Below, piece after piece: positions 1 through 64,000 of a DNA stretch of 64,000 nt. The stretch comes from Pseudomonadota bacterium (GTDB taxonomy: Bacteria > Pseudomonadota > Alphaproteobacteria > Dongiales > Dongiaceae): contig JACPDN010000005.1 of the NCBI GenBank assembly GCA_016183985.1, forward strand, positions 248,001 through 312,000. The letters are read 5' to 3'. Position 1 is the stretch's first letter. Each line of letters opens with the position of its first letter. The position numbers were made by a program, and so were the translations under genes. The notes below the pieces were generated by a model. The model was given only the letters and a program-made list of their open reading frames with translations. It made no database searches and was not told the DNA's origin.

Positions 1-297
1 ACATTGCCGGATTTGCGTCGTGGCGATGCGGCCGCCTTCTCGGTGCTGGGCGAAGCAGATGAAGAGCAGGTCGTCGTGCTTGTCCAATGCCGGATAAGCG
101 ATCTTGCCGCGCGAACCAAGCTGAAACAGGACATCGCCGGATTGCTGCAGCGATCGATGGGTGTGGAGGCACGCATCGAACTGGTACCGCCCAAGGGGCT
201 GCCGCAAACCTCCTCCGGCAAGCTGTCGCGGGCCAAGGCCAAGGCCAATTACCTTCAGGGTCTGTACGCGGACGCCGATCTTGGCATCAGCGCCTAG
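1..297 (+). CDS. Fatty-acyl-AMP ligase / acyl-ACP synthetase, C-terminal end only
   Basis: The frame is open from the first base of the window to a TAG at 295, so this is the 3' end of a longer gene. The last 98 codons carry the terminal subdomain of the adenylate-forming (ANL) family: a region rich in hydrophobic strands, then LPQTSSGKLSRAKAK, the signature in which the Lys after SSG is the usual adenylation lysine. In the known Caulobacter pathway an acyl-ACP/CoA synthetase next to the ceramide genes activates a fatty acid and loads it on a dedicated acyl carrier protein. The downstream reductase, ACP and serine palmitoyltransferase fit that role. The adenylation core lies outside the window, so ACP versus CoA as acceptor cannot be decided. 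Confidence 0.8.
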   Translation, partial: TLPDLRRGDAAAFSVLGEADEEQVVVLVQCRISDLAARTKLKQDIAGLLQRSMGVEARIELVPPKGLPQTSSGKLSRAKAKANYLQGLYADADLGISA

Positions 298-318
298 CTT
301 TCTTCCGGTTCCATCCAG

Positions 319-1266
319 ATGACCGGGCTGGTTGCCGTCACGGGTGCCACCGGTTTTGTCGGTGCGGCAGCAGTCCACCATTTGGCGCGCGCTGGCTGGC
401 GCGTTCGCATTCTGACCCGGCGCATGCCCCTGGCGGCCCTGATGCCGGATCATGCAATCGAAGTCGTGCTCGGCGATATTGATGACCGCCTGGCGCTGGA
501 ACGCTTGGTGGCCGGCGCCGATGCCATTGTCCATTGCGCGGGCCTTACCAAGGCACTAGCACCGCTCGAATTCTTCAAAGTGAACGAGAGCGGTACTGTG
601 CGGCTGCTGGAAGCCGCTCAAAAGGCCGCCCCCCAGGCCCGTTTCATCCATATCTCCTCGCTGGCAGCACGTGAGCCGCAGCTGTCCCCCTACGCCGCGA
701 GTAAGCGCGCCGGAGAAGACAAACTGCCCGTTCTGGCGGGCGCGCGGGATTGGATCGCCCTGCGTCCGCCTGTGGTTTACGGGCCAGGCGACCTGGCCTT
801 GCTGCCGCTCTTCAAGGCTACAAAATTTGGCCTTTCCGCCTATCCGGCAACCCCTGGCACCAGGGTCTCGACCATCCATGTTTCGGATCTTGCGGCCGCC
901 ATCGTGGTGTTGCTTGGAACCGGCAACTGGCCGCATCGGATCATCGAATTGGATGACGGCCATCCGGGCGGCTATGACTGGCCGGAAATTAACCATGTTC
1001 TTGGGCGATGCTTCGGACGCCAACCGTTGGCGCTCCGCCTGCCCCGTCCCTTGATGACCGGCGTTGCCGGCGCGGTGACCCTGGTCTCGCAGCTGACACG
1101 AACGCCCCGAGTTCTGTCACTCGACAAACTGGCCGAGCTCTATCACCCCGATTGGGTCGCTTCCGGCGCAAAATTGGCGGAAACCACATCCTGGCGGCCC
1201 AGCTTTGATCTTAACCGCGGCTTTGCCGACACCCTGACTTGGTATCGATCCGAAGCTTTGCTGTAA
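319..1266 (+). CDS. cerR: Extended SDR / NAD-dependent epimerase family, ceramide reductase (CerR)-like
   Basis: This is a 315-residue extended short-chain dehydrogenase. The nucleotide-binding motif TGATGFVG is at residues 8-15, the Asn/Ser region follows around 110-114, and the catalytic YxxxK is intact as Y125-AAS-K129. It starts 21 bases after the acyl-AMP ligase stop and precedes the ACP and serine palmitoyltransferase genes. In Caulobacter an SDR in the same position (CerR) reduces the 3-keto group of oxidised ceramide after N-acylation. The function is assigned from fold plus neighbourhood. A nucleotide-sugar epimerase is the alternative, but no sugar genes lie nearby. Confidence 0.75.
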   Translation: MTGLVAVTGATGFVGAAAVHHLARAGWRVRILTRRMPLAALMPDHAIEVVLGDIDDRLALERLVAGADAIVHCAGLTKALAPLEFFKVNESGTVRLLEAAQKAAPQARFIHISSLAAREPQLSPYAASKRAGEDKLPVLAGARDWIALRPPVVYGPGDLALLPLFKATKFGLSAYPATPGTRVSTIHVSDLAAAIVVLLGTGNWPHRIIELDDGHPGGYDWPEINHVLGRCFGRQPLALRLPRPLMTGVAGAVTLVSQLTRTPRVLSLDKLAELYHPDWVASGAKLAETTSWRPSFDLNRGFADTLTWYRSEALL

Positions 1267-1303
1267 GGTTAGGCTCGGGGCCTAATACCCTGGAATCGCT
1301 CAC

Positions 1304-1322
1304 TTGTTACATTCGGTAACAA
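1304..1322. promoter_or_regulatory. Perfect 7-bp inverted repeat upstream of acp-spt
   Basis: TTGTTAC-ATTCG-GTAACAA forms a perfect dyad with a 5-base centre in the 184-base gap between the cerR-like gene and the acyl carrier protein. The DNA just downstream is relatively AT-rich. It is the only clear symmetric element in this gap and may be an operator for a separate acp-spt transcript. There is no T-tract, so it does not look like a terminator. No regulator can be named. Confidence 0.4.
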
Positions 1323-1450
1323 TTCGTCATTTAACTTTAGCCGCGAAATTTACGACAACCTCTGCAGGCAGGTTGGCTTGAGTCGCTTTCGTGCCTAAGG
1401 GGTTCCCGACGTTAACAGATTCGACAACAAGAAAAGATTGGTCCGGCATC

Positions 1451-1726
1451 GTGACGGCGAGCGCAGCGCAGGTTTCTAATTCCACTATCGAGAATGTCGT
1501 GGCGGAGATCGCCACCGCGCTGGTGCCGTTCAAGAAGTCCGATATCGAGATCACCGCGGCGACCGATATCGCCCGTGACCTCAACATGGACTCGCTGGCA
1601 GTCATGGATTTGCTGATGGAGCTCGAAGACAAGTTCGACGTCTCCATTCCGCTCAACATGGTGCCCGAGATTGCCACGGTCGGACAGCTTGCCCAGACCG
1701 TGATCGATTCAAAGAAGGGGGCGTAA
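1451..1726 (+). CDS. Acyl carrier protein dedicated to sphingolipid synthesis
   Basis: This is a 91-residue acidic four-helix carrier protein. The phosphopantetheine site is the DSL motif at residues 47-49 (Ser48) within NMDSLAVMDL. The GTG at 1451 was chosen because it gives the usual ACP length; an in-frame GTG at 1391 would add 20 residues without family similarity. It ends one base before the serine palmitoyltransferase start, so the two are translationally tight. The expected role is to carry the fatty acyl group loaded by the upstream acyl-AMP ligase and present it to serine palmitoyltransferase. It is distinct from the housekeeping fatty-acid ACP, which would normally sit with fabD/G/F. 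Confidence 0.9.
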   Translation: MTASAAQVSNSTIENVVAEIATALVPFKKSDIEITAATDIARDLNMDSLAVMDLLMELEDKFDVSIPLNMVPEIATVGQLAQTVIDSKKGA

Positions 1727-1727
1727 G

Positions 1728-2948
1728 ATGGGGTTGATGGATCGTTTCAAGGCGCAGCGCGAGCTGCATGCCGCCGTGAAGACCTGCGGCGCCGATCCGT
1801 TCGGTGTGAAGATGGATAAGATCGTTTCCTCGACCGAGGCGATGATCGAAGGCCGTCGCACCATTCTTTGCGGTTCCAACAACTATCTCGGCTTCACCTT
1901 CGATGCCGATTGCATCGAGGCCGCCAAGAAAGCGCTTGAGACGAGTGGCACCGGCACCACCGGCTCGCGCATCGCTAACGGTTCGTATAACGACCATAAG
2001 GCGCTCGAATCCGATCTCGCAGATTTCTACGGCAAGAAGCATTGCATGGTCTTTACGACCGGCTATCAGGCCAATCTCGGCGCCATCTCGACGCTCGCCG
2101 GTCCGGACGATTTCCTGATCATCGACGCCGATAGCCATGCCAGCATCTACGATGCTTGCAAGCTGGGCTCGGCGACCGTGATCCGCTTCAAACACAACGA
2201 CCCGACCGATCTCGACAAGCGCCTCGCGCGCCTTGCCGATCAGCCAGGCAATAAGATCGTTGTCGTCGAAGGCATCTACTCGATGCTGGGCGATCATGCC
2301 CCGCTCAAGGAATTCGTTGCCGTCACCAAGAAGCACAACGCATACATCCTGGTCGACGAAGCCCATTCGATGGGCGTCCTCGGCAAGACCGGCCAAGGCT
2401 TGGTCGAGCATGATGGCGTGCTGGAAGAAGTCGATTTCATCACCGGCACCTTCTCCAAGAGCATGGGCGCCGTGGGTGGTTTCCTGGTTTCGAACATGGA
2501 AGACTTCGACGTCCTGCGTGTCGCTTGCCGCCCGTATATGTTTACCGCTTCGCTGCCGCCTGCCACGATCGCGTCGGTGCGGACGTCACTGGCGAAACTG
2601 CGTGCCAATCCGGGCCTGATGAAAAAGCTGTGGCAGAACGTCGACACGCTTTATCACGGCGCCCAGAATGCCGGTTTTGCCGTCGGCAAGCAGAAGGGCC
2701 CGGTGGTCGCCGTGCATCTCACCGATCCGGCTCTGGCCGCTCGCGCCTGGCGTGCACTGCTGCTCAATGGCATCTACGTCAATCTGGCATTGCCGCCGGC
2801 AACACCGTCGGGCACCGCCCTGCTCCGCTGCTCGGTTTCCGCCGCGCATAGCACGGAACAGCTTGAGCGTGTCGTGTCGATCCTGGCGGATATCGGCCGC
2901 GAACTCGGCCTGCTGAAATCGCCGGCTCACGCGGTGGCCGCGGAATAA
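1728..2948 (+). CDS. spt: Serine palmitoyltransferase (alpha-oxoamine synthase)
   Basis: This 406-residue PLP enzyme has fold type I. It shows the substrate loop GTGTTGSRIANG near residue 75, the stacking His137 in DADSHAS, Asp210 in ILVDEAH, and the PLP lysine K244 in TGTFSKSMGAVGG, a spacing typical of serine palmitoyltransferase. The enzyme condenses serine with a long-chain acyl thioester to give 3-ketosphinganine, the first committed step of sphingolipid synthesis. The family also holds KBL, BioF and HemA. The adjacent ACP, reductase, ceramide synthase-like and kinase genes decide for serine palmitoyltransferase. A strong intrinsic terminator follows. Confidence 0.93.
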   Translation: MGLMDRFKAQRELHAAVKTCGADPFGVKMDKIVSSTEAMIEGRRTILCGSNNYLGFTFDADCIEAAKKALETSGTGTTGSRIANGSYNDHKALESDLADFYGKKHCMVFTTGYQANLGAISTLAGPDDFLIIDADSHASIYDACKLGSATVIRFKHNDPTDLDKRLARLADQPGNKIVVVEGIYSMLGDHAPLKEFVAVTKKHNAYILVDEAHSMGVLGKTGQGLVEHDGVLEEVDFITGTFSKSMGAVGGFLVSNMEDFDVLRVACRPYMFTASLPPATIASVRTSLAKLRANPGLMKKLWQNVDTLYHGAQNAGFAVGKQKGPVVAVHLTDPALAARAWRALLLNGIYVNLALPPATPSGTALLRCSVSAAHSTEQLERVVSILADIGRELGLLKSPAHAVAAE

Positions 2949-2982
2949 GTTTCTCGAGTAGGTAACCTAAGACCTGTCTCAT

Positions 2983-3011
2983 AGAGCCGATGCGCAAGCA
3001 TCGGCTCTTTT
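2983..3011 (+). terminator. Intrinsic terminator after spt
   Basis: A perfect 11-bp stem (2983-2993 with 2998-3008) is closed by a GCAA tetraloop and followed by TTTT. It lies 34 bases after the spt stop and just before the 3' end of the convergent DinB-fold gene, so it may serve both strands. Confidence 0.9.
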
Positions 3012-3015
3012 CTCC

Positions 3016-3591
3016 TCAGCGCCCATCTAGGCCCTGCCAGACGCCCTCTTCCCGCCAGCCAAGTTCGGCGAAGTCCGCCCCCCGGAACTTGCTGTCCCCC
3101 GCACAGAAGAACTCGTCGAGCTGCGGCGGCTTCACGGCACTGCCGGCCATCATCGCATGTACCTGGCCACGATGATGGATCTGATGTTCGAAAAGATGCA
3201 GCAGTACCCGGTCGGCACGATCGATCTGCACATGAGTCTCGCGGTGCATCCGAATATCCTTGGCAAGACCTCCATCATCGAGCCTGTCGCACAGCGCTAT
3301 GAGGCGCTGATCAACCGCCCGCTGTGCTTTCTCGAAATCAGTAAAGTTGGGAAACGGCACTTCGCTCTCCCAGGCCTTCGGCCCCAGCGTTCCGCCCTCA
3401 AGCGCGTCGACATAGAACCAGTCGACGACCAGAATGTGGTTGTAGGTTTCGACGATCGAAGGAAAGAAACTGGTCCGCTCTGCAACGAACTCCGCAGGCG
3501 AGAGCGCTGCACAGGCCTTCAGCAGGCGGTGATTGGCCCAGGCGTTGTTCCTGGCCATTGCCAGAAAGTACAGAGCCGCCCCTGTCGCCAT
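3016..3591 (-). CDS. DinB/YfiT-fold putative metal-dependent protein
   Basis: This 191-residue protein has the DinB-family four-helix bundle signature. It opens with LAMARNNAWANHRLL and later carries HLFEHQIHHRGQVHAMM, where the His residues would bind a metal. The ATG at 3591 is preceded by a strong GGAGGAGG ribosome site. A longer frame from 3633 would overlap the upstream gene and lacks such a site. It is the last gene of the reverse operon with the Tam41-like, kinase and CDP-alcohol transferase genes. Members include thiol-dependent transferases and damage-inducible proteins of unknown function. No sphingolipid role is known, and the link rests on position only. Confidence 0.8.
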   Translation of the reverse strand: MATGAALYFLAMARNNAWANHRLLKACAALSPAEFVAERTSFFPSIVETYNHILVVDWFYVDALEGGTLGPKAWESEVPFPNFTDFEKAQRAVDQRLIALCDRLDDGGLAKDIRMHRETHVQIDRADRVLLHLFEHQIHHRGQVHAMMAGSAVKPPQLDEFFCAGDSKFRGADFAELGWREEGVWQGLDGR

Positions 3592-3619
3592 TTTATCCTC
3601 CTCCTGCGCCAATAGCGCG

Positions 3620-4531
3620 TTACCGGAACGCACCCCGCCGATAAAGTTTCCAGGCGAGGCCAGGTGCCGCCAGCAACGGGTGCCGGCGTTGCCAGTCGCT
3701 GACCGGCACCACGACGCCAGAATGCCGGCGCACCTTCCACATCACATAGTCGACGGCCCCATCGAAAGTAAAAGCTGCCTTGATAAGACGCAGATAGTTG
3801 AGCGTCTTGCCAATGAACCGACGCCCCTGCCAATTCTCCACCGCAAGCTCGCGCGGCATCTTCTGGCCTGCCGCCTCTTCCTGCAGCAAATTGCCGATAG
3901 CGCGATAACGTGCTTCGTCGGCCGCAACGATCGACAATGCACGATCGCCTTTCTCCGAACGAAGTTCGGCCGCGTAGGTTGCCTTGAATCCTTCGCGCCA
4001 GACAGCCAGCGGATCGTGTGCGGCTTGCGCATCAAGCAAAGGTTCTGCGTTGCGAAACATCGTACGGCAAGCCTCGGCCAATGCTTCCGTCAATGCAGTA
4101 TCCGTCGCGCCATCGCGACACCAAATAAGGCGCGTCGGCTGGCAGAAGCGGGCCCAGATCGAGACATTTCGCGCACTTGCAGCGCACCCGTCGGCAAATT
4201 GTCGCAGCGATATGACCGCGTATTTAGCCCGCAATTTCAGCCCCTGCCAGGGCAGTTCGACATAGAACACATTGGGCGGCAGCAGGGCATTGGCGAGTGC
4301 CAAGAGCGGGCTGCCATAGGCCGCCCGATAATCGTCGACGATGACGTAGAAATCGAGCAATGCGTCGCCCAGCGCCTGATCGGACTGCCGCAGGCACGAA
4401 CCGTAGAAAAGAATCCCGATCGCAGCATTCTCATGGCGCGCACGACAATGATCCGCCATGGCGCGAGCGGCCGCCGCCGCCGGCATGTGCAGCTCGGCGG
4501 CAATCAGGGCAGCGACAGCGTCCGATGCCAT
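3620..4531 (-). CDS. Tam41/Mmp37-like cytidylyltransferase, candidate CTP:ceramide-1-phosphate enzyme
   Basis: This 303-residue protein resembles the mitochondrial CDP-diacylglycerol synthase Tam41. FYGSCLRQ (G44-S45) opens the nucleotidyltransferase core, LLDFYVIVDD follows (D60, D66-D67), then NVFYVELPWQG, then LRAKYAVIS (K103-Y104, matching the KYGVIS motif of Tam41), and IWARFCQPTRLIW matches the LYIAGRLQKPV region. It lies 21 bases downstream of the ceramide-kinase-like gene and in the same operon as a CDP-alcohol phosphotransferase. This suggests it turns ceramide 1-phosphate plus CTP into a CDP-lipid. That reaction is inferred. By position it matches one of the three Caulobacter cpg genes needed for ceramide phosphoglycerate. 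Confidence 0.7.
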   Translation of the reverse strand: MASDAVAALIAAELHMPAAAAARAMADHCRARHENAAIGILFYGSCLRQSDQALGDALLDFYVIVDDYRAAYGSPLLALANALLPPNVFYVELPWQGLKLRAKYAVISLRQFADGCAASARNVSIWARFCQPTRLIWCRDGATDTALTEALAEACRTMFRNAEPLLDAQAAHDPLAVWREGFKATYAAELRSEKGDRALSIVAADEARYRAIGNLLQEEAAGQKMPRELAVENWQGRRFIGKTLNYLRLIKAAFTFDGAVDYVMWKVRRHSGVVVPVSDWQRRHPLLAAPGLAWKLYRRGAFR

Positions 4532-4552
4532 GTTGCGCGAGCTCCTTCCCGC

Positions 4553-5509
4553 TCAGAACCGATGGAAACGCATGACCGGCCCAGCAGAGATCACGATGCG
4601 ACCGTCTGCGGGCGGCTGGAAAGCTTCACCATCAATCATGACCGGACTTTCGATTTCAAGCTCCAGCTTTTCCATGCGACGGCTGAGGTAGCCGGCATCC
4701 TTCATCCAAGGCTTGGGCTTGCCGCGCAGTACCGACAACGCGGCCGCGGCAAAGCGGCGTGGCGGTGAATCAATGGTCGTCAGTTGCAGACGACCAGGCC
4801 CTTCCCCCCAGAACGGTACCACGCCTGGCAAGACAGAATTGAGAGTCGAGCCCAAGAAAATGAAGCACTCCCGCCGCTCCGATTGCCCGTCAATCGTGAG
4901 CCCCAGTGTCTCACCATGAAAGCCGGAACGGGGGCCGGGCCCGAACATGAGGATCTTCAGAATCGACCAAGCGATGCCTAGCTTCGCCGCAAAGACTTGC
5001 TTGGCCCCCAGCGAGTGAATGTCGCGACGGACAAGCCTCGTGCCTTGATAGAAGCCAATCCCGCCGATCAGGAAGCCGCGCTCCATCACGCGCCCGTCGC
5101 CGAAATCGACCGACAATACCGGCCGCTCGAGAATTTCTCCCGCCTTGCCTGCTTCAACTTTCGTCACCAGACGCTTCAGGCCATCGGCCGGCAAGCCGGG
5201 CTGCCCCACCTCATGCGAGATCACATTCGTCATGCCGGCCGAGAGAAGGCTCAGGCAAGGTTGCCGACCAAAAGGGCTATTGTTAAGGAGCGCCGATACT
5301 GTTGCCAGGACCGTTCCGTCGCCGCCACTGATAACCAGATGCGTTATCTCGGCCGCAGCCATCTCGGCCAGGCAGCCCGGCAACTCGCTGATGTGCTGGA
5401 AGGAACGATGCCTGACTTGCGGGTGCTGGGCCAACAGCTGGTGAATCTTGCGCATCGACATTTTGTTGCGCTTGCTGTGCGCATTGCTGATGACGCCGAT
5501 CCGCACCAT
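4553..5509 (-). CDS. cpgB: Ceramide / sphingoid-base kinase (DAGK-catalytic fold), CpgB-like
   Basis: This is a 318-residue lipid kinase of the diacylglycerol-kinase catalytic family. It starts with an N-terminal strand and ISNAHSKRNK (the usual N-P-x-S/A-G nucleotide loop in variant form). The key ATP-binding SGGDGT motif is at residues 61-66, followed by LLSAGMTNVIS, which replaces the usual P-x-GTxND loop. The end of the protein has the typical DGEAFQ segment. It is sandwiched between a CDP-alcohol phosphotransferase (2 bases upstream) and the Tam41-like gene. In Caulobacter the equivalent gene (CpgB) phosphorylates ceramide. YegS-like diacylglycerol kinase is the alternative, but context favours ceramide. 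Confidence 0.82.
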   Translation of the reverse strand: MVRIGVISNAHSKRNKMSMRKIHQLLAQHPQVRHRSFQHISELPGCLAEMAAAEITHLVISGGDGTVLATVSALLNNSPFGRQPCLSLLSAGMTNVISHEVGQPGLPADGLKRLVTKVEAGKAGEILERPVLSVDFGDGRVMERGFLIGGIGFYQGTRLVRRDIHSLGAKQVFAAKLGIAWSILKILMFGPGPRSGFHGETLGLTIDGQSERRECFIFLGSTLNSVLPGVVPFWGEGPGRLQLTTIDSPPRRFAAAALSVLRGKPKPWMKDAGYLSRRMEKLELEIESPVMIDGEAFQPPADGRIVISAGPVMRFHRF

Positions 5510-5511
5510 CG

Positions 5512-6630
5512 TCAGGCTGCCTCAGTAAGCCAGGATTGCAAGCGCCTGCCACGCGCGCGCGCTACGTAGGCCTGACCGATCCGCAAGCAATGGAACAAGA
5601 AGGAAAGGATCGTCCACCAGGCGACGATTTCAAAGCCTAGGGCTGGTTCCCCGAAAATGACAGCGATACTGAGGATGATGAGGTTGGGGTTACGGCGTGC
5701 TGTAATCTGGCGAAAGCCGGAATCAAGCGGCCGCCAGATATGCATTTCGATACCGAACTGCCAGATAAACAGGCCCTCCTGACCGCGCCCCAGAATATAG
5801 CCGGCGATGATGACCCAGAATGTCCAGGGTTCTACAGCCGCGGCGCCGCCAAGCCCCACATACCAAGCCCAGTACCAGAATGGCGGGTGCACCAAATCGG
5901 TGCCGTGATCGAACACGTTGCCCCATTTACTGGAAGTGAGTGTCACGCGCGCGAGCTTGCCGTCGACGGTATCAAGGAAACACATGGCCCAGGCAGCGAT
6001 GAGGCCGGTGCCGAATTCACCGATCCAGAATAGCCACGTGGCAAGCAGCACGCAGATGAAGCTGACCAGCGTCACCATGTTGGGAGAAATGCCGGCTCGC
6101 GCGCAAAAGCGCGTCACATAGAGCGCTGGCACCGGCCAGACGTGTTTCGTCACGACGTCGGTGATGCCCTTATACGATTCCAGATACATCCGACGCTCGA
6201 TCTCGTGCGTCGACATTTCATCAAGAGCGAAGAGATAAGGGGCGCCCTTGCGGCGCAGCGCCTTGTTGTAGTTGCTGGCCAGGCCGGCAGCATCGAGGCA
6301 GACGATATCGGTGGGCAGATCGTCCCGCCGGCCGCGCTCGATTGCAGCCGTCACCTGGTCAAGCTTTCCAGCCTTTGTACAATGTGCAGCGACCGGCCGG
6401 CCATGCCCGTCGAGCAGCGCCCTGCCTGGCTGCTGGATCAATGCCCGGACCAGGGCCTCGTCGAAGATCATGTCGGCACGGAAAATCAGACCGCCTGAGT
6501 CGGCACGGGCATCGTCCCCGATCCGTTGCAAGGCACGTTCCAGCCGCGCCTTTGGGGTAAGGCCCCAAACGATTTCCTTCGACTCGTGCACAAAGACTGG
6601 CGCGAGTTCCCTATCCAATTGAATTACCAT
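5512..6630 (-). CDS. CDP-alcohol phosphatidyltransferase with N-terminal nucleotidyltransferase-like domain (copy 1)
   Basis: This 372-residue membrane enzyme carries the full CDP-alcohol phosphotransferase signature: D220-xx-D223-G-xx-A227-R228-x8-G237-xxx-D241-xxx-D245. Several hydrophobic helices surround it (about 165-205, 255-285, 310-350). Residues 1-140 look like a worn-down sugar-nucleotidyltransferase fold (GLTPKARLERALQRIG) without a GGxGTR loop. It is first in the operon with the lipid kinase and Tam41-like genes, so it plausibly swaps CMP of a CDP-ceramide for a polar head group. A paralogue is encoded at 10126. The start ATG at 6630 has no clear ribosome site. TAAAAT lies only a few bases upstream, so a leaderless transcript is possible. 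Confidence 0.85.
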   Translation of the reverse strand: MVIQLDRELAPVFVHESKEIVWGLTPKARLERALQRIGDDARADSGGLIFRADMIFDEALVRALIQQPGRALLDGHGRPVAAHCTKAGKLDQVTAAIERGRRDDLPTDIVCLDAAGLASNYNKALRRKGAPYLFALDEMSTHEIERRMYLESYKGITDVVTKHVWPVPALYVTRFCARAGISPNMVTLVSFICVLLATWLFWIGEFGTGLIAAWAMCFLDTVDGKLARVTLTSSKWGNVFDHGTDLVHPPFWYWAWYVGLGGAAAVEPWTFWVIIAGYILGRGQEGLFIWQFGIEMHIWRPLDSGFRQITARRNPNLIILSIAVIFGEPALGFEIVAWWTILSFLFHCLRIGQAYVARARGRRLQSWLTEAA

Positions 6631-6813
6631 AACATTTTATTGTCATCAGCGGCTGCAGCTGGCTTTGTTAGCGCCGATTGGGTCACGTCGTCTAGCCAAA
6701 TCCGCGATGCTCGGTATTTGCTGTTAGAAGCTTGACCGAACGAGATAATCGGCCCAGATAAAGCACCCCTGAACCGGTGCCCGGCCGACAGCATATCCTG
6801 TAAGGAACGACCT

Positions 6814-7782
6814 GTGACTGCCTATACGTTGGCACATTTCAGCGATCCCCATCTGGGCCCCCTGCCTGCTGCCGGCTGGCGGGAGTTGGCCAATAAGCGT
6901 CTTTCAGGTTTTTTTTCCTGGACGCGCAATCGTGTCAATATTCACAGGCCGGAAGTGCTGAAGCTGTTGGTCGCGGATCTCAAACGCCAGGCGCCGGATC
7001 ACATCGCGATCACTGGCGACCTCGTCAATATTTCCCTGCCGGCTGAGTTTCTGGCAGCAGCCCACTGGCTGGAGGGCGTCGGCACACCCGCCAATGTCAC
7101 GATCATTCCCGGCAACCATGATGCCTATATCGAAATGCCTTGGGCGCAATCGCTGGCCTGCTGGGCGCCTTATATGACCGGCGAGCGGAATGAAGGAAAC
7201 GAGACTGCCGTCCCTCAATCGCATGCAGACTTCCCCTTTGTTCGCCGGCTTGGCGACATAGCGCTGATCGGAACGTCCACGGCGGTGCCGATGCCCCCTT
7301 TCGTTGCCGCCGGACGGCTGGGCCACGCGCAATTGGACCGCCTACGCCAACAATTGCAGGCCCTGCGACGCCAGGGTCTCTTCCGGGTCGTTCTGATCCA
7401 TCACCCGCCCTTTGGTGGCGGTGCCTACAAGCGCAAGTCACTCCTGGATGCTAAAGAATTTCAGGCAGTGCTGGAGGATGCCGGGGCAGAGATGATTCTG
7501 CATGGGCATACCCATGTTTCCGGGCTTGGACGGATTCAAACGTCAAAGGGGCCGATTCCTGTCATTGGCGTCCCCTCGGCATCTGCAGTCGCGGCGGGCC
7601 ACAAGGACGCGTCGCGCTATCATCTCTATCGGATCAGCCGAAACGGCGACGGCTGGCTGTTGGAGATCGATATTCGCGGCCTCAATGCAACACAGGATGG
7701 CTTCGAGGCACAAGGGAGTATGGCCATGTCGATTCCCTTGTTAGTATCAAAAGAGGTCTCGGCTGCCGGAGCGGCCGCCTGA
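6814..7782 (+). CDS. Calcineurin-like metallophosphoesterase
   Basis: This 322-residue protein has the full five-block metallophosphoesterase pattern: HFSDPHLG (D11, H13), GDLVN, PGNHD, a lone His in LIHHPPF, and HGHTH. No signal peptide or membrane segment is visible, so it should be cytoplasmic. The GTG start at 6814 has AAGGAA six bases upstream. It heads the forward operon with lptF-lptG and a second CDP-alcohol phosphotransferase, and is divergent from the lipid-kinase operon over a 183-base AT-rich gap. A role in removing a phosphate from a sphingolipid intermediate, as LpxH and PgpA-type steps do elsewhere, is an inference from position. Confidence 0.85.
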   Translation: MTAYTLAHFSDPHLGPLPAAGWRELANKRLSGFFSWTRNRVNIHRPEVLKLLVADLKRQAPDHIAITGDLVNISLPAEFLAAAHWLEGVGTPANVTIIPGNHDAYIEMPWAQSLACWAPYMTGERNEGNETAVPQSHADFPFVRRLGDIALIGTSTAVPMPPFVAAGRLGHAQLDRLRQQLQALRRQGLFRVVLIHHPPFGGGAYKRKSLLDAKEFQAVLEDAGAEMILHGHTHVSGLGRIQTSKGPIPVIGVPSASAVAAGHKDASRYHLYRISRNGDGWLLEIDIRGLNATQDGFEAQGSMAMSIPLLVSKEVSAAGAAA

Positions 7783-7825
7783 TGGATACCCACGCCGTGA
7801 TAGGGCTTGAGGCAACAGCGCTTTC

Positions 7826-9034
7826 ATGAAATTCCTTCGCATCGATATTTACATTCTGAAGCGTGTGGCTCTGCCGCTGTTGGCTACTGTCGGCATCGCT
7901 ATGGCGGCGTTGCTGCTTGAGCGTCTGATTCGACTATTGGATCTCTTCGCCAATCGAGGTGGCCCGCTCAATATCGTTCTCAAGATGCTCGCCAATCTAG
8001 TCCCGCACTATCTTGGCATCGCCGTGCCGGCCGCCCTTTTCGTCGGCGTCCTTTACGCCAGCATGCGCCTTTCCTCAGATAGCGAGCTTGATGCCATGCG
8101 TGCGAGCGGTTTGTCCCTCCGCAGGCTGCTTATGCCGATCCTGGCATTGTCGATCGTTTTGGCCATCGTTAGCGCCTATCTCATTGGCTTTCTGCAGCCA
8201 TACACGCGCTTTGCCTACCGTGCCTTGGTTCACCTGGTCGTCGAGACTGCCTGGGATTCCGCGATTGAACGGGGCGCCTTCTTCAGCGGGTTTGGTGGCA
8301 AAACTATCCTCATTGGTGACATTTCCGAAGGCGGCAGCAAGCTTTCTCAGATTTTCGTCAAGGAAGTGGACGAGAACGGCCAAGATCTCGTCACCACTGC
8401 CGAGAGTGGTCAGTTGGAGCGGAACGCAGATCTATCCCTCGTACTGACCCTGCATAACGGCGTCCGAACCGAGACCACACCGGGCACTAACCAAGCCAAG
8501 GCGGTCGTATTCTCCGAACTCAAGCTGCCGATGGATACGGTTGCGCCGGAGCCGTTCCGGAACCGCGGCGACCGCGAAAGCGAACTCGACTTCTTCGAAC
8601 TCATTCATGCCTATTTCAATACACCGCCCACGCTTCATATTGAGGACATAAAGGCGGAACTGAACAGTCGTCTGGTACGCACCGTATCGATCATCTTCCT
8701 GCCGCTCTTAGCCATGCCGATCGGTGTATCGTCGCGCCGCACATCCAAGGGCGTCCGAATGCTGGTGGGCATCCTTTTTCTCGTCGCGTATTTCCAGATC
8801 CTGCAATTCGGTAGAGATGCTGTGGGAAGCGGGATGCTGGGATCGGCTGCGGCGCTATGGCTGCCATTCCTGGTATTTGGCGCTATCAGCACTTGGCTGT
8901 TCTACCTTGCCAATTCTCGCCCCGGCGCGGACCCGCTCGCACATGTGTTTGAATCCATTTCGGATGGTTCCAACTGGTTGTGGGGACACATTCGCCGCTT
9001 CCTGCCGCGTCGCTCGCAAGAGGCCGCTGAATGA
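7826..9034 (+). CDS. lptF: LptF-like permease of an Lpt-type lipid exporter
   Basis: This is a 402-residue inner-membrane protein of the LptF/LptG family. Three membrane helices at the N-terminal end (about 12-35, 50-80, 100-125) are followed by a periplasmic beta-jellyroll-type region (about 135-275) and three C-terminal helices. RASGLSLRRLLMPIL is the coupling-helix region that meets the LptB ATPase. It overlaps lptG by four bases. Canonical alphaproteobacterial lptFG sit beside lptD and surA, which are absent here. Either the housekeeping pair has moved, or this is a second pair serving sphingolipids. No ATPase or LptC is encoded nearby. Confidence 0.85.
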   Translation: MKFLRIDIYILKRVALPLLATVGIAMAALLLERLIRLLDLFANRGGPLNIVLKMLANLVPHYLGIAVPAALFVGVLYASMRLSSDSELDAMRASGLSLRRLLMPILALSIVLAIVSAYLIGFLQPYTRFAYRALVHLVVETAWDSAIERGAFFSGFGGKTILIGDISEGGSKLSQIFVKEVDENGQDLVTTAESGQLERNADLSLVLTLHNGVRTETTPGTNQAKAVVFSELKLPMDTVAPEPFRNRGDRESELDFFELIHAYFNTPPTLHIEDIKAELNSRLVRTVSIIFLPLLAMPIGVSSRRTSKGVRMLVGILFLVAYFQILQFGRDAVGSGMLGSAAALWLPFLVFGAISTWLFYLANSRPGADPLAHVFESISDGSNWLWGHIRRFLPRRSQEAAE

Positions 9035-10122
9035 ACACCTTCACGCGCTATGTCCTCAAGAGTTTCCTCTGGCAGTTCTTGCTGCTGCTCATCGGCTTTA
9101 CGGCATTGCTGCAGCTCTTTGACCTGCTCAACAACAGCGCCGACATCCTGCAGGACCATATGGGGCAGATGAGCGCAGTGCTCGAATACGCCGTGTTGCG
9201 GCTGCCTGAAATCATGTCGTTCCTGGTGCCTTTCGCCGTATTGATGGGGGCGCTTGTTACCCTCGGCAAGATGGAACGGGATAACGAGATCATGGCTTAT
9301 AAAGCGGCCGGAGCTCCATATTTTACCGTTCTCTGGGCATTCCTGCCTGCTGTGGGCATCGTCGCCGTCCTGCATTTCTTTTTGGCCGACCAGATCGTCC
9401 CGATATCCATCCAATCGTTGATTCAACGTGACCTCTCTACTGAGCGCGCGAAATCGAAAAATGAAGCAAAGGATGAACCGCTCTTCGTCCAGGAGGGCAA
9501 ATCCGTCGTCGAAGCCGGTGCAGTCGGCCAAGACGGGACAACACTCAGCCATCTTCGAATCTACGAGCGCGACGATAGCGGCAAGATTGTGAAGCAGGTT
9601 TTTGCCAATGACGCTCACTATGACACGAGTAAAGAAGTTTGGACTTTGAGCAACGTCTGGACGACGACCATTCCAGATGGGCAGGCGGCACAGACCGCGC
9701 GGACGGACTCTTGGGTTTGGCCGACGCATCTCACGCCGGCGGAGTTCTCAGATCTGGTAGAGAAGCCGCAGGCGATGCCTTTGCTGAAGATCCATGGTTT
9801 CATCTCCTCCACCCAGGTCGGTGTGCGGCCGACATACTTTTACGAAACCTGGCTGCAGAAGCGTATCGCACTGCCGGTAAGTTCTATCCTGATGATCCTG
9901 CTTGCCGCCCCCGTGGCGCACTCGCTGCATCGGCGCGAGCGAGGCCTTGCCATGGGCATGACCGTCGGTTTCGGTCTGGGTTTCCTCTATTTTCTAACAG
10001 ACGGCTTGGTCTTGTCCTTGGGGGAATCAGGCGCGGTACCGCCCTTCCTGGCGGCCTGGTTGCCGATCCTGCTTTTCGCCGCGATCGGCGGCGCCTGGCT
10101 TATCAAGCAGGAAGGCTATTGA
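9031..10122 (+). CDS. lptG: LptG-like permease of an Lpt-type lipid exporter
   Basis: This 363-residue partner of the preceding permease starts inside the lptF stop (ATGA at 9031). It has the same 3+3 helix plan with a periplasmic domain at about 125-265. YKAAGAPYFTVLWAF forms the LptB-facing coupling helix, and LAAPVAHSLHRRERGLAMGM is the conserved start of the second membrane half. It is followed only three bases later by a CDP-alcohol phosphotransferase, so synthesis and transport genes are co-transcribed. This supports, without proving, a role in moving a head-group-bearing lipid out of the inner membrane. Confidence 0.85.
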   Translation: MNTFTRYVLKSFLWQFLLLLIGFTALLQLFDLLNNSADILQDHMGQMSAVLEYAVLRLPEIMSFLVPFAVLMGALVTLGKMERDNEIMAYKAAGAPYFTVLWAFLPAVGIVAVLHFFLADQIVPISIQSLIQRDLSTERAKSKNEAKDEPLFVQEGKSVVEAGAVGQDGTTLSHLRIYERDDSGKIVKQVFANDAHYDTSKEVWTLSNVWTTTIPDGQAAQTARTDSWVWPTHLTPAEFSDLVEKPQAMPLLKIHGFISSTQVGVRPTYFYETWLQKRIALPVSSILMILLAAPVAHSLHRRERGLAMGMTVGFGLGFLYFLTDGLVLSLGESGAVPPFLAAWLPILLFAAIGGAWLIKQEGY

Positions 10123-10125
10123 GCC

Positions 10126-11337
10126 ATGAAGTTGTGGATCGACGCGGGGCGCATCGGCGCCGAGCGCGTCTTTGGCATGAGCTTGATCGAACGGCATCTG
10201 AAAGCTGCAAGGCATCAGAAACTCTCTTTGAGCGAAGTGATTGTCGATATTGGCTCGGGTACTGCTCCAATCTGGGTGCCGGAACCGCGGCTCAACTGCC
10301 CCGTGCGGGTCGTTTCCGGACCGGGCAGTTGTGTTGATCGGCTGAAGGAGGCCCTTGCCGCAGGCGAGCCGTTGATTGTCACCGATGCGGCAACGCTGGC
10401 CGATGCACGTCTTTACAGCTTTCTCGCCGAGCGTCCCGGCAGCTGCGCCGTCCGAGCCAACAAAGCAGCGATTGGACGGATCGAACCCGACGATGCTGTG
10501 CAGCTCCTCGATGCACCGACGCTCGACGCAGTGACCGCACGACTGCCGGAGATTCGGCAGCAGGACTTCCCTGCCTTCGTTGCCAAGCTGCGCCGCTCGC
10601 TGCCTTTCTACCTGTTCTCCGTCACCACCCAGGCCGAGCGGAAAAACGTCGAGAAATTCCTTTTCTGGTCGAACTACAAAGGCTCGACCGACTTCTTCAC
10701 CAAATACGTCTACCCGCCTTTGGTTTGGGCATTGGTCCCACCGCTTGCCCGCGCGCGCATCCATCCCAACACGGTCACCATCGTCAGCATCATCCTCACC
10801 ATCCTTGCCGTGCCGCTTTGCGCAGGCGGGTATTTCTGGTGGGGCTTTGCCTGCGCCTATGGCATGAGTGTGCTTGATTCTGTCGATGGAAAGCTTGCCC
10901 GCCTCACCTTTACTGATTCCGCGATCGGCAATGTGCTCGATCATGGCCTGGATATTGTCCATCCACCGTTCTGGTATTTCGGCTGGGCGGTCGGACTTTT
11001 AGGCGGATGGTCGCTTGCCGATTTCGGTGAGCCGTTATGGCAGGCAGCGTGGTGGATGCTGGCCCTTTACGTCCTCGATCGGCTCATCCTGGCAGTCTAC
11101 CGGGCGAAATATAAGCGTGGGTTGCATACGCATGCCGCGATCGACAGCTTCGTGCGCACTTTCATTTCGCGCCGAAATATAAATTTGCCCTTATTTACCG
11201 TGGCATACGCCGCCGGCTGGGGAGCCCAGGCATTCTATTTCATCGTTCTATGGCAAGCGCTTACCTGTCTTTACCATGGTGGCCGGACGGTATGGATTCT
11301 AGCGACCTATCGCCCCATCGCGGCAGATCCCGCGTAA
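10126..11337 (+). CDS. CDP-alcohol phosphatidyltransferase with N-terminal nucleotidyltransferase-like domain (copy 2)
   Basis: This 403-residue paralogue of the gene at 5512 has the same plan. A soluble domain of about 160 residues (GMSLIERHLKAARHQK then EVIVDIG) resembles nucleotidyltransferases but lacks the GGxGxR loop. A linker with NYKGSTDFFTKYVYP matches YKGITDVVTKHVWP of copy 1. Then comes D251-xx-D254-G-xx-A258-R259-x8-G268-xxx-D272-xxx-D276 among membrane helices. Such enzymes join a CDP-activated partner to an alcohol. It belongs to the operon with lptFG, hydroxylase, ceramide synthase and a separate nucleotidyltransferase, so it may build a second head group. The substrate is unknown. 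Confidence 0.85.
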   Translation: MKLWIDAGRIGAERVFGMSLIERHLKAARHQKLSLSEVIVDIGSGTAPIWVPEPRLNCPVRVVSGPGSCVDRLKEALAAGEPLIVTDAATLADARLYSFLAERPGSCAVRANKAAIGRIEPDDAVQLLDAPTLDAVTARLPEIRQQDFPAFVAKLRRSLPFYLFSVTTQAERKNVEKFLFWSNYKGSTDFFTKYVYPPLVWALVPPLARARIHPNTVTIVSIILTILAVPLCAGGYFWWGFACAYGMSVLDSVDGKLARLTFTDSAIGNVLDHGLDIVHPPFWYFGWAVGLLGGWSLADFGEPLWQAAWWMLALYVLDRLILAVYRAKYKRGLHTHAAIDSFVRTFISRRNINLPLFTVAYAAGWGAQAFYFIVLWQALTCLYHGGRTVWILATYRPIAADPA

Positions 11338-11448
11338 AGACATGGCCACTGCGTATTGGGCTATCGTTTGCTTGCCCTAACGCCTTGATGCAACTAGATT
11401 ACCGCCGCAACTTGAGCCCGTTTCCAATTAGGTAGTGAGTCGACCGCC

Positions 11449-12234
11449 ATGCTTCGTTTCGGCTTCTGGAAAGACCGGACCCATAACCTGTCGCGCATGT
11501 CGCTGGCCGATCTGGTGGCAGCCTTTGTCACCTACCCGTCTGTTCACGCCTATTTCGGGCTGGCGGCAGTCAGCCTCTATTTCGTTTATCGCTGGTATAC
11601 GGCTTGGCTGCCTTTGCTGATCGCTGTCGCGCTCGCTGTCGTCGTTTACCCCTTGGTCTGGTACGTGCTCCACCGCTGGGTGCTCCACAGCCAATTCCTC
11701 TACAAGTCGCCGCTGACCGCCAAGACCTGGAAACGCATCCATTTCGATCATCATCAGGATCCGCATAATCTGGTCGTGCTGTTTGGCGCGCTCTACACCA
11801 CACTCCCGACAATCGCGATCGTGACAATGCCGATCGGTTACGCGGTCGGTGGCCCTGCCGCGGCTGCTATGGCTTTTGCAACCGGCCTGCTCACCACCTG
11901 CTTCTACGAGTTCTGTCACTGCGTGCAGCATCTCAATACCAGCCCCAAGACGGCTTTCATGAAGCGGTTGAAGCAGCTTCATATGTGGCATCACTTCCAC
12001 AATGAGCAGGGCAATTACGGCATCACCAATTTCGTTTGGGATCGCCTCGGCCGCACCTATTACGCCAAAGCCAGCACGGTTCCGAAGAGTCCGACCGTTT
12101 TCAACATCGGCTACACGGCTGAAATGGCGGAACGTTACCCTTGGGTGGCGCAGCTCTCGAACAACACCCGTGGCGACGGCAATCCGCGTCGTTTCCGTAC
12201 TGACAACGCCACCGACAGCGGCCCCGCCGCCTGA
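11449..12234 (+). CDS. Fatty acid hydroxylase / sterol desaturase family di-iron membrane enzyme
   Basis: This 261-residue integral membrane protein has the histidine clusters of the family: H75-RWVL-H80, H98-FD-H101-H102, H157-xxx-H161 and H178-MW-H181-H182-x-H184, separated by membrane segments near 30-75 and 110-155. These would hold two iron atoms for O2-dependent hydroxylation. It sits 29 bases before the ceramide-synthase-like gene. Ceramide C4-hydroxylases and alpha-hydroxylases belong to this family, so it likely hydroxylates the long-chain base or N-acyl chain. Carotenoid or sterol hydroxylation is less likely here, since no isoprenoid genes are seen. Confidence 0.85.
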   Translation: MLRFGFWKDRTHNLSRMSLADLVAAFVTYPSVHAYFGLAAVSLYFVYRWYTAWLPLLIAVALAVVVYPLVWYVLHRWVLHSQFLYKSPLTAKTWKRIHFDHHQDPHNLVVLFGALYTTLPTIAIVTMPIGYAVGGPAAAAMAFATGLLTTCFYEFCHCVQHLNTSPKTAFMKRLKQLHMWHHFHNEQGNYGITNFVWDRLGRTYYAKASTVPKSPTVFNIGYTAEMAERYPWVAQLSNNTRGDGNPRRFRTDNATDSGPAA

Positions 12235-12263
12235 TCCTTTCCCGATTGCAGGGGTAGACCGAA

Positions 12264-13400
12264 ATGGCACAGATCGAAGTTGTTCCGGTCACCGACAAGG
12301 CCGGGCTAAAGGCATTTATTGCATTGCCTAAGCGTCTATACGCCGGCAGCAGCGGCTATGTTGCCCCGCTCGACATGGAGCGGGCCGAGGTTCTGACGCC
12401 CGGCAAAAATCCTTATTTCACGCATGCCAAGGCCCAACTCTTCCTCGCCAAACGCGACGGCAAGATTGTAGGCCGTATTTCCGCGCAGGTCTGCCAGCTC
12501 GAGCAGAAGCTGCGGCCCGGTACTGGCCATTTCGGCTGGATCGATGCCGAAGATGACCCCACGATTTACAAAGCCCTTGTCGACGCGGCCTCAGCCTGGC
12601 TCCGTCAGCAGGGTTCCAGCCGCATGGTCGGTCCCTTGAGTTTCTGCACCAATGAAGAAACGGGCCTCCTCGTCGACGGGTTCGACAACCTGCCAATGCT
12701 GATGATGCCCTATCACGCACCATATGCCGGCCGAAATGTCGAAGCGGCCGGCTTCGTCAAGCTCAAGGACGTGGTCGCCTACGACCTCAACAAGACGGCC
12801 TATAAGCCGGTGGGCTCGTCGCGCATGCTGGAGAAGCTGCAGGCGGACGGAACGATCCGTATGCGCGGCCTGGATATGAAGAACTACACCCGCGATCTCG
12901 GCATCATCCTCGATATCTTCAATGATGCCTGGGCGGACAATTGGGGCATGATCCCATTCACGGCAGATGAGATCGCTGCCGCGGCAAAGTCTATGAAGCC
13001 TTTGATCGATCCCAATCTTGTCGTGATCGCCGAAGTGAAGGGCGAACCCGCCGGCATGCTGGTCTGCCTGCCAAATCTGATGGAAGCGATCCGCGATTTC
13101 GATGGCAGCCTGCTACCCTTTAACGTCGTCAAATTGTTGTGGCGCCTGAAGACCAACAAGCTGAAGACCAGCCGCATTCCGTTGATGGGCATCCGGCGCA
13201 AGCATCACGGCTCCGTCCTTGGTGCGACGCTGCTGCCGCTGATGTTCGACCGGTTAAAGGAGCCGTTCCTCAAGCGTGGCCTCGAACGCGTCGAGATGTC
13301 GTGGATACTTGAGGACAATGCACCGATGCGGCGTGTCATCGAAGGCGTCGGTGGCAAAGTCTATAAGACCTACCGCATCTACGAGAAATCGCTGGCTTGA
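12264..13400 (+). CDS. bcerS: Bacterial ceramide synthase-like GNAT-fold N-acyltransferase (bCerS-like)
   Basis: This 378-residue soluble protein belongs to the large GNAT-type family that in Caulobacter includes the bacterial ceramide synthase. It shows the family start (FIALPKRLYAGSSGYVAPL), AKAQLFLAKRDGKIVGRI, then GPLSFCTNEETGLLVDGFD and MMPYHAPYAGR, and a C-terminal half ending in the GNAT-like VEMSWILEDNAPMRRVIE. It should N-acylate 3-ketosphinganine before the CerR step. It lies between the hydroxylase and the nucleotidyltransferase genes in one transcript. The specific reaction rests on family resemblance and on the presence of spt, acp and cerR in the same window. Confidence 0.8.
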   Translation: MAQIEVVPVTDKAGLKAFIALPKRLYAGSSGYVAPLDMERAEVLTPGKNPYFTHAKAQLFLAKRDGKIVGRISAQVCQLEQKLRPGTGHFGWIDAEDDPTIYKALVDAASAWLRQQGSSRMVGPLSFCTNEETGLLVDGFDNLPMLMMPYHAPYAGRNVEAAGFVKLKDVVAYDLNKTAYKPVGSSRMLEKLQADGTIRMRGLDMKNYTRDLGIILDIFNDAWADNWGMIPFTADEIAAAAKSMKPLIDPNLVVIAEVKGEPAGMLVCLPNLMEAIRDFDGSLLPFNVVKLLWRLKTNKLKTSRIPLMGIRRKHHGSVLGATLLPLMFDRLKEPFLKRGLERVEMSWILEDNAPMRRVIEGVGGKVYKTYRIYEKSLA

Positions 13401-13405
13401 GCGCC

Positions 13406-14206
13406 ATGCCTGAGCCGCGTTTTAATGCTCTGATTCTAGCCGGCAACCGCCGCGAGGGCGACAGCGTTGCTACTTTGACCGGCGTCAGCCACAAGGCATT
13501 AGCCCCCATCAATGGCGTCCCGATGCTCTTGCGTCTCTATCGCACTTTGCGTGAGGTCGATGGCATTGGCGACATTCACGTCTGCATTGATGACGTTAGC
13601 CTGCTCGACGGCATACCGGAACTGGCCGCTGCACGGGCGAGTGGCGCGATCCGGATTGTCAAACCCGCCATCAGCCCAGCCGCGAGCTTAGGCGCGGCTC
13701 TCGATTTGATCGGCCTACAGCGACCGCTTCTTACCACGACCGCCGACCATCCGCTGCTGACGGCGGCGATGGTCACTCACATGCTGCGCGCCACGCCGGA
13801 CGATGCGGAACTCGGCGTCGGCCTCGCCGAGGCCGAGACCGTGACTGCCGTCTATCCTGATGCCATTCGCACCTTCTATCGCTTCAAGGGCCGGCGCTTC
13901 AGCGGCTGCAATCTTTTCTTGGCCCGCGGCAACAACGCGCGGAAGGTCACCCAGTATTGGCAACGCATGGAGCGGCATCGCAAGAAGCCGTGGCGACTGG
14001 TCTGGGAAATCGGCCCGCTGGCATTGCTGCGGATGATCTGCGGGCAGCTCAGCCTTGATGACGCCTTCGCTCACGTTTCGAAACTGACCGGTGCCAGCAT
14101 TCGACCGGTTCTCATGCCCTTCGCGGAAGCGCCGATCGATGTCGATAAGCCGGCCGACTTCGAGCTGGTCACGGAAATCCTTCGACGCCGCGAAGGCGCC
14201 GCCTAG
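13406..14206 (+). CDS. MobA-like NTP transferase (GT-A fold), candidate head-group activating enzyme
   Basis: This is a nucleotidyltransferase of about 266 residues. The nucleotide loop reads LILAGNRREGD in place of the usual LAGGxGxRM, followed by the lysine in SHKALAPINGVPMLLR, as in MobA, IspD and sugar-1-phosphate enzymes. TTTADHPLLT gives the metal-binding Asp. ATG 13406 is taken as the start; a TTG at 13397 overlaps the ceramide synthase stop and adds three residues. It is the last gene of the forward sphingolipid operon. A role in making a CDP-alcohol for the copy-2 phosphotransferase is attractive, because fused IPCT-DIPPS enzymes join the same two activities, but the substrate is unknown. 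Confidence 0.72.
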   Translation: MPEPRFNALILAGNRREGDSVATLTGVSHKALAPINGVPMLLRLYRTLREVDGIGDIHVCIDDVSLLDGIPELAAARASGAIRIVKPAISPAASLGAALDLIGLQRPLLTTTADHPLLTAAMVTHMLRATPDDAELGVGLAEAETVTAVYPDAIRTFYRFKGRRFSGCNLFLARGNNARKVTQYWQRMERHRKKPWRLVWEIGPLALLRMICGQLSLDDAFAHVSKLTGASIRPVLMPFAEAPIDVDKPADFELVTEILRRREGAA

Positions 14207-14340
14207 CAGGCCTGCCGTTTCGTTCGCTGGCACCCGGAATTCGGTCTGCCTGCCCCCTTGGCTTTCACCTGCTCGACAGCCTAGGATTGTCGCAAATAGA
14301 TCTGTGAAATCAGGCTTTTTCGATTCGGCAGAGAGGCACT

Positions 14341-15651
14341 ATGCAGTACACCGCCAACACCCTCGAAAACCACTGGATGCCCTTCACCTCGAACCGGGAC
14401 TTCAAGGCCGAGCCGCGCCTGATGGTCAAGGCCCAGGGCATGCATTACTGGAACCACAAGGGCGAGAAGCTGATCGACGCTTCATCCGGTCTGTTCTGCT
14501 GTGCTGCCGGCCACGGCCGCAATGAAATCATCGAGGCAGTGCATGCCTCGATGAAGGAGATCGACTACACGCCGCATTTCCAGGTCGGTCATCCTTCATC
14601 TTTTGAACTGGCGCAGAAGGTCGCCAAGATCACGCCAGGTGATCTCGACTACGTCTTCTTCTGCAATTCGGGTTCGGAAGCGGTCGAAACGGCCATCAAG
14701 ATCGCCCTCGCCTATCATGTGGCAAAGGGCGAAGGGCAGCGGACCCGCTTCGTCAGCCGCGAACGTGCTTATCACGGCGTCAATATCGGTGGCGTCTCTT
14801 TGAGCGGCATGGTCCGCAATCGGGAAACTTTCGGCGCCGTCATGCCGGGCGTCGCACACCTGCGCCATACATGGCAGCCCGAAGCACGTTTCACCCGGGG
14901 CCAGCCGGAAAACGGCGCCGATCTTGCAAATGACCTGCAGCGCTTTGTCGACCTTTATGGGCCAAAGTCGATCGCGGCCTGCTTCGTGGAGCCAATCGCC
15001 GGGTCGACCGGCGTGTTGATCCCGCCCAAGGGTTATCTCGAACGCCTGCGCGAAATTTGCGACAAGAATGGCATTCTGCTGGTGTTCGACGAGGTCATCT
15101 GCGGTTTCGGTCGAACCGGCAAAGCTTTCGCCGCACAGAGCTTCGGCGTGACGCCGGATATCATCACCATGGCGAAGGCGTTGACCAATGGCGCGCTGCC
15201 GATGGGCGCTGTCGCAGTCAGCGAAAAGATCTATCATACCGTCACCAGTTCAGCACTGGATGGCGCGGTCGAGTTCTTCCACGGCTACACCTACTCAGCG
15301 CATCCTGCGGCCTGTGCCGCCGGCATCGCGGCCCTCGACGTCTATGAGAAGGAAGGGCTTTTCGAGCGCGCCGCCGAGATGTCGCCCTATTTCCTCGACC
15401 GCATGTATTCGCTGCAAAGCGTCAAGGCCGTGACGGATATTCGTGGGTACGGCATGCTGTGCGGTATCGATCTGGCCCCCGCGGCACGCCCCGGCCAGCG
15501 TGGCTTTGATGTCACCAAGCGACTCTTTGCCAAGGGTCTGCACATCAAATTCACCGGCGATGCCGGTATCTGCGCCCCTGCTCTTGTCGCAACAAAGGCT
15601 GACATCGACGAAATCTGGCGTATCTTCAAGGAAGTATTCAGCGAATACTGA
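14341..15651 (+). CDS. Omega-amino acid:pyruvate aminotransferase (class III)
   Basis: This is a 436-residue class III aminotransferase. ENHWMPFTSNRDFK at the start is typical of beta-alanine/omega-amino-acid:pyruvate transaminases. Other hallmarks are FFCNSGSEAVETAIKIA, ERAYHGVN, VFDEVICGFGRTG and the PLP lysine K279 in MAKALTNGALPMG. GAGAGG precedes the ATG closely. It moves the amino group of a terminal amine (beta-alanine, taurine-like or 4-aminobutyrate-like donors) to pyruvate. It directly precedes a SoeABC-type sulfite/sulfur molybdoenzyme operon, which makes taurine or hypotaurine possible donors, but the sequence does not decide this. Confidence 0.88.
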   Translation: MQYTANTLENHWMPFTSNRDFKAEPRLMVKAQGMHYWNHKGEKLIDASSGLFCCAAGHGRNEIIEAVHASMKEIDYTPHFQVGHPSSFELAQKVAKITPGDLDYVFFCNSGSEAVETAIKIALAYHVAKGEGQRTRFVSRERAYHGVNIGGVSLSGMVRNRETFGAVMPGVAHLRHTWQPEARFTRGQPENGADLANDLQRFVDLYGPKSIAACFVEPIAGSTGVLIPPKGYLERLREICDKNGILLVFDEVICGFGRTGKAFAAQSFGVTPDIITMAKALTNGALPMGAVAVSEKIYHTVTSSALDGAVEFFHGYTYSAHPAACAAGIAALDVYEKEGLFERAAEMSPYFLDRMYSLQSVKAVTDIRGYGMLCGIDLAPAARPGQRGFDVTKRLFAKGLHIKFTGDAGICAPALVATKADIDEIWRIFKEVFSEY

Positions 15652-15685
15652 TGATCATCTCACCAGCCAGGTCGCATATCCAACA

Positions 15686-18598
15686 ATGACCAAGCCGCGC
15701 TTTCTGGCCGAAAAGGTTGACGCGCCTGCACCCCGTGCAGGTGAACAACCGATCGATTACTCTGTGCCCGCAGACGACGATGTAAAGACCACCACCTGCT
15801 ACATGTGTGCCTGTCGTTGCGGCATCAAGGTCCATCTCAAGAATGGCCAGATTCGCTATATCGAGGGCAATCGTGATCATCCGGTGAACAAAGGCGTGCT
15901 CTGCGCCAAAGGATCCGCCGGTATCATGACACAATATTCGCCAGCACGGCTGACCAAGCCGCTGAAGCGCGTCGGTGAACGAGGTGCTGGCGAGTTTGTC
16001 GAGATCGAATGGGAGGAGGCCCTTTCCATCGCGACCGACCGACTGGCGAAGATCCGCGCCACCGATCCCAAGAAACTCGCCTTCTTCACCGGCCGCGATC
16101 AAAGCCAGGCACTGACCGGCTGGTGGGCCTCAAAGTTCGGCACGCCCAATTTCGCGGCCCATGGCGGGTTCTGTTCGGTCAACATGGCCGCTGCAGGCCT
16201 TTATTCGCTCGGCGGGGCGTTCTGGGAATTCGGCGAGCCTGACTGGGAGCGCACCAAATATTTCCTGATGTTCGGTGTTGCCGAAGACCACGACAGCAAC
16301 CCGATCAAGATCGGCCTCGGCCAACTGAAAGGCCGGCCGGCCGACAATCAAGCCAAATTTGTCTCGGTCAATCCGATCCGTACAGGTTACTCGGCCATCG
16401 CCGATGAATGGCTAGGCATCAAGCCTGGAACCGACGGCCTCCTCGTTCTGTCACTCATCCATGAATTATTGCAGAACGACAAGATCGATCTCGATTTCCT
16501 GGTGCGATACACGAACGCACCGTGGCTGGTGATCAATGCGCCGGATACGGAAGAACACGGCCTGATCTATCGCAATCAGGAAGGCGATCCGCTTTGCCTC
16601 GATCGCGATTCCGGTACCTTCGTCGATGCATTACAGCCGGATATCCGCCCGCATCTGGTTGGCCCCGTCAGCCTGCCGGATGGGCGCCCTGCCCGCACGG
16701 TCCTCGATCTGCTGGTCACCCGCTATCTCGACGAGGCCTACGCGCCGGATCGCGTCGCGCCACAGATCGGCATTCCAGCCGAGACCATCCGGCGCATTGC
16801 CGCGGAACTGGCGGACGTCGCCTTCGAACAGACGATCGAGATCAAGACGCCGTGGACCGATTGGGCTGGCCGTCGCCACGACAGTTTCATCGGCCGCCCC
16901 GTCTCCATGCACGCCATGCGCGGCGTCTCGGCCCATTCCAACGGCTTCCAGACCTGTCGCGCCATTCACGTCCTGCAGATGCTTCTGGGCAGCGTCGATT
17001 GCCCGGGCGGTTGGCGCTACAAGCCACCATTCCCGAAGGTTCCAGGATCCGGCCCAACACCATCGCCCATGGTGGGCCCCAACCAGCCGCTTGCCGGCAT
17101 GCCGCTCGGTTTCCCGCAAGGCCCCAAAGACCTGCTGATCGACAGCCTCGGACGTCCGCTGCGCATCGACAAGGCCTATTCCTGGGAAGCGCCGCTTGCC
17201 CTCCATGGCCTGATGCACATGGTCATCCATAATGCCTGGAAAGGCGATCCGTATCCGATCGACACCCTCTTCCTTTACATGGCAAATATGGCCTGGAACT
17301 CGTCGATGAACACGGCGGGAACCATGGACATGCTGAAAGACAGGGATCCAGCTACCGGCGAATATCGCATTCCCTACGTGATCTATAGCGACGCCTACTA
17401 TTCCGAGACCGTTGCCTTCGCCGATCTAGTCCTGCCGGACACAACATATCTCGAGCGCTGGGATTGCATCTCCCTGCTCGACCGGCCAATCAGCCATGCG
17501 GACGCTGCTGGCGATGCCATTCGCCAGCCCATCATGAAACCGGATCGCGACGTGCGGGCCTTCCAGGACGTGTTGCTCGATCTGGGCGCGCGGCTGAAAC
17601 TTCCCGGCATGGTTACCGAAGACGGCACCGCGTTGTATCCTGGGGGCTTGCGCGACTACATCCTGAAGCATGAACGCAAACCGGGCATCGGCATGCTAAG
17701 TGGCTTCCGCGGCGATGGGACGGAGGAAGGCCGCGGCAAGCCCAATCCGGACCAGATCGACCGCTATATCGCCAATGGCTGCTTTCACGAGATGGAGATT
17801 CCCGAGAATGCGCGTTTCAATCGCTTCGGCAATCTTGATTACTTGAAATGGGCCACCGCGCGCGGCCTGATCGACAACCCGGACCCGATGGTCCTGCAGC
17901 TTTATTCCGAACCCATGCGGCGCTTCCAGCTCGCGGCGGAAGGCTTTGGCGACAGACAGCCGACCAACGAACATGACTCCGCACGGATCCGGTCCTTCGC
18001 CGATCCACTACCGATCTGGTACCCGCCGTTGGGTGAGGCCGAAACAGAAGACGGCTATCCACTGCATGCCCTGACGCAGCGGCCCATGCATATGTACCAC
18101 TCCTGGGGAACGCATAACGTTTGGTTGCGGCAATTGCAGGCACGCAATCCCCTCTTCGTCCATCGTGCAACAGCAGCGGAGCTGAGCCTCTTGGATGGTG
18201 ATTGGGTCTGGATAGAAAGCGCGCATGGCAAGGTGAAGGCCGAGGTAAAGCTGATGGACGGCGTTCATCCCGGAACCGTCTGGACCTGGAATGCCATCGG
18301 CAAGCGCAAAGGTGCTTGGAATCTGGTGCCCGAAGCTCCTGAAGCCAAGTCCGGCTTTCTGCTCAATCATGTCATCAGCGAGCTGCTGCCGCCGCGCGAA
18401 GATGGTTATCGCTATACGAATTCCGACCCCGTCACCGGCCAGGCGGCTTGGTTCGACCTCAAAATCAAGCTTCGCAAATGCACCGTCGAAGAGTCTGGCG
18501 CAACCGAGCCCAGCTTTGCGCTTCAGCCACGACGTGGCGGCGCGTTTGATCGAACCGTTCGCTATGGCGCAAATATAAAAAAAGGAGCGGCAGAATGA
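15686..18598 (+). CDS. soeA: SoeA-like molybdopterin oxidoreductase, catalytic subunit
   Basis: This is a 970-residue DMSO-reductase-family enzyme. An N-terminal [4Fe-4S] site is built from C38-xx-C41-xxx-C45 and C73. The likely Mo ligand is C163 in HGGFCSVNM; it is Cys, not selenocysteine. The C-terminal molybdopterin-binding domain starts near residue 800 (HALTQRPMHMYHSWG). ATG 15686 is used because the frame further upstream lies inside the aminotransferase. No twin-arginine signal is present, so the enzyme faces the cytoplasm, as SoeABC does. With the four-cluster ferredoxin and the DmsC-like anchor downstream it matches cytoplasmic sulfite dehydrogenase. Other DmsABC/PsrABC-like substrates remain possible. 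Confidence 0.78.
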   Translation: MTKPRFLAEKVDAPAPRAGEQPIDYSVPADDDVKTTTCYMCACRCGIKVHLKNGQIRYIEGNRDHPVNKGVLCAKGSAGIMTQYSPARLTKPLKRVGERGAGEFVEIEWEEALSIATDRLAKIRATDPKKLAFFTGRDQSQALTGWWASKFGTPNFAAHGGFCSVNMAAAGLYSLGGAFWEFGEPDWERTKYFLMFGVAEDHDSNPIKIGLGQLKGRPADNQAKFVSVNPIRTGYSAIADEWLGIKPGTDGLLVLSLIHELLQNDKIDLDFLVRYTNAPWLVINAPDTEEHGLIYRNQEGDPLCLDRDSGTFVDALQPDIRPHLVGPVSLPDGRPARTVLDLLVTRYLDEAYAPDRVAPQIGIPAETIRRIAAELADVAFEQTIEIKTPWTDWAGRRHDSFIGRPVSMHAMRGVSAHSNGFQTCRAIHVLQMLLGSVDCPGGWRYKPPFPKVPGSGPTPSPMVGPNQPLAGMPLGFPQGPKDLLIDSLGRPLRIDKAYSWEAPLALHGLMHMVIHNAWKGDPYPIDTLFLYMANMAWNSSMNTAGTMDMLKDRDPATGEYRIPYVIYSDAYYSETVAFADLVLPDTTYLERWDCISLLDRPISHADAAGDAIRQPIMKPDRDVRAFQDVLLDLGARLKLPGMVTEDGTALYPGGLRDYILKHERKPGIGMLSGFRGDGTEEGRGKPNPDQIDRYIANGCFHEMEIPENARFNRFGNLDYLKWATARGLIDNPDPMVLQLYSEPMRRFQLAAEGFGDRQPTNEHDSARIRSFADPLPIWYPPLGEAETEDGYPLHALTQRPMHMYHSWGTHNVWLRQLQARNPLFVHRATAAELSLLDGDWVWIESAHGKVKAEVKLMDGVHPGTVWTWNAIGKRKGAWNLVPEAPEAKSGFLLNHVISELLPPREDGYRYTNSDPVTGQAAWFDLKIKLRKCTVEESGATEPSFALQPRRGGAFDRTVRYGANIKKGAAE

Positions 18599-19353
18599 CG
18601 TCGCTTCCGACCGAGCCCGCGACACGGCGCCTTGGCCTCGTCATCGACCTCGACATTTGCGTCGGCTGCCACGCTTGCGCCGTCAACTGCAAGGAGTGGA
18701 ATGCGGGCGGCCACATGGCGCCACTCACCGACTTCGACGCCTTTGGAGAAAAGCCAAGCGGCGTCTGGTTCAACCGCATCCATACCTTCGAGGCTGGCGA
18801 AGGCGCCGACGGCCGTACAGTGCATTTCCCGAAATCCTGCCTGCATTGCGAGACGCCGGATTGTGTCACGGTCTGCCCGACCGGCGCTTCGTTCAAGCGG
18901 GCCGCCGACGGCATTGTGCTCGTCAATGAGGATTTCTGTATCGGCTGCAAGCTCTGCTCCTGGGCCTGCCCCTACGGCGCGCGTGAGTTTGACGAAGACG
19001 TCGGCGTGATGAAGAAATGCACACTCTGCGTCGACCGCATCTATAACGAAACGCTGGATACCGTCGAACGAGTACCGGCTTGCGTGTCGACATGCCCGGT
19101 CGGCGCGCGCCACTTCGGCGATCTTGGTGACCCGACCTCCAGCGTTTCGCAGCTGGTGGCGGAGCGCGAAGGATATGACCTGATGCCGGAGATGGGATAT
19201 CGGCCGACCAACAAATACCTGCCGCCTCGGCCGCGGAAGGTCGGTAGCGGCGGCACCAATGGTGCGCCGTGCCATACCGGCCCTGTGGCCGAGCAGGCCG
19301 ATCTGTCGGCGCATCCGTTCTTGCGCTGGGTCGACCGCCTTCTGACCCGCTGA
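18595..19353 (+). CDS. soeB: SoeB-like four [4Fe-4S] ferredoxin subunit
   Basis: This 252-residue electron-transfer subunit has four Cys clusters in the classical DmsB/SoeB order: CVGCHACAVNC near residue 20, CLHCETPDCVTVCP near 82, CIGCKLCSWACPYGA near 118, then CTLC with CVSTCP near 143-165. Its ATG overlaps the soeA stop by four bases (ATGA), so the two are translationally coupled. It would pass electrons from the molybdenum subunit to the membrane anchor encoded six bases further on. It has no signal peptide, in agreement with a cytoplasmic complex. Confidence 0.85.
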   Translation: MTSLPTEPATRRLGLVIDLDICVGCHACAVNCKEWNAGGHMAPLTDFDAFGEKPSGVWFNRIHTFEAGEGADGRTVHFPKSCLHCETPDCVTVCPTGASFKRAADGIVLVNEDFCIGCKLCSWACPYGAREFDEDVGVMKKCTLCVDRIYNETLDTVERVPACVSTCPVGARHFGDLGDPTSSVSQLVAEREGYDLMPEMGYRPTNKYLPPRPRKVGSGGTNGAPCHTGPVAEQADLSAHPFLRWVDRLLTR

Positions 19354-19359
19354 GGCCGC

Positions 19360-20295
19360 ATGTATCCAGCTTATTCGGTCATCTTCTTTACCAGCGCATC
19401 TGGTGCCGGCTATGCCCTCCTGGCACTGATGAACATGCTTGCCTTGATTGGGCTGCTGCCGGCGGAACGTTGGTTCGGCATTACCGGCTTTCTCGCCGGG
19501 TTGACCGCGATAACCGCGGGCCTGCTGTCCTCGACCTATCATCTCGGGCGGCCAGAGCGCGCTTGGCGCGCGTTTTCCCAGTGGCGGTCCTCCTGGCTTT
19601 CTCGCGAAGGCGTTCTCGCCGTCGCGACATATCTGCCGGCGGGCATCACGGCTCTTGGCTGGGTCTTCTGGGAACAGATCTGGTGGCTGCCGGCTGTTTT
19701 CCTGGTCGCCCTGGCCACAACGACGATCTGCGCCACTGCCATGATCTATGCCAGCCTGAAAACGATCCGGCGCTGGAACAATGGCTGGACGCTACCCAAT
19801 TATCTCGGCATGGGCTTCGCCAGCGGCGGCCTGTGGCTTTGCCTCCTTGGCTCGCTGTTCGCACTCAGTAGCCCGTTGCCAGCCCTGCTCGCCATCGCGT
19901 TTGTAGCTATCGCCGCCGGCATCAAGTTTGGATATTGGCGTTTCGTCGATACCGATATCGGCAGGTCAACCGCTGGTTCGGCGACAGGTCTCGGCCGCTT
20001 TGGGGCGGTTCGACTCTTTGCCGCGCCACACACGGAAGAGAACTATCTCCTCAAGGAAATGGGCTTCAAGGTCGCCCGCAAGCATGTCGCGACACTGCGG
20101 CGGATAACTTGGCTCTGCGCCTTCGCCATCCCGCTCGTGGCTGTAATCCTGGCTCTCTTGCTGCCAACGCTGAGCTTGTGGCTGCTGATCGTTGCCGTAC
20201 TGACGAATGCCCTAGGTACGGTCACCGAACGCTGGCTGTTCTTCGCCGAAGCGCGGCACGTGGTGACGCTCTATTACGGAGCCGAAGCCGCTTAA
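19360..20295 (+). CDS. soeC: SoeC/DmsC-like membrane anchor subunit
   Basis: This 311-residue protein has eight or so hydrophobic segments (starting YSVIFFTSASGAGYALLAL, with SSTYHLGRPERAWRAF in the first loop), characteristic of the DmsC family of quinone-linked anchors. The short His-containing loop motif HLGRPERAW is common to DmsC/SoeC proteins. It is the third gene of the soeABC operon and would hand electrons to the quinone pool. It converges with pleD, whose stop overlaps this gene's stop by four bases. Confidence 0.85.
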   Translation: MYPAYSVIFFTSASGAGYALLALMNMLALIGLLPAERWFGITGFLAGLTAITAGLLSSTYHLGRPERAWRAFSQWRSSWLSREGVLAVATYLPAGITALGWVFWEQIWWLPAVFLVALATTTICATAMIYASLKTIRRWNNGWTLPNYLGMGFASGGLWLCLLGSLFALSSPLPALLAIAFVAIAAGIKFGYWRFVDTDIGRSTAGSATGLGRFGAVRLFAAPHTEENYLLKEMGFKVARKHVATLRRITWLCAFAIPLVAVILALLLPTLSLWLLIVAVLTNALGTVTERWLFFAEARHVVTLYYGAEAA

Positions 20296-21674
20296 AGCAG
20301 AGCGCTGGGGTCGGCGACGACCTGGTTCCGGCCACTTTGCTTGGCCCGATAAAGCGCCGCATCGGCAATTTTCAGCAATTCGTCGCCAGGCATGACATTG
20401 GTCGTGGCGGCAAGACCAACGGAGACCGTCACCGAAAGCTCGCCATTGGGCGCGCCGTCGACCTTCATAGGCGTTTCAGAGACGCGCCTGCACAGGCGCT
20501 CAGCGACCTTAAGTGCCGATTGGCCGTCGGTATCAGGCAACAAGCAGACGAATTCTTCACCACCGGTACGCGCCACCATGTCGAAGTTACGCATCGCTGC
20601 TGTTGCCCGCTGTGCAAACTGCTTCAAGACTTCGTCACCGGCTGCATGGCCGTAGCTATCGTTCACATTCTTGAAGCGGTCCAGGTCACAGACCAGCACG
20701 CTCAGTGCCTTACCGCTGTCCTTCACTCGGTCCATCAGGCCGTCGAGATGGCGCATCGCATAGCGGCGGTTGTAGAGCCCTGTCAGGCTGTCGGTAAGGG
20801 CCAGTGACAGGCTGCGCTCGTAATTGGCACGCAGGCGGTCCTGATAGCGTCGGCGGCGAACCTGAATGCGCGCACGCGCCAATAATTCGTTGGGATCGAT
20901 CGGCTTCATCAGGTAATCGCTGGCGCCGATATCGAGACCCTTGATGAGCCGCGGCATATCGAACTCCTCGACGATGAGGAGGATCGGAACCTGCCGCGTT
21001 TCTTCCTGCGACCGCAGATGCGAGCAAAGCCGTAAGCCATCCTCGCCGCCCACCTGGATATTCGTGATGATGAGGTCGAAGCGCTTACCGGCCGCCAGTT
21101 CCTGCGCTTTGGCAAGGCTGTCCGTCACTTCAACGCTGTCTTCGTCCTTGGCCAGAACCTGGACGACGCGTTGTGCAGCCGGTGCGAAGCTCTCAACGAG
21201 CAGCACTGAGGCATTGCGATCTTCGTTTACTTCGGGCTCGTTCGAGCCGAGAAGATCGAACTGCCCCGACGTCTGCTCGCGCATGCGCCATTCGTCCATG
21301 ATCATCTTGAGACGTACCAGGGACCGGACACGCGCAAACAAGGCCAGATCGTTGACCGGCTTCGTCAGGAAGTCATCTGCGCCAGCTTCAAGCCCGCGCA
21401 CGCGGTCGCTGGGGTCGCTCAGCGCCGTGACCATCACGACAGGCAGGAAATGCGTCTTCGGGTTGGCGCGGATGCGCGTGCAAACCTCGAAGCCATCCAT
21501 CTCCGGCATCATGACGTCGAGCAGAACAATATCGGGAATCTGTTTTTCGATAAGCTCGAGCGCTTCCTTGCCGCTGGCAGCACTCACGACTTCAAAATAC
21601 TCGGCCGCCAATTTGGCTTCAAGCAAACGGACATTCGCCGGAATGTCGTCGACGACCAGAATGCGAGCAGACAT
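20292..21674 (-). CDS. pleD: PleD-type response regulator diguanylate cyclase (REC-REC-GGDEF)
   Basis: This 460-residue cyclic-di-GMP synthase has the PleD layout. The first receiver (1-120) has phospho-acceptor D53 in VLLDVMMPEMDG. The second receiver (about 160-275) is degenerate, with FDLIITNIQ in place of an Asp. The GGDEF domain has its active-site loop GGEEF at 371-375. The inhibitory I-site RxxD is kept as R362-NF-D365. In Caulobacter this protein controls polar development under DivJ, PleC and DivK. Here too it follows divK on the same strand, 16 bases downstream. Confidence 0.95.
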   Translation of the reverse strand: MSARILVVDDIPANVRLLEAKLAAEYFEVVSAASGKEALELIEKQIPDIVLLDVMMPEMDGFEVCTRIRANPKTHFLPVVMVTALSDPSDRVRGLEAGADDFLTKPVNDLALFARVRSLVRLKMIMDEWRMREQTSGQFDLLGSNEPEVNEDRNASVLLVESFAPAAQRVVQVLAKDEDSVEVTDSLAKAQELAAGKRFDLIITNIQVGGEDGLRLCSHLRSQEETRQVPILLIVEEFDMPRLIKGLDIGASDYLMKPIDPNELLARARIQVRRRRYQDRLRANYERSLSLALTDSLTGLYNRRYAMRHLDGLMDRVKDSGKALSVLVCDLDRFKNVNDSYGHAAGDEVLKQFAQRATAAMRNFDMVARTGGEEFVCLLPDTDGQSALKVAERLCRRVSETPMKVDGAPNGELSVTVSVGLAATTNVMPGDELLKIADAALYRAKQSGRNQVVADPSALL

Positions 21675-21690
21675 TACTCAGCCCGCCGCG

Positions 21691-22098
21691 TTATTGCAGG
21701 AAACGATCGACGGTCTCCAGGAACTGGACGACAGAAATCGGCTTGGCGATATAGGCCTCGCACCCACCTTCGCGAATCTTCTCCTCATCACCCTTCATGG
21801 CGAAGGCTGTGACGGCAATAATCGGGATCGCCCGAAGGTTGTCGTCTTCCTTGATCCACTTCGTCACTTCCAGCCCCGATACCTCAGGAAGCTGGATATC
21901 CATCAGGATCAGGTCAGGCTTATGCTGGCGCGCCAGTTTCAATGCGTCCATGCCATCCTTGGTCTGCAGGATGTTGTAGCCCTGTGCCTGGATGAGATCG
22001 TGGAAAAGCTTCATATTGAGTTCGTTGTCTTCGACGATCAGGATCGTCTTCGACGCGGCCTTCTTGCGCTTTTCTTCGGACGTAAGCTGGTCTGCCAT
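21691..22098 (-). CDS. divK: DivK single-domain response regulator
   Basis: This 135-residue stand-alone receiver has [16 protein letters not shown], phospho-acceptor D67 in [27 protein letters not shown] and the lysine in YIAKPI. These are closely DivK-like. The ATG at 22098 has GGGAGGT eight bases upstream, and a longer frame from 22143 has no such site. Compared with the Caulobacter protein it carries about ten extra charged N-terminal residues ([11 protein letters not shown]). It precedes pleD, giving the cell-cycle pair found in many alphaproteobacteria. Confidence 0.93.
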
Positions 22099-22275
22099 AA
22101 AACCTCCCACCGGCCCAGATACCGGTACCCCAACCGACTCCACGATGTCGGCATAAATGTCACTCGACCCTATTCCCGCCGACTTTTCAATGCCATATTA
22201 GTAAATGTTCGACGAAAATTCCAAGGTGAATCCGATCGTCGTTAGGAATTGCGGCGTGTCCTTGGGAGCATGGCA

Positions 22276-23595
22276 GTGTCCGGGCTTTGTCGCGAATGCG
22301 AAACATCTTTCCCTACCCCTCACATTTCCGAGGGAGAGCCAGCCCGTCCAGAACCCGCCCAAGAACAGGGGCCGAGCCGCTTGCGCTGCCCGTCCTGCCG
22401 GTCCCCTCGGGTCATCGTCCACGCTGAACTCGAAGGTTTGAGTATCGGCCATGTCGATTGCGATGCCTTCTATGCGGCCGTCGAGAAGCGCGACCGGCCG
22501 GAGTTGCGCGACCGGCCTCTGATTATCGGCGGTGGTCATCGCGGGGTCGTTTCAACGGCTTGCTATATCGCCCGGATGAGCGGTGTCCGCTCCGCCATGC
22601 CCATGTTCACGGCACGGAAATTATGCCCTGAAGCGGTGGTTCTCCCGCCGGACATGGCAAAGTACCGGCGCGTTGCCGGCGAGATCCGCCAGCTGATGAA
22701 TGCGCTAACACCGCTCGTCGAACCGGTTTCGATCGACGAGGCCTTCCTCGACCTTACCGGTACCGTCGCCCTGCACAAAATGAGCCCGGCCCAGTCCCTC
22801 AATCGCCTGACCCGGCGGATCGAAGCGGACATCGGCGTGACGGTATCGGTCGGCCTCAGCCACAACAAGTTCCTGGCCAAGCTCGCGTCCGATTTGGACA
22901 AGCCCCGCGGCTTTTCCCTGATCGGCGTGGCAGAAACGGCTTCCTTCCTGGCGCACCGGTCGGTCGGCATGATTTGGGGTGTCGGCAAGGTTATGCGCGA
23001 GCAGCTGGCGCGCGACGGCATCACTACCATGGGCCAGATCCAGCAAATGCCGATCGAGGAACTCGCTAACCGTTATGGACAGATGGGCGCCCATATCTGG
23101 CACCTCGCGCGCGGCCTCGACCGCCGCCGGGTCGAGCCGGACAGCGCAGCCAAAAGTATTTCCGCGGAGACCACGTTCGACATTGATATTGCCGATTCCG
23201 AGGCCTTGGCCAATGAATTGTGGCCGCTCTGCGAAAAGGTCGCCTATCGCCTCAAATCGGCCGGATTGGCCGGCCAGGTTGTGCATCTGAAGCTGAAAAC
23301 GGCCGGCTTCCGCCTGGTAACCCGTCAGACGCGCCTGCCTGCGCCCTCCCAACTTGCTGAGACCCTCTACCGGGCCGGGCTCGCCCTCTTGCAGAAGGAA
23401 GCGGCTGGCGATTGGTACCGCCTTATCGGCATTGGGATGGATGCGCTACATGACGCCCAGGACGCGGACCCGATCGATCTCGGCGATCCCGATGCTGTCC
23501 GCCGACGCAAGGTAGAGGAGGCAATGGACAGTGTCCGAGCGAAACTCGGAAAGGACGCAATCATCAAAGGCCGCAGCTTGAAGCCGACCAAGTGA
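22276..23595 (+). CDS. dinB: DNA polymerase IV with N-terminal zinc-ribbon-like Cys pairs
   Basis: This is a Y-family translesion polymerase of about 439 residues. Catalytic acidic residues lie in HVDCDAFYAAVEKRD and SIDEAFLDLT, followed by thumb and little-finger domains. The first 45 residues are an extra module with two Cys pairs (C5-xx-C8 and C38-xx-C41) that resembles a small zinc ribbon. GTG 22276 is preferred because GGGAG lies seven bases upstream; an ATG two codons earlier is too close to that site. It is divergent from divK and convergent with eipB. No LexA box was clearly seen in the short upstream gap. Confidence 0.9.
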   Translation: MSGLCRECETSFPTPHISEGEPARPEPAQEQGPSRLRCPSCRSPRVIVHAELEGLSIGHVDCDAFYAAVEKRDRPELRDRPLIIGGGHRGVVSTACYIARMSGVRSAMPMFTARKLCPEAVVLPPDMAKYRRVAGEIRQLMNALTPLVEPVSIDEAFLDLTGTVALHKMSPAQSLNRLTRRIEADIGVTVSVGLSHNKFLAKLASDLDKPRGFSLIGVAETASFLAHRSVGMIWGVGKVMREQLARDGITTMGQIQQMPIEELANRYGQMGAHIWHLARGLDRRRVEPDSAAKSISAETTFDIDIADSEALANELWPLCEKVAYRLKSAGLAGQVVHLKLKTAGFRLVTRQTRLPAPSQLAETLYRAGLALLQKEAAGDWYRLIGIGMDALHDAQDADPIDLGDPDAVRRRKVEEAMDSVRAKLGKDAIIKGRSLKPTK

Positions 23596-23601
23596 CGCAG
23601 G

Positions 23602-24402
23602 TCAACAGTTCTCAGGCGCCAGCGGCGTCAGTTCATCCATAATGGCGTGGACCTTGAGATCGCCGAGCGTGAAGGTAAGGCTGCCCACGACACCGTTGCT
23701 GTAGAGACGCATGCTCTGTTCGGTATCGGGCACGCCCTCTGCCGACCCGCTGATATAGAAAGCCAAAGCTGCCGGGAATGATCGGATTCCCTTTAGATCC
23801 GGAAAGTTCTTGCCTGGCGATTTCCAATCCGATGTCCCCTGCCCCAAGGCCGTCCCGACTTCCACGGCCGAATTGCCGATCGATCCGTCGAAGAGATGGG
23901 CCAATACATAGGGCTCTCCCCCAGCATCGCCCTTGATCAGTGCCTCGGTATGCTGGATCGGAAACATTGTGCCTTCCGGCAGAGTGAATTCGGCCTGCTC
24001 TGGAAGGTCAGCCACGACCTTGACGGGCCCGGCCGGGGCCTCCCGGCGAGCTTCGCCGCGCCGGCGCGCCGTCTCCTGATTGTCGGAAAGCTCACGAGTG
24101 AAATACCTGTAGCGCTTGCCGTCTTTCGCTTCCCAGCTGACTTGGCTCCACCCCAACCGATGGATCTCCCCATCTTCGCCGGCCAGGGCTATCTCCGCCT
24201 TGAGGTCCATGGCCCAGCCGTCGCAGACGTCTTTGATCTCGAACGTCATCAGGCCGTTGCCGCCGGTCAGGGCGCCACCGGAGCCCAGATCCAGGGTATA
24301 GACGACCCTGTGCGGCAATAGATCGGCCTGCGCCGGTAGGGCTGCACCAAGGACCAATGCCATAGCCGTCCCAAACAAAGAGAATTTGCGCCAGATCGAC
24401 AA
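23602..24402 (-). CDS. eipB: EipB-family periplasmic envelope integrity protein (DUF1849)
   Basis: This 266-residue protein has a Sec signal peptide (cleavage near AQADL, residue 27) followed by LLPHRVVYTLDLG, the start of the EipB/DUF1849 fold. Two cysteines, C60 in DVCDGW and C266 as the very last residue, match the conserved disulfide pair of EipB. In Brucella EipB is a periplasmic beta-spiral protein needed for cell-envelope integrity. The start is a TTG at 24402 with AGGG eight bases before it. No partner genes lie nearby. Confidence 0.82.
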   Translation of the reverse strand: MSIWRKFSLFGTAMALVLGAALPAQADLLPHRVVYTLDLGSGGALTGGNGLMTFEIKDVCDGWAMDLKAEIALAGEDGEIHRLGWSQVSWEAKDGKRYRYFTRELSDNQETARRRGEARREAPAGPVKVVADLPEQAEFTLPEGTMFPIQHTEALIKGDAGGEPYVLAHLFDGSIGNSAVEVGTALGQGTSDWKSPGKNFPDLKGIRSFPAALAFYISGSAEGVPDTEQSMRLYSNGVVGSLTFTLGDLKVHAIMDELTPLAPENC

Positions 24403-24556
24403 AGTCTTCGCCCTTTCTTGTCGTTCAGAAGGCAGTTGCAGCCGCTCCTGGCAAGTATGGCATGTGGCTGTTTTGCATGATAGACGGCACCAATCGATGC
24501 CTTAACGGCCCTCCGACTATTCACCGTCGGGCCAATCCGAGACCTAGGGGAACCAT

Positions 24557-25522
24557 ATGACCGCCCGGCCCAAATTGCTGATCACGCGCCGCCTGCCCGA
24601 AGACGTGACCAAACGCGTCTCCGCCCATTACGATGCCGAGTTCAATGCAGACGACCATGTCATGTCGGCCGATGAGCTCCTGACCCGGGCCGAGGGTAAA
24701 GATGCATTGCTTGTCACGCCGGTCGATAAAATCACGCCGGAACTGGTGCAGAAACTGCCAGCTTCGATCAAAATGATCGCGACCTTCTCTGTGGGTTTCG
24801 AACATATCAACGTGCCGGCCCTCCAGGCTAAGGGCATCAAGGCGTCGAATACCCCGGACGTGCTCACCGACGCCACCGCTGATATTGCCCTGCTGCTCAT
24901 GCTCGGTGCCGCCCGCCGCGCCTATGAAGGCGAGCGGGCCGTGCGCGAGGGCACATGGAAGTCCTGGTCGACCGTCTACATGCTTGGTGTCCACGTCACT
25001 GGCAAGCGCCTCGGCATCTTCGGCATGGGCCGTATTGGCCAAGCGGTCGCCAAGCGCGCTCGTGCATTCGACATGACGATCCATTACTACAACCGTAGCC
25101 GCCTCGCCCCGGACCTCGAGCAGGGCGCCATCTATCACAAGACGGCCGAGGACATGCTGCCGCATTGCGACTTCCTGTCGATCAACGCTCCCGGTGGTCC
25201 CGAGACCCATCACTGGCTCAATGCCGAGCGTATCGCCACGATGCCGAACGGCTCCATCGTCGTGAACACGGCCCGGGGCGGTCTCGTCGATGATACCGCG
25301 CTCATTGCTGCCCTCAAGTCGGGCAAGCTTTTTGCGGCGGGTCTCGATGTGTTTGAGAACGAGCCGAACCTCAATCCCGCCTATCGCGAACTGCCCAATG
25401 TGTTCCTGCTGCCGCATCTGGGCAGCGCCACAATCGACACCCGCAATGCCATGGGCTTCAAGGCGCTCGACAATCTCGATGCGTTCTTTGCTGGCCGACC
25501 GCTGATCGACCCGATCGCCTGA
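24557..25522 (+). CDS. D-2-hydroxyacid dehydrogenase (glyoxylate/hydroxypyruvate reductase type)
   Basis: This 321-residue NAD(P)-dependent dehydrogenase has the Rossmann motif GIFGMGRIGQAVA near residue 153 and the family catalytic triad: Arg in NTARGG, Glu in VFENEP and His in LLPHLGSA. FSVGFEHINV is typical of glyoxylate/hydroxypyruvate reductases, which reduce glyoxylate to glycolate or hydroxypyruvate to glycerate. AGGGGA sits just upstream of the ATG. It is a single-gene transcript ending in an intrinsic terminator. Confidence 0.87.
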   Translation: MTARPKLLITRRLPEDVTKRVSAHYDAEFNADDHVMSADELLTRAEGKDALLVTPVDKITPELVQKLPASIKMIATFSVGFEHINVPALQAKGIKASNTPDVLTDATADIALLLMLGAARRAYEGERAVREGTWKSWSTVYMLGVHVTGKRLGIFGMGRIGQAVAKRARAFDMTIHYYNRSRLAPDLEQGAIYHKTAEDMLPHCDFLSINAPGGPETHHWLNAERIATMPNGSIVVNTARGGLVDDTALIAALKSGKLFAAGLDVFENEPNLNPAYRELPNVFLLPHLGSATIDTRNAMGFKALDNLDAFFAGRPLIDPIA

Positions 25523-25544
25523 AACGATCGGCAGTGAACCGGTG

Positions 25545-25571
25545 AACGCCCTGCTCCCAGCAGGGCGTTTT
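25545..25571 (+). terminator. Intrinsic terminator after the hydroxyacid dehydrogenase
   Basis: An 11-bp perfect stem (25545-25555 with 25559-25569) with a three-base CCC loop runs into TTTT. It lies between convergent genes, so it probably also stops transcripts of the exopolyphosphatase from the other side. Confidence 0.9.
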
Positions 25572-25584
25572 CATTTGAGCTGTT

Positions 25585-27090
25585 CTAAACGATGGCGACC
25601 GGCAAGCCGAACGCGCGTCCCACCGCATCTAGCCGCCGCTGGATGGCCTCGCCGAACAACGCCCCGCCATCCTTGGGCAGATGCAGTTCCAGGCGATCGT
25701 TACGCTTTTCGATCGAGGTCAGATTCAACATACGCTCCGTGCCCGCGGACAAGGCGTAGGCCAATCGCAAAGCTGCCCCGGCCCTCGCGGCGAATGCCTT
25801 GTCGCTGTCTTCCAGCAAGCCAATGAGATGCTGTGCGTAGGTTGCATCCTGACTGCCGCCATAGCGCGCCGCAATAACCAGCGCCAGGACAACGCGCTCC
25901 GGATGAGTGATGCCGGCGACCGGCAAGCGCAGCACGCGCAGAAAGGCATGTTCGGCACGATAATCCGGATGTTCACGCCAAGCGATATCTGACAGCAGGC
26001 AAGCGGCCTCACGCAGTCGTGCCCGTGCCTTGCCTTCGGACCGAAACAGCGGCGCCAACCAATCGTCCAGCAGGTCACTCACCGATCCGAAGCGACCATC
26101 CGCACCACCCATTTCGGCACAGCCAACCAGCAGTGGATCGCCCTGCTGCGCCCCTGGATCAAGCGTGCTGAAGAGATAGCCCTCGCGTAGTCCATAGGCC
26201 GAATAGAGCACACATTCCGGCTTCACCATCTTGATGAGCCTTTCCAAGACGAGTGCCCCATAAGGCAAAGTCTCCAGACGGCGGCGCGACATCCCAACAA
26301 TATTGGCAAGCGACTTCTTGCCAAGATGGGCTAGCACATTGGCAAGTTCTTCGCTCTGCCGCCGCGTCATCCGGTACTCATGAATGACATGCAGCGGATA
26401 GTGCGTCTGCTCCATATGGATACGTGCCAATGAGCGCCAGGTACCGCCTACGGGATAGAGCGTCTTTCCCTTCACCTCTGAAAGCCAACCGAGCTTCTCG
26501 AGCTGCCGATCGATAAGTCGCTGAGCCTCATCGACATTGCCATTGGTCGCTTCCACCAGACGCAACGGCCCCAGCGGCAATGTCACCTGCTCACGGATCT
26601 TTCCCTGCTCCAGGCGTACCAGCTCCAAGCTGCCGCCGCCCAGATCGCCCATAAGGCCATCCGCTTCGGGAATACCGGAGAGCACACCCATGGCGGATAG
26701 CTTTGCCTCATCTTCTCCGCTGACGATCTGGACCTTGCGGCCAGTCTCCTTCTCAATCTGCTGGGCAAAGGATTTGCCATCCTTCGCATCCCGCACGGCA
26801 GCCGTCGCCAAAAGCACTATGGAATCGACGCCCATCGCTTCCGCCATATTGACGAAGCGGCGAATGTTGACGATCGCTGCCACAGTTCCGTCCGGATTGA
26901 GCAACCCGTGTCGCTCCAATCCCTTTCCCAATCCCGGTTGCGCCTTCTCGTTGAAGACCGGGACCGGACAGCGCGAACGCTTATCGAAAACGACGAGCCG
27001 CAAGGAGTTCGAGCCGATATCTATAACAGCCACGCGCCCGGACTTGGTGGCCCGGGCGGTCGCGGCTGCCTTACGGAGAGATGCTGTCAC
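25585..27090 (-). CDS. ppx: Ppx/GppA exopolyphosphatase
   Basis: This 501-residue member of the ASKHA fold starts with [17 protein letters not shown] (phosphate-1 loop) and has [13 protein letters not shown] (phosphate-2 loop), then a C-terminal HD-like helical domain. It degrades polyphosphate from the chain end, or pppGpp in GppA. It overlaps ppk1 by four bases (ATGA), so synthesis and breakdown of polyphosphate are co-expressed. Confidence 0.92.
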
Positions 27091-29285
27091 TTATCGGCCT
27101 TCGGCAAATCCAGTTTCGAAATTTTCTTCTGCTTCTTCAATGCCGATCCGCGGCCGGACAGACTTGGATTGGTCATGAAATAGGTATGCGCACTGAACCC
27201 GACGACGCCCTCGGCCGGGGCAAGTCGATGGTACGCGCCTTCGGAATCGAGTTCCCAGCTTTGTAGATTGTCCTTGAGATTTGCCATCATAATCTGATCG
27301 AGAATCTGCTGGTGGACGGTCGGGTTTTCGATCGGCACCATGATCTCTAGCCGCCGATCCATATTGCGCGGCATCCAGTCGGCTGAGGAAATAAACACCT
27401 TCGCATGACGCGACGGCAGCGCATGGCCGTTACCGAAACATATAATGCGCGAGTGTTCGAGGAATCGGCCAATGATGCTTTTGACGCGAATGTTCTCCGA
27501 CAGGCCCTTGACGCCCGGCCGCAGGCAGCAAATGCCGCGAATAATGAGCAGGATCTTAACGCCGGCCTGGCTCGCGCGGTAAAGCGCATCGATGAGACCG
27601 CTATCGACGAGCGAATTCAACTTCACCCAGATGACACCGGCGCGTCCGGCCTTCGCGTGCTCGATTTCGTCATCGATCAATTTCAGAATGGTCGTACGCA
27701 ACGTGCTCGGCGCAAAGGCAACCTTCTCGGTCGATTGCGGCCGGGCATAGCCGGTCATGTAATTGAACAGACGGGCCGCGTCGTGGCAGAGCCCCGGATC
27801 GCTGGTGAAGAAGCTGAGATCGGTATAAATCTTCGCCGTAATGGGGTGATAGTTGCCGGTACCAAAATGCACGTAGGTCTTCAGCGCATTTCCTTCCCGC
27901 CGCATCACCATTGAAACCTTGGCATGAGTCTTCAAGGCGACGAAGCCATAGACGACCTGCACGCCGGCGCGCTCAAGATCACGTGCCCAGCGAATATTCG
28001 CCGCCTCGTCGAAACGGGCTTTGAGTTCGACCAGGGCCGTCACCGACTTGCCTGCCTCAGCGGCTTCGATCAGCGCCTTGACGATCGGACTGTCATCGCT
28101 GGTGCGATAAAGCGTCTGCTTGATCGCAACGACATTCGGGTCGCGCGCAGCCTGAAGAATGAACTGCACCACCACGTCGAAGCTTTCGTACGGATGGTGG
28201 ACGACGATGTCCTTGGTGCGGATCGCAGCGAAGCAATCGCCACCCATCTCTCGGATACGTTCCGGAAAACGCGGATTGAAGGGCTGGAACTTGAGGTCCG
28301 GCCGATCGCTGATGATGAGCTGCGAGGTCGCGGCAAGACCGATGATGCCGTCGAGCACGAACACGTCCTCGCGATCGACATCAAGCTCGTCGATGATGAA
28401 GGACAGCAGGTCCTCGGGCATCTCGGCATTGACCTTGAGGCGGATCACCAAGCCGCGGCGGCGGCGCTTCAACGCCGTTTCATAGTGCCGGACCAGATCT
28501 TCGGCTTCTTCCAACACCTCGATCTCGCTGTCGCGGATCAGCCTGAAATAGCCTTTGCTGATCACCTCGAAGCCCGGGAACAGCCGGTCGAGATAGAGAC
28601 CGACGACTGATTCCAGTGTCAGGAAACGGACATTGTAGGGATCGCGGCCCGGCAAGCGAACGAAGCGCGGCAACAGATTGGGCAGCATGATGAGCGCCCG
28701 CATCGGCTTGCCGTCGCTTACCTGCCGCAGCTCGAGCACGACCGAGAAGCCCAGATTGGGAATGAACGGGAATGGGTGCGCCGGATCGACGGCCATCGGC
28801 GTCAGAACCGGGAAAATCTGATCCATGAAATGGCTGTCTAGCCATTCCATCTCGGCGCCTGTCACCTCGGCCGGTTCCACGACCGAGATGCCGTTCTCGC
28901 GCAGCTCCTCGCGCAGGTTCCGCCAATGCAGCTGCTGCGTGCGCATCAGCTCGCCAGAGCGTTGGTTGATCGCCGCCAGCTGTTGGATCGGCGTCAGGCC
29001 GTCCGCGGAGATGACATTGACATGAGCCCGCTCCTGCCCGCGAAGGCCGGCGACGCGCACCATGTAGAATTCATCGAGGTTGTTGGCTGAAATGGAGACG
29101 AAGCGGACGCGCTCCAGCAGCGGGTGCGTTTTATTGCCGGCTTCCTGAAGCACACGCTCGTTAAAGGCCAGCCAGGACAGTTCACGGTTGATGAAGCGAT
29201 TTAACGCGTCCGGCTGATATTTCTGCTCGACCAATTGTGCATCGTCCACGGGGAGACTTCCTGTACTTGTCCGATCCTGTTCCAT
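27087..29285 (-). CDS. ppk1: Polyphosphate kinase 1
   Basis: This is a 732-residue enzyme with the four-domain PPK1 layout. It starts [20 protein letters not shown], and the two phospholipase-D-like catalytic domains carry [27 protein letters not shown] (with the phospho-accepting His region) and [14 protein letters not shown]. It makes polyphosphate from ATP. ATG 29285 is used because AAGGAA lies seven bases upstream; a GTG at 29303 is less likely. It is transcribed with ppx. Confidence 0.95.
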
Positions 29286-29413
29286 ACCGCCATTCCTTTG
29301 CACGGCCTTTTAAAAGCTCCGCTGGCATCGGGTGGCCACCTCGCCTACAGTATAGAACACTCGATTGGTGGTGGGTATTCCTTATAAATCAATTACTTCA
29401 ATTTGATGACAGA

Positions 29414-29932
29414 ATGAAGACACTGATCCTTATGCGGCACGCAAAATCCGCCTGGGATGCGGGGGATGTCGCTGATCACGACCGCCCACTTTCCGATCGG
29501 GGCCGTGCAGCAGCACCGGCTGTGGGCCGCTGGCTGAAGGAGCAGAAACTGCTCCCGGATCTGGTCATGTGTTCAACCGCGGCACGCGCGGCACAAACAC
29601 TCGAACTGCTGCGTCCGAACCTTCCCAAGGATGTCACTGTCCAGATGGCGGATTGCCTTTACATGGCGCTGCCACGCGAAATGCTGGCGGCACTTGCCAA
29701 GATCAAGGACGCGGCGACCATTTTGCTCATCGGCCACAATCCCGGCATCGGCAGCCTCGCCCACTGGCTGTCTGCGCAAGGCGAGCCCAAGACTCTTGAG
29801 CGCATGCAGGACAAATTTCCAACCGGTGCCATCGCCGTGATCGATTTCGATATCACCCACTGGCGTGAACTTGACGACGAACAGGGCCGGCTGCGCATCT
29901 TCAAAGCACCGAAAGAGCTGTCGAAGAGCTAA
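29414..29932 (+). CDS. sixA: SixA-type phosphohistidine phosphatase
   Basis: This 172-residue histidine-phosphatase-superfamily protein has catalytic RHAKSAWD at the N-terminus, the second Arg in the CSTAARAAQT block, and LIGHNPGIG with the second catalytic His. ATG 29414 starts the family domain exactly. It is divergent from ppk1 and its stop overlaps the CYTH-CHAD gene. SixA removes phosphate from histidine phosphotransfer proteins. Close association with polyphosphate genes is seen in many proteobacteria, though the functional link is unclear. Confidence 0.88.
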   Translation: MKTLILMRHAKSAWDAGDVADHDRPLSDRGRAAAPAVGRWLKEQKLLPDLVMCSTAARAAQTLELLRPNLPKDVTVQMADCLYMALPREMLAALAKIKDAATILLIGHNPGIGSLAHWLSAQGEPKTLERMQDKFPTGAIAVIDFDITHWRELDDEQGRLRIFKAPKELSKS

Positions 29933-31488
29933 TTATCACGCCAAAATTTCTTCTGCATCCGGAAGGCCTCCCAGGTTTCCTGGAAGCCGCCGAGATCCTG
30001 GGCGATGCGATGCGATTGCCAGCCCAGAACGATGCCCTCCAACTGACCGATCTCCTGTTGCGACAAGGCGCCGGCACGCTCCAACCGACCGATAAGATCG
30101 ACTAGCAGATGGCGGCCGACGACGGCGTCATTGAGCGATCCGAGGTGATCTTGAATGTCGCCCAGATGCAGCAAATACTTCTCGGTGCGCTTGCTGGGAT
30201 AGAGTGAAGCAAAGGCCTGTGCGCCATAGCGCATCTTCTTGCCCAAGAGACGCAGGCGATGGAGGTCGACCTCCGACAGAGCCGCATGCTCGCCACCGAG
30301 GCGCACGAGCCGCTTATGGGCACGACTGAGCCAGGCATCTGCAAAATCGCGCACCGGCATGTTCAGACCATCTGCCGCGTCAGTACCCTGCCCGCGCCAG
30401 CTATCAGTCAGCAATTGCCGATAGATCTGCAACAGCATTACCGCATAGCGCGGATTTTCCAGGGCCAGATGAGCCTGGCGACGAGCTTCTGTACGAGCAG
30501 ATTCCGCCGTTTCGAGCAGGGCCGCGATCGGCTTTTGTCCGCGCAGACGTATCTGCATCGGCACCAAAGTATCGGCAATCAACACATCGAGATCGCGGGC
30601 CGGACCGAACTGCCGCTGCAACCAGCGCAGATCGATCGACATGCCAGCATGCGCCCCATCGTCGATGAGTTCCCGGAATGCCCCGATCCCGGCACGAAAA
30701 CGGCGAATGGCAACGCGAAACTGATGGATGGCTTCGTCATCCTCCGACTGCGCTATGGCCGCCTCATTGGCGCGCAACTGGTCGAGGCAATTCCGCACCA
30801 GAATCGCAAAAGCGTCGCCTGCTCTGCCCTTGCGCGGCAACTCCATCGGCACCGCACGCACGGGTACTGCCTGTGCCCCTTCAATCAGCGCATATCCGCG
30901 CGCTGCCTTGGTGGCAAGGCCGAGGCGCGCCGGAACATCTTCCACCAACCGTTCCGCACAGTGGAACAAATCGACCGGCTCCCCGGCTTTCAACTCCAAT
31001 TCAATCTCGCCGATTGGCAGCCGCGCCGCCCGGGCACTGATCTCGCCGCGATCAAAGGCTACCTCGATCTCGCTTTCACCGCGCTTGATCAACCAGCCAG
31101 CCCGCTCGAAACGGGTCGTAAAAAGAGGCCGCACCTTATCGAATATCCGCTCCTTCTCGAAGCGCCGCCGCAACTTGGCATCAGCGACCGCATCAATTTG
31201 CGGCCGCGCTACTTTGATTTCCGTCTCGAATTCAACAAAGGACTGCAACCCATCCACGGCGTCGCCGGGAACTTTCAGGGTCTGTATCCGCTGCCGGCCG
31301 TTGCGCCGAATGCGCAGCGCCATGCCGTGACGCTTCAGCCAGCTGTCGGGTGTATCGAAATATGTTGTCTCAAGCTCCTGCACCTGCGCTGGCTTGGATG
31401 CCCCCAGCAATCGGCGCAAGGCGGCGGGCCGTAGGCCTTCGCCGCCGTCCGGCAGCGACAGCTTCAATTCGATTTCCCGGTTCTTCAT
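29929..31488 (-). CDS. CYTH-CHAD protein (triphosphatase with polyphosphate-binding domain)
   Basis: This is a two-domain protein of about 519 residues. The N-terminal CYTH domain has the diagnostic EIELKL near residue 4, and further charged strands follow to about residue 200. The C-terminal CHAD domain (about 220-500) has paired histidine/arginine helices such as HQFRVAIRRFRAGIGAFR and HRLRLLGKKMRYGAQAF. CYTH enzymes hydrolyse inorganic triphosphate; CHAD domains bind polyphosphate. Position next to ppk1, ppx and sixA fits. A start five codons upstream (31503) is equally in frame. Confidence 0.9.
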   Translation of the reverse strand: MKNREIELKLSLPDGGEGLRPAALRRLLGASKPAQVQELETTYFDTPDSWLKRHGMALRIRRNGRQRIQTLKVPGDAVDGLQSFVEFETEIKVARPQIDAVADAKLRRRFEKERIFDKVRPLFTTRFERAGWLIKRGESEIEVAFDRGEISARAARLPIGEIELELKAGEPVDLFHCAERLVEDVPARLGLATKAARGYALIEGAQAVPVRAVPMELPRKGRAGDAFAILVRNCLDQLRANEAAIAQSEDDEAIHQFRVAIRRFRAGIGAFRELIDDGAHAGMSIDLRWLQRQFGPARDLDVLIADTLVPMQIRLRGQKPIAALLETAESARTEARRQAHLALENPRYAVMLLQIYRQLLTDSWRGQGTDAADGLNMPVRDFADAWLSRAHKRLVRLGGEHAALSEVDLHRLRLLGKKMRYGAQAFASLYPSKRTEKYLLHLGDIQDHLGSLNDAVVGRHLLVDLIGRLERAGALSQQEIGQLEGIVLGWQSHRIAQDLGGFQETWEAFRMQKKFWRDN

Positions 31489-31697
31489 GGTCCCCAACCG
31501 CATTCGGCGCGATCCTAATCAGGGTAAGATGGGATAAAAAATGACGGTTTGATGACAATTTAGTCATTTCAAGTCAAAAAGACCCCAATACTTCACAACT
31601 CCGTGAGCCCGCTCCCATGCTCTTTCTGAGCATGCCGTAATCGGCATACCTTCTCTTCCCTCACAGCCATCACTCTGGAATCGGAGGGAAAAGCCAA

Positions 31698-32138
31698 ATG
31701 ATGCGCATGAAATTGCTGATCGGCGCCGCAGCCGTTGCGGCGGTCCTGGGCGGTGTCGCGGCCCAAGTTGTCGCCGAAACGCCGCGGTCGGGCGCGATGA
31801 AGGAAATGGGCAAGAATATGAAGGCGATCAAGGAGTTGATCAGCGGCAACGGAAGTGCCGCCGATGCTGGCGCGCCAGCCCAGAAGATTGCCGAGATCGC
31901 CGCGAAAATCCCCGACCTGTTCCCGCAAGGCTCCGACGCCCCCGATGATGGCGCCAAAGCGGAGATTTGGCAGAACTGGGATGATTTCGCTGCCAAAGCA
32001 AAGTCGCTGCAGGCCGAAGCAACGATGCTGGCATCGGCGGCCGGCGGCGGCGACCTTGCAACCGTCGGGGCGCAGTTTGAGAAGGTTGGCGGCACCTGCG
32101 GTGCTTGCCACAAGCAGTACCGCGAAAAAACGAACTGA
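31698..32138 (+). CDS. Cytochrome c' family (class II c-type cytochrome)
   Basis: This 146-residue exported protein has a signal peptide (cleavage after VVAE, about residue 27), a four-helix bundle and a C-terminal heme site CGACHKQYRE, the class II arrangement. Such proteins are periplasmic and bind NO, CO or act in electron transfer. A 209-base gap upstream probably holds its promoter. A terminator follows, shared with the convergent diheme cytochrome gene. Confidence 0.92.
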   Translation: MMRMKLLIGAAAVAAVLGGVAAQVVAETPRSGAMKEMGKNMKAIKELISGNGSAADAGAPAQKIAEIAAKIPDLFPQGSDAPDDGAKAEIWQNWDDFAAKAKSLQAEATMLASAAGGGDLATVGAQFEKVGGTCGACHKQYREKTN

Positions 32139-32166
32139 CTTCGGTCAGTTTCCGCTGAGCAAAAGA

Positions 32167-32203
32167 ACGGCGGCCCGCTTGGCGTGGCCGCCGTCTTCTA
32201 TTT
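32167..32203 (+). terminator. Terminator hairpin between two cytochrome genes
   Basis: A 9-bp stem (32167-32175 with 32186-32194, ACGGCGGCC/GGCCGCCGT) with a 10-base loop is followed by CTTCTATTT. The T-rich run is imperfect, so termination may be partial. It lies between the cytochrome c' stop and the 3' end of the convergent diheme cytochrome gene. Confidence 0.7.
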
Positions 32204-33094
32204 CAGGCTACCAAGATATTCTGCGATGGCGTGAATATCGTCGTCCGGCAGCTTTGCGATGTTTTGCTGAACAGCACCCATGCCGCCCTTGGCGAGGCCT
32301 TCGTAGTAGCCTTCTTCGCCTTCTTTAAGTGCGCTCGCAAGTTCATCCACATCCTTGTATTTCTTACGCCCCAGGAGATCACGCAAGTTGGGCACCTGCC
32401 CCTTGCCTTCCGGATGCGGTCCTCCGGCAAAGGCATGAGTCTGGTCCATGACCATCATGACGTTGCGTGGCGTATGGCATTCGGCACAATGGCCCGGGCC
32501 GTTGACCAGATAGGCGCCCCGGTTCCAACTCTGTGACTGGCTGGCATCCGCTTCGATTGGCGGCAGGACGGCCAACTTCTTCCATAACCCGATGCCGCGA
32601 CGCAAAAGCCAGGGAAATGGAAGCTCGCCTTCCTTTCGGGCCGCAACGACGGGAGTAAGGGTCATCAGATAAGCTCGGATATCCAACACATCCTCAGCCT
32701 TCATCCGGCCATAGGAAATATAAGGGAAGGCAGGAATGTAATGCGTTCCCGCTGGAGAAACGCCGTGCTGCACGGCATCGATGAAGTTCGCTTCCGTCCA
32801 GTTGCCGATCCCGGTTTCCTTGTCCGGCGTGATATTGGGCGGAAAAAGTGTCCCGATCGGCGTTACCAAGGGCGCGCCGCCGGAGGGCAACGACATGTCT
32901 GCCCCGCTATCCTCTGCAGGGCGATGACACGAAATGCAGCCACCGATGTGATAGAGCAGTTCGCCATTGGCTATGTTGGCCGTATGCGCCGGTAACGTCG
33001 CGCCATCTACATGCTCGACCGATGACGCAAAGAACAGGCCAATCGCGAGAGCCGCGATGATCGGAATGACGATGCGGGCCAGCAGTTTCTTCAT
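32198..33094 (-). CDS. Diheme cytochrome c (class I), membrane-anchored
   Basis: This 298-residue protein has an uncleaved N-terminal membrane anchor (about residues 5-25). The first heme site is CISCHR near 54, with a Met ligand in the following region, and the second is CAECHT near 204. Each half has the NITPDKETGIG-type segment seen in cytochrome c subunits of alcohol, aldehyde and related dehydrogenases. It would act in periplasmic electron transfer. No dehydrogenase gene is adjacent. A related single-heme protein is encoded at 54140. Confidence 0.88.
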   Translation of the reverse strand: MKKLLARIVIPIIAALAIGLFFASSVEHVDGATLPAHTANIANGELLYHIGGCISCHRPAEDSGADMSLPSGGAPLVTPIGTLFPPNITPDKETGIGNWTEANFIDAVQHGVSPAGTHYIPAFPYISYGRMKAEDVLDIRAYLMTLTPVVAARKEGELPFPWLLRRGIGLWKKLAVLPPIEADASQSQSWNRGAYLVNGPGHCAECHTPRNVMMVMDQTHAFAGGPHPEGKGQVPNLRDLLGRKKYKDVDELASALKEGEEGYYEGLAKGGMGAVQQNIAKLPDDDIHAIAEYLGSLK

Positions 33095-33227
33095 CTTATG
33101 CCTATGAAACCGGAATGCTCATCAAGACTTGCAGCTTTCAGCAGGCCCGTCCAGGGCGCCACAAAGCTCGCTTGGGCTTCCTAGCAACATCAGCTGTCAG
33201 CCATCTGTCGACCTGGAATTCCGAAAA

Positions 33228-34136
33228 TTAGGTTTCGCCCCAAGGCTGGCGCTCGGCAAAGTGCTCAGCCATCAGATCGACAAAGACGCGCACTTTAGGG
33301 GACAGGTGCCTGTTCTGGGGATAGACGACATGCAGCGAGACAGCGTCCGTCGGGTAATCCTTCAGTAACCGCCTGACCTTTCCCTTGGCCAGGTGCTCGC
33401 CGATGGAGAAAATCGGCAGCAAGGCGATGCCGTGGCCGGCCAGCAGCGGCTCCATCAGCATCATGCCATGATTGCTCTGGATCGAACCGGCGACCCGGAT
33501 CAGCTTGCGCCCTTGGGGCATCTTGAAGGCCCAGTCATTGGGTGCCGGTGATTGCGTGTAGATCAAACAATTGTGATCTTTAAGATCCTCGGGCCGCTTC
33601 GGCTCGCCAAATTTCTTTAGATATTTGGGTGAGGCGCAGACATAGCGCGGGATGGTGCAAAGCCGCCGAGCAATCAGACTGGAGTCCGGCAGTTCAGTCC
33701 GAATGCGGATCGCGGCGTCGAAGCCCTCTTCGATCAGATCCACGAAGCGATCGCTTGCCTCGATGGAAAGGCGCAGCTTCGGATAGCGCGCGGCGAGATC
33801 ATTGATGGTGGCGGCAAGTTGCGGCACGCTGATGGCATTCGGCACGCTGAGGCGCAGCGAGCCGGTAGGTTCGGTCTGCAGGTGCCGCACCTCGGCCTCG
33901 GCCGCCTCGAATTCGTCGAGCAGGCGCACGGCCCGCTCGAAATAGGCATGCCCCACTTCCGTTACCGACAGGCGCCGCGTAGTACGGTGAATGAGCGTTG
34001 CCCCGAGATGCGCCTCCAGTTCGCCGACCTGCTTGGAAACCGCCGCCTTACTCAAATTGAGGCCGCGGGCCGCGGCCGTGAAGCTGCCCAGCTCCACAAC
34101 CCGCCGAAACGTCCGCATCGCCGCCAATTGATCCAT
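33228..34136 (-). CDS. LysR-family transcriptional regulator
   Basis: This is a regulator of about 302 residues. An N-terminal winged helix (MRTFRRVVELGSFTAAARG, then SKAAVSKQVGELEAHLG) is followed by a substrate-binding domain of the type in the CrgA/QseD-like subgroup. It is divergent from wrbA across about 130 bases, and LysR proteins commonly control the divergent gene, so wrbA is the likely target. ATG 34136 fits the family start; 34154 is also in frame. Confidence 0.92.
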   Translation of the reverse strand: MDQLAAMRTFRRVVELGSFTAAARGLNLSKAAVSKQVGELEAHLGATLIHRTTRRLSVTEVGHAYFERAVRLLDEFEAAEAEVRHLQTEPTGSLRLSVPNAISVPQLAATINDLAARYPKLRLSIEASDRFVDLIEEGFDAAIRIRTELPDSSLIARRLCTIPRYVCASPKYLKKFGEPKRPEDLKDHNCLIYTQSPAPNDWAFKMPQGRKLIRVAGSIQSNHGMMLMEPLLAGHGIALLPIFSIGEHLAKGKVRRLLKDYPTDAVSLHVVYPQNRHLSPKVRVFVDLMAEHFAERQPWGET

Positions 34137-34268
34137 TTCCGCACCGATTGTCATCTAAAAGTGAACGATCTTATCACAAGCCAGGGAATTGTCTCGACCG
34201 CCTCTCCCGAACAACATAGGGCGTATTGACCATCCCCGGTTCAATTTCCCCGTCAGCGTGAGGCTTTC

Positions 34269-34865
34269 ATGACCAAGGTTCTCGTTCTCTACTATTCCAG
34301 CTATGGCCACATCGAGAAGATGGCGGAAGCCGTCGCCGAGGGCGTCCGCAAGGGCGGTGCCGACGTCATCGTGAAGCGTGTCCCGGAACTGGTGCCCGAC
34401 GATGTCGCCAAGGCCAGTCATTTCAAGACCGACCAGAAGGCTCCGGTCGCCAAGGTCGATGAACTCGTCGAATACGATGCTATCATCTTCGGTGCGCCGA
34501 CGCGCTTCGGCGTTGCCGCGTCGCAGATGCGCAACTTCCTCGATCAAACCGGTGGTCTCTGGGCCAAGGGCGCGCTGATCGGCAAGGTCGGCAGCGTCTT
34601 CACCTCTTCGGCCACCCAGCATGGTGGCCAGGAATCGACCATCCTGTCCTTCCACGCCACCCTGCTCCATCACGGCATGGTCATCGTCGGCCTGCCTTAT
34701 TCCTGCGCAGCGCAGATGGGCGTCGATGAGATCAAGGGCGGCTCGCCCTACGGCGCCAGCACAATTGCCAATGGCGATGGCAGCCGCCAGCCTTCCGAAC
34801 AGGAGCTCGGCATGGCCCGCTTCCAGGGCGAACACGTCGCCAAGATCGCGGCCAAGCTGAAGTAA
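34269..34865 (+). CDS. wrbA: NAD(P)H:quinone oxidoreductase WrbA
   Basis: This 198-residue flavodoxin-like protein has [20 protein letters not shown] (FMN phosphate loop), the middle block [31 protein letters not shown] and [19 protein letters not shown], the WrbA hallmarks. It reduces quinones by two electrons and so limits oxidative damage. It is divergent from a LysR gene that probably senses quinone or redox stress. A terminator follows. Confidence 0.95.
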
Positions 34866-34891
34866 TCTCTTCCGCTAGGTCGCAGAGAAAA

Positions 34892-34918
34892 GGCGCCGAG
34901 AAATCGGCGTCTTTTTTT
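34892..34918 (+). terminator. Intrinsic terminator after wrbA
   Basis: An 8-bp stem (GGCGCCGA at 34892 with TCGGCGTC, containing one G-U pair) and a GAAA loop run into seven T residues. Confidence 0.88.
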
Positions 34919-34977
34919 CTTCCATCATACACTTATTACGCGTAATATATATAAATAACTATCGGCCGGAGAGCATT

Positions 34978-35475
34978 GTGGGCGATCAGACATTCACCAT
35001 ATCCCCCGTCACCAGCAAAGACGAGTTCGATGACCTCTGTGAGCTCGCTGTCTCGTATCATCAGCTCTTTCCAGAAGATGCGGCGGTGCTCGGCAACGCC
35101 CTGACCGCACTCGAACAGAATAGATCCAGCCTCCTCGGCGTCGGTCGCATCAACGAGGATAAGATCGCGTTCTTCATTCTCGGCCTCGATGCTGAACCGA
35201 CCCTACAGGCGATCTATGTCCCGCCCGATCTGCGCAACTTCCGCCTCGGCTCATCCCTGTTCGTCAACATGGCAACCGTGATGCACGTCGAAAGCATCGA
35301 ACGCGTCTCCCTGGTCGCATGGGGTCGGAATATTCGCTTCTTCGAACGGCTCGGCGCACGGTCTGTTGACGGTCGCCCGGACATGAACGGTACACGCCGC
35401 ATGACGTTTGCACCTGATGACTTGACGAGGCCGACTGGCTGGTTCGAAAAGAACATGCTGCCTACTGGCGAATGA
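34978..35475 (+). CDS. GNAT-like acetyltransferase of unknown substrate
   Basis: This 165-residue protein has a plausible GNAT core. LQAIYVPPDLRNFRLGSSLF resembles motif A (beta strand, then acetyl-CoA pyrophosphate loop), followed by ERVSLVAWGRNIRFFERLGA, which matches the N-x-x-a-x-x-F/Y-E-x-x-G-F pattern. The loop lacks the usual R/Q-x-x-G-x-G/A glycines (NFRLGSS), so activity is uncertain. GTG 34978 has GGAGAG close upstream. The AT-rich gap after the wrbA terminator probably carries its own promoter. It ends one base before the convergent riboswitch-controlled small gene. Confidence 0.6.
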   Translation: MGDQTFTISPVTSKDEFDDLCELAVSYHQLFPEDAAVLGNALTALEQNRSSLLGVGRINEDKIAFFILGLDAEPTLQAIYVPPDLRNFRLGSSLFVNMATVMHVESIERVSLVAWGRNIRFFERLGARSVDGRPDMNGTRRMTFAPDDLTRPTGWFEKNMLPTGE

Positions 35476-35766
35476 TCAGTTGAGCGCACCGCGACGGCGT
35501 ACCATCTGCGCCAGCCGTTCGCGCGGATATTGTGCGACTACTTCGACCAGTTTCATAAGCGACGCAGAGATGCGCGCATCGTGTTGGCTGATCACCATCC
35601 GCGCGGCGACCGCCGGATCGAGCCCGTTCGGCAGGCCCATCACCCAGGCCAACAGTTTCATCTGCACGGATTCGTGCGCCACGGCGTCAAGCGCCAGCAG
35701 CGACGCATTGAGTTCTGCACCATCAAAAGAAAAATCGCCAAAAGATATATCGGTAGCGAGAGTCAT
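35476..35766 (-). CDS. Small orphan protein downstream of a cobalamin riboswitch
   Basis: This is a 96-residue protein with no recognised family. It is mostly helical in appearance, leucine- and alanine-rich in the middle (LLALDAVAHESVQMKLLAW), and basic at the C-terminus (RERLAQMVRRRGALN). There is no signal peptide, membrane segment or Cys. The ATG at 35766 has AGGTGG four bases upstream, so it should be translated. It is the only gene on the reverse strand downstream of the B12 riboswitch before the convergent GNAT-like gene. A role in cobalamin supply or use is therefore suggested by regulation, not by sequence. Confidence 0.65.
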   Translation of the reverse strand: MTLATDISFGDFSFDGAELNASLLALDAVAHESVQMKLLAWVMGLPNGLDPAVAARMVISQHDARISASLMKLVEVVAQYPRERLAQMVRRRGALN

Positions 35767-35799
35767 CGTCCACCTCTGCCAGGCCCGCCGCCCGGTCGC

Positions 35800-35985
35800 A
35801 TGAGTTTCAACAAGCGATGGCAGGTCTCCTGGCTCGCGGTTCGCTGCTTTCTGCCGGCCTTCCCGGAATGTCGAGGCATCCCAGTGGCGTTCTTGGCAGG
35901 AAGCTCACCGCTCACAGTTGCGGGGGCAGCCGCGGTCTTGCACCGCGTTCCCTATTAATCGTCGGCCCGCCACCAAAGGCGCCGG
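35800..35985 (-). promoter_or_regulatory. Cobalamin (B12) riboswitch
   Basis: Read on the reverse strand, this stretch has the aptamer landmarks in order: TAGGGAA then GGTGCAAGACCGCGGCTG, CCCGCAACTGTGAGC, CCACTGGGATG, GGGAAGG, and the 3' B12 box GAGCCAGGAGACCTGCC (reverse complement at 35819-35836). This is the conserved adenosyl/methylcobalamin aptamer. It ends about 35-50 bases before the start codon of the 96-codon gene, which it would switch off when cobalamin is plentiful. The aptamer core is 35815-35957; the outer limits are approximate. Confidence 0.93.
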
Positions 35986-36102
35986 ACTCAACGAACCATC
36001 GCGTCCGAAACTAGTGGAGCTCGGCGTGAAAGGCAAAGGTTGCGACGCCGCAGGCGGCCTTCCTTTCCAATCGTTCAAGAAGCGACGCCTTTTATCGCCC
36101 GC

Positions 36103-36131
36103 TTGACACGGTCCGGCATATCGGCGATATC
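36103..36131 (+). promoter_or_regulatory. Candidate sigma-70 promoter for serC-serA
   Basis: A consensus TTGACA at 36103-36108 is followed after 17 bases by GATATC at 36126-36131. Transcription would begin near 36138, immediately before the structured leader. The -10 match is modest. The remaining DNA between this and the riboswitch (about 35990-36100) shows no gene. Confidence 0.5.
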
Positions 36132-36137
36132 GGCGGT

Positions 36138-36184
36138 GGGCCACGCTCCCCCAACGGAGTGCTTCGTTCTGGAAGGAACGCATT
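36138..36184 (+). ncRNA. serC-type leader RNA motif candidate
   Basis: Two tandem hairpins lie directly before the serC ATG. The first is CGCTCC/GGAGTG (36144-36149 with 36156-36161) with loop CCCAAC. The second is CGTTC/GAACG (36165-36169 with 36176-36180), whose loop holds the GGAAGG ribosome site. A short two-hairpin RNA of this kind, named the serC motif, is known upstream of serC-serA in alphaproteobacteria. The assignment is by position and shape, without a covariance search. It would let translation of serC respond to an unknown signal. Confidence 0.6.
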
Positions 36185-37372
36185 ATGACAAGACCGCTTC
36201 AGCGGCCGATTCGGCCGCAATTTTCGTCCGGTCCCTGCGCCAAGCGCCCTGGCTGGCCCCCCGCCCTTCTCGACAATCAGAACATCAAGACAGCGACGCA
36301 TGGCCGTTCGCATCGTTCGAAAGCCGGCAAGGACAAGCTTGCTGCCGTGATCGAACAATCGAAGCGTATCCTCGGCATTCCCGCGGATTATCGCCTCGGC
36401 ATCGTGCCGGCCTCGGACACTGGCGCAGTCGAGATGGCGCTGTGGTCGCTGCTCGGCCCAAATCCGATCACGGTTCTTGCCTTTGAGAGCTTCAGCGAGG
36501 AATGGGCTGGCGACATTATCAACGAATTGCACTTGCCGACAAAAGTTCGGCGCGCCGATTACGGTGCCCTGCCCGACCTTACTGCCATCGATCCGGTCGA
36601 CGATATCGTCTTTGCCTGGAACGGCACGACATCGGGCGTGCGCATGCCGCATGCGGATTGGATCGCCGACAACCGCGCCGGCCTCACCATCTGCGATGCG
36701 ACGTCAGCGGTCTTCGCCATGAATCTGCCGTGGCAGAAGCTCGATGTCGTCACCTGGTCCTGGCAGAAAGTGCTCGGCGGCGAAGGTGGCCATGGCATGC
36801 TGGCACTCTCACCGCGCGCCGTTGCGAGGCTGCAGTCGCATAACCCCGCCTGGCCGTTGCCGAAGATCTTCCGCCTCACCAAAGGCGGCAAGTTGATCGA
36901 AGGCATCTTCAAGGGCGAAACCATCAACACGCCCTCCATGCTTTGCGTCGATGACCAGCTCGACGCGCTTGCCTGGGCTGAAGATGTCGGTGGCCTGCCC
37001 GGCCTGATCGCCCGCAGTGAAGCCAACGCGAAGGCGATTGCGGACTGGACCGCAAGATCCGATTGGGCGGGCTTTCTCGCGCAAGATCAGGCAACGCGCT
37101 CCTGCACCAGCGTCTGCCTTAAGATCACGGATAGTTGGTTTACGGCCCATGACAAAGACGGCCAGCAGGCCATCGCGAAGGACATTGTGGGCCTGTTGGA
37201 AAAAGAAGGCGTTGGCTTGGATATCGGTGCTTACCGCGACGCGCCGCCAGGCTTGCGCATCTGGTGCGGGGCCACCGTGGAGCGCAGCGATGTCGAAGCG
37301 CTGCTGCCTTGGCTCGACTGGGCCTATGCGACCGTCAAACTGAATGCGACCCCGATCGCCAAGGAAGCCTGA
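36185..37372 (+). CDS. serC: Phosphoserine aminotransferase
   Basis: This is a 395-residue PLP enzyme of the alphaproteobacterial/archaeal SerC subgroup: [15 protein letters not shown] at the start, [28 protein letters not shown] and the PLP lysine in [14 protein letters not shown]. It converts 3-phosphohydroxypyruvate to phosphoserine. It is translated from within a hairpin-rich leader and is two bases from serA, giving the first two steps of serine synthesis in one operon. Confidence 0.95.
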
Positions 37373-37374
37373 TC

Positions 37375-38955
37375 ATGCCCAAGGTTCTCATTTCCGATGA
37401 ATTGTCACCGGCTGCGGTCCAGATATTCAAGGAGCGTGGCATTGAAGTAGTCGAAAAAATCGGCATGAAGCCGAAAGATCTGACCGAAATCATCGGCCAG
37501 TTCGACGGTCTGGCACTCCGATCGGCCAGCAAGGTGACGGCCGATGTGCTCGCCGCCGCCAAAAATCTGAAAGTCGTCGGCCGTGCCGGCATCGGCGTCG
37601 ACAATATTGATGTCAAGGCAGCGACCGCCCGCGGTATCTGCGTGATGAACACGCCTTTCGGCAACAACATCACAACAGCCGAACACTCCGTTGCGATGAT
37701 GATGGCCCTCGCGCGCCACATTCCGGAGGCCAACAGCTCGACGCATGCCGGCAAGTGGGAAAAATCCCGGTTTGTCGGCGTCGAGCTCTATGCCAAGACG
37801 CTGGGCCTTGTCGGCTGCGGCAATATCGGCTCCATCGTCGCCGATCGGGCGCAAGGGTTGAAGATGAAGGTGATCGCCTATGACCCGTTCCTCTCACCAG
37901 AGCGTGCCGTCGACCTCGGCGTCGAAAAGGTCGACCTCGACACGCTGCTGGCACGTGCTGATTTCATCTCATTGCACACACCTCTAACCGATCAGACGCG
38001 CAACCTGATTGACAAGGTGGCACTCGCCAAATGCAAGCCGGGTGTGCGTATCGTCAATTGCGCCCGCGGCGGGCTGGTCGTCGAAGAGGACCTGAAAGCC
38101 GCGCTCGATAGCGGCCATGTGGCAGGCGCCGCCCTCGACGTTTTTCCGACAGAACCGGCCACTGAGAATGTCCTCTTCGGCCATCCGAATGTCGTTTGCA
38201 CGCCGCATCTCGGTGCATCGTCGACCGAGGCACAGCTCAATGTCGCCATCCAGGTGGCCGAGCAGATGTCCGACTTCCTGCTCCATGGCGCCGTCACCAA
38301 TGCGCTCAACATGCCCTCGGTGACGGTGGAAGAAGCGCCCAGGCTGAAGCCCTATATGAAGCTCGCCGACCAACTCGGCGCCTTCGCCGGCCAAGCGACG
38401 GAAACCGGCATCATGAAGGTGATCGTCGAGTATGAAGGCCAGGTGGCGGCCCTCAACACGCGCCCCCTGACCGCGCTGATCCTGCAGGGCCTGCTGAAGC
38501 CGCAGCTTTCGGACAGCGTCAACATGGTGAATGCGCCTCTTGTGGCCAAAGAGCGCAACATCGACCTGACCGAGGTCAAGCATGACCGTGAGGGCGACTA
38601 CCACACCCTCATCCGCCTCACCGTTCAATCGGAACGCTGGTCGCGGTCGATCGCGGGCACCCTCTTTGCGGATCAGCGTCCCAGGGTGGTCGAGATCAAG
38701 GGCATCAAGATCGACGCCGAGCTCGGGCCGCATATGCTTTACGTCACCAACGACGATAAACCCGGCTTTATCGGCAAACTTGGGACGCTGCTGGGCGACA
38801 ACGGTATCAACATTGCAACCTTCGCTCTCGGCCGCTCGGCTCCAGGCAGGGATGCAATCGCCCTGGTTGAAATCGACGGGCCCATTCCTGTGCCGTTGCT
38901 AAAGCAAGTGCAGGATCTGGCACAGGTGCAGCAGGCCAAGCATCTCGTTTTCTGA
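37375..38955 (+). CDS. serA: D-3-phosphoglycerate dehydrogenase
   Basis: This 526-residue long-form SerA has an N-terminal catalytic and Rossmann domain (GLVGCGNIGSIVADRA near residue 145; catalytic Arg in NCARGG, Glu and His in TPHLGASS), an intervening allosteric-substrate-binding domain (about 320-450) and a C-terminal ACT domain (LYVTNDDKPGFIGKLG onward) expected to bind serine for feedback control. ATG 37375 follows serC by two bases. It oxidises 3-phosphoglycerate to start serine synthesis. Confidence 0.96.
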   Translation: MPKVLISDELSPAAVQIFKERGIEVVEKIGMKPKDLTEIIGQFDGLALRSASKVTADVLAAAKNLKVVGRAGIGVDNIDVKAATARGICVMNTPFGNNITTAEHSVAMMMALARHIPEANSSTHAGKWEKSRFVGVELYAKTLGLVGCGNIGSIVADRAQGLKMKVIAYDPFLSPERAVDLGVEKVDLDTLLARADFISLHTPLTDQTRNLIDKVALAKCKPGVRIVNCARGGLVVEEDLKAALDSGHVAGAALDVFPTEPATENVLFGHPNVVCTPHLGASSTEAQLNVAIQVAEQMSDFLLHGAVTNALNMPSVTVEEAPRLKPYMKLADQLGAFAGQATETGIMKVIVEYEGQVAALNTRPLTALILQGLLKPQLSDSVNMVNAPLVAKERNIDLTEVKHDREGDYHTLIRLTVQSERWSRSIAGTLFADQRPRVVEIKGIKIDAELGPHMLYVTNDDKPGFIGKLGTLLGDNGINIATFALGRSAPGRDAIALVEIDGPIPVPLLKQVQDLAQVQQAKHLVF

Positions 38956-39143
38956 GGAGAAAGCCGTTTTCCACCAAGTGGTTGGCGGGATCGCTCGAAA
39001 GGTGCTCCCGTTACCTCCACTCTTGCGGTTAACCTATTATTATGATTTGATCCGCAGTTGAGAGGTTTGCCGGAATCGGGGGCTCGCGCGGTTGCGCGTG
39101 GGTTGTTGTCTGGCAGCAAGAATCACTTAAAAGGGGTAGTCTC

Positions 39144-39488
39144 ATGAAGATCATTATGTTGCCCGTCGTCCTGGGCGCGCTGGCCCTGACGGCTTGCGCT
39201 GTGAAGCCGCAATATGAGCTCAATCAGCAGGTTTCCGGCCTCTGCGGCCACGCAGAAACCGCCATGAGCACCCTCGCTTCGGCCGAGAGCACGGTCGCTG
39301 GCGAAGCCTACAAGAACAGCGCGACCGTCGCGGTTGATCCCGCCGTCGCCGATCTCCTCGGCGGCGACTATCCGGATATCGCGGCTGCCAATGGCAGTGC
39401 GCCGACCAATGACTATTGGCGCCATGTCGAACTGCGTTGGAACGATTACGACGCGGCCTGCATCGGCGCTCGCGCTCCAAAGCCGTAA
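39144..39488 (+). CDS. Small putative lipoprotein
   Basis: This 114-residue protein has a type II signal peptide: a short basic start, hydrophobic core and lipobox LTAC with the lipid-modified Cys at residue 17. The mature part has two more Cys (SGLCGH and DAACIG) that could form a disulfide, and ends YWRHVELRWNDYDAACIGARAP. No family was recognised. Its ATG has an AAAAGGGG ribosome site. A 188-base gap separates it from serA, and a strong terminator follows, so it is a single-gene transcript. Confidence 0.75.
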   Translation: MKIIMLPVVLGALALTACAVKPQYELNQQVSGLCGHAETAMSTLASAESTVAGEAYKNSATVAVDPAVADLLGGDYPDIAAANGSAPTNDYWRHVELRWNDYDAACIGARAPKP

Positions 39489-39511
39489 ATCGACCCAAGT
39501 TTCGTTGGGAA

Positions 39512-39546
39512 AGCCGCCACCGGCACGGCCGGGGCGGCTTTTTCTT
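39512..39546 (+). terminator. Intrinsic terminator after the small lipoprotein gene
   Basis: A 7-bp GC stem (AGCCGCC at 39512-39518 with GGCGGCT at 39533-39539), with further pairing possible inside the loop, ends in TTTTTCTTT. Confidence 0.88.
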
Positions 39547-39696
39547 TGCCCTCAGGCAACGGGCATTTACTTCAAATTTTCTACTTATCCCATTGATTTA
39601 GCTGTTATATTTCTGTGGGGATCTTCTTTTAAGCCAGCTCCAGTGTTATCCTCTCGGGATCGAATCCGTCGCTCCCGACCGACCTAGGAGCTGCAG

Positions 39697-40716
39697 ATGC
39701 AGGACCGCAAACTTATCCTGATTGCCGGACGTAATGCCGTCCTCGCACAGGAACTTGAAGAGATGATCTGGCCGGCGGGCTTTGAAGTCCGTGCGTTGAC
39801 GGGGCTGGAACTTGGCATTCTCAATATCGATCGATTGCGCCGCAATCTCGAGACGCTTGCCCCTGTTCTGATCATCAACACGATCGGCTATGCCTCATCC
39901 GATGGCGCCGAAAACCAACGGACCCTGACCCAGGCACGCAGCCATTGGTCCGTCGGTGATTTGGCCGAGGCCGCCGGCGCGCTGGGCATTCCCCTGCTGC
40001 ATCTTTCATCGGACCAGGTCTTCGCCGGAGATAAATTCGGCGCCTATCTCGAAACCGATACACCTGACGCGATCAGCGTTTTCGGCCAAGCGCAGGCAGC
40101 GGGTGAAGCTGAGGTCGCGGCGCATTGCCGCCATTTCGCAGTCCTTCGTACCGGCTGGCTGTTCGGTGCCAAGGGCCACAACATGCTCAAGACCATGCTC
40201 TCGCTCGGGCGGCGCGGTGGACGGGTCCATGTACCGAATGACCACATCGCCGGCCCGACTCCCGTACGCGAACTCTGCAGCACCATGCGGCGGATCGGCC
40301 TCGCCCTCATGAATAAGGAATTCGACGGCGGAACGACGCTGCATTTTGCCGGCGCCCCAGCTGCAACCTGGTTCGAGTTTGCTTCGCATGCCCTGGGCCG
40401 GGCGGCACCCTATCAGACGGCGCCGGAACTCGTCCCCATTACACCGAACCGCTTCGGCGTCACGGGCGCGCCGGCGCGCCGGACCGAACTCGACTGCAGC
40501 CGCACACGGCATCTGCTGCAACTGGAGCAGCCAGACTGGCGCCGTGCACTCGATGATTGCGTCGAAGAAATCTGCCTTGCCGAACATCGTAATGCTGACG
40601 CCATCCCGCAGCACCAACCAGCACCCATGCCCTATCGCCGCCACACGTCGGACGAACATCGACGCGGCTATCTGCCCTTCGGCATTTCCACGGATCGGCG
40701 CCAGGCCGGCCGCTAG
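39697..40716 (+). CDS. RmlD-fold protein with lost catalytic residues
   Basis: This 339-residue protein belongs to the RmlD (dTDP-4-dehydrorhamnose reductase) branch of extended SDRs. The HLSSDQVFAGD block (residues 102-112) and LRTGWLFGAKGHNMLKTML are clear family signatures. The N-terminal nucleotide loop reads IAGRNAVLAQEL rather than GxxGxxG. The catalytic YxxxK is replaced by F129-GQA-Q133 (SVFGQAQAAGE). No other rhamnose genes are nearby. It may therefore be a non-catalytic relative, as MAT2B is in animals, rather than a rhamnose enzyme. The last 50 residues are polar and His/Arg-rich. Confidence 0.78.
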   Translation: MQDRKLILIAGRNAVLAQELEEMIWPAGFEVRALTGLELGILNIDRLRRNLETLAPVLIINTIGYASSDGAENQRTLTQARSHWSVGDLAEAAGALGIPLLHLSSDQVFAGDKFGAYLETDTPDAISVFGQAQAAGEAEVAAHCRHFAVLRTGWLFGAKGHNMLKTMLSLGRRGGRVHVPNDHIAGPTPVRELCSTMRRIGLALMNKEFDGGTTLHFAGAPAATWFEFASHALGRAAPYQTAPELVPITPNRFGVTGAPARRTELDCSRTRHLLQLEQPDWRRALDDCVEEICLAEHRNADAIPQHQPAPMPYRRHTSDEHRRGYLPFGISTDRRQAGR

Positions 40717-40740
40717 AACGGCGGCCGGCCAGCGGCGCCC

Positions 40741-41574
40741 TCACTCTGCTGCCCTGGGAAAGGTCGGTAGTTTCCTGATGTCGTCCGCGTCATGCTGGAC
40801 CACCAGAATGGCTTTCAGCGCTTTGGCCATGCGCGCCAAACGGTCCATTGATGCCAGTGATTGGGCGCGATCCGTATTGAAAGGCGGAACGCCGTCATTC
40901 TTGAGCTGCTCTTCGAAATGCACGATATCGCCGCTTAGCAGAACAGGCCCAGTTTTCGCCAATTTGACTAGCAGGGCATAGCTTCCCGGCGTGTGTCCCG
41001 GCATTGTCAGCATGGTGACCGAACCATCGCCGAAAACGTCCTTGTCCCCCGAAACCGGTTCGACCGCGCCGCCATCCTGCAGCCATGGCTTCAGGAGATC
41101 CGGCACTGCCGCGAACGGCAATGGATCGCTCTTCATCGCATCAAGATCGGCCCTGCCCATTAGCAGCTTCGCCTTTGGGAAGTCCGCCGCTTGCCCGATA
41201 TGATCGAAGTGATAATGGCTAATGCCCACGATGGAGATCGCCTCAGGCTTCAGCCCAATCTGCTCCAATTGCTGTGGGATAGTCGCGGCGAGTGTTGGCT
41301 GCATCGGCGCCGACTCATCCAGAGGCGCCTTGAGCAGGCCCGCCGGCAGGCCAGTATCCCAGATCATGTATTCCTTCTCGTGCTGGATCACATAGCAGCT
41401 GTCGGTCAGTGTTCGCTGCTTCCCGGTATACTGGTAAGTATCTGAAAAGGAGTTCAGATCCTTGATCTTGATGGTGCCGCAATCCAGGCGCCACAGCTTT
41501 ACCTCAGCGGCACTGGCGGCTTGCGCAGCAGCCAAAGTACCGGCCAGAGCGAGGAAAAGGCTCGTGAGTTTCAT
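40741..41574 (-). CDS. Secreted metallo-beta-lactamase-fold hydrolase, N-acyl-homoserine lactonase family
   Basis: This 277-residue protein has a Sec signal peptide (cleavage after AQAASA, about residue 22) and the metal site HYHFDHIG, then MPGHTPGS, LLSGDIVHF and a late His in VVQHDADD. The order resembles AttM/AiiA-type lactonases. ATG 41574 has AAGGAGA seven bases upstream. It would act in the periplasm, and quorum-signal or other lactone hydrolysis is possible. It is divergent from an AraC regulator across 137 bases, which likely controls it. Confidence 0.8.
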   Translation of the reverse strand: MKLTSLFLALAGTLAAAQAASAAEVKLWRLDCGTIKIKDLNSFSDTYQYTGKQRTLTDSCYVIQHEKEYMIWDTGLPAGLLKAPLDESAPMQPTLAATIPQQLEQIGLKPEAISIVGISHYHFDHIGQAADFPKAKLLMGRADLDAMKSDPLPFAAVPDLLKPWLQDGGAVEPVSGDKDVFGDGSVTMLTMPGHTPGSYALLVKLAKTGPVLLSGDIVHFEEQLKNDGVPPFNTDRAQSLASMDRLARMAKALKAILVVQHDADDIRKLPTFPRAAE

Positions 41575-41711
41575 GAATGTCTCCTTGGGGTCTGAACTGG
41601 CGACATTATGCGAAAAGTTGCGGCCGGCCATGCGCCGGAACCGCTAGCAACTGTGCCTGAAACGCTCACTTCTTGTTTGCCGATCCAGGGGCCCGCGGCT
41701 AGCATCCGCTC

Positions 41712-42605
41712 ATGGATATCCGCACCCCTCAAGACGCCCTGCGCAAACTGCTGCTCGACCGACTGCGGCCGCTCGCCGATGCCCCGGGGCGCGAGCGCAA
41801 GACATATGGCCAAACCTTTATCGGCAGCCAGCTATTCACCTACTGCGCCTTAGCCACCGAGCGGGTAGCGAAGTTCAAGGTCGAGCATGCCATCATCGGC
41901 ATTGTGCTCAATGGCACCAAGGAATTCTGGATCGGCAATACCGGTCAGCGCTATACGACCGGTCAGGTCTTCGTCCTACCGACGGGGGCTGAGCTGGACG
42001 TGGTCAACATCCCCGACGAGCGGCGCGGCCTTTATGAGGCCCTGGTGGTCGAAGTTCGACAGATGCCGCCTGCCCTCGCCTTGCCGCCGGAAAAGCCGCG
42101 TGGCGCAACCACAAATGTCGGCCAGGCGGTGACGCTGACCGCGGAATTGGTCGATGCGCTGGTACATGCCGCGGTGACGCTCGCCTCTTCCGATCATGCC
42201 AAGGCCCTCGCCGATCATCGTATGGCAGAGGTGCTGATGCTGCTCCGCAATGATCCAGCCGCGCGCTGCCTGTTTGATCTGCCTCTACGTGACCGCGTCG
42301 CCTGGATGGTTGCCACCGAGCCGACGCATCCCTGGACTGCTGAGACGCTAGGAACCCGGCTCGGCATGGGCGCATCGACCCTGCGCCGACACCTCGCGCT
42401 GGACGGCACGTCCCTTCGTGAGATCCTGGCCGATGCCCGGATGCAGATCGCGCGTGGCCTGCTGGAACGTGGTGAAGCCAACGTGACCGCTGCGGCCGAG
42501 GCTGCGGGCTATGCCTCGCGCTCCCATTTCATCCGCCGTTTCCGAATTGCCTTTGGCAGTGCGCCGAGCGCCTATCTGGGTGAGCAGCGTCTGCGACGCG
42601 CCTGA
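41712..42605 (+). CDS. AraC-family transcriptional regulator
   Basis: This 297-residue regulator has an N-terminal cupin-like sensing domain (about 30-160; IVLNGTKEFWIGNTGQRYTTGQ) and a C-terminal AraC/XylS DNA-binding domain (about 200-297) with two helix-turn-helix units: TAETLGTRLGMGASTLRRHL and VTAAAEAAGYASRSHFIRRF. It is divergent from the secreted lactonase-like gene, the most likely target. The effector is unknown. Confidence 0.92.
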   Translation: MDIRTPQDALRKLLLDRLRPLADAPGRERKTYGQTFIGSQLFTYCALATERVAKFKVEHAIIGIVLNGTKEFWIGNTGQRYTTGQVFVLPTGAELDVVNIPDERRGLYEALVVEVRQMPPALALPPEKPRGATTNVGQAVTLTAELVDALVHAAVTLASSDHAKALADHRMAEVLMLLRNDPAARCLFDLPLRDRVAWMVATEPTHPWTAETLGTRLGMGASTLRRHLALDGTSLREILADARMQIARGLLERGEANVTAAAEAAGYASRSHFIRRFRIAFGSAPSAYLGEQRLRRA

Positions 42606-42784
42606 AACTCCGACTTTCCGATACACTACCGGCCGTCGATTGCCGCAATTCCTCTGCGGTGCAGTTTAAGGCGTGTGCTCCGTCACATCATGCCGCTGCA
42701 GGCGCGAACCCCGCACGTCAATACCACGCCCCATCAATTAGAAGAGGCCCGCTCTGGGCCCTCGCTGATCGAAAGGGCTGTGTC

Positions 42785-43501
42785 ATGCGCAAATCCGCTC
42801 TCCTGCTCGCCGGCGCCGTCGCGCTCAGCTTGTCGCTGGCGACACCTCGTCTGGCCAAGGCCGAATACGGCTGGCATCTCGATCATGTCGACTATTTCGA
42901 CGATGACGGCGATTGGGTCGAGTTCTGGTCGGATGGCGAGGGTCGCTCGATGATCTTCGTCATCGAGGACGGCGAGACGATCGGCTTCATCGCCGACGGT
43001 TTCGACAATCCGAACCCCGAAGAGGGCAGCGGCAGCGAACGGAACTGGGACAACTTGCAGGACATCCTGAAGAAGCATGGCGGCGGCCTGCGGCGCCTCA
43101 CCAACCTCGCCGGCACGCCGCTGGGGCACACCTTGCTGCGCAATGGCAATCTGATCGATCCCTACCACAATCCCGGCGATGTCGGTTACGAAGACGGCGG
43201 TGGTTTCGGCGGCGGTGGCGGTGGCTTCACACCGGGCAATGGCAGCCCGACCGAACAGCTCAAGCGCCGAGCCAAGAACGGCGGCAAGAGCAAGGGCGAC
43301 GGCGATGACGGCGACGATCTCAAACCCGGCGAAGTCGGCCTCTTCGATGACGACATGCCGGGACCGCCCGAGCTAGTAAATCCCAATCCGTCCGCCACCT
43401 ATGCGTGGGAGCGTGAAGGAGCCAATGGTGGCGGTGCGCGCGGTGGTGGATCGCCCGGCGGTGGTGGCGGCAACGCAGGCGGCGGCGCCGAATCACGATA
43501 G
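42785..43501 (+). CDS. Secreted Gly/Asp-rich protein of unknown function
   Basis: This 238-residue protein has a signal peptide (cleavage after LAKA, residue 24). A short folded-looking acidic part (YGWHLDHVDYFDDDGDWVEF to about residue 135) is followed by a low-complexity tail: a Gly run near 137-148, a Lys/Asp-rich stretch (KRRAKNGGKSKGDGDDGDD) and a Gly-rich end. DDDGD and DGDDGDD could bind calcium. ATG 42785 opens the signal peptide. No family was recognised. A strong bidirectional terminator follows. Confidence 0.65.
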   Translation: MRKSALLLAGAVALSLSLATPRLAKAEYGWHLDHVDYFDDDGDWVEFWSDGEGRSMIFVIEDGETIGFIADGFDNPNPEEGSGSERNWDNLQDILKKHGGGLRRLTNLAGTPLGHTLLRNGNLIDPYHNPGDVGYEDGGGFGGGGGGFTPGNGSPTEQLKRRAKNGGKSKGDGDDGDDLKPGEVGLFDDDMPGPPELVNPNPSATYAWEREGANGGGARGGGSPGGGGGNAGGGAESR

Positions 43502-43512
43502 TGCAGAAAAGG

Positions 43513-43542
43513 AAAAGCCGGCTCGCGAGAGCCGGCTTTTTT
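43513..43542. terminator. Bidirectional intrinsic terminator between the secreted protein gene and fhs
   Basis: A perfect 12-bp stem (43513-43524 with 43529-43540) with a GCGA loop is flanked by A residues on one side and T residues on the other, so it works on either strand between convergent genes. Confidence 0.92.
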
Positions 43543-43566
43543 AGGTCAGAGGCTTTCGCCCGTCGT

Positions 43567-45246
43567 TTAGAACAAGCCTTCGACTTCCAGCTTGTCGTTG
43601 AGGCGAATGTGGTTCGCCGACGGGACGCGCGGCAGGCCCGGCATGGTCATGATTTCGCCGCAGACGACGACGATGAACTCGGCGCCGGCCGAGAGACGGA
43701 TCTCGCGGATCGGCACGACATGGTTCGACGGCGCGCCCTTGAGGTTCGGATCGGTCGAGAAGCTGTACTGGGTCTTGGCCATGCACACCGGATAGTGGCC
43801 AAAGCCCATCTTCTCAAACTCGGCGAAACGATCGCGCACGGCCTTGTCGGCGATGATGCCCTGGGCGCCATAGAGCGACTGGGCGATCGTGCGGGTCTTG
43901 TCCCAGAGGGACATATCGTCCGGGTAGAGCGGCTTGAAGTTGCTGCCCGCATCCGCGAGCTTCACCACCGCGTGGGCGAGCTTCTCGGTGCCTTCCGAGC
44001 CCAGGGCCCAATGGTTGCACTCGATGGCTTCCGAACCAAGTTCCGCGCAGAGCTGACGCACAGCATCGAGCTCGGCATCGGTGTCGGCAACAAAGCGGTT
44101 GATCGCCACCACGGCCGGCACGCCGAACTTCTTCACGTTCTCGATATGGCGGGCAAGGTTCTCGCCGCCCTTCTTCACCGCCGCAATGTTCTCCTTGCCG
44201 AGATCTTCCTTGGCCACGCCGCCATGCATCTTTAGCGCGCGGACGGTCGCGACGATGACCGCGGCGGCAGGCTTCAGCCCGGCCTTGCGGCACTTGATAT
44301 CGAAGAACTTCTCGGCGCCGAGATCGGCACCGAAACCGGCTTCCGTCACGACGTAATCGGCAAGCTTCAGCGCGGTCGTCGTGGCGATGACCGAGTTGCA
44401 GCCATGGGCGATATTGGCAAACGGGCCGCCATGGATGAAGGCCGGGTTGTTTTCCAGCGTCTGCACCAGGTTCGGCGCAATCGCGTCCTTCAGCAGCACG
44501 GTCATGGCGCCGTCAGCCTTCAGATCACGGGCATAGATCGGCTTCTTGTCGCGGGTGTAACCGACGATGATGTTGCCAAGACGCTTGGTGAGATCGGCAA
44601 GATCGGTCGACAGGCAGAAGATCGCCATCACTTCAGAGGCAACGGTGATATCGAAGCCGTCCTCACGCGGGAAGCCGTTCGAGACGCCGCCCAGCGAATT
44701 GGTGATCTGGCGCAGCGCGCGATCATTCATGTCCATGACGCGGCGCCACGTGACGCGGCGGGTGTCGAAGCCCAGCTCGTTGCCCCAGTAGATGTGGTTG
44801 TCGATGAGGGCCGAAAGCAGGTTATGCGCCGAACCGATGGCGTGGAAGTCGCCGGTGAAGTGCAGGTTGATGTCTTCCATCGGCACGACCTGGGCATAAC
44901 CGCCGCCAGCCGCGCCACCCTTCACGCCGAAGCATGGGCCCAGCGACGGTTCGCGCAGGCAGATGATGGCCTTCTTGCCGATGCGGTTGAGACCGTCACC
45001 GAGGCCCACCGTGGTGGTTGTCTTGCCTTCGCCGGCCGGGGTCGGGTTGATCGCGGTGACCAGGATCAGCTTGCCGTCCTTCTGGCCCTTCAGCGACTTG
45101 ATGTAATCCATCGAGATCTTGGCCTTGGTATGGCCGAAGGGCAGCAAATGCTCTTCCTTGATCCCCAGCTTGCCCGCGACTTCGCGGATCGGCTTCATTT
45201 TGGCTTCGCGGGCGATTTCGATATCGCTGCCGACCTTTTTCGACAT
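43567..45246 (-). CDS. fhs: Formate-tetrahydrofolate ligase
   Basis: This 559-residue enzyme has the ATP-binding loop [17 protein letters not shown] and the family segments [17 protein letters not shown] and [13 protein letters not shown]. It makes 10-formyl-tetrahydrofolate from formate, ATP and tetrahydrofolate, feeding one-carbon metabolism. ATG 45246 has AGGGGA upstream; a start seven codons earlier lacks one. It stands alone, with a gap of about 215 bases on its 5' side. Confidence 0.97.
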
Positions 45247-45426
45247 GCAGATTCCCCTATGGATCAAGACGTTTACTCGGCGACCACCCGCTCATCCTGA
45301 GCATGAGGCAATCGCGTTGGCCGCAAGACTAGGGCCGATTCCATAGCCCCATCTGCCTAACGGCGACTGATTTTTGTCGATTTCGCGCCGCCGTCAATGT
45401 CGCGATGGCGTCATTTTCTCATTTGA

Positions 45427-45454
45427 CCGGGCCGGAATTCTCATTCCGGCCCGG
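45427..45454 (-). terminator. Hairpin downstream of the 45463 amidinohydrolase gene
   Basis: A perfect 12-bp stem (CCGGGCCGGAAT at 45427-45438 with ATTCCGGCCCGG at 45443-45454) has a four-base loop. On the reverse strand it lies nine bases after the gene stop, but it is followed by A-rich rather than T-rich DNA, so it may act as a transcript-end stabiliser rather than a strong terminator. Confidence 0.6.
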
Positions 45455-45462
45455 CAGTTAGC

Positions 45463-46332
45463 TCAGTGCCGCTCCAGCGGTCGCGTGAGGCAGGTCGGCC
45501 CGCCCTCGCCCGGCACCGAAATCGCTTCAGCCGCAATCACATGGACCTTGCAACCCGCAGCTTCCATCCGTGCCTTGGTTTCCGGATTGCCGGCCACCAT
45601 CACCACCTCACGGGGCGCGATCGCCAGCACATTGCAGCCCATCGAGGCAAATTCACTGTCCGGCACCTCGACCAGTTTTTGCCCGCGCGCCAAGAGCCAC
45701 TCGCGGAACGGGATCGGCATCAAGGGCGAATAAACCAGCTGCAGATCCTTATCCAACGGCGAGATCACCGACATCAGATGGAAGACGTCGCTCTGCCCCT
45801 TGTAATGCGGCATGACCGCCACTTCGACATGCACGTCCGGCCCGACCAACGCCTTGAACTGGCGGATGCCTTCGTCATTGGTGCGATAGGTCCGGCCGAT
45901 CGCGACGGTCTTCTCGTCGAGCCAGATGAGATCGCCCCCTTCCAGCCGTCCCTCGCCCTGGATGGCACCGATCACGGGGATCTGCGTCTCCGAAAGAAAT
46001 GCTCCGTGAATGGCCGGCTCGCCCATGCGCTGCTTCTTGCCCATATTGGCCAGGATCACGCCCTTGGGGCACACCGCCGCCGCGTCGCGCACGTAGAGCG
46101 CGTCCATGGTCAGTTCCTTGGCGGGCGGCAGATAGAGGATATCGGCGCCGACGCTCCGGATGATGTCGGCAAAGTGTTGATGCTCCGCCACCGCCTTCGC
46201 CATATCCGGGCGGGTGTGATAGTTGAGATCCTTCCATTCCGCGTCGATCTTGGAATCGCCCACGAAGGCCTCTGCCGGCCGCCGCATGGCGACCCGCTTC
46301 AAGCGGCCGAATTCATTGATACCCGAAAGCAT
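45463..46332 (-). CDS. Amidinotransferase/DDAH-fold guanidino hydrolase (copy 1)
   Basis: This 289-residue member of the guanidino-modifying enzyme superfamily has a substrate-binding Asp in DALYVRD (around 77-83), the catalytic acid block E131-GGD134, H185 in SDVFHLMS, GCNVLA and the nucleophile C281 in GEGGPTCLTRP. Such enzymes release citrulline plus an amine from arginine derivatives, or hydrolyse arginine itself. It lies downstream of a polyamine-type ABC importer on the same strand, with 160 bases between. It probably processes the imported compound. Methylarginine and arginine cannot be told apart from sequence alone. Confidence 0.85.
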   Translation of the reverse strand: MLSGINEFGRLKRVAMRRPAEAFVGDSKIDAEWKDLNYHTRPDMAKAVAEHQHFADIIRSVGADILYLPPAKELTMDALYVRDAAAVCPKGVILANMGKKQRMGEPAIHGAFLSETQIPVIGAIQGEGRLEGGDLIWLDEKTVAIGRTYRTNDEGIRQFKALVGPDVHVEVAVMPHYKGQSDVFHLMSVISPLDKDLQLVYSPLMPIPFREWLLARGQKLVEVPDSEFASMGCNVLAIAPREVVMVAGNPETKARMEAAGCKVHVIAAEAISVPGEGGPTCLTRPLERH

Positions 46333-46492
46333 GATCACTGGTCCCAGTTGGAAATGACAAACCGGCAGCATAGGACACTCGCTGACGCCGGAACGTCAAG
46401 TCCTGGCCCCAACGTGCTAGATATGTCGCCCCTTGCTCGTTAATGCCGAGGAGCAATTGGTCGCGTGGGCGCTCCGCCAAACATCGCCATCT

Positions 46493-47545
46493 CTATCGCC
46501 GCAGCAGGACCACATCTGCCTTGGCGGCATACAACGTGACCTCTTGCCCAGGCATCAGGCTGGCGGAAACCGGTGCACGCAGGACGAGATCGATGCCGTC
46601 GACGCGGCAATGGCAGCGGCAATGCGTGCCCTGGAAGGAGAGCACTTCGACGCGCCCACGCCCCAGGCCGATCCCGTCCGGCACCGGTGCCAACAGCAAT
46701 TGTTCGGGCCGGAGGGCCAGATGCACAGCGGAACCTACCGGGCTGTCGCCACGCACAACGATGACGCTCTGTCCGGTATCGACCTTTACCTCACCACCGC
46801 TTTGTTCGATCACACGGCCAGCCAGCACATTGCTCTCGCCCATGAACTTCGCGGCAAAGAGGCTCGCTGGTTTCAGATAAACGCGATCCGGCGGGCCCAT
46901 ATCTTCGATACGGCCTTTGTTCACGACAACGATCCGGTCAGCGATCGACATCGCCTCTTCCTGGTCATGCGTCACGTGAACGAAGGTGGCGCCGGACCGA
47001 CGCTGCAATCGGACCAACTCCTCCTGCATCTGCCGGCGCAAGGCAAGATCGAGTGCGCCGAGCGGCTCGTCGAGCAACAGCACCTTGGGCTCAACTGCCA
47101 TCGCACGTGCCAAGGCCACGCGCTGCCGCTGCCCACCCGACAATTGATGGACACCGCGACCATCATATCCCTCCAGCCCCACAAGCTTCAGCATCTCGGC
47201 TGCTTTGGCCAATCGATCGACCTTAGGAACCTGGCGCATCCGCAGGCCGAAAGCGACGTTGTTGGCAAGGCTCATATGCGGAAACAGGGCGTAATCCTGG
47301 AAGACCGTCGCGGTCGGCCGCTTGGCCGGCGGCAGATCCGTCACCTCCTCCCCATCAATGAACACCTGGCCCGCACTCGGATTGGCAAAGCCGCCGATCA
47401 TGTTGAGCAGGGTCGTCTTGCCGCTGCCCGAGGGGCCGAGCAGCACGACGAACTCACCGGCCTTCATGGCAAGATCCAACGTCTCTACGACGGTGACGCC
47501 TTCATAGGCCTTGCTCACCTGGCGCAATTCGACGCGGTCAGACAT
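46493..47545 (-). CDS. ABC importer ATPase, spermidine/putrescine (PotA) type
   Basis: This 350-residue ATPase has Walker A GPSGSGKTTLL, signature LSGGQRQRVALARAM, Walker B LLLDEPLGALD and the switch His in HVTHDQEEAMSIAD, then a C-terminal TOBE-type domain (about 240-350). ATG 47545 has GAGGAGA upstream and overlaps the permease gene by eight bases. It powers the importer whose permeases and binding protein are encoded immediately upstream. Confidence 0.93.
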   Translation of the reverse strand: MSDRVELRQVSKAYEGVTVVETLDLAMKAGEFVVLLGPSGSGKTTLLNMIGGFANPSAGQVFIDGEEVTDLPPAKRPTATVFQDYALFPHMSLANNVAFGLRMRQVPKVDRLAKAAEMLKLVGLEGYDGRGVHQLSGGQRQRVALARAMAVEPKVLLLDEPLGALDLALRRQMQEELVRLQRRSGATFVHVTHDQEEAMSIADRIVVVNKGRIEDMGPPDRVYLKPASLFAAKFMGESNVLAGRVIEQSGGEVKVDTGQSVIVVRGDSPVGSAVHLALRPEQLLLAPVPDGIGLGRGRVEVLSFQGTHCRCHCRVDGIDLVLRAPVSASLMPGQEVTLYAAKADVVLLRR

Positions 47546-48326
47546 TGGATCTCCTCGAACGCCACAGCAGGAATTCGACCACGCCGACGGCAAGAATGGA
47601 AATGACGAAGACCAGCGTACCGGTGGCATTGAGCTCCGGCGACAGGCCCGATTTCAGCATGCTCCAGATGACGACCGGCAGGGTCACATCGAAGCGGCTC
47701 AAAAGGAAGGCTATGACGAATTCGTCCCAGGAAAGAGTTGCCGCGATAAAGAAAGCCGCGAGCAATCCTGGCCATAGCATCGGCACGGTCACCAGCAGGA
47801 TCACCTGCCAGTCTCTGGCACCCAGGTCATAGGCTGCGCGTTCGATATTGGCCTGATGCTCGCCAAGCTGCGCATAGAGGATGGCAAAGGTCAGCGGCAA
47901 ATTGATAACCACATGGCCGATGCCGATCGCCCAGAGCGATTTCGAAATGCCCAGGTAGTTGAAGGTGATCTGCAATCCCATACCGATGATGAGATAGGAG
48001 ACCGTAATCGGCGCCATCAACAGGAATTGATAGAAGGCCGACAGGCGCCGCTTCTGCCGCGCCATCGCATAAGCGGCAAGGAAACCCAGCATCGTCGCGA
48101 CGAGGGCCGAGCCCAGGCCCACCAACAGCGAATTTGTAAGACCGTCGGTGATCTTGCGGTTGGCCAGCACCTTCGCCCACCATTTGAGGCTCGGTCCGTC
48201 AAAGGGCGGCACCGGTGCCAGCCCACCTTGGAACGAGAACTGGATCAGCACTAGAACCGGCAGGAAGATGAAGAGCAGCATCAGGGCGAGATAGGCCCAA
48301 GGTGCTATCCGACCGAGCGCCTTCAT
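47538..48326 (-). CDS. ABC importer permease, PotC type
   Basis: This 262-residue permease has six hydrophobic segments and the EAA-type cytoplasmic loop ERAAYDLGARDWQVILLVTVPM, which contacts the ATPase. It lies two bases from the PotB-type permease and overlaps the ATPase gene, in an operon with the binding protein. Confidence 0.92.
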   Translation of the reverse strand: MKALGRIAPWAYLALMLLFIFLPVLVLIQFSFQGGLAPVPPFDGPSLKWWAKVLANRKITDGLTNSLLVGLGSALVATMLGFLAAYAMARQKRRLSAFYQFLLMAPITVSYLIIGMGLQITFNYLGISKSLWAIGIGHVVINLPLTFAILYAQLGEHQANIERAAYDLGARDWQVILLVTVPMLWPGLLAAFFIAATLSWDEFVIAFLLSRFDVTLPVVIWSMLKSGLSPELNATGTLVFVISILAVGVVEFLLWRSRRSNV

Positions 48327-48328
48327 GG

Positions 48329-49186
48329 TCAGACGCGCTCCATCTTGAGGCGCTTGGCAAAGACCAGGAAGGCCGCCGTGATGACCAACATCAGGATCAT
48401 GGACAAGGCTGAGGCGAGCGGAAAATCAGCCTGCCGCCCGATCTGCAGCATCACGGCCTGCGGCAGCAGCATCTCCTTCGAACCGCCCAGGATCTGCGGC
48501 GTGATGTAATCGCCGATCGCAAGGACGAAAGTCAGGAACGCACCGACAGCAACGCCGGGCAGGCTCAGCGGCAGCGTGATGTGCCAGAAGGCCTGGAAGC
48601 CGTTGGCGCCGAGATCGGCCGCCGCCTTGCGATAGCTTTCCTTGATCTGCACCAGATTGGCATAGATGGTCAGGGTCAGCAGCATGGCGAAGAAATGCAC
48701 GAACCCCAGCACTGTCGCAAAGCGGCTATTGCCCATGCCGACCGGCGTGTCGAGGATACCCGACCACAGCAGGAACTGGTTGATGATGCCGTTCTCGGAC
48801 AGCACCAGCAGCCAGCTATAGGAACGCACGACATAGGAGGTCCAGAACGGCAGCACGGTGAGGACCAGGGCGAAGCGTTGCCACTGCTTCGGAATTTTGT
48901 AGGCCAGGATATAGGCCAGCGGATAAGCGACCAGCACCGAAACGATTGTGGTGATGACCGTCACCTCGATCGAATTCCACAACGCACCGACGAATGTGCC
49001 GTCGGCACGGGTCAGGAACGCCCGGTAGTTGTCGAGCGTCCAGGTCAGTTCGATCTTGCCGTCGATCCGCGCCGAAAAGCTCATCACCAACATGGCAATG
49101 AGCGGCAGCACGAAGAACAAAAGCGTCCAGGCCAGAGCCGGGGCATGGCCCCAGCTCTTCAGGCCCGGCAGTTTGGTCTTAGGCAC
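48329..49186 (-). CDS. ABC importer permease, PotB type
   Basis: This permease of about 285 residues starts KLPGLKSWGHAPALAWTLLF and has six membrane segments and the EAA loop YRKAAADLGANGFQAFWHITLP. The start is taken as GTG 49186, which overlaps the binding-protein gene by eight bases and has GGAAG upstream. A longer in-frame extension to 49480 would lie within the binding-protein gene and has no membrane or family character. Confidence 0.88.
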   Translation of the reverse strand: MPKTKLPGLKSWGHAPALAWTLLFFVLPLIAMLVMSFSARIDGKIELTWTLDNYRAFLTRADGTFVGALWNSIEVTVITTIVSVLVAYPLAYILAYKIPKQWQRFALVLTVLPFWTSYVVRSYSWLLVLSENGIINQFLLWSGILDTPVGMGNSRFATVLGFVHFFAMLLTLTIYANLVQIKESYRKAAADLGANGFQAFWHITLPLSLPGVAVGAFLTFVLAIGDYITPQILGGSKEMLLPQAVMLQIGRQADFPLASALSMILMLVITAAFLVFAKRLKMERV

Positions 49187-50267
49187 CGAGCACTTCCGTC
49201 CACACTTCCTGCATCGCCGCATCCAATTCAGCATCGCCGAAGAAATACGGATAGGATTTGGCAATGAATTCAGGCTGCTGGTCCCAACGCAAGCGCTTCT
49301 TTTGCGCGTCGTCCAAATTGGCCTTGGAATTCGACGGCATCGCCCAATAGCAGTCCGCTGTCGCAAGGCGGCCCTGGCCTTCGGGCGAGACGATGTATTT
49401 GACGAACTCGATGGCCAGATCCCTCTTGGTCGAGTCCTTGAAGATGCCGATCGACTGCGACCAGCGCACGCCACCCTCATTGGGCAGCACCCAGTCGAGC
49501 TCCGGCTTGTCGGCCATCAAGCCAGCCACGGCAAACTCACCGCCGCCGACAATGATGTCCGCCGAACCCGTCACCAAGGCGTTCTGCGTGGTCGGCACGT
49601 CACCCACAAGGGACGACAGCTTCTTCATCTCGACCAGCTTTTCCTTGATCGCCGGCAGATGCATCTTGGTGATTTCCTGCGGCTTGATGCCGAGAGCGAT
49701 CGCAACCATTTCCATGGTCGGAATGTAGTAGTCGTAGATGGCGATGCGGCCGGCATATTTCGGATCCCACATCACCTTGGCCTGGCGTGCCTCTTCCTGG
49801 CTGACCTTCGTATTGTTGAAGGCGATGGTGTTGTAACCGAACTTCTCCGGCACGGCGTAGAGCTTGCCGTCCTTGTAATGGGAGTCCGGCTGTTTCAGCT
49901 CGGGGAAGATATCTGCCCAAGGCATCTCCGCATCTGGAAGTTCACCGAGATAGCCTTTCGCCACCGCGCTCATGATGTCGCCGGTATCGGCGACGAACAC
50001 ATCCCAGTCGCCCGGCTGCGACTGCTCCAGGATGCTGTAGGCAACACCCGGCAGATCGTATTCCTTGGTATTGATCTTGATGCCGTGCTTCTCGGCAAAG
50101 GGATCCAGCAGCGCCGCGCCGGTATGGTCGCACCAGACCAGCAGGTTGAGTTCATCCGCAGCGCGCGCGCCTTTCGGCATGAAAGACAACGACGCAAGTG
50201 CGCCGGCACCCGCCTGCAATGCGCGGCGGCGCGAAATCATATGTCGACCCATGGAACCGATCATCAT
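49179..50267 (-). CDS. ABC importer periplasmic binding protein, PotD type
   Basis: This extracellular solute-binding protein of about 362 residues has a Tat-like signal (SRRRALQAGAGALASLSF) and the PotD-type fold: LNLLVWCDHTGAALLDPFAEK, then VFVADTGDIMSAVAKG, with FGYNTIAFN and conserved Trp/Asp residues that contact amines. GAGGGAGA precedes the start pair ATG-ATG (50267, 50264). It would capture a polyamine-like or guanidino compound. It is divergent from a TetR gene across a gap containing a long dyad. Confidence 0.9.
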   Translation of the reverse strand: MMIGSMGRHMISRRRALQAGAGALASLSFMPKGARAADELNLLVWCDHTGAALLDPFAEKHGIKINTKEYDLPGVAYSILEQSQPGDWDVFVADTGDIMSAVAKGYLGELPDAEMPWADIFPELKQPDSHYKDGKLYAVPEKFGYNTIAFNNTKVSQEEARQAKVMWDPKYAGRIAIYDYYIPTMEMVAIALGIKPQEITKMHLPAIKEKLVEMKKLSSLVGDVPTTQNALVTGSADIIVGGGEFAVAGLMADKPELDWVLPNEGGVRWSQSIGIFKDSTKRDLAIEFVKYIVSPEGQGRLATADCYWAMPSNSKANLDDAQKKRLRWDQQPEFIAKSYPYFFGDAELDAAMQEVWTEVLGA

Positions 50268-50317
50268 CCGTCTCCCTCGAAGAACCAAGCCTGCCGTTTT
50301 TCTTATTGCGAAAAAAG

Positions 50318-50346
50318 TGAATGAACTTCAAAATAAAGTCAATTCA
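50318..50346. promoter_or_regulatory. 29-bp dyad, candidate TetR operator
   Basis: TGAA-nnn-ACTT-n7-AAGT-nnn-TTCA is symmetric about 50332. It lies in the only AT-rich gap between the divergent ABC-binding-protein gene and the TetR-family gene. Size and symmetry fit a TetR-family dimer site controlling both transcripts. Confidence 0.55.
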
Positions 50347-50364
50347 GATTTTTTGAGAACCTTG

Positions 50365-51009
50365 ATGACCGGTCTCCGCGAAAGACAGAAAGCCGGCCGC
50401 CGCCGCGATATCCTCGCTGCCGCCAGCCAGCTGTTCCGCAACGACGGCTTTGCCGATACCTCGGTCGAAGCCATCGCCGCCTTGGCCGAGGTCGGGACCG
50501 GCACCGTCTACAACTACTTCTCGTCCAAAGGCGATCTCCTCATGGCGCTTGTTGCCCTCGACGGCGAGCAGGCCCGCGCCAAGGGCCAAAAGTACATCGC
50601 ACGCGACCATGACGATGCCCTGAACGCCATCCTCGGCCTGCTTTCCATGTATGTCGATCACGCCCTGATCCATCTCACCCGCGAGCTATGGCGCAATGCG
50701 ATGGCGACGGCTGTGACACAGGCGGATTCCCCGTTCGGAGTCAGCTACGCCGAAAATGACCGTTTGATGGCGGGCCAGGTCGGAGAACTGGTGGTAACGC
50801 TGCAGAAGGCCGGCAAGGTGCGCAGCGATGTCGATGCCGAGGCTGCCGGCGCGGCGCTCTTCATCATCGTGAATGGCCTCTTCATGCAGTTCGTCGCCCA
50901 GGATAAGATGGCAAAATCCGCCCTGAGTTCCCGGCTGCGTGACCAGATCACCGTTGTCGTTGGCGGCCTGACCGCAAATGGAGCGGCACAAAGAAAGCGC
51001 GCATCATGA
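50365..51009 (+). CDS. TetR-family transcriptional regulator
   Basis: This is a 214-residue regulator with the TetR helix-turn-helix at about 10-55 (ILAAASQLFRNDGFADTSVE, then VGTGTVYNYFSSKGDLLMAL) and a helical ligand domain. ATG 50365 is preferred; a GTG at 50317 would sit inside the dyad operator. The gene overlaps the following metallo-hydrolase gene by four bases (ATGA) and is divergent from the ABC importer, so it likely represses both. Confidence 0.92.
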   Translation: MTGLRERQKAGRRRDILAAASQLFRNDGFADTSVEAIAALAEVGTGTVYNYFSSKGDLLMALVALDGEQARAKGQKYIARDHDDALNAILGLLSMYVDHALIHLTRELWRNAMATAVTQADSPFGVSYAENDRLMAGQVGELVVTLQKAGKVRSDVDAEAAGAALFIIVNGLFMQFVAQDKMAKSALSSRLRDQITVVVGGLTANGAAQRKRAS

Positions 51010-51740
51010 TGATCGCTACGCCCGAGACCTGGTATCAGACCAAGGCTCTCAATGACGGCATCACCTGGATCTACGAGCCATTCATCAAGGACTATTACCG
51101 CTGCAATATCTGGCATGTGCGCGGCCGGGATCGGGACTTGCTGATCGATTCCGGCATGGGCGTGGTTTCATTGCGTGAACAGGTGGCGCAGCTGTCCGAG
51201 CGCCCTATTCTCGCGGTCGCCTCACATACCCATTTCGATCATATCGGCACGCATCACGAATTTGCCGATCGCGCGGTGCACCCGGCAGAGGCCGACGTCC
51301 TTGCGCGGCCAACCCGGAAGAACACCGGCGCAGACTATTACGTCGCTGACGATTCCATCTTCACCGCCTTACCGCCCGGCGATTGGCAGGCGCCACAGTA
51401 CGAGGTTAGACCTGCCCCAGCGCAGACCTTGCTGGAAGAAGGCAACACGGTCGGCACGGGTGACCGGAATTTCCAGGTCTTCCACCTGCCCGGCCATTCG
51501 GACGGTTCGATCGCCCTCTATGAGCGGGCGACGGAGACCCTCTTTTCAGGAGACGTCGTCTATGACGGCGAACTGGCCTATGACGCCGACAACGCGGACG
51601 AGATGCGGCAATACGTGACCAGCATGAAACGCCTGCTGGATCTTCCCGTCCGTGTCGTCCATGGCGGCCACTATCCCAGCTTCGGCCAGGATCGCATGCA
51701 GTCGATTGCCCGAGCGTTCCTCGCGCAATACGACCGTTAG
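51006..51740 (+). CDS. Metallo-beta-lactamase-fold hydrolase
   Basis: This 244-residue cytoplasmic hydrolase has the metal site SHTHFDHIGTHHEF, LPGHSDGSIAL, LFSGDVVYDGE and VVHGGHYPSFG. It is translationally coupled to the TetR gene and its stop overlaps the convergent aminotransferase by four bases. The substrate is unknown; an ester, lactone or thioester produced in the neighbouring guanidino-compound pathway is a guess from position. Confidence 0.85.
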   Translation: MMIATPETWYQTKALNDGITWIYEPFIKDYYRCNIWHVRGRDRDLLIDSGMGVVSLREQVAQLSERPILAVASHTHFDHIGTHHEFADRAVHPAEADVLARPTRKNTGADYYVADDSIFTALPPGDWQAPQYEVRPAPAQTLLEEGNTVGTGDRNFQVFHLPGHSDGSIALYERATETLFSGDVVYDGELAYDADNADEMRQYVTSMKRLLDLPVRVVHGGHYPSFGQDRMQSIARAFLAQYDR

Positions 51741-52921
51741 GCCACCTTCTCCATCAGCTCGCGCGTGAAATCCGCAATGCGATTGCAGGCTTCTGTCAGG
51801 CTGATCTCATCGATGGCGAAGGAGATGCGGATATGCCCTTCGGCACTGGGACCGAAGGCCGTTGCATCCAGCGTCGCCACGCCCGTCGCCCGGAACAACG
51901 CCCAGGAGAATTCGTGACCGCTCATGCCGGTACCGCGTATGTCGGCCATCATGAACATCCCGGCAGCCGGGCTACGGCAGACGATTCCCGGCAGCTGGCT
52001 CAACGCCTTCACCGCCAAGTCACGGCGATGGCGATAGATTTCCCGCATCTCGGCCACTTCCGGCACATCCTGCTCAAGCGCCACGGCCGACGCATTCTGG
52101 ATGAAGGGCGGCAGACCATAAAGATTGGCAAGGCCCAGATTGCCGACGTGGTCGATCAACGCCTTGGGGCCGACCACCCAGCCGAAGCGCCAGCCAGTCA
52201 TGGCGTGCGATTTGGAGAGGCTGCTAACCGTCGCCGTCCGCTCACCCATGCCTTCGAGGCCGCAGATGCTGATATGCTCACCCTCGAAAATGAGCGTCGA
52301 ATAGACCTCGTCGGCCACAACCCACAAATCATGCTTCTTGGCCAGAGCGGCGATACCTTCAAGCTCCGTCCGATTGAGCGCAACACCGGTCGGGTTGCTC
52401 GGCGTCGCAAAGAAAATCGCCCGCGTCTTCGGCGTGATCGCCCTGGCAAGATCGTTGATGTCGAGGCGGAAATTGTTGGCGGCCTTCAGCGGCACGCGAA
52501 CCAGCTTGGCGCCGCTCGCTTGGATCGTCGCCTCGTAGGTGACATACATCGGTTCGAGCACGATCGCCTCATCGCCCGGATCCAAGATCGTCATGGCGAC
52601 GGCGAAAAGACCACTCTGGCAACCCGACATGATGGAGACGTTGTCGATCGTCACCTTCTGGCCCGTCAAGCGGCTATGCTGCTTGGCGACGGCTTCGCGC
52701 GCGCGTGGCAGGCCGAGAATATCAGCATAATGCGTGTCGCCAGCGCGCAGCAGGCGGATCGCTTCTTCGGTGATGGCCGCCGGCGTGTCCAGGTCCGGAT
52801 CGCCGATCGACAGAATGATGACGTCCTTGCCGGCGCGTTTCTGCGTCAACGCCTCGACATGAAGATCCCAGGCGGCGGCACCTTCGCCGGCAACACGATC
52901 GGTCAGTTGGGAAAAGCGCAT
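51737..52921 (-). CDS. Class I aminotransferase, arginine:pyruvate transaminase (AruH)-like
   Basis: This 394-residue PLP enzyme has SIGDPDLDTPAAI, SGCQSGLFAVAMT, the FATPSNPTG block, VADEVYSTLIF, the PLP lysine in SSLSKSHAMTGWRFGWV and the substrate Arg in HIRISFA. Size and motifs fit AruH-type arginine:pyruvate transaminases, which turn arginine into 2-ketoarginine. Divergent from a ureohydrolase of agmatinase/guanidinobutyrase type, it fits an arginine transaminase route. A general aromatic/aspartate aminotransferase remains possible. ATG 52921 is the only start consistent with the family. Confidence 0.75.
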   Translation of the reverse strand: MRFSQLTDRVAGEGAAAWDLHVEALTQKRAGKDVIILSIGDPDLDTPAAITEEAIRLLRAGDTHYADILGLPRAREAVAKQHSRLTGQKVTIDNVSIMSGCQSGLFAVAMTILDPGDEAIVLEPMYVTYEATIQASGAKLVRVPLKAANNFRLDINDLARAITPKTRAIFFATPSNPTGVALNRTELEGIAALAKKHDLWVVADEVYSTLIFEGEHISICGLEGMGERTATVSSLSKSHAMTGWRFGWVVGPKALIDHVGNLGLANLYGLPPFIQNASAVALEQDVPEVAEMREIYRHRRDLAVKALSQLPGIVCRSPAAGMFMMADIRGTGMSGHEFSWALFRATGVATLDATAFGPSAEGHIRISFAIDEISLTEACNRIADFTRELMEKVA

Positions 52922-53017
52922 GATTAAACCCCGACAGTGATGGCACGTTTTCTTTTTTGTGCCCGTTGTTTCCGCACAAGGAGTAGAGTCCGCGCCGAAC
53001 AGGGTCAAGTCGTGTGT

Positions 53018-53033
53018 TTTCAACTAGTTGAAA
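53018..53033. promoter_or_regulatory. 16-bp perfect palindrome in a divergent promoter region
   Basis: TTTCAACTAGTTGAAA is its own reverse complement. It sits in the 217-base gap between the AruH-like aminotransferase and the ureohydrolase, the natural place for an operator serving both. Confidence 0.55.
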
Positions 53034-53079
53034 GGCAATCTCGCCGCTCGAAAGCGCATGCTAGAATGGGTTCAACGAC

Positions 53080-53112
53080 GGCGTTTCGCCATCACCTTCG
53101 GCGTTTCGCCAT
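53080..53112. repeat. Two copies of GGCGTTTCGCCAT spaced 20 bases apart
   Basis: The same 13-base element starts at 53080 and at 53100, each containing the small palindrome GGCG-TTT-CGCC. The 20-base period is close to two helical turns, as for a regulator binding one face of the DNA. It lies 27 bases before the ureohydrolase start. Confidence 0.6.
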
Positions 53113-53138
53113 TTGCTACGACAAATGAGGTCAGGGTC

Positions 53139-54107
53139 ATGAACAAGGTTCCGCAGGAGAAAGTCTTCCACCAGCCGCTGGGCGGCAACCAGATGCCACG
53201 CTTCGGTGGCCACGCCAGTATGATGCGTCTGCCGACCAAGACGAGTGCCGCCGGCCTCGACGCTGCCTTTGTCGGCGTGCCTTTCGATATCGGCACCTCC
53301 AATCGCTCAGGCACGCGCTTCGGTCCGCGCCAGATCCGCGCCGAATCCTGCCTCATCCGCCCCTACAACATGGCAACGCGAGCGGCTCCCTTCGATTCAC
53401 TCAGCATCGCTGATATCGGTGACGTCGCAATCAACACCTTCAATCTCGAAAAGAGTATCGCCATCATCGAGGCGGCCTATGACGAGATCCTTTCGCATAA
53501 CTGCGTACCCCTCACCATGGGCGGCGACCACACGATTGCATTGCCAATCCTGCGTGCGCTGAAGAAGAAATATGGCCCTGTCGGCATGGTCCATGTCGAT
53601 GCCCATGCCGACATCAACGACACGATGTTCGGCGAGAAGATCGCCCACGGCACGCCGTTCCGCCGTGCCGTCGAAGAAGGCCTGCTTGATGGCAAGCGCG
53701 TCGCCCAGATCGGCCTGCGCGCGACCGGCTATTCGGCCGAGGATTTCGATTGGCCGCGTGCCCAAGGCTTCCGCGTCGTGCAGGCTGAGGAATGCTGGTA
53801 CAAATCACTGGTGCCACTGATGGCGGAAATTCGCGAACAGCTGGGCAAAGGCCCCGTCTACTTGAGCTTCGATATCGACGGCCTCGATCCCTCCTCCGCC
53901 CCCGGCACGGGCACGCCGGAAGTGGGTGGCCTCACCACCATTCAGGGGCTCGAGATCATCCGCGGCTGCCGCGGCCTCGACATTGTCGGCTGCGACCTGG
54001 TCGAGGTCTCACCACCCTACGACCCCAGCGGCAATACATCGCTGCTGGCCGCCAATCTGCTCTACGAGATGCTCTGCATCTTACCTGGCGTAAAATATCG
54101 CGCCTAA
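53139..54107 (+). CDS. Agmatinase / guanidinobutyrase-type ureohydrolase
   Basis: This is a 322-residue manganese ureohydrolase with all metal ligands: H131 in MGGDHTIALP, D154-x-H156-x-D158 in HVDAHADIN, and D245-x-D247 in SFDIDGLDPSSAPGTGTPE. It releases urea from a guanidino compound; the family includes agmatinase, guanidinobutyrase and guanidinopropionase. The divergent AruH-like transaminase points to 4-guanidinobutyrate as a plausible substrate, but agmatine cannot be excluded. Palindromic elements upstream suggest tight control. A strong terminator follows. Confidence 0.9.
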   Translation: MNKVPQEKVFHQPLGGNQMPRFGGHASMMRLPTKTSAAGLDAAFVGVPFDIGTSNRSGTRFGPRQIRAESCLIRPYNMATRAAPFDSLSIADIGDVAINTFNLEKSIAIIEAAYDEILSHNCVPLTMGGDHTIALPILRALKKKYGPVGMVHVDAHADINDTMFGEKIAHGTPFRRAVEEGLLDGKRVAQIGLRATGYSAEDFDWPRAQGFRVVQAEECWYKSLVPLMAEIREQLGKGPVYLSFDIDGLDPSSAPGTGTPEVGGLTTIQGLEIIRGCRGLDIVGCDLVEVSPPYDPSGNTSLLAANLLYEMLCILPGVKYRA

Positions 54108-54109
54108 GA

Positions 54110-54141
54110 AATGGCCGGGCATTGCCCGGCCATTTTCGTTT
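54110..54141 (+). terminator. Intrinsic terminator after the ureohydrolase gene
   Basis: A perfect 11-bp stem (54110-54120 with 54124-54134) with a three-base loop runs into TTTTCGTTT. It may also act on the convergent cytochrome gene. Confidence 0.88.
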
Positions 54142-54628
54142 ACGGCATCTTCACCGTCATGTAGGGCGCGGTAGCCTTTTGCTCGACGCCGAACGGCCCG
54201 GGCACCTGATGCTCCACCGGCTTCAGGCTGCGCAGATAGGCGACCAGCGCTACGGCGTCATCCTGCGTAATATGGCTATAGGACATCCACGGCATGGATG
54301 GCGCCAGCTGCCGACCATCTGGGCGCACACCGGTCGTGAAGGCCGCAACGACTTGCACATCCGTCCATTCGCCTAACCCCGTCTTTTTGTCCGGCGTCAG
54401 ATTGGGCGGATAGAACACGCCGAGGCCGGGAATCTCGAAACCGATATCCGAACCTGCCAGCGGCGTTTCCATATTGGGCTTGGGTGTGAAGGCGCCTGTG
54501 TTATGGCAGCCACCACAATCCATGATGCTGGCAAGATAGGCGCCGCGCGCCACCTTGTCCTCGGCCGCTGCGGGGTTGACGAAGGTGGCCAGAACCAACA
54601 CGGAAGCAACGGCAAAACCGGCTTTCAT
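54140..54628 (-). CDS. Single-heme c-type cytochrome, exported
   Basis: This 162-residue protein has a signal peptide (cleavage after PAAA, residue 22), a heme site CGGCHN near residue 38, and the YPPNLTPDKKTGLGEWTD and MPWMSYSHITQDDA segments shared with the diheme protein at 32198. It is a class I periplasmic cytochrome. No redox enzyme is adjacent, so the partner is unknown. Confidence 0.88.
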   Translation of the reverse strand: MKAGFAVASVLVLATFVNPAAAEDKVARGAYLASIMDCGGCHNTGAFTPKPNMETPLAGSDIGFEIPGLGVFYPPNLTPDKKTGLGEWTDVQVVAAFTTGVRPDGRQLAPSMPWMSYSHITQDDAVALVAYLRSLKPVEHQVPGPFGVEQKATAPYMTVKMP

Positions 54629-54867
54629 AACGCTCTCCTGAATGGCGGTGGGGGTGGGCCTTAGCAGTCCGACCTGATCGCGGATTGATCTAGGGCATGA
54701 TCTTCAGGGAGCCTAACTAAGAGTTTGCTAATTCTCCGCCACCCCTTTCCGATTCTTTTAGTATCGCCCTGAACGCTCGTAAAATTCCGCGTGTTTACCG
54801 GGCCTTAACTTCCTTTTCACCATTCGTATGACTAATTGACGACAAAGATAGAGAAGGAATTTTCTCC

Positions 54868-56883
54868 ATGCTCGGCCGCTTTCTCGCCAGCTTCAGCATT
54901 GCCAACCGCATCGGAGCGGGCTTTGGCATCCTCCTCCTCCTGCTGGGAGGTGTATCGGCCTATAGCGTGATCGCCGCGAACGGCACGGAAGACAGTGTCA
55001 ACCAATATGCCGAAATCTCCGGCGCCACGCTCGGCGCACAACAGATCGCCCGCGACGTCGCATTGTTACGCAACGCCGTCATGACCTATGCCCGGGACGG
55101 CTCCGCACAGGCTGCAGACGCGACGCAGGCGATCCTGCAGCGTCTCCATGATGGCCTCGCTCAACAGATCGTCACTGCGACCGACGCACAGAAGGAATCG
55201 CTGGCACGCATGCAGGAGGTCGCAACCGGCTACGGTGCCGACTTTGAGAAGTCGGTCGTCCTGCGCAGCACACGCGACAAGCTGATTTCCGAACAATTGA
55301 CGCCGGTTGGCGCTACAGCCGCCAAAAGCATGGCTGATCTGGTGAGTGGCGCCATGACCGAGAGCAATTTCGAAGGTGCTGCCCTTGCCGGGATCGCCCA
55401 GGACGCATTGATGTCGGCCCGGCTTGCGGCCACGCGCTATCTGGCGGACCTCGACCCGAAGCTCATCGCCACGGCAAAGCAATACGTCACCAAATTCACG
55501 ACAAGCGTTGCCAAGATGCAAAGGAAACTGACCACGCCGGAACAGCGTATGGCTGCACAAGACCTCACCATGACGATGTTCAAATACGGTCAGGCGCTGC
55601 AATCTCTGGTGAAAATCGCTGGCGAAACGCACCAGTTGATGGATGTGGAGATGCCGAAAAAAGATGCGGAAATCGCCACTCTCGCTGAACAGATTCGCGA
55701 CGCACAGAATGCGGAGCTGTCCGCAATCAAGACCGCGACCGGTCTCGCCATGGCAACGACGCGCCGTATTACCATTGCGATCGCCATCGCCGGCCTTGCC
55801 TTAGGAAGCGTCGGGGCCTGGTTCATCGGTCGATCGATCTCGATGCCCATCCGGCTGATGACAGCGACAATGAACGAGCTGGCAGGTGGTCGGCTGGAGA
55901 TCGAGATTCCGGCTCAGACCAACCGCGACGAGATTGGCGACATGGCCCGCACCGTCCTGGTCTTCAAGGACGCCCTCCGCGCGCAACGCGACGCCGATTC
56001 AGCGGCGAAACTGGATGCCGAGGCAAAGCTGCAACGTGCGCAGGCATTGGAAAGCTTGATTGCCGGCTTCGAAGGCAAGGTAGGCGAACTCGCCGCGTCG
56101 CTCACCACCGCTTCAGGTGCGCTGCAGAACTCGGCTCAATCCATGACCGAGACGGCCGATCGCACGGACCGCCAGTCAATGGTGGTTGCCACTGGCGCTG
56201 AACAGGCAACGACCAATGTACAGGCAGTTGCCGCTGCGACCGAGGAGCTGAGCGCCTCCATCTCCGAGATCGGACGTCAAGTCGTCCAGTCGAGCGGCAT
56301 TGCCGAAAAGGCTGTCAGCCAGGCGGAACAGACGAATCAGCAAGTGAGAGACCTTGCAGCTGCCGCGCGAGCGATTGGCGATGTCATCGGTCTCATCCAT
56401 GAGATTGCCGGGCAGACCAATCTGCTCGCGCTCAACGCGACGATCGAGGCCGCCCGCGCCGGCGAGGCCGGTCGCGGCTTTGCAGTGGTGGCATCGGAGG
56501 TGAAAAATCTCGCCGGCCAGACGGCCAAGGCAACCGAGGAAATCGGCGCGAAAATTGCCGAGATTCAGCAGGCGACTGAGAACTCCGTCGATGCGATCGC
56601 CAGTATTGCCTCAGTGATCGAGGAAATGAGCCGCATCTCGACCGCCATCGCCAGCGCCGTTGAGGAACAGACATCAGCCACGGCGGAGATCGCGCGCAAC
56701 GTTCAGCAAGCGAGTCAAGGCACCACCGAAGTCTCCGCCAACATTTCCGGGGTCACGGCCGCCGCCGGCGATACTGGCCGCGCCGCCGCCGAGGTCTTGA
56801 GCGCTGCCGTCGAACTCGGCAGCAAGTCGAACGTGCTCAACGAAGAAGTTCGCCGATTCATCGGCGACGTTCGTGCGCTGTAG
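54868..56883 (+). CDS. Methyl-accepting chemotaxis protein
   Basis: This 671-residue chemoreceptor has a first membrane helix at about 15-35, a periplasmic helical sensor domain (about 36-295), a second membrane helix at about 300-322, a HAMP domain (to about 375) and a long cytoplasmic signalling coiled coil. Its hairpin tip is [20 protein letters not shown] near residue 515. It is a lone gene, without che genes nearby. The ligand is unknown; the adjacent guanidino-compound genes make arginine-like attractants possible. A terminator follows. Confidence 0.95.
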
Positions 56884-56918
56884 AGAAAAAGGGCCGCGAT
56901 CGCTCGCGGCCCTTCTCT
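56884..56918 (+). terminator. Terminator hairpin after the chemoreceptor gene
   Basis: A 9-bp GC stem (GGGCCGCGA at 56891-56899 with TCGCGGCCC at 56904-56912) is flanked by AGAAAAA and TTCTCT, giving a likely bidirectional terminator between convergent genes. Confidence 0.82.
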
Positions 56919-56936
56919 ATTCAACGCAGCGCAGCG

Positions 56937-57404
56937 TTAGACGCCCGGACGTAGCGTGATCTGCGCGACACCGGCCGCGACGTTAATGCCGACGCTGCCC
57001 TGCACGCTCACCGGCTGCAGCGCGATCTGGCTGTTGCCGCCACCGATCAGCACATTCGCGCCAAGGCCGAGCCCCGCCGCAACATCGGCGGTGGCACCGC
57101 CGTAATTGCCGGCCAACGCACCCGGCGCGACATTGCCCGGGGCGAAGACGACCCAGATCATATGCGCTTCCTTGGTGAAGCCGATGTCGACGCCGTATTT
57201 GTTGATCTCGCCGTTATAGACTTCGGCCGACCCATCGGCGCGCGTGAAGACGCAGGACATCGTCTTCGACGAACCGAAAATGAAACCCATCCCGCCTGCC
57301 ACGTTGCAGCTCAGCGAACCGACATTGACGCCCGCCGCCGAAAAGGCCGGGACAGCAGACATCATCAGCGCCGCGGCCGCGGCGATCAGGCTACCAACTC
57401 TCAT
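56937..57404 (-). CDS. DUF992-family exported protein
   Basis: This 155-residue protein has a signal peptide (cleavage after AFSA, about residue 23) and the DUF992 pattern: VGSLSCNVAGGMGFIFGSSK and MSCVFTRADGSAEVYNGEI, with two Cys likely forming a disulfide, then glycine/alanine-rich hydrophobic strands ending VAQITLRPGV. The family is common in alphaproteobacteria and has no known function. ATG 57404 opens the signal peptide. Confidence 0.85.
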   Translation of the reverse strand: MRVGSLIAAAAALMMSAVPAFSAAGVNVGSLSCNVAGGMGFIFGSSKTMSCVFTRADGSAEVYNGEINKYGVDIGFTKEAHMIWVVFAPGNVAPGALAGNYGGATADVAAGLGLGANVLIGGGNSQIALQPVSVQGSVGINVAAGVAQITLRPGV

Positions 57405-57616
57405 TTTGAAGCTCCCATCTTTTGGAAATGTGCTCCGTCGCCCGTCCGCGGCGGTGGAGGAAATGTAGCACCACGCGCCGCAAACGCCAGATGCGATACG
57501 CAGAAAGGCTGTGACGCCCCTCACAAAGGCCTTATTTCAGGGACTTTATGCCGCCCTGGACAGAAATGCCTATTCCGTGAACACTCTCACGACCATTTCT
57601 TAACAAGCGTCCGGCC

Positions 57617-58546
57617 GTGCAGAAACGCCATCTTCCGCCCCTCAACGCCCTCCGCACCTTCGAAGCAGCGGCCCGACACCTGCATATGGGGCGTGCCGCG
57701 GATGAGCTAGGAGTCACTCATGGAGCGGTCTCCAAGCAGATCGTCAATCTCGAGGACCAGTTGGGCTTCGCCCTCTTCCAACGCCTCGGCAACCGTCTGG
57801 CGCTGACCGAGCAGGGACAAAGATTACTGAAGGCCGCAGCCGACGCCTTCGATCAGTTGGGTTACGCCATCGCCCGGCTCGAAGGCGAGCCGGTGGCCGG
57901 CGAGCTTCGCGTCTCGGTTCCTTCGGCCTTTGCCGAAAAGTGGCTCATTCCGCGCCTTGCCAAGTTCACTGACGCAGCGCCCGGGCTCAAATTGTCCCTG
58001 CGTGCGGCTAATGCCAGTTACGACACCACGGGCGGTGATCGCTTGGGCGATGCCCTCGACCTCGCCGTCCGCTTCGGCGAACCGGTATGGCAGGACGGCA
58101 CGGCAAGTCTCCTTTCCCATGTTGGTTCTTTCCCGGTCTGCTCGCCCGTACTCCTCAACAGCGGTACGGGCCTCGCTACGCCGGCAGATATCCTGCTGCA
58201 CACCTTGCTGCTCGACGACCCGCAGGGAGCCAATTGGCGGCGCTGGCTGGCCCGCGCAGGCCTGGCGCATGCCGAACCCATCCGCACTATCCATTTCCAG
58301 GACTTCAACCTGCTGTTGGCAGCCGCTCGGCAGGGCCTCGGCCTGTGCCTGGCCGACCAGATCACCGCTGGTGAAGATCTCGCGCGCGGCGATCTACTGC
58401 GGCCCTTCCGCCAATCGATCGAACACCTTGGCGCCTATTTCGTTGTACTGCCACCCCTGGTCTCTCCGGCTGCCCGAGCCTTTGCCGACTGGCTACAGGC
58501 CGAGATCGCTCTCTCCGGCGCCGCCGGCACCGAACCTGTGAGTTAA
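57617..58546 (+). CDS. LysR-family regulator of GcvA type
   Basis: This is a 309-residue regulator with LPPLNALRTFEAAARHLHMG, HGAVSKQIVNLEDQLGFALF and a C-terminal effector domain. The start motif LPPLNALRTFEAAAR marks the GcvA subgroup. GTG 57617 is used. It precedes the second guanidino hydrolase gene on the same strand by 93 bases and may control it; that link is positional. Confidence 0.92.
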   Translation: MQKRHLPPLNALRTFEAAARHLHMGRAADELGVTHGAVSKQIVNLEDQLGFALFQRLGNRLALTEQGQRLLKAAADAFDQLGYAIARLEGEPVAGELRVSVPSAFAEKWLIPRLAKFTDAAPGLKLSLRAANASYDTTGGDRLGDALDLAVRFGEPVWQDGTASLLSHVGSFPVCSPVLLNSGTGLATPADILLHTLLLDDPQGANWRRWLARAGLAHAEPIRTIHFQDFNLLLAAARQGLGLCLADQITAGEDLARGDLLRPFRQSIEHLGAYFVVLPPLVSPAARAFADWLQAEIALSGAAGTEPVS

Positions 58547-58639
58547 AGTGGATCAAGCGTCCAATTTTACTCCCTGGGCCGGTCCCTTGCCCCGCTGTTA
58601 GTCTTTCCCATCCATCTTCATCAACCAGGGAACAATCAG

Positions 58640-59572
58640 ATGACCAGCACTCAAACACCTCTTCGCGGCCGCGTCGTCGGTGGCGGCACACCGCTCATGA
58701 AGAAGTGGAACCTCGCCTCTGAATCCGGCGCACTCAAGGACGTGCTGCTCGGGCCGGCCGAAGGTTTCCGCTGGATGGGTCTCGAGAACGCGGCTTGGTC
58801 ATCCCTGGTCCGTGACACCATGCGCAGGGGCTACAAATTCGACAAGCAGCTCGCCATGCGCCAGCACCGCGAAATGGTCAGCGCCTATGAGAGCGCCGGC
58901 GTCAACTGCCACTTCCTGCCGCTGGACGAGCATAACCCGTATCAGGTCTACGCCCGCGACTCTTCCTTCATGACGCCCTACGGCGCCGTCATCTGCCAGA
59001 TGGCCAATCCCCGCCGCCGCGGCGAATACGCCTCATGCCTGCGCTTCTATCTCGAGAACGATATCCCCGTTTACGACATGGTGAGCTCGGGCAATTTCGA
59101 AGGTGGCGATTTCAACATCATCGCGGATAAGACCGCCCTCATCGGCTACACCGATCATCGTTCGGAAGAAATCTCGGCCCGCCAGATTGCCGAATGGATG
59201 AAGGATGAAGGCTGGGAAATCAAATTCGCTCCGATCGACCAGTTCTACGTCCATATCGACCTGATGGTCTGCATGCTCAATGAGCACGTAGCAGCCGTCT
59301 GCCTCGAAACGACCGAGGATGACATCATTGATTTCCTGAAGCGCAAGAAGATCGAGATCATCCCGGCAACCTTCAAGGAGACGATGGCATTGGGCTGCAA
59401 TGTCGTGGCACTCGGGAAGGACCGGATTCTCTCGACGCTTGGCGCCAAGGATCTCAACGCCAAACTGCGCGCCAACGGCTTCACCGTCTACGACCCGGAT
59501 ATGACCATGTTCACCTGGGCCGGCGGCGGCGTCCATTGCATGTGCCAACCGCTGAACCGCGAAGCTGCATAA
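58640..59572 (+). CDS. Amidinotransferase/DDAH-fold guanidino hydrolase (copy 2)
   Basis: This 310-residue protein has the complete catalytic set: D107 in YARDSSF, E154-GGD157, H205 in YVHIDLMV, LGCNVVALG, and the nucleophile C300 in GGGVHCMCQPL. It is only distantly similar to the 45463 copy, and its longer insertions recall arginine deiminase and glycine amidinotransferase-like relatives. It should split or transfer the amidino group of an arginine-type compound. With two such enzymes, an arginine-type transaminase and a ureohydrolase, the region favours guanidino catabolism. Confidence 0.85.
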   Translation: MTSTQTPLRGRVVGGGTPLMKKWNLASESGALKDVLLGPAEGFRWMGLENAAWSSLVRDTMRRGYKFDKQLAMRQHREMVSAYESAGVNCHFLPLDEHNPYQVYARDSSFMTPYGAVICQMANPRRRGEYASCLRFYLENDIPVYDMVSSGNFEGGDFNIIADKTALIGYTDHRSEEISARQIAEWMKDEGWEIKFAPIDQFYVHIDLMVCMLNEHVAAVCLETTEDDIIDFLKRKKIEIIPATFKETMALGCNVVALGKDRILSTLGAKDLNAKLRANGFTVYDPDMTMFTWAGGGVHCMCQPLNREAA

Positions 59573-59580
59573 CACTCTAT

Positions 59581-59619
59581 CCGGCGTCCTTCACCTCTTA
59601 CGAGGTTGGAGGGCGCCGG
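59581..59619. terminator. Long GC-rich hairpin between convergent genes
   Basis: CCGGCG...ACCTC pairs with GAGGT...CGCCGG around a TTAC loop, giving an interrupted stem of about 17 pairs. No T-tract follows, so it may end transcripts only with help or protect the RNA 3' ends of both neighbours. Confidence 0.5.
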
Positions 59620-59627
59620 CTCCGACC

Positions 59628-61736
59628 TCAGCCTGTTCGTCCGCTAGACTGCAGCAGTCGGCCAAGTACGTCCATCAGCTTAGCCGGATCGACCGGCTTG
59701 CTGACATAGTCGTCCATGCCGGCCGCGATATAGCTCTCCCTATCGCCCGGCATCGCGTTGGCGGTAAGTGCTACGATCGGCAAGTGCGCGGCCTTCGACG
59801 GCAGATGGCGTATTTCGCGCGTCGCCATCGGACCATCCATCACCGGCATTTGCACATCCATGAGGATCGCGTCGAACTCCCTGGTGTTGGCCAATTCCAC
59901 CGCTTCGATGCCGTTATTCGCGATCGTGACTTGATGCCCCAGCGCTTCGAGGATCGCTCGCATCAGGAACTGATTGGTAGCGTTGTCCTCCGCCACAAGC
60001 AGCCGCAGGCTCAGCATGTCGGCCGCTTCAACCGGTGTCGAAGCTCGCGCCGGCACCTCGCCAAGCTGCAGCGGAATCTTGAACCAGAAGACGCTGCCCA
60101 CGCCAAACTGGCTTTCAACGCCGATTTCGCCGCCCATCAGTTCGGTAAGCTGCTTGCAGATGGCAAGGCCTAATCCGGTTCCGCCATAGCGTCGCGTTGT
60201 CGATTGCTCGGCCTGCGCATAGCGGGTGAATAGGCGCTTGACTGCTTCCTGATCAATGCCGATGCCGGTGTCCCTGACGCGCGTGCGCAGTCTGACCTCA
60301 CCATTGTCAAGTACTTTGCCGTCAACCAGCAACGTCACCGAACCGTTCAGCGTGAACTTGACCGCATTAGAGATGAGATTAAGCACGACCTGCCGGATGC
60401 GATGCGAGTCACCCCTCAGATATGACGGCAGATCCGGCGACAATTCGTAACGCAGTTCGATACCCTTCGCCATCGCAGCCGGCCGCAGCAGCCCGATGAC
60501 ATCCGTCATCAGTTCCCGTACGTCGAAGTCGGCAATTTCGAGTTCGGTTTTTTGCGCTTCCAACTTCGATAGATCGAGAATATCGCTCGTGGTCTGGATC
60601 AACTCGTTGGCCGATCGCAACGCCGTGGCAACAAGATTGGCTTGCTCACCGCTCAATTCGGTAGATTTTAAAAGCCCCAGAACGCCAACGACGCCATTCA
60701 TCGGCGTGCGAATTTCGTGGCTCATCGTCGCCAGAAAACGTGATTTCTCCGCATACGCCGCCTGAGCTTCGTCGCGCGCGACCGCCAGGTCTTCCAGCAG
60801 CGAGACCTGACGGGCGGCTTCCATCTCGATTCGTTCGTTGGCGAATTCCAGATCAGCGAGACGGTTCTGCAACTCGGATTGAGCGCGGTGCAATGCCGCT
60901 TCACGTTCCCGGCGCTCGGATATGTCGACGGCCATCCCAAGGAATCCTGTCACTGCGCCATCATCGGCGCGTAGGGCCGTAACGCTGAGCAAAACAGGAA
61001 ACCGGCTTCCGTCCTTTCGCACATATGTCCACTCGTGCTCGCTGCGACGTCCGGCGATTGCCTCTGCCACGAAAACATCGAAGCCCGGTTCAAAGGAACG
61101 TCGCAGCGAATGACTAAGCTTCTGGGCTTGCGCTGCTATTTCTTCCGGATCGTGAAACAACGCCGGCGTCGCCCGACCGATCAGCTCGTCAGCGGTATAG
61201 CCCAGCATCATCTCGGCGGCGCGATTGAATATCTCGATGGTGCCATCGGTACGCGTTCCGATGACGGCATGACCGGCATGATCCAGGATCGCCGTCTGTA
61301 TCTGCGAGACATTGCGAAATGCTTCTTCAGCCTGCTTGCGCTTGGTGATGTCGAAGCGCACAGCGGTATAGCCTGCTAACTCTCGCAGTGAATCGAAGGT
61401 CGGGATGATGTGGGTATCGACCCAATAGAAGTGGCCGTCCTTGGCTCGGTTGCGGATTTCACCTCGCCAGATTTTGCCGGCCGAGATCGTCCGAAACATA
61501 TCTTCGAAAAAGGGTTGCGGATGCAGTCCCGAATTCAGGATGCGATGGTTCGCGCCAACCAACTCGGCACGCGAATAGCCGCTGATCTCGACGAAGAGAT
61601 CATTGGCGTAGGTGATCGTACCATCCAGATCGGTAATAGCGATGATGGCAACCTGATCGGTCACCAATTCGGGTCGCATGGACAGAACTTCGCCGATCTG
61701 GCCGGGCGTCAACCTGACGTCTTCCGAATTCGGCAT
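59628..61736 (-). CDS. Hybrid sensor histidine kinase (PAS-PAS-HisKA-HATPase-REC)
   Basis: This is a 702-residue hybrid kinase. PAS 1 spans about 20-130 ([16 protein letters not shown], with PAC), PAS 2 about 140-275, then a coiled coil at 276-335. The phospho-accepting H340 lies in [13 protein letters not shown]. The ATPase domain has NAVKFT, DTGIGID and [12 protein letters not shown], and the receiver at about 575-695 has D627 in [13 protein letters not shown]. There are no membrane helices, so it is a cytoplasmic sensor. GGGAGAGG precedes the ATG. No separate response regulator lies next to it. Confidence 0.95.
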
Positions 61737-61833
61737 CTCCTCTCCCGCAACACAGTTTCCATTTACTGCGGAAAGGTTAATCGACGTTCCTTAACAGGGT
61801 CATAACGTGACGAACTTTACTTTGATCGCACAC

Positions 61834-63909
61834 CTATTTGACAGCGCTGACAATCAACGCATCGACCGCTGTTGCACCTTCTGCGTTCACAATGAGCGGG
61901 TTCACATCCACTTCTGCGATCAAGCCCGCCAGATCGTCAACCATGACCGAGAATGCGGCATAGGCATGCGCCAGAGACCCAATATTGGCTGGTCGCGCGC
62001 CGCGCTTGCCGTCCAGCAATGGCCGCAGCTTCAGTGCATCGATCTGCCAACCGGCCTCCCGCGCACCAAAGGGCGCCAGGGCGAAGCGACGATCCTGCAT
62101 CATCTCGATCAGAACGCCGCCTGCGCCGATCATCACCACCGGTCCAAACTGCGGATCCAGGGTCATGCCGAACGAAACCTCGGTTCCCTTCCCCATCATC
62201 GGCATGAGCAACACAGCGTTGCCGAGACGCGACGACAAATCGGCAAAGGCCGCTTCCAATTCCGAGGCGCTCTTCAGCCCCAGCTTGACGCCGCCCACAT
62301 CGGATTTATGCAGGATACCTGGCACGGCCGTCTTCATGGCTATGGGATAGCCCATCTGCTCGGCAACTCGACGCGCCGCATCCAATGTGTCCACCTCTCG
62401 ATGCGGCATGGCAGGCACGCCGTAATCGGCCAGCAGGTCGAGCGCCTCGCCCTCGGAAAGATCGCCCTGCTTCAGCCGCGCCTGCCATTTCGCCCGCAAG
62501 CCTTCGGGTGCCGTCGCGACATTGTCCTTTTCAAGAGCCCGGCGATCACGTGCGGCCATCGCCTTTCCAACGACACTCAGCATCGGTGCCACGCCGGAGA
62601 GCACTGGCACGCCGTCATGGGCGAGCTTGGTGATCACGTCGAGATTGGCATTGCTGCCGACATTGGTCGTGTAGAAGACCGGCTTCGTCGTTCGCGCAGC
62701 GACACGGCGCAGGATATCGGCATAGCCCGCCGACAGGTAATATCCGTCGCGTGCCTCGACGCAGAGCGATGCCAATGCCGTGTCCGGATCGTCGACCAGT
62801 GCCTGCAGGCAGTCTTCGAAGATGCCGGCCCAATCATTGCCGGTGCCCCAGGCGTCCAGCGGATTGATCGGTTCCAGCCCGTATTCCAACCGGCCGGCGA
62901 GCTTTGCCCGCGTCGCCTCGCTGATGCTGGCGAATGGCACACCTGTCTCAATACCGAGATCCAGCACCAGCTCGCGAAGACCACCTGAATCGTGCATGGT
63001 CGCCAAGCCGCCCGCTGCGAGCTTCCGCTCTGCGGAAAAGAGATGCAGCGCGTTCACCAGCTCATCCATATTGGCAACCTCGATCACGCCATAGCGATCG
63101 AACAGCGCCCGATAGGCGGCATGATTGCCGGCGACCGCACCCGAATGCGACACCGCAAGCGCCGCACTTTCCGCCGTGCGCCCGACCTTCAGGGCAACGA
63201 CCGGGATCGCCATGCGCTGCGCCTTGGCTAGGGCTGCTTTAAAGCCCGCGGGATCGCGCACGGTCTCCAGGAACAGCCCCACGACCTTGGTTGCCGGGAT
63301 GTCGAGGGCGAAGTCGAGATAGTCGGCGACATTGGTCGCCAGTTCCTGCCCCGCCGACACGGCGAGGCTGAAGCCGAAGCGCCGGTCCGTGTGGCAGAGC
63401 GCCGAAAAGGCCGAGCCCGAATGTGTGATGAAGGCGACATTGCCCTTGCGGATCCAGTCCGGCGGCGGAAAGCCGCAGACGCGCAGGCCGAAATCGAGAT
63501 GATAGAAGCCCATGCAATTGCCGCCGCAGACGGCGACACCGGCCGTCCGCGCTTTCGTAGCGATCCGTTCGGTGAGCTTCGGCCCAGTATCGTTCTCGAT
63601 ATAGCCGCTGGCAAAAATGGTGACCGCCCCGATGCCACAGGCGATCACCTCGTCCAGCGCCGCCTCAAGCCGCGCATTGGCAATGCCGAGCACCGCCATG
63701 TCGACCGTCTCAGGTAAGGCCTGCAGCGACGGATAGCAAACCTGCCCGTCGATCTCCTGATAGCCCGGATTGACGAAATAGATTTTCGAGGGCGTGCCAG
63801 CCATACCGGTCGAGGTGATCATGCCACGCCCGACTGAGCCCTCCTTCGGGCTCGCACCCACAAGTGCGACACTCTTGGGCCGCAGCAGCCGGTCGAGCTT
63901 GTGCGGCAT
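61834..63909 (-). CDS. NDP-forming acyl-CoA synthetase family protein (CoA-binding plus ATP-grasp)
   Basis: This 691-residue protein has an N-terminal CoA-binding domain (SVALVGASPKEGSVGRG, 1-130), succinyl-CoA-ligase-like middle domains with GGNCMGFYH and the catalytic-His-region SHSGAVAGNHAAYRALF, and a C-terminal ATP-grasp domain (about 480-690) with AMKTAVPGILHKSDVGGVKLGL and FGPVVMIGAGGV. Family members interconvert acyl-CoA plus NDP and acid plus NTP, or serve as amino/aryl-acid CoA ligases. The following reverse-strand gene begins to read off the window edge. Confidence 0.9.
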   Translation of the reverse strand: MPHKLDRLLRPKSVALVGASPKEGSVGRGMITSTGMAGTPSKIYFVNPGYQEIDGQVCYPSLQALPETVDMAVLGIANARLEAALDEVIACGIGAVTIFASGYIENDTGPKLTERIATKARTAGVAVCGGNCMGFYHLDFGLRVCGFPPPDWIRKGNVAFITHSGSAFSALCHTDRRFGFSLAVSAGQELATNVADYLDFALDIPATKVVGLFLETVRDPAGFKAALAKAQRMAIPVVALKVGRTAESAALAVSHSGAVAGNHAAYRALFDRYGVIEVANMDELVNALHLFSAERKLAAGGLATMHDSGGLRELVLDLGIETGVPFASISEATRAKLAGRLEYGLEPINPLDAWGTGNDWAGIFEDCLQALVDDPDTALASLCVEARDGYYLSAGYADILRRVAARTTKPVFYTTNVGSNANLDVITKLAHDGVPVLSGVAPMLSVVGKAMAARDRRALEKDNVATAPEGLRAKWQARLKQGDLSEGEALDLLADYGVPAMPHREVDTLDAARRVAEQMGYPIAMKTAVPGILHKSDVGGVKLGLKSASELEAAFADLSSRLGNAVLLMPMMGKGTEVSFGMTLDPQFGPVVMIGAGGVLIEMMQDRRFALAPFGAREAGWQIDALKLRPLLDGKRGARPANIGSLAHAYAAFSVMVDDLAGLIAEVDVNPLIVNAEGATAVDALIVSAVK

Positions 63910-63915
63910 GAGGCG

Positions 63916-64000
63916 CTATTCAGTCTTGTTCGCCAATGTGGCCAAGGCCGCGCGTTCGCGCATCGCCTGTTCCTGGGCGCTGGCGAGCCGTGCTTCGAAC
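63916..64000 (-). CDS. C-terminal end of an unidentified reverse-strand gene
   Basis: A reverse frame is open from the window edge to a TAG at 63916-63918 and ends with a helix-like, Ala/Glu/Arg-rich tail (AQEQAMRERAALATLANKTE). It stops six bases before the ATG of the acyl-CoA synthetase gene, so the two are probably co-transcribed. Too little is present to name it. Confidence 0.5.
   Translation of the reverse strand, partial: FEARLASAQEQAMRERAALATLANKTE

Follow-up and report, generated by a model that had tools for sequence, protein, structure and literature searches.

A sphingolipid gene cluster of a Dongia-type bacterium with a Tam41-shaped enzyme proposed to form CDP-ceramide

Gene content of the locus

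The window, by which we mean the whole 64,000-nucleotide stretch of DNA analysed here, comes from a Dongia-type bacterium and, judged by its predicted genes, carries a set for charged sphingolipids that includes a Tam41-shaped enzyme. A CDP-alcohol phosphotransferase (PT1), a DAGK-type kinase and a 303-aa nucleotidyltransferase are packed on the minus strand at 3620-6630, with intergenic gaps of 2 and 21 bp. The open reading frame (ORF) list agrees with the preliminary description on these three reverse-strand genes. The features of the cluster are as follows:

319-1266, plus strand: NAD-dependent epimerase/reductase, CerR-like by position (Epimerase, 2.7e-26)
1391-1726, plus strand: dedicated acyl carrier protein, acp (ORF; adjoins spt in related loci)
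1728-2948, plus strand: serine palmitoyltransferase, spt (ORF; E < 1e-120 match in 34/34 genomes with the Tam41-like gene versus 1/17 without)
3620-4531, minus strand: CpgC-like Tam41-fold nucleotidyltransferase, 303 aa, proposed CTP:ceramide 1-phosphate cytidylyltransferase (ORF, alignment A1, structure model)
4553-5509, minus strand: CpgB-like DAGK-type lipid kinase, 318 aa, proposed ceramide kinase (Pfam DAGK_cat, 2.7e-09)
5512-6630, minus strand: PT1, CpgA-like CDP-alcohol phosphotransferase with an N-terminal cytidylyltransferase-like domain, 372 aa (CDP-OH_P_transf, 4.1e-10; motif DTVDGKLARVTLTSSKWGNVFDHGTD)
6814-7782, plus strand: metallophosphoesterase, CC_1158-like by position (Metallophos, 5.7e-13)
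7826-9034, plus strand: LptF-type permease, LptF2-like, presumed sphingolipid export (TIGR04407, 3.6e-72)
9031-10122, plus strand: LptG-type permease, LptG2-like (TIGR04408, 1.9e-75)
10126-11337, plus strand: PT2, second CDP-alcohol phosphotransferase of the PT1 family, 403 aa (CDP-OH_P_transf, 2.2e-09)
11449-12234, plus strand: fatty acid hydroxylase (FA_hydroxylase, 1.1e-20)
12264-13400, plus strand: GNAT-type acyltransferase, CerS-like by position (Acetyltransf_1, 0.00034; adjoins the cpgD-like gene in related loci)
13397-14206, plus strand: CpgD-like cytidylyltransferase, proposed CDP-glycerate maker (NTP_transf_3, 3.4e-11)

The preliminary description was silent on the second phosphotransferase of the PT1 family.

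According to the published gene map, rather than a direct sequence alignment, Caulobacter has the same set with its neighbours (CC_1159-1161 and CC_1152, CpgA-B-C-D; PMC11324152). Common to both are spt, the row of cpgC-, cpgB- and cpgA-like genes, the phosphoesterase, LptF2/LptG2, CerS and CpgD, and the Tam41-like gene, like cpgC in Caulobacter, adjoins a ceramide-type kinase within a sphingolipid cluster. Relative to the Caulobacter cluster, the window adds PT2 and the fatty acid hydroxylase; some 10 kb upstream of the window there is a third phosphotransferase (PT3). Related loci were collected with a pattern built on the YGS motif and its surroundings. The best 80 of at least 582 were compared, some of which end at contig ends; among these 80, the phosphoesterase is present in 23 of the 24 loci that bear PT1.

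A Tam41-fold nucleotidyltransferase

The YGS, LLDF and KYAVIS blocks, which the preliminary description had read as typical of Tam41, are really present in the 303-aa protein. Of the 34 genomes that carry the Tam41-like gene, 30 are represented in alignment A1 (G076, G163, G192 and G275 are left out, with split matches and no locus). In it, residues Y43, G44, D60 and K103 are invariant in 30/30 sequences, the window protein among them, and a tyrosine stands at position 62 in 28/30. Judged by sequence pattern, the Tam41-like family thus appears to keep one acid (D60) of the three that are typical of the fold, in line with Tam41, which is reported to retain only one of them (PMC11646218). Over the C-terminal 32 residues of every aligned stretch, the net charge is +2 to +9 in all 30 sequences, and a basic amphipathic membrane helix has been described at the C-terminus of Tam41 (PMC7018664).

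The structure of the protein was predicted with a pLDDT of 94.2 and a pTM of 0.91. The preliminary description had named the absence of the Tam41 nucleotidyltransferase core as the point that would speak against its reading; this core is present in the model. The closest known structures are those of Tam41/TAMM41 (7ecd, 6ig2 and 6ig4). Tam41 structure 7ecd aligns with a Z of 18.9 and an rmsd of 2.9 over 219 residues (model residues 16-256 of 303), and this alignment as a whole extends past the core, which in Tam41 is followed by a winged-helix domain. For 6ig4 the Z is 15.3, as against 7.7 for the top non-Tam41 structure, and Foldseek ranks 1-4 are all Tam41 (E 8.4e-08 to 2.7e-05, TM-scores about 0.5).

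At the level of sequence the two are far apart, with 12-14% identity. The window protein has no Pfam match, and the Tam41 model PF09139 gives none at E <= 10; its cut-off of 24 bits is passed by one of the 30 family members (L012, 29 bits) and narrowly missed by another (L025, 23.3 bits). Canonical Tam41, defined by PF09139 above its cut-off, was found in 0/349 genomes of the phylum. Phmmer found no solved relatives of the window protein, a profile search of solved structures gave only a small nucleotidyltransferase-domain chain (E 0.02) and no Tam41, and L012 as query gave two unrelated matches (best E 0.67), again without Tam41. Since no Tam41 chain is reached by sequence, the link to Tam41 rests on structure and on the one relative above the Pfam cut-off. 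Going by the model, we take the 303-aa protein to be a CpgC-type cytidylyltransferase with the fold of Tam41. The common fold alone does not fix the substrate, which is phosphatidate for Tam41 and which we propose to be ceramide 1-phosphate for the window protein.

Co-occurrence with sphingolipid genes and the likely substrate

Relatives of the 303-aa protein (E <= 0.001) occur in 34/289 alphaproteobacterial genomes, the source genome counted. These 34 were compared with 17 genomes without the gene, namely the first 20 listed minus G002, G011 and G017 (81, 77 and 88% complete), giving a set of 51. The ceramide-type kinase is present in 34/34 genomes with the Tam41-like gene and in 0/17 without it, and as each genome with a relative has the kinase, the presence of the Tam41-like gene is not a matter of chance. 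Among the best 80 of at least 582 loci, the kinase adjoins the Tam41-like gene in 66; for 13 of the other 14, the genome encodes a full-length kinase elsewhere, and for the last (L121, a metagenome-assembled genome) just a weak kinase match (6.7e-7) was found. Serine palmitoyltransferase follows the same distribution (34/34 versus 1/17), with the line at 1e-120 drawn after the gap had been seen: the Spt query matches all 51 genomes at E <= 0.001 through related enzymes, and the 34 genomes and G012 lie at <= 5e-124, the others at >= 6e-61. The compared genomes are related to one another, and Fisher values overstate the significance of these contrasts.

CdsA-type CDP-diacylglycerol synthase genes (PF01148) are present in all 34 genomes with the Tam41-like gene, and the source genome has two. 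CdsA resembles the proposed enzyme in its reaction, in which a lipid phosphate and CTP yield a CDP-lipid; it belongs to an integral membrane family described as unrelated to Tam41 (PMC7018664). The preference of the preliminary description for ceramide over phosphatidate as the substrate thus gains indirect support from genome content, through the co-occurrence with Spt and kinase and the general presence of CdsA. Because the Tam41-like gene tracks the kinase and Spt, and an ordinary CDP-diacylglycerol synthase is present in all of these genomes, CDP-ceramide is the best reading of the product: most likely, the Tam41-like protein would convert CTP and ceramide 1-phosphate into CDP-ceramide.

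That the protein instead acts on phosphatidate, as an ordinary CDP-diacylglycerol synthase, seems very unlikely to us. Its fold and conserved residues are Tam41-like, and a bacterial Tam41 has been reported to make CDP-diacylglycerol (PMC11646218). Against this stand the distribution of the gene and of CdsA described above, as well as the reported loss of ceramide phosphoglycerate from Caulobacter upon loss of CC_1161 (PMC11324152). The idea of CDP-ceramide is not new: for CC_1161, a CDP-diacylglycerol-synthase InterPro domain was noted and an NDP-activated ceramide suggested in PLoS Pathogens in 2024 (PMC11324152).

PT1 and its position in the pathway

The PT1 motif DTVDGKLARVTLTSSKWGNVFDHGTD follows the pattern DxxDGxxAR...GxxxDxxxD, and structure comparison, made for PT1 alone among the phosphotransferases, bears out the CDP-alcohol phosphotransferase fold. 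AF2299 (Z 22.4 over 310 residues, 17% identity) and IPCT-DIPPS (Z 20.7 over 306 residues, 13% identity) resemble PT1 in the N-terminal as well as the membrane domain, whereas the presumed cytidylyltransferase partner of PT1, the CpgD-like protein, is encoded by a separate gene. Structures 5d92, 5d91, 6wm5 and 6wmv are, judged by their names, fusions with AF2299 or its domain and are therefore not independent matches. For the nucleotidyltransferase domain of PT1, no Pfam match was found.

The preliminary description had placed the three adjacent genes in a linear route, in which kinase and Tam41-like cytidylyltransferase would be followed by PT1 as the enzyme that couples CDP-ceramide with the head group. 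Besides the tight packing of the trio, this route is favoured by the likeness of PT1 to PIP synthases, whose donor is a CDP-lipid and whose acceptor is phosphorylated, and to PgsA1 of M. tuberculosis (Z 16.1 over 192 residues). The profile of PT1 matches a PIP-synthase fusion best (4.6e-12), ahead of a cholinephosphotransferase (5.2e-10) and AF2299 (7.4e-10), and the PIPSynth model matches at 9.4e-12, yet scores 45 bits where the cut-off is 170. By sequence, the membrane domain is no further from PIP synthase than from AF2299 and IPCT-DIPPS, and with AF2299 only third in the profile ranking, sequence does not settle the type of donor.

The distribution of PT1 speaks on both sides. At E < 1e-70, PT1 is confined to genomes with the Tam41-like gene (20/34 versus 0/17), but it is absent from the other 14 of these 34. 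CpgD (E < 1e-35) accompanies it in 20/20 PT1 genomes among the 51, both lines having likewise been drawn afterwards, and a cpgD match is present in 20 of the 24 PT1-bearing loci among the best 80 of at least 582, the other four having none within the fetched stretch. At E <= 0.001, CpgD occurs in 33/34 genomes with the Tam41-like gene and in 0/17 without. Set apart in the stricter count were G205 (gene broken by the end of a contig, E 7e-8), G071 (no match; 82% complete) and G039, G167, G264 and G244 (best E 5e-20 to 4e-30). At E < 1e-35, CpgD is also found in 8 of the 14 genomes with the Tam41-like gene that lack PT1, which points to a further use of CpgD there, outside the scheme proposed here.

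Caulobacter genetics assign cpgB and cpgC to the first phosphoglycerate and cpgA and cpgD to the second, with CDP-glycerate as the CpgD product (PMC12275187). The preliminary description had all three genes of the row needed for ceramide phosphoglycerate; in this assignment the role of cpgA is confined to the second phosphoglycerate. Its suggestion that the phosphotransferase of the trio takes CDP-ceramide is not supported, in view of the Caulobacter genetics, the 20/20 association with CpgD, the genomes without PT1 and the whole-length fold nearest AF2299 and IPCT-DIPPS. PT1 probably serves a different, later step than the use of CDP-ceramide, and we regard the linear three-gene route as the less likely one and, taken by itself, as improbable.

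Candidates for the joining enzyme

If PT1 acts later, another enzyme would join CDP-ceramide to the head group. In the source genus this could be PT2, with PT1 using CDP-glycerate, a reading that we find doubtful. PT2 is part of the cluster, with LptG on one side and the hydroxylase on the other; its catalytic motif is complete, and PT1 accompanies it in 8/8 PT2-bearing loci among the best 80 of at least 582. Its paralogy to PT1, however, extends over almost the entire protein (profile match to the PT1 family with probability 100, 29% identity), and PT2-type second matches occur in only 7/34 genomes with the Tam41-like gene (for six of them, PT2 was verified as the nearer relative; the seventh is in G093), so that PT2 cannot be the general answer. 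PT2 may add a further head group instead.

No dedicated consumer of CDP-ceramide was seen in six PT1-less genomes (G026, G158, G159, G167, G256 and G264), which have two CDP-alcohol phosphotransferase genes (PF01066) each. Given these six genomes, we raise the unlikely possibility that, where a dedicated phosphotransferase is lacking, housekeeping PgsA or PssA takes CDP-ceramide, a new liponucleotide, to form ceramide phosphoglycerate, PssA perhaps accepting glycerate instead of serine.

A gene for a conserved joining enzyme was also sought in 105 loci, and no plausible candidate was seen among the commonest families. Named by Pfam scans of example members, these were an AMP-ligase (41 loci), DUF2141 (38), a flippase-like family (20) and a histidine kinase (20), all implausible as joiners. 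TagF-type transferases (PF04464), considered as users of CDP-glycerate or CDP-ceramide, occur in 5/51 genomes at E <= 0.001 and are not a general answer; among the PT1-less genomes only G158 has a match, below the cut-off. The candidate genes of loci L093, L236 and L239 have no Pfam match. A CpgD-like pair of genes in G039 (L229) scored more weakly, adjoins genes read as a sulfotransferase and a UDP-sugar dehydrogenase, and was left out of the CpgD count at E < 1e-35. Some genes near cpgD look like sugar addition: a GINT1_N gene in each of L054 and L238, and one for a glycosyltransferase in L054.

The Tam41 fold might also serve another reaction, in which ceramide 1-phosphate is joined directly to glycerate or phosphoglycerate, or CDP-glycerate is exchanged with ceramide 1-phosphate. 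The loci of G026, G158 and G256, whose candidate head-group genes are just the kinase, the Tam41-like gene, CpgD and the phosphoesterase, would fit such a reaction, as no separate joining enzyme is seen in these genomes, and in the Caulobacter work CpgC is credited with converting ceramide 1-phosphate into ceramide phosphoglycerate, the mechanism being left open (PMC13228409). Joining without activation was, however, judged energetically not very favourable (PMC11324152), and ceramide phosphoglycerate persists in Caulobacter after loss of cpgD (PMC12275187), so CDP-glycerate is not its donor there. We consider this other reaction unlikely.

Proposed pathway

We favour a scheme in which CDP-ceramide synthesis by the Tam41-like protein is followed by a joining enzyme and, later, by a CDP-glycerate step, and hold it as a whole to be fairly probable. 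The CpgB-type kinase would phosphorylate ceramide. Bound to the membrane through the basic helix at its C-terminus, the Tam41-like protein would then move CMP from CTP onto ceramide 1-phosphate, as Tam41 does with phosphatidate, to give CDP-ceramide. A separate joining enzyme would swap CMP for glycerate or phosphoglycerate, yielding ceramide phosphoglycerate. In a later step, suggested by Caulobacter genetics, fold and co-occurrence, PT1 would use CDP-glycerate from the CpgD-like gene product to add the second phosphoglycerate, and the LptF/LptG-type permeases would export the product. Our analysis contributes gene order, predicted fold, conserved residues and co-occurrence; CpgB kinase activity, CpgD activity and the lipid lost upon each gene deletion are known from the work of others on Caulobacter.

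Implications

Ceramide diphosphoglycerate supports the survival of Caulobacter without lipopolysaccharide (PMC12275187) and has been tied to its polymyxin sensitivity (PMC11324152). According to a preprint of May 2026, the step that turns ceramide 1-phosphate into ceramide phosphoglycerate is still unidentified (PMC13228409). For this step, the Tam41 fold and the tight coupling to kinase and Spt give one testable chemical hypothesis, CDP-ceramide. This hypothesis distinguishes the step from the one that uses CDP-glycerate and leaves fewer places in which to look for the joining enzyme. If housekeeping enzymes take part as outlined above, CDP-ceramide would feed sphingolipids into the ordinary glycerolipid machinery. 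If the hypothesis is true, Tam41 would have a sphingolipid branch besides its known form, which acts on phosphatidate in mitochondria and some bacteria.

Gene cluster around the Tam41-like gene

The gene for the 303-residue Tam41-like protein lies in a compact trio with a kinase and a CDP-alcohol phosphotransferase (PT1), with intergenic gaps of only 2 and 21 bp. The three resemble cpgC, cpgB and cpgA of Caulobacter, respectively. The genes relevant to our analysis are:

3016-3633, same strand as the Tam41-like gene and downstream of it, DinB-family gene (GTG start; a later ATG is possible)
3620-4531, reverse strand, Tam41-like protein, 303 aa (open reading frame)
4553-5509, reverse strand, DAGK-type kinase, 318 aa (open reading frame and Pfam)
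5512-6630, reverse strand, PT1, CDP-alcohol phosphotransferase, 372 aa (open reading frame and Pfam)
10126-11337, PT2, second CDP-alcohol phosphotransferase of the PT1 family

The trio is surrounded by acp, spt, a reductase-like gene, a metallophosphoesterase and LptF- and LptG-type permeases, and the cluster further includes PT2, a fatty acid hydroxylase, a GNAT acyltransferase and an NTP_transf_3 cytidylyltransferase. A similar arrangement has been published for the sphingolipid region of Caulobacter, CC_1152 to CC_1168 (PMC11324152), relative to which PT2 and the fatty acid hydroxylase are extras of the window. Among the matches listed, the closest named relatives are Dongia (67-76% identity for the 303-aa protein). 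A DinB-family gene occupies the equivalent spot in five Dongia-type loci (L044, L045, L056, L057 and L058, with L045 and L056 from one genome) and is absent there in others.

Predicted Tam41 fold

The preliminary description had proposed a Tam41 core for the 303-aa protein, and structure prediction bears this out. According to its AlphaFold model (mean pLDDT 94.2, pTM 0.91), the protein has the Tam41 fold: Tam41 chains take the top four places in a Foldseek search of the PDB (TM-scores 0.45 to 0.56), and VIA-align matches the model to bacterial Tam41 7ecd (Z 18.9, rmsd 2.9 over 219 residues, 14% identity) and to S. pombe Tam41 (Z 15.3 and 15.0), with Z dropping to 7.7 for the structure that follows, an aminoglycoside nucleotidyltransferase. 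Support from sequence is thin, as a Pfam scan of the window protein gave zero matches and PF09139 was matched by 2 of 30 family members, above the cut-off in one (L012).

In an alignment of the window protein with 29 relatives, Y43, G44, D60, K103, W126, R128, Q131, P132, E189, R191 and E193 are invariant, among others. Tam41 retains one of the three acids of its fold and positions CTP by positively charged residues (PMC11646218); its binding to membranes relies on an amphipathic helix at the C-terminus that carries positive charge (PMC7018664). Here, D60 is found in 30/30 sequences, with Tyr two positions later in 28/30 and K103 on a later strand in 30/30. The C-terminal 32 residues of the aligned stretch carry a net positive charge in all 30, and the model places a helix at 285-298. 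Acid pattern and basic C-terminus thus appear to agree with Tam41 at the level of sequence pattern.

Ceramide 1-phosphate as the probable substrate

A Tam41-like relative was present in 34 of 289 sampled genomes of the Alphaproteobacteria, and these were compared with 17 genomes lacking it. The kinase occurs in 34/34 versus 0/17, serine palmitoyltransferase (Spt; E < 1e-120) in 34/34 versus 1/17, and a CpgD-like match (E <= 0.001) in 33/34 versus 0/17. CdsA-type CDP-DAG synthases are found in all 34 and all 17, so that the Tam41-like gene is nowhere among them the sole CDP-DAG candidate. One of the two CdsA-type genes of the window's genome directly adjoins a CDP-alcohol phosphotransferase gene (G000:C1:353341-354776).

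The best 80 of at least 582 named loci reach beyond this class: judged by record title they include, among others, Alpha-, Beta- and Gammaproteobacteria, Nitrospirales, Desulfosarcina and Marinimicrobia. In 66 of these 80, kinase and Tam41-like gene are neighbours on one strand; of the remaining 14, a full-length kinase of this family lies elsewhere in the genome in 13 and a weak match alone in one. In Caulobacter, ceramide is phosphorylated by CpgB, a kinase of the same type (PMC10331486). A ceramide is the probable partner of the Tam41-like protein, and from the coupling to kinase and Spt we infer ceramide 1-phosphate as substrate, as suggested earlier. The simplest reading is a predicted synthesis of CDP-ceramide, in which CTP and ceramide 1-phosphate would yield CDP-ceramide and PPi. 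Genome G012 (L244) has a strong Spt match yet lacks kinase, CpgD and Tam41-like gene; it presumably makes other sphingolipids.

PT1 and its probable role in the CDP-glycerate step

The adjoining PT1 had been proposed as the user of CDP-ceramide, a role that its distribution and predicted fold argue against. PT1 (E < 1e-70) occurs in 20/34 genomes with the Tam41-like gene (in G027 with an internal TGA) versus 0/17 without, leaving 14 of the 34 devoid of it, and CpgD (E < 1e-35) accompanies PT1 in 20/20. Among the best 80 of at least 582 named loci, some of which are truncated at contig ends, 20 hold PT1 and cpgD, 4 PT1 alone, 6 cpgD alone and 50 neither. In two Nitrospirales loci (L094, L103) a PT1-like gene lies on either side of kinase and Tam41-like gene, L094 having an additional NTP_transf_3 gene.

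The PT1 model (pLDDT 91.2) aligns with AF2299 along 310 residues that take in the N-terminal domain (Z 22.4), and it also matches IPCT-DIPPS (Z 20.7). Its sequence profile ranks a PIP-synthase fusion first (4.6e-12), cholinephosphotransferase, which couples a lipid with a soluble CDP-alcohol, second, and AF2299 third, so that sequence alone does not fix the donor. The top structural match of CpgD itself is an inositol-phosphate cytidylyltransferase (PMC12275187), so that CpgD and PT1 together resemble an IPCT-DIPPS pair split over two genes, which would use a soluble CDP-alcohol, CDP-glycerate.

In Caulobacter, CpgD makes CDP-glycerate, and ceramide phosphoglycerate is still present when cpgD is lost; the first phosphoglycerate requires cpgB and cpgC, while the second involves cpgA and cpgD (PMC12275187). 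The notion that all three Caulobacter genes are needed for ceramide phosphoglycerate thus holds for cpgB and cpgC, whereas cpgA has been assigned to the second phosphoglycerate only. PT1 occurs as expected for cpgA and is probably not the partner of the Tam41-like protein.

Candidate users of CDP-ceramide

If CDP-ceramide is made, some enzyme must consume it. Six genomes that carry the Tam41-like gene but lack PT1 (G026, G158, G159, G167, G256 and G264) hold just two PF01066 genes each, which scores and sizes suggest to be PgsA and one other, mostly PssA. Of the 14 genomes lacking PT1, 8 keep CpgD (E < 1e-35), which points to a PT1-independent use for CDP-glycerate. TagF-type transferases were considered as the gap-filling enzyme and rejected as a general solution in the 51 compared genomes, as they do not account for those without PT1.

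PT2, which the preliminary description did not mention, was found in 8 of the best 80 of at least 582 named loci, always with PT1, and PT2-type second matches in 7/34 genomes with the Tam41-like gene, six of them confirmed. A third family member, PT3, is located upstream of the window at a distance of about 10 kb (G000:C11:237112-237906; also L040:6695-7990), next to a Mito_fiss_Elm1 gene and two genes reading like ABC exporters. In the window's genus, PT2 or PT3 could be the joining enzyme that uses CDP-ceramide.

Related loci contain further genes. A DUF2141 gene, present in 38/105 loci, lies between lptF and the kinase in Sphingomonadales/Kordiimonadales-type loci, mostly without PT1 (for example L089:8208-8891 and L068:8171-8797). 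Two small genomes from a single family carry GINT1_N genes close to cpgD (L054:1132-2046, L238:16957-17871). These genes, named for a domain at the N-terminus of plant glucosamine inositolphosphorylceramide transferase, perhaps add a sugar to the sphingolipid.

Relation to published work

For CC_1161 (CpgC), a 2024 PLoS Pathogens paper notes an InterPro domain indicative of CDP-DAG synthase; it proposes that the protein may yield NDP-activated ceramide and gives the joining enzyme as unknown (PMC11324152); a May 2026 preprint still terms the CpgC step unidentified (PMC13228409). No mention of "CDP-ceramide" was found in a search of the open-access literature, with subscription journals mostly outside it, nor of four similar names or "ceramide cytidylyltransferase" among the open-access matches listed. 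Given the published proposal, the window adds one more instance of a cluster type that is known, and the underlying idea had been published before. Added here are the structural test against Tam41, the tight coupling to kinase and Spt, the presence of CdsA in every compared genome, and evidence for PT1 in the CDP-glycerate step.
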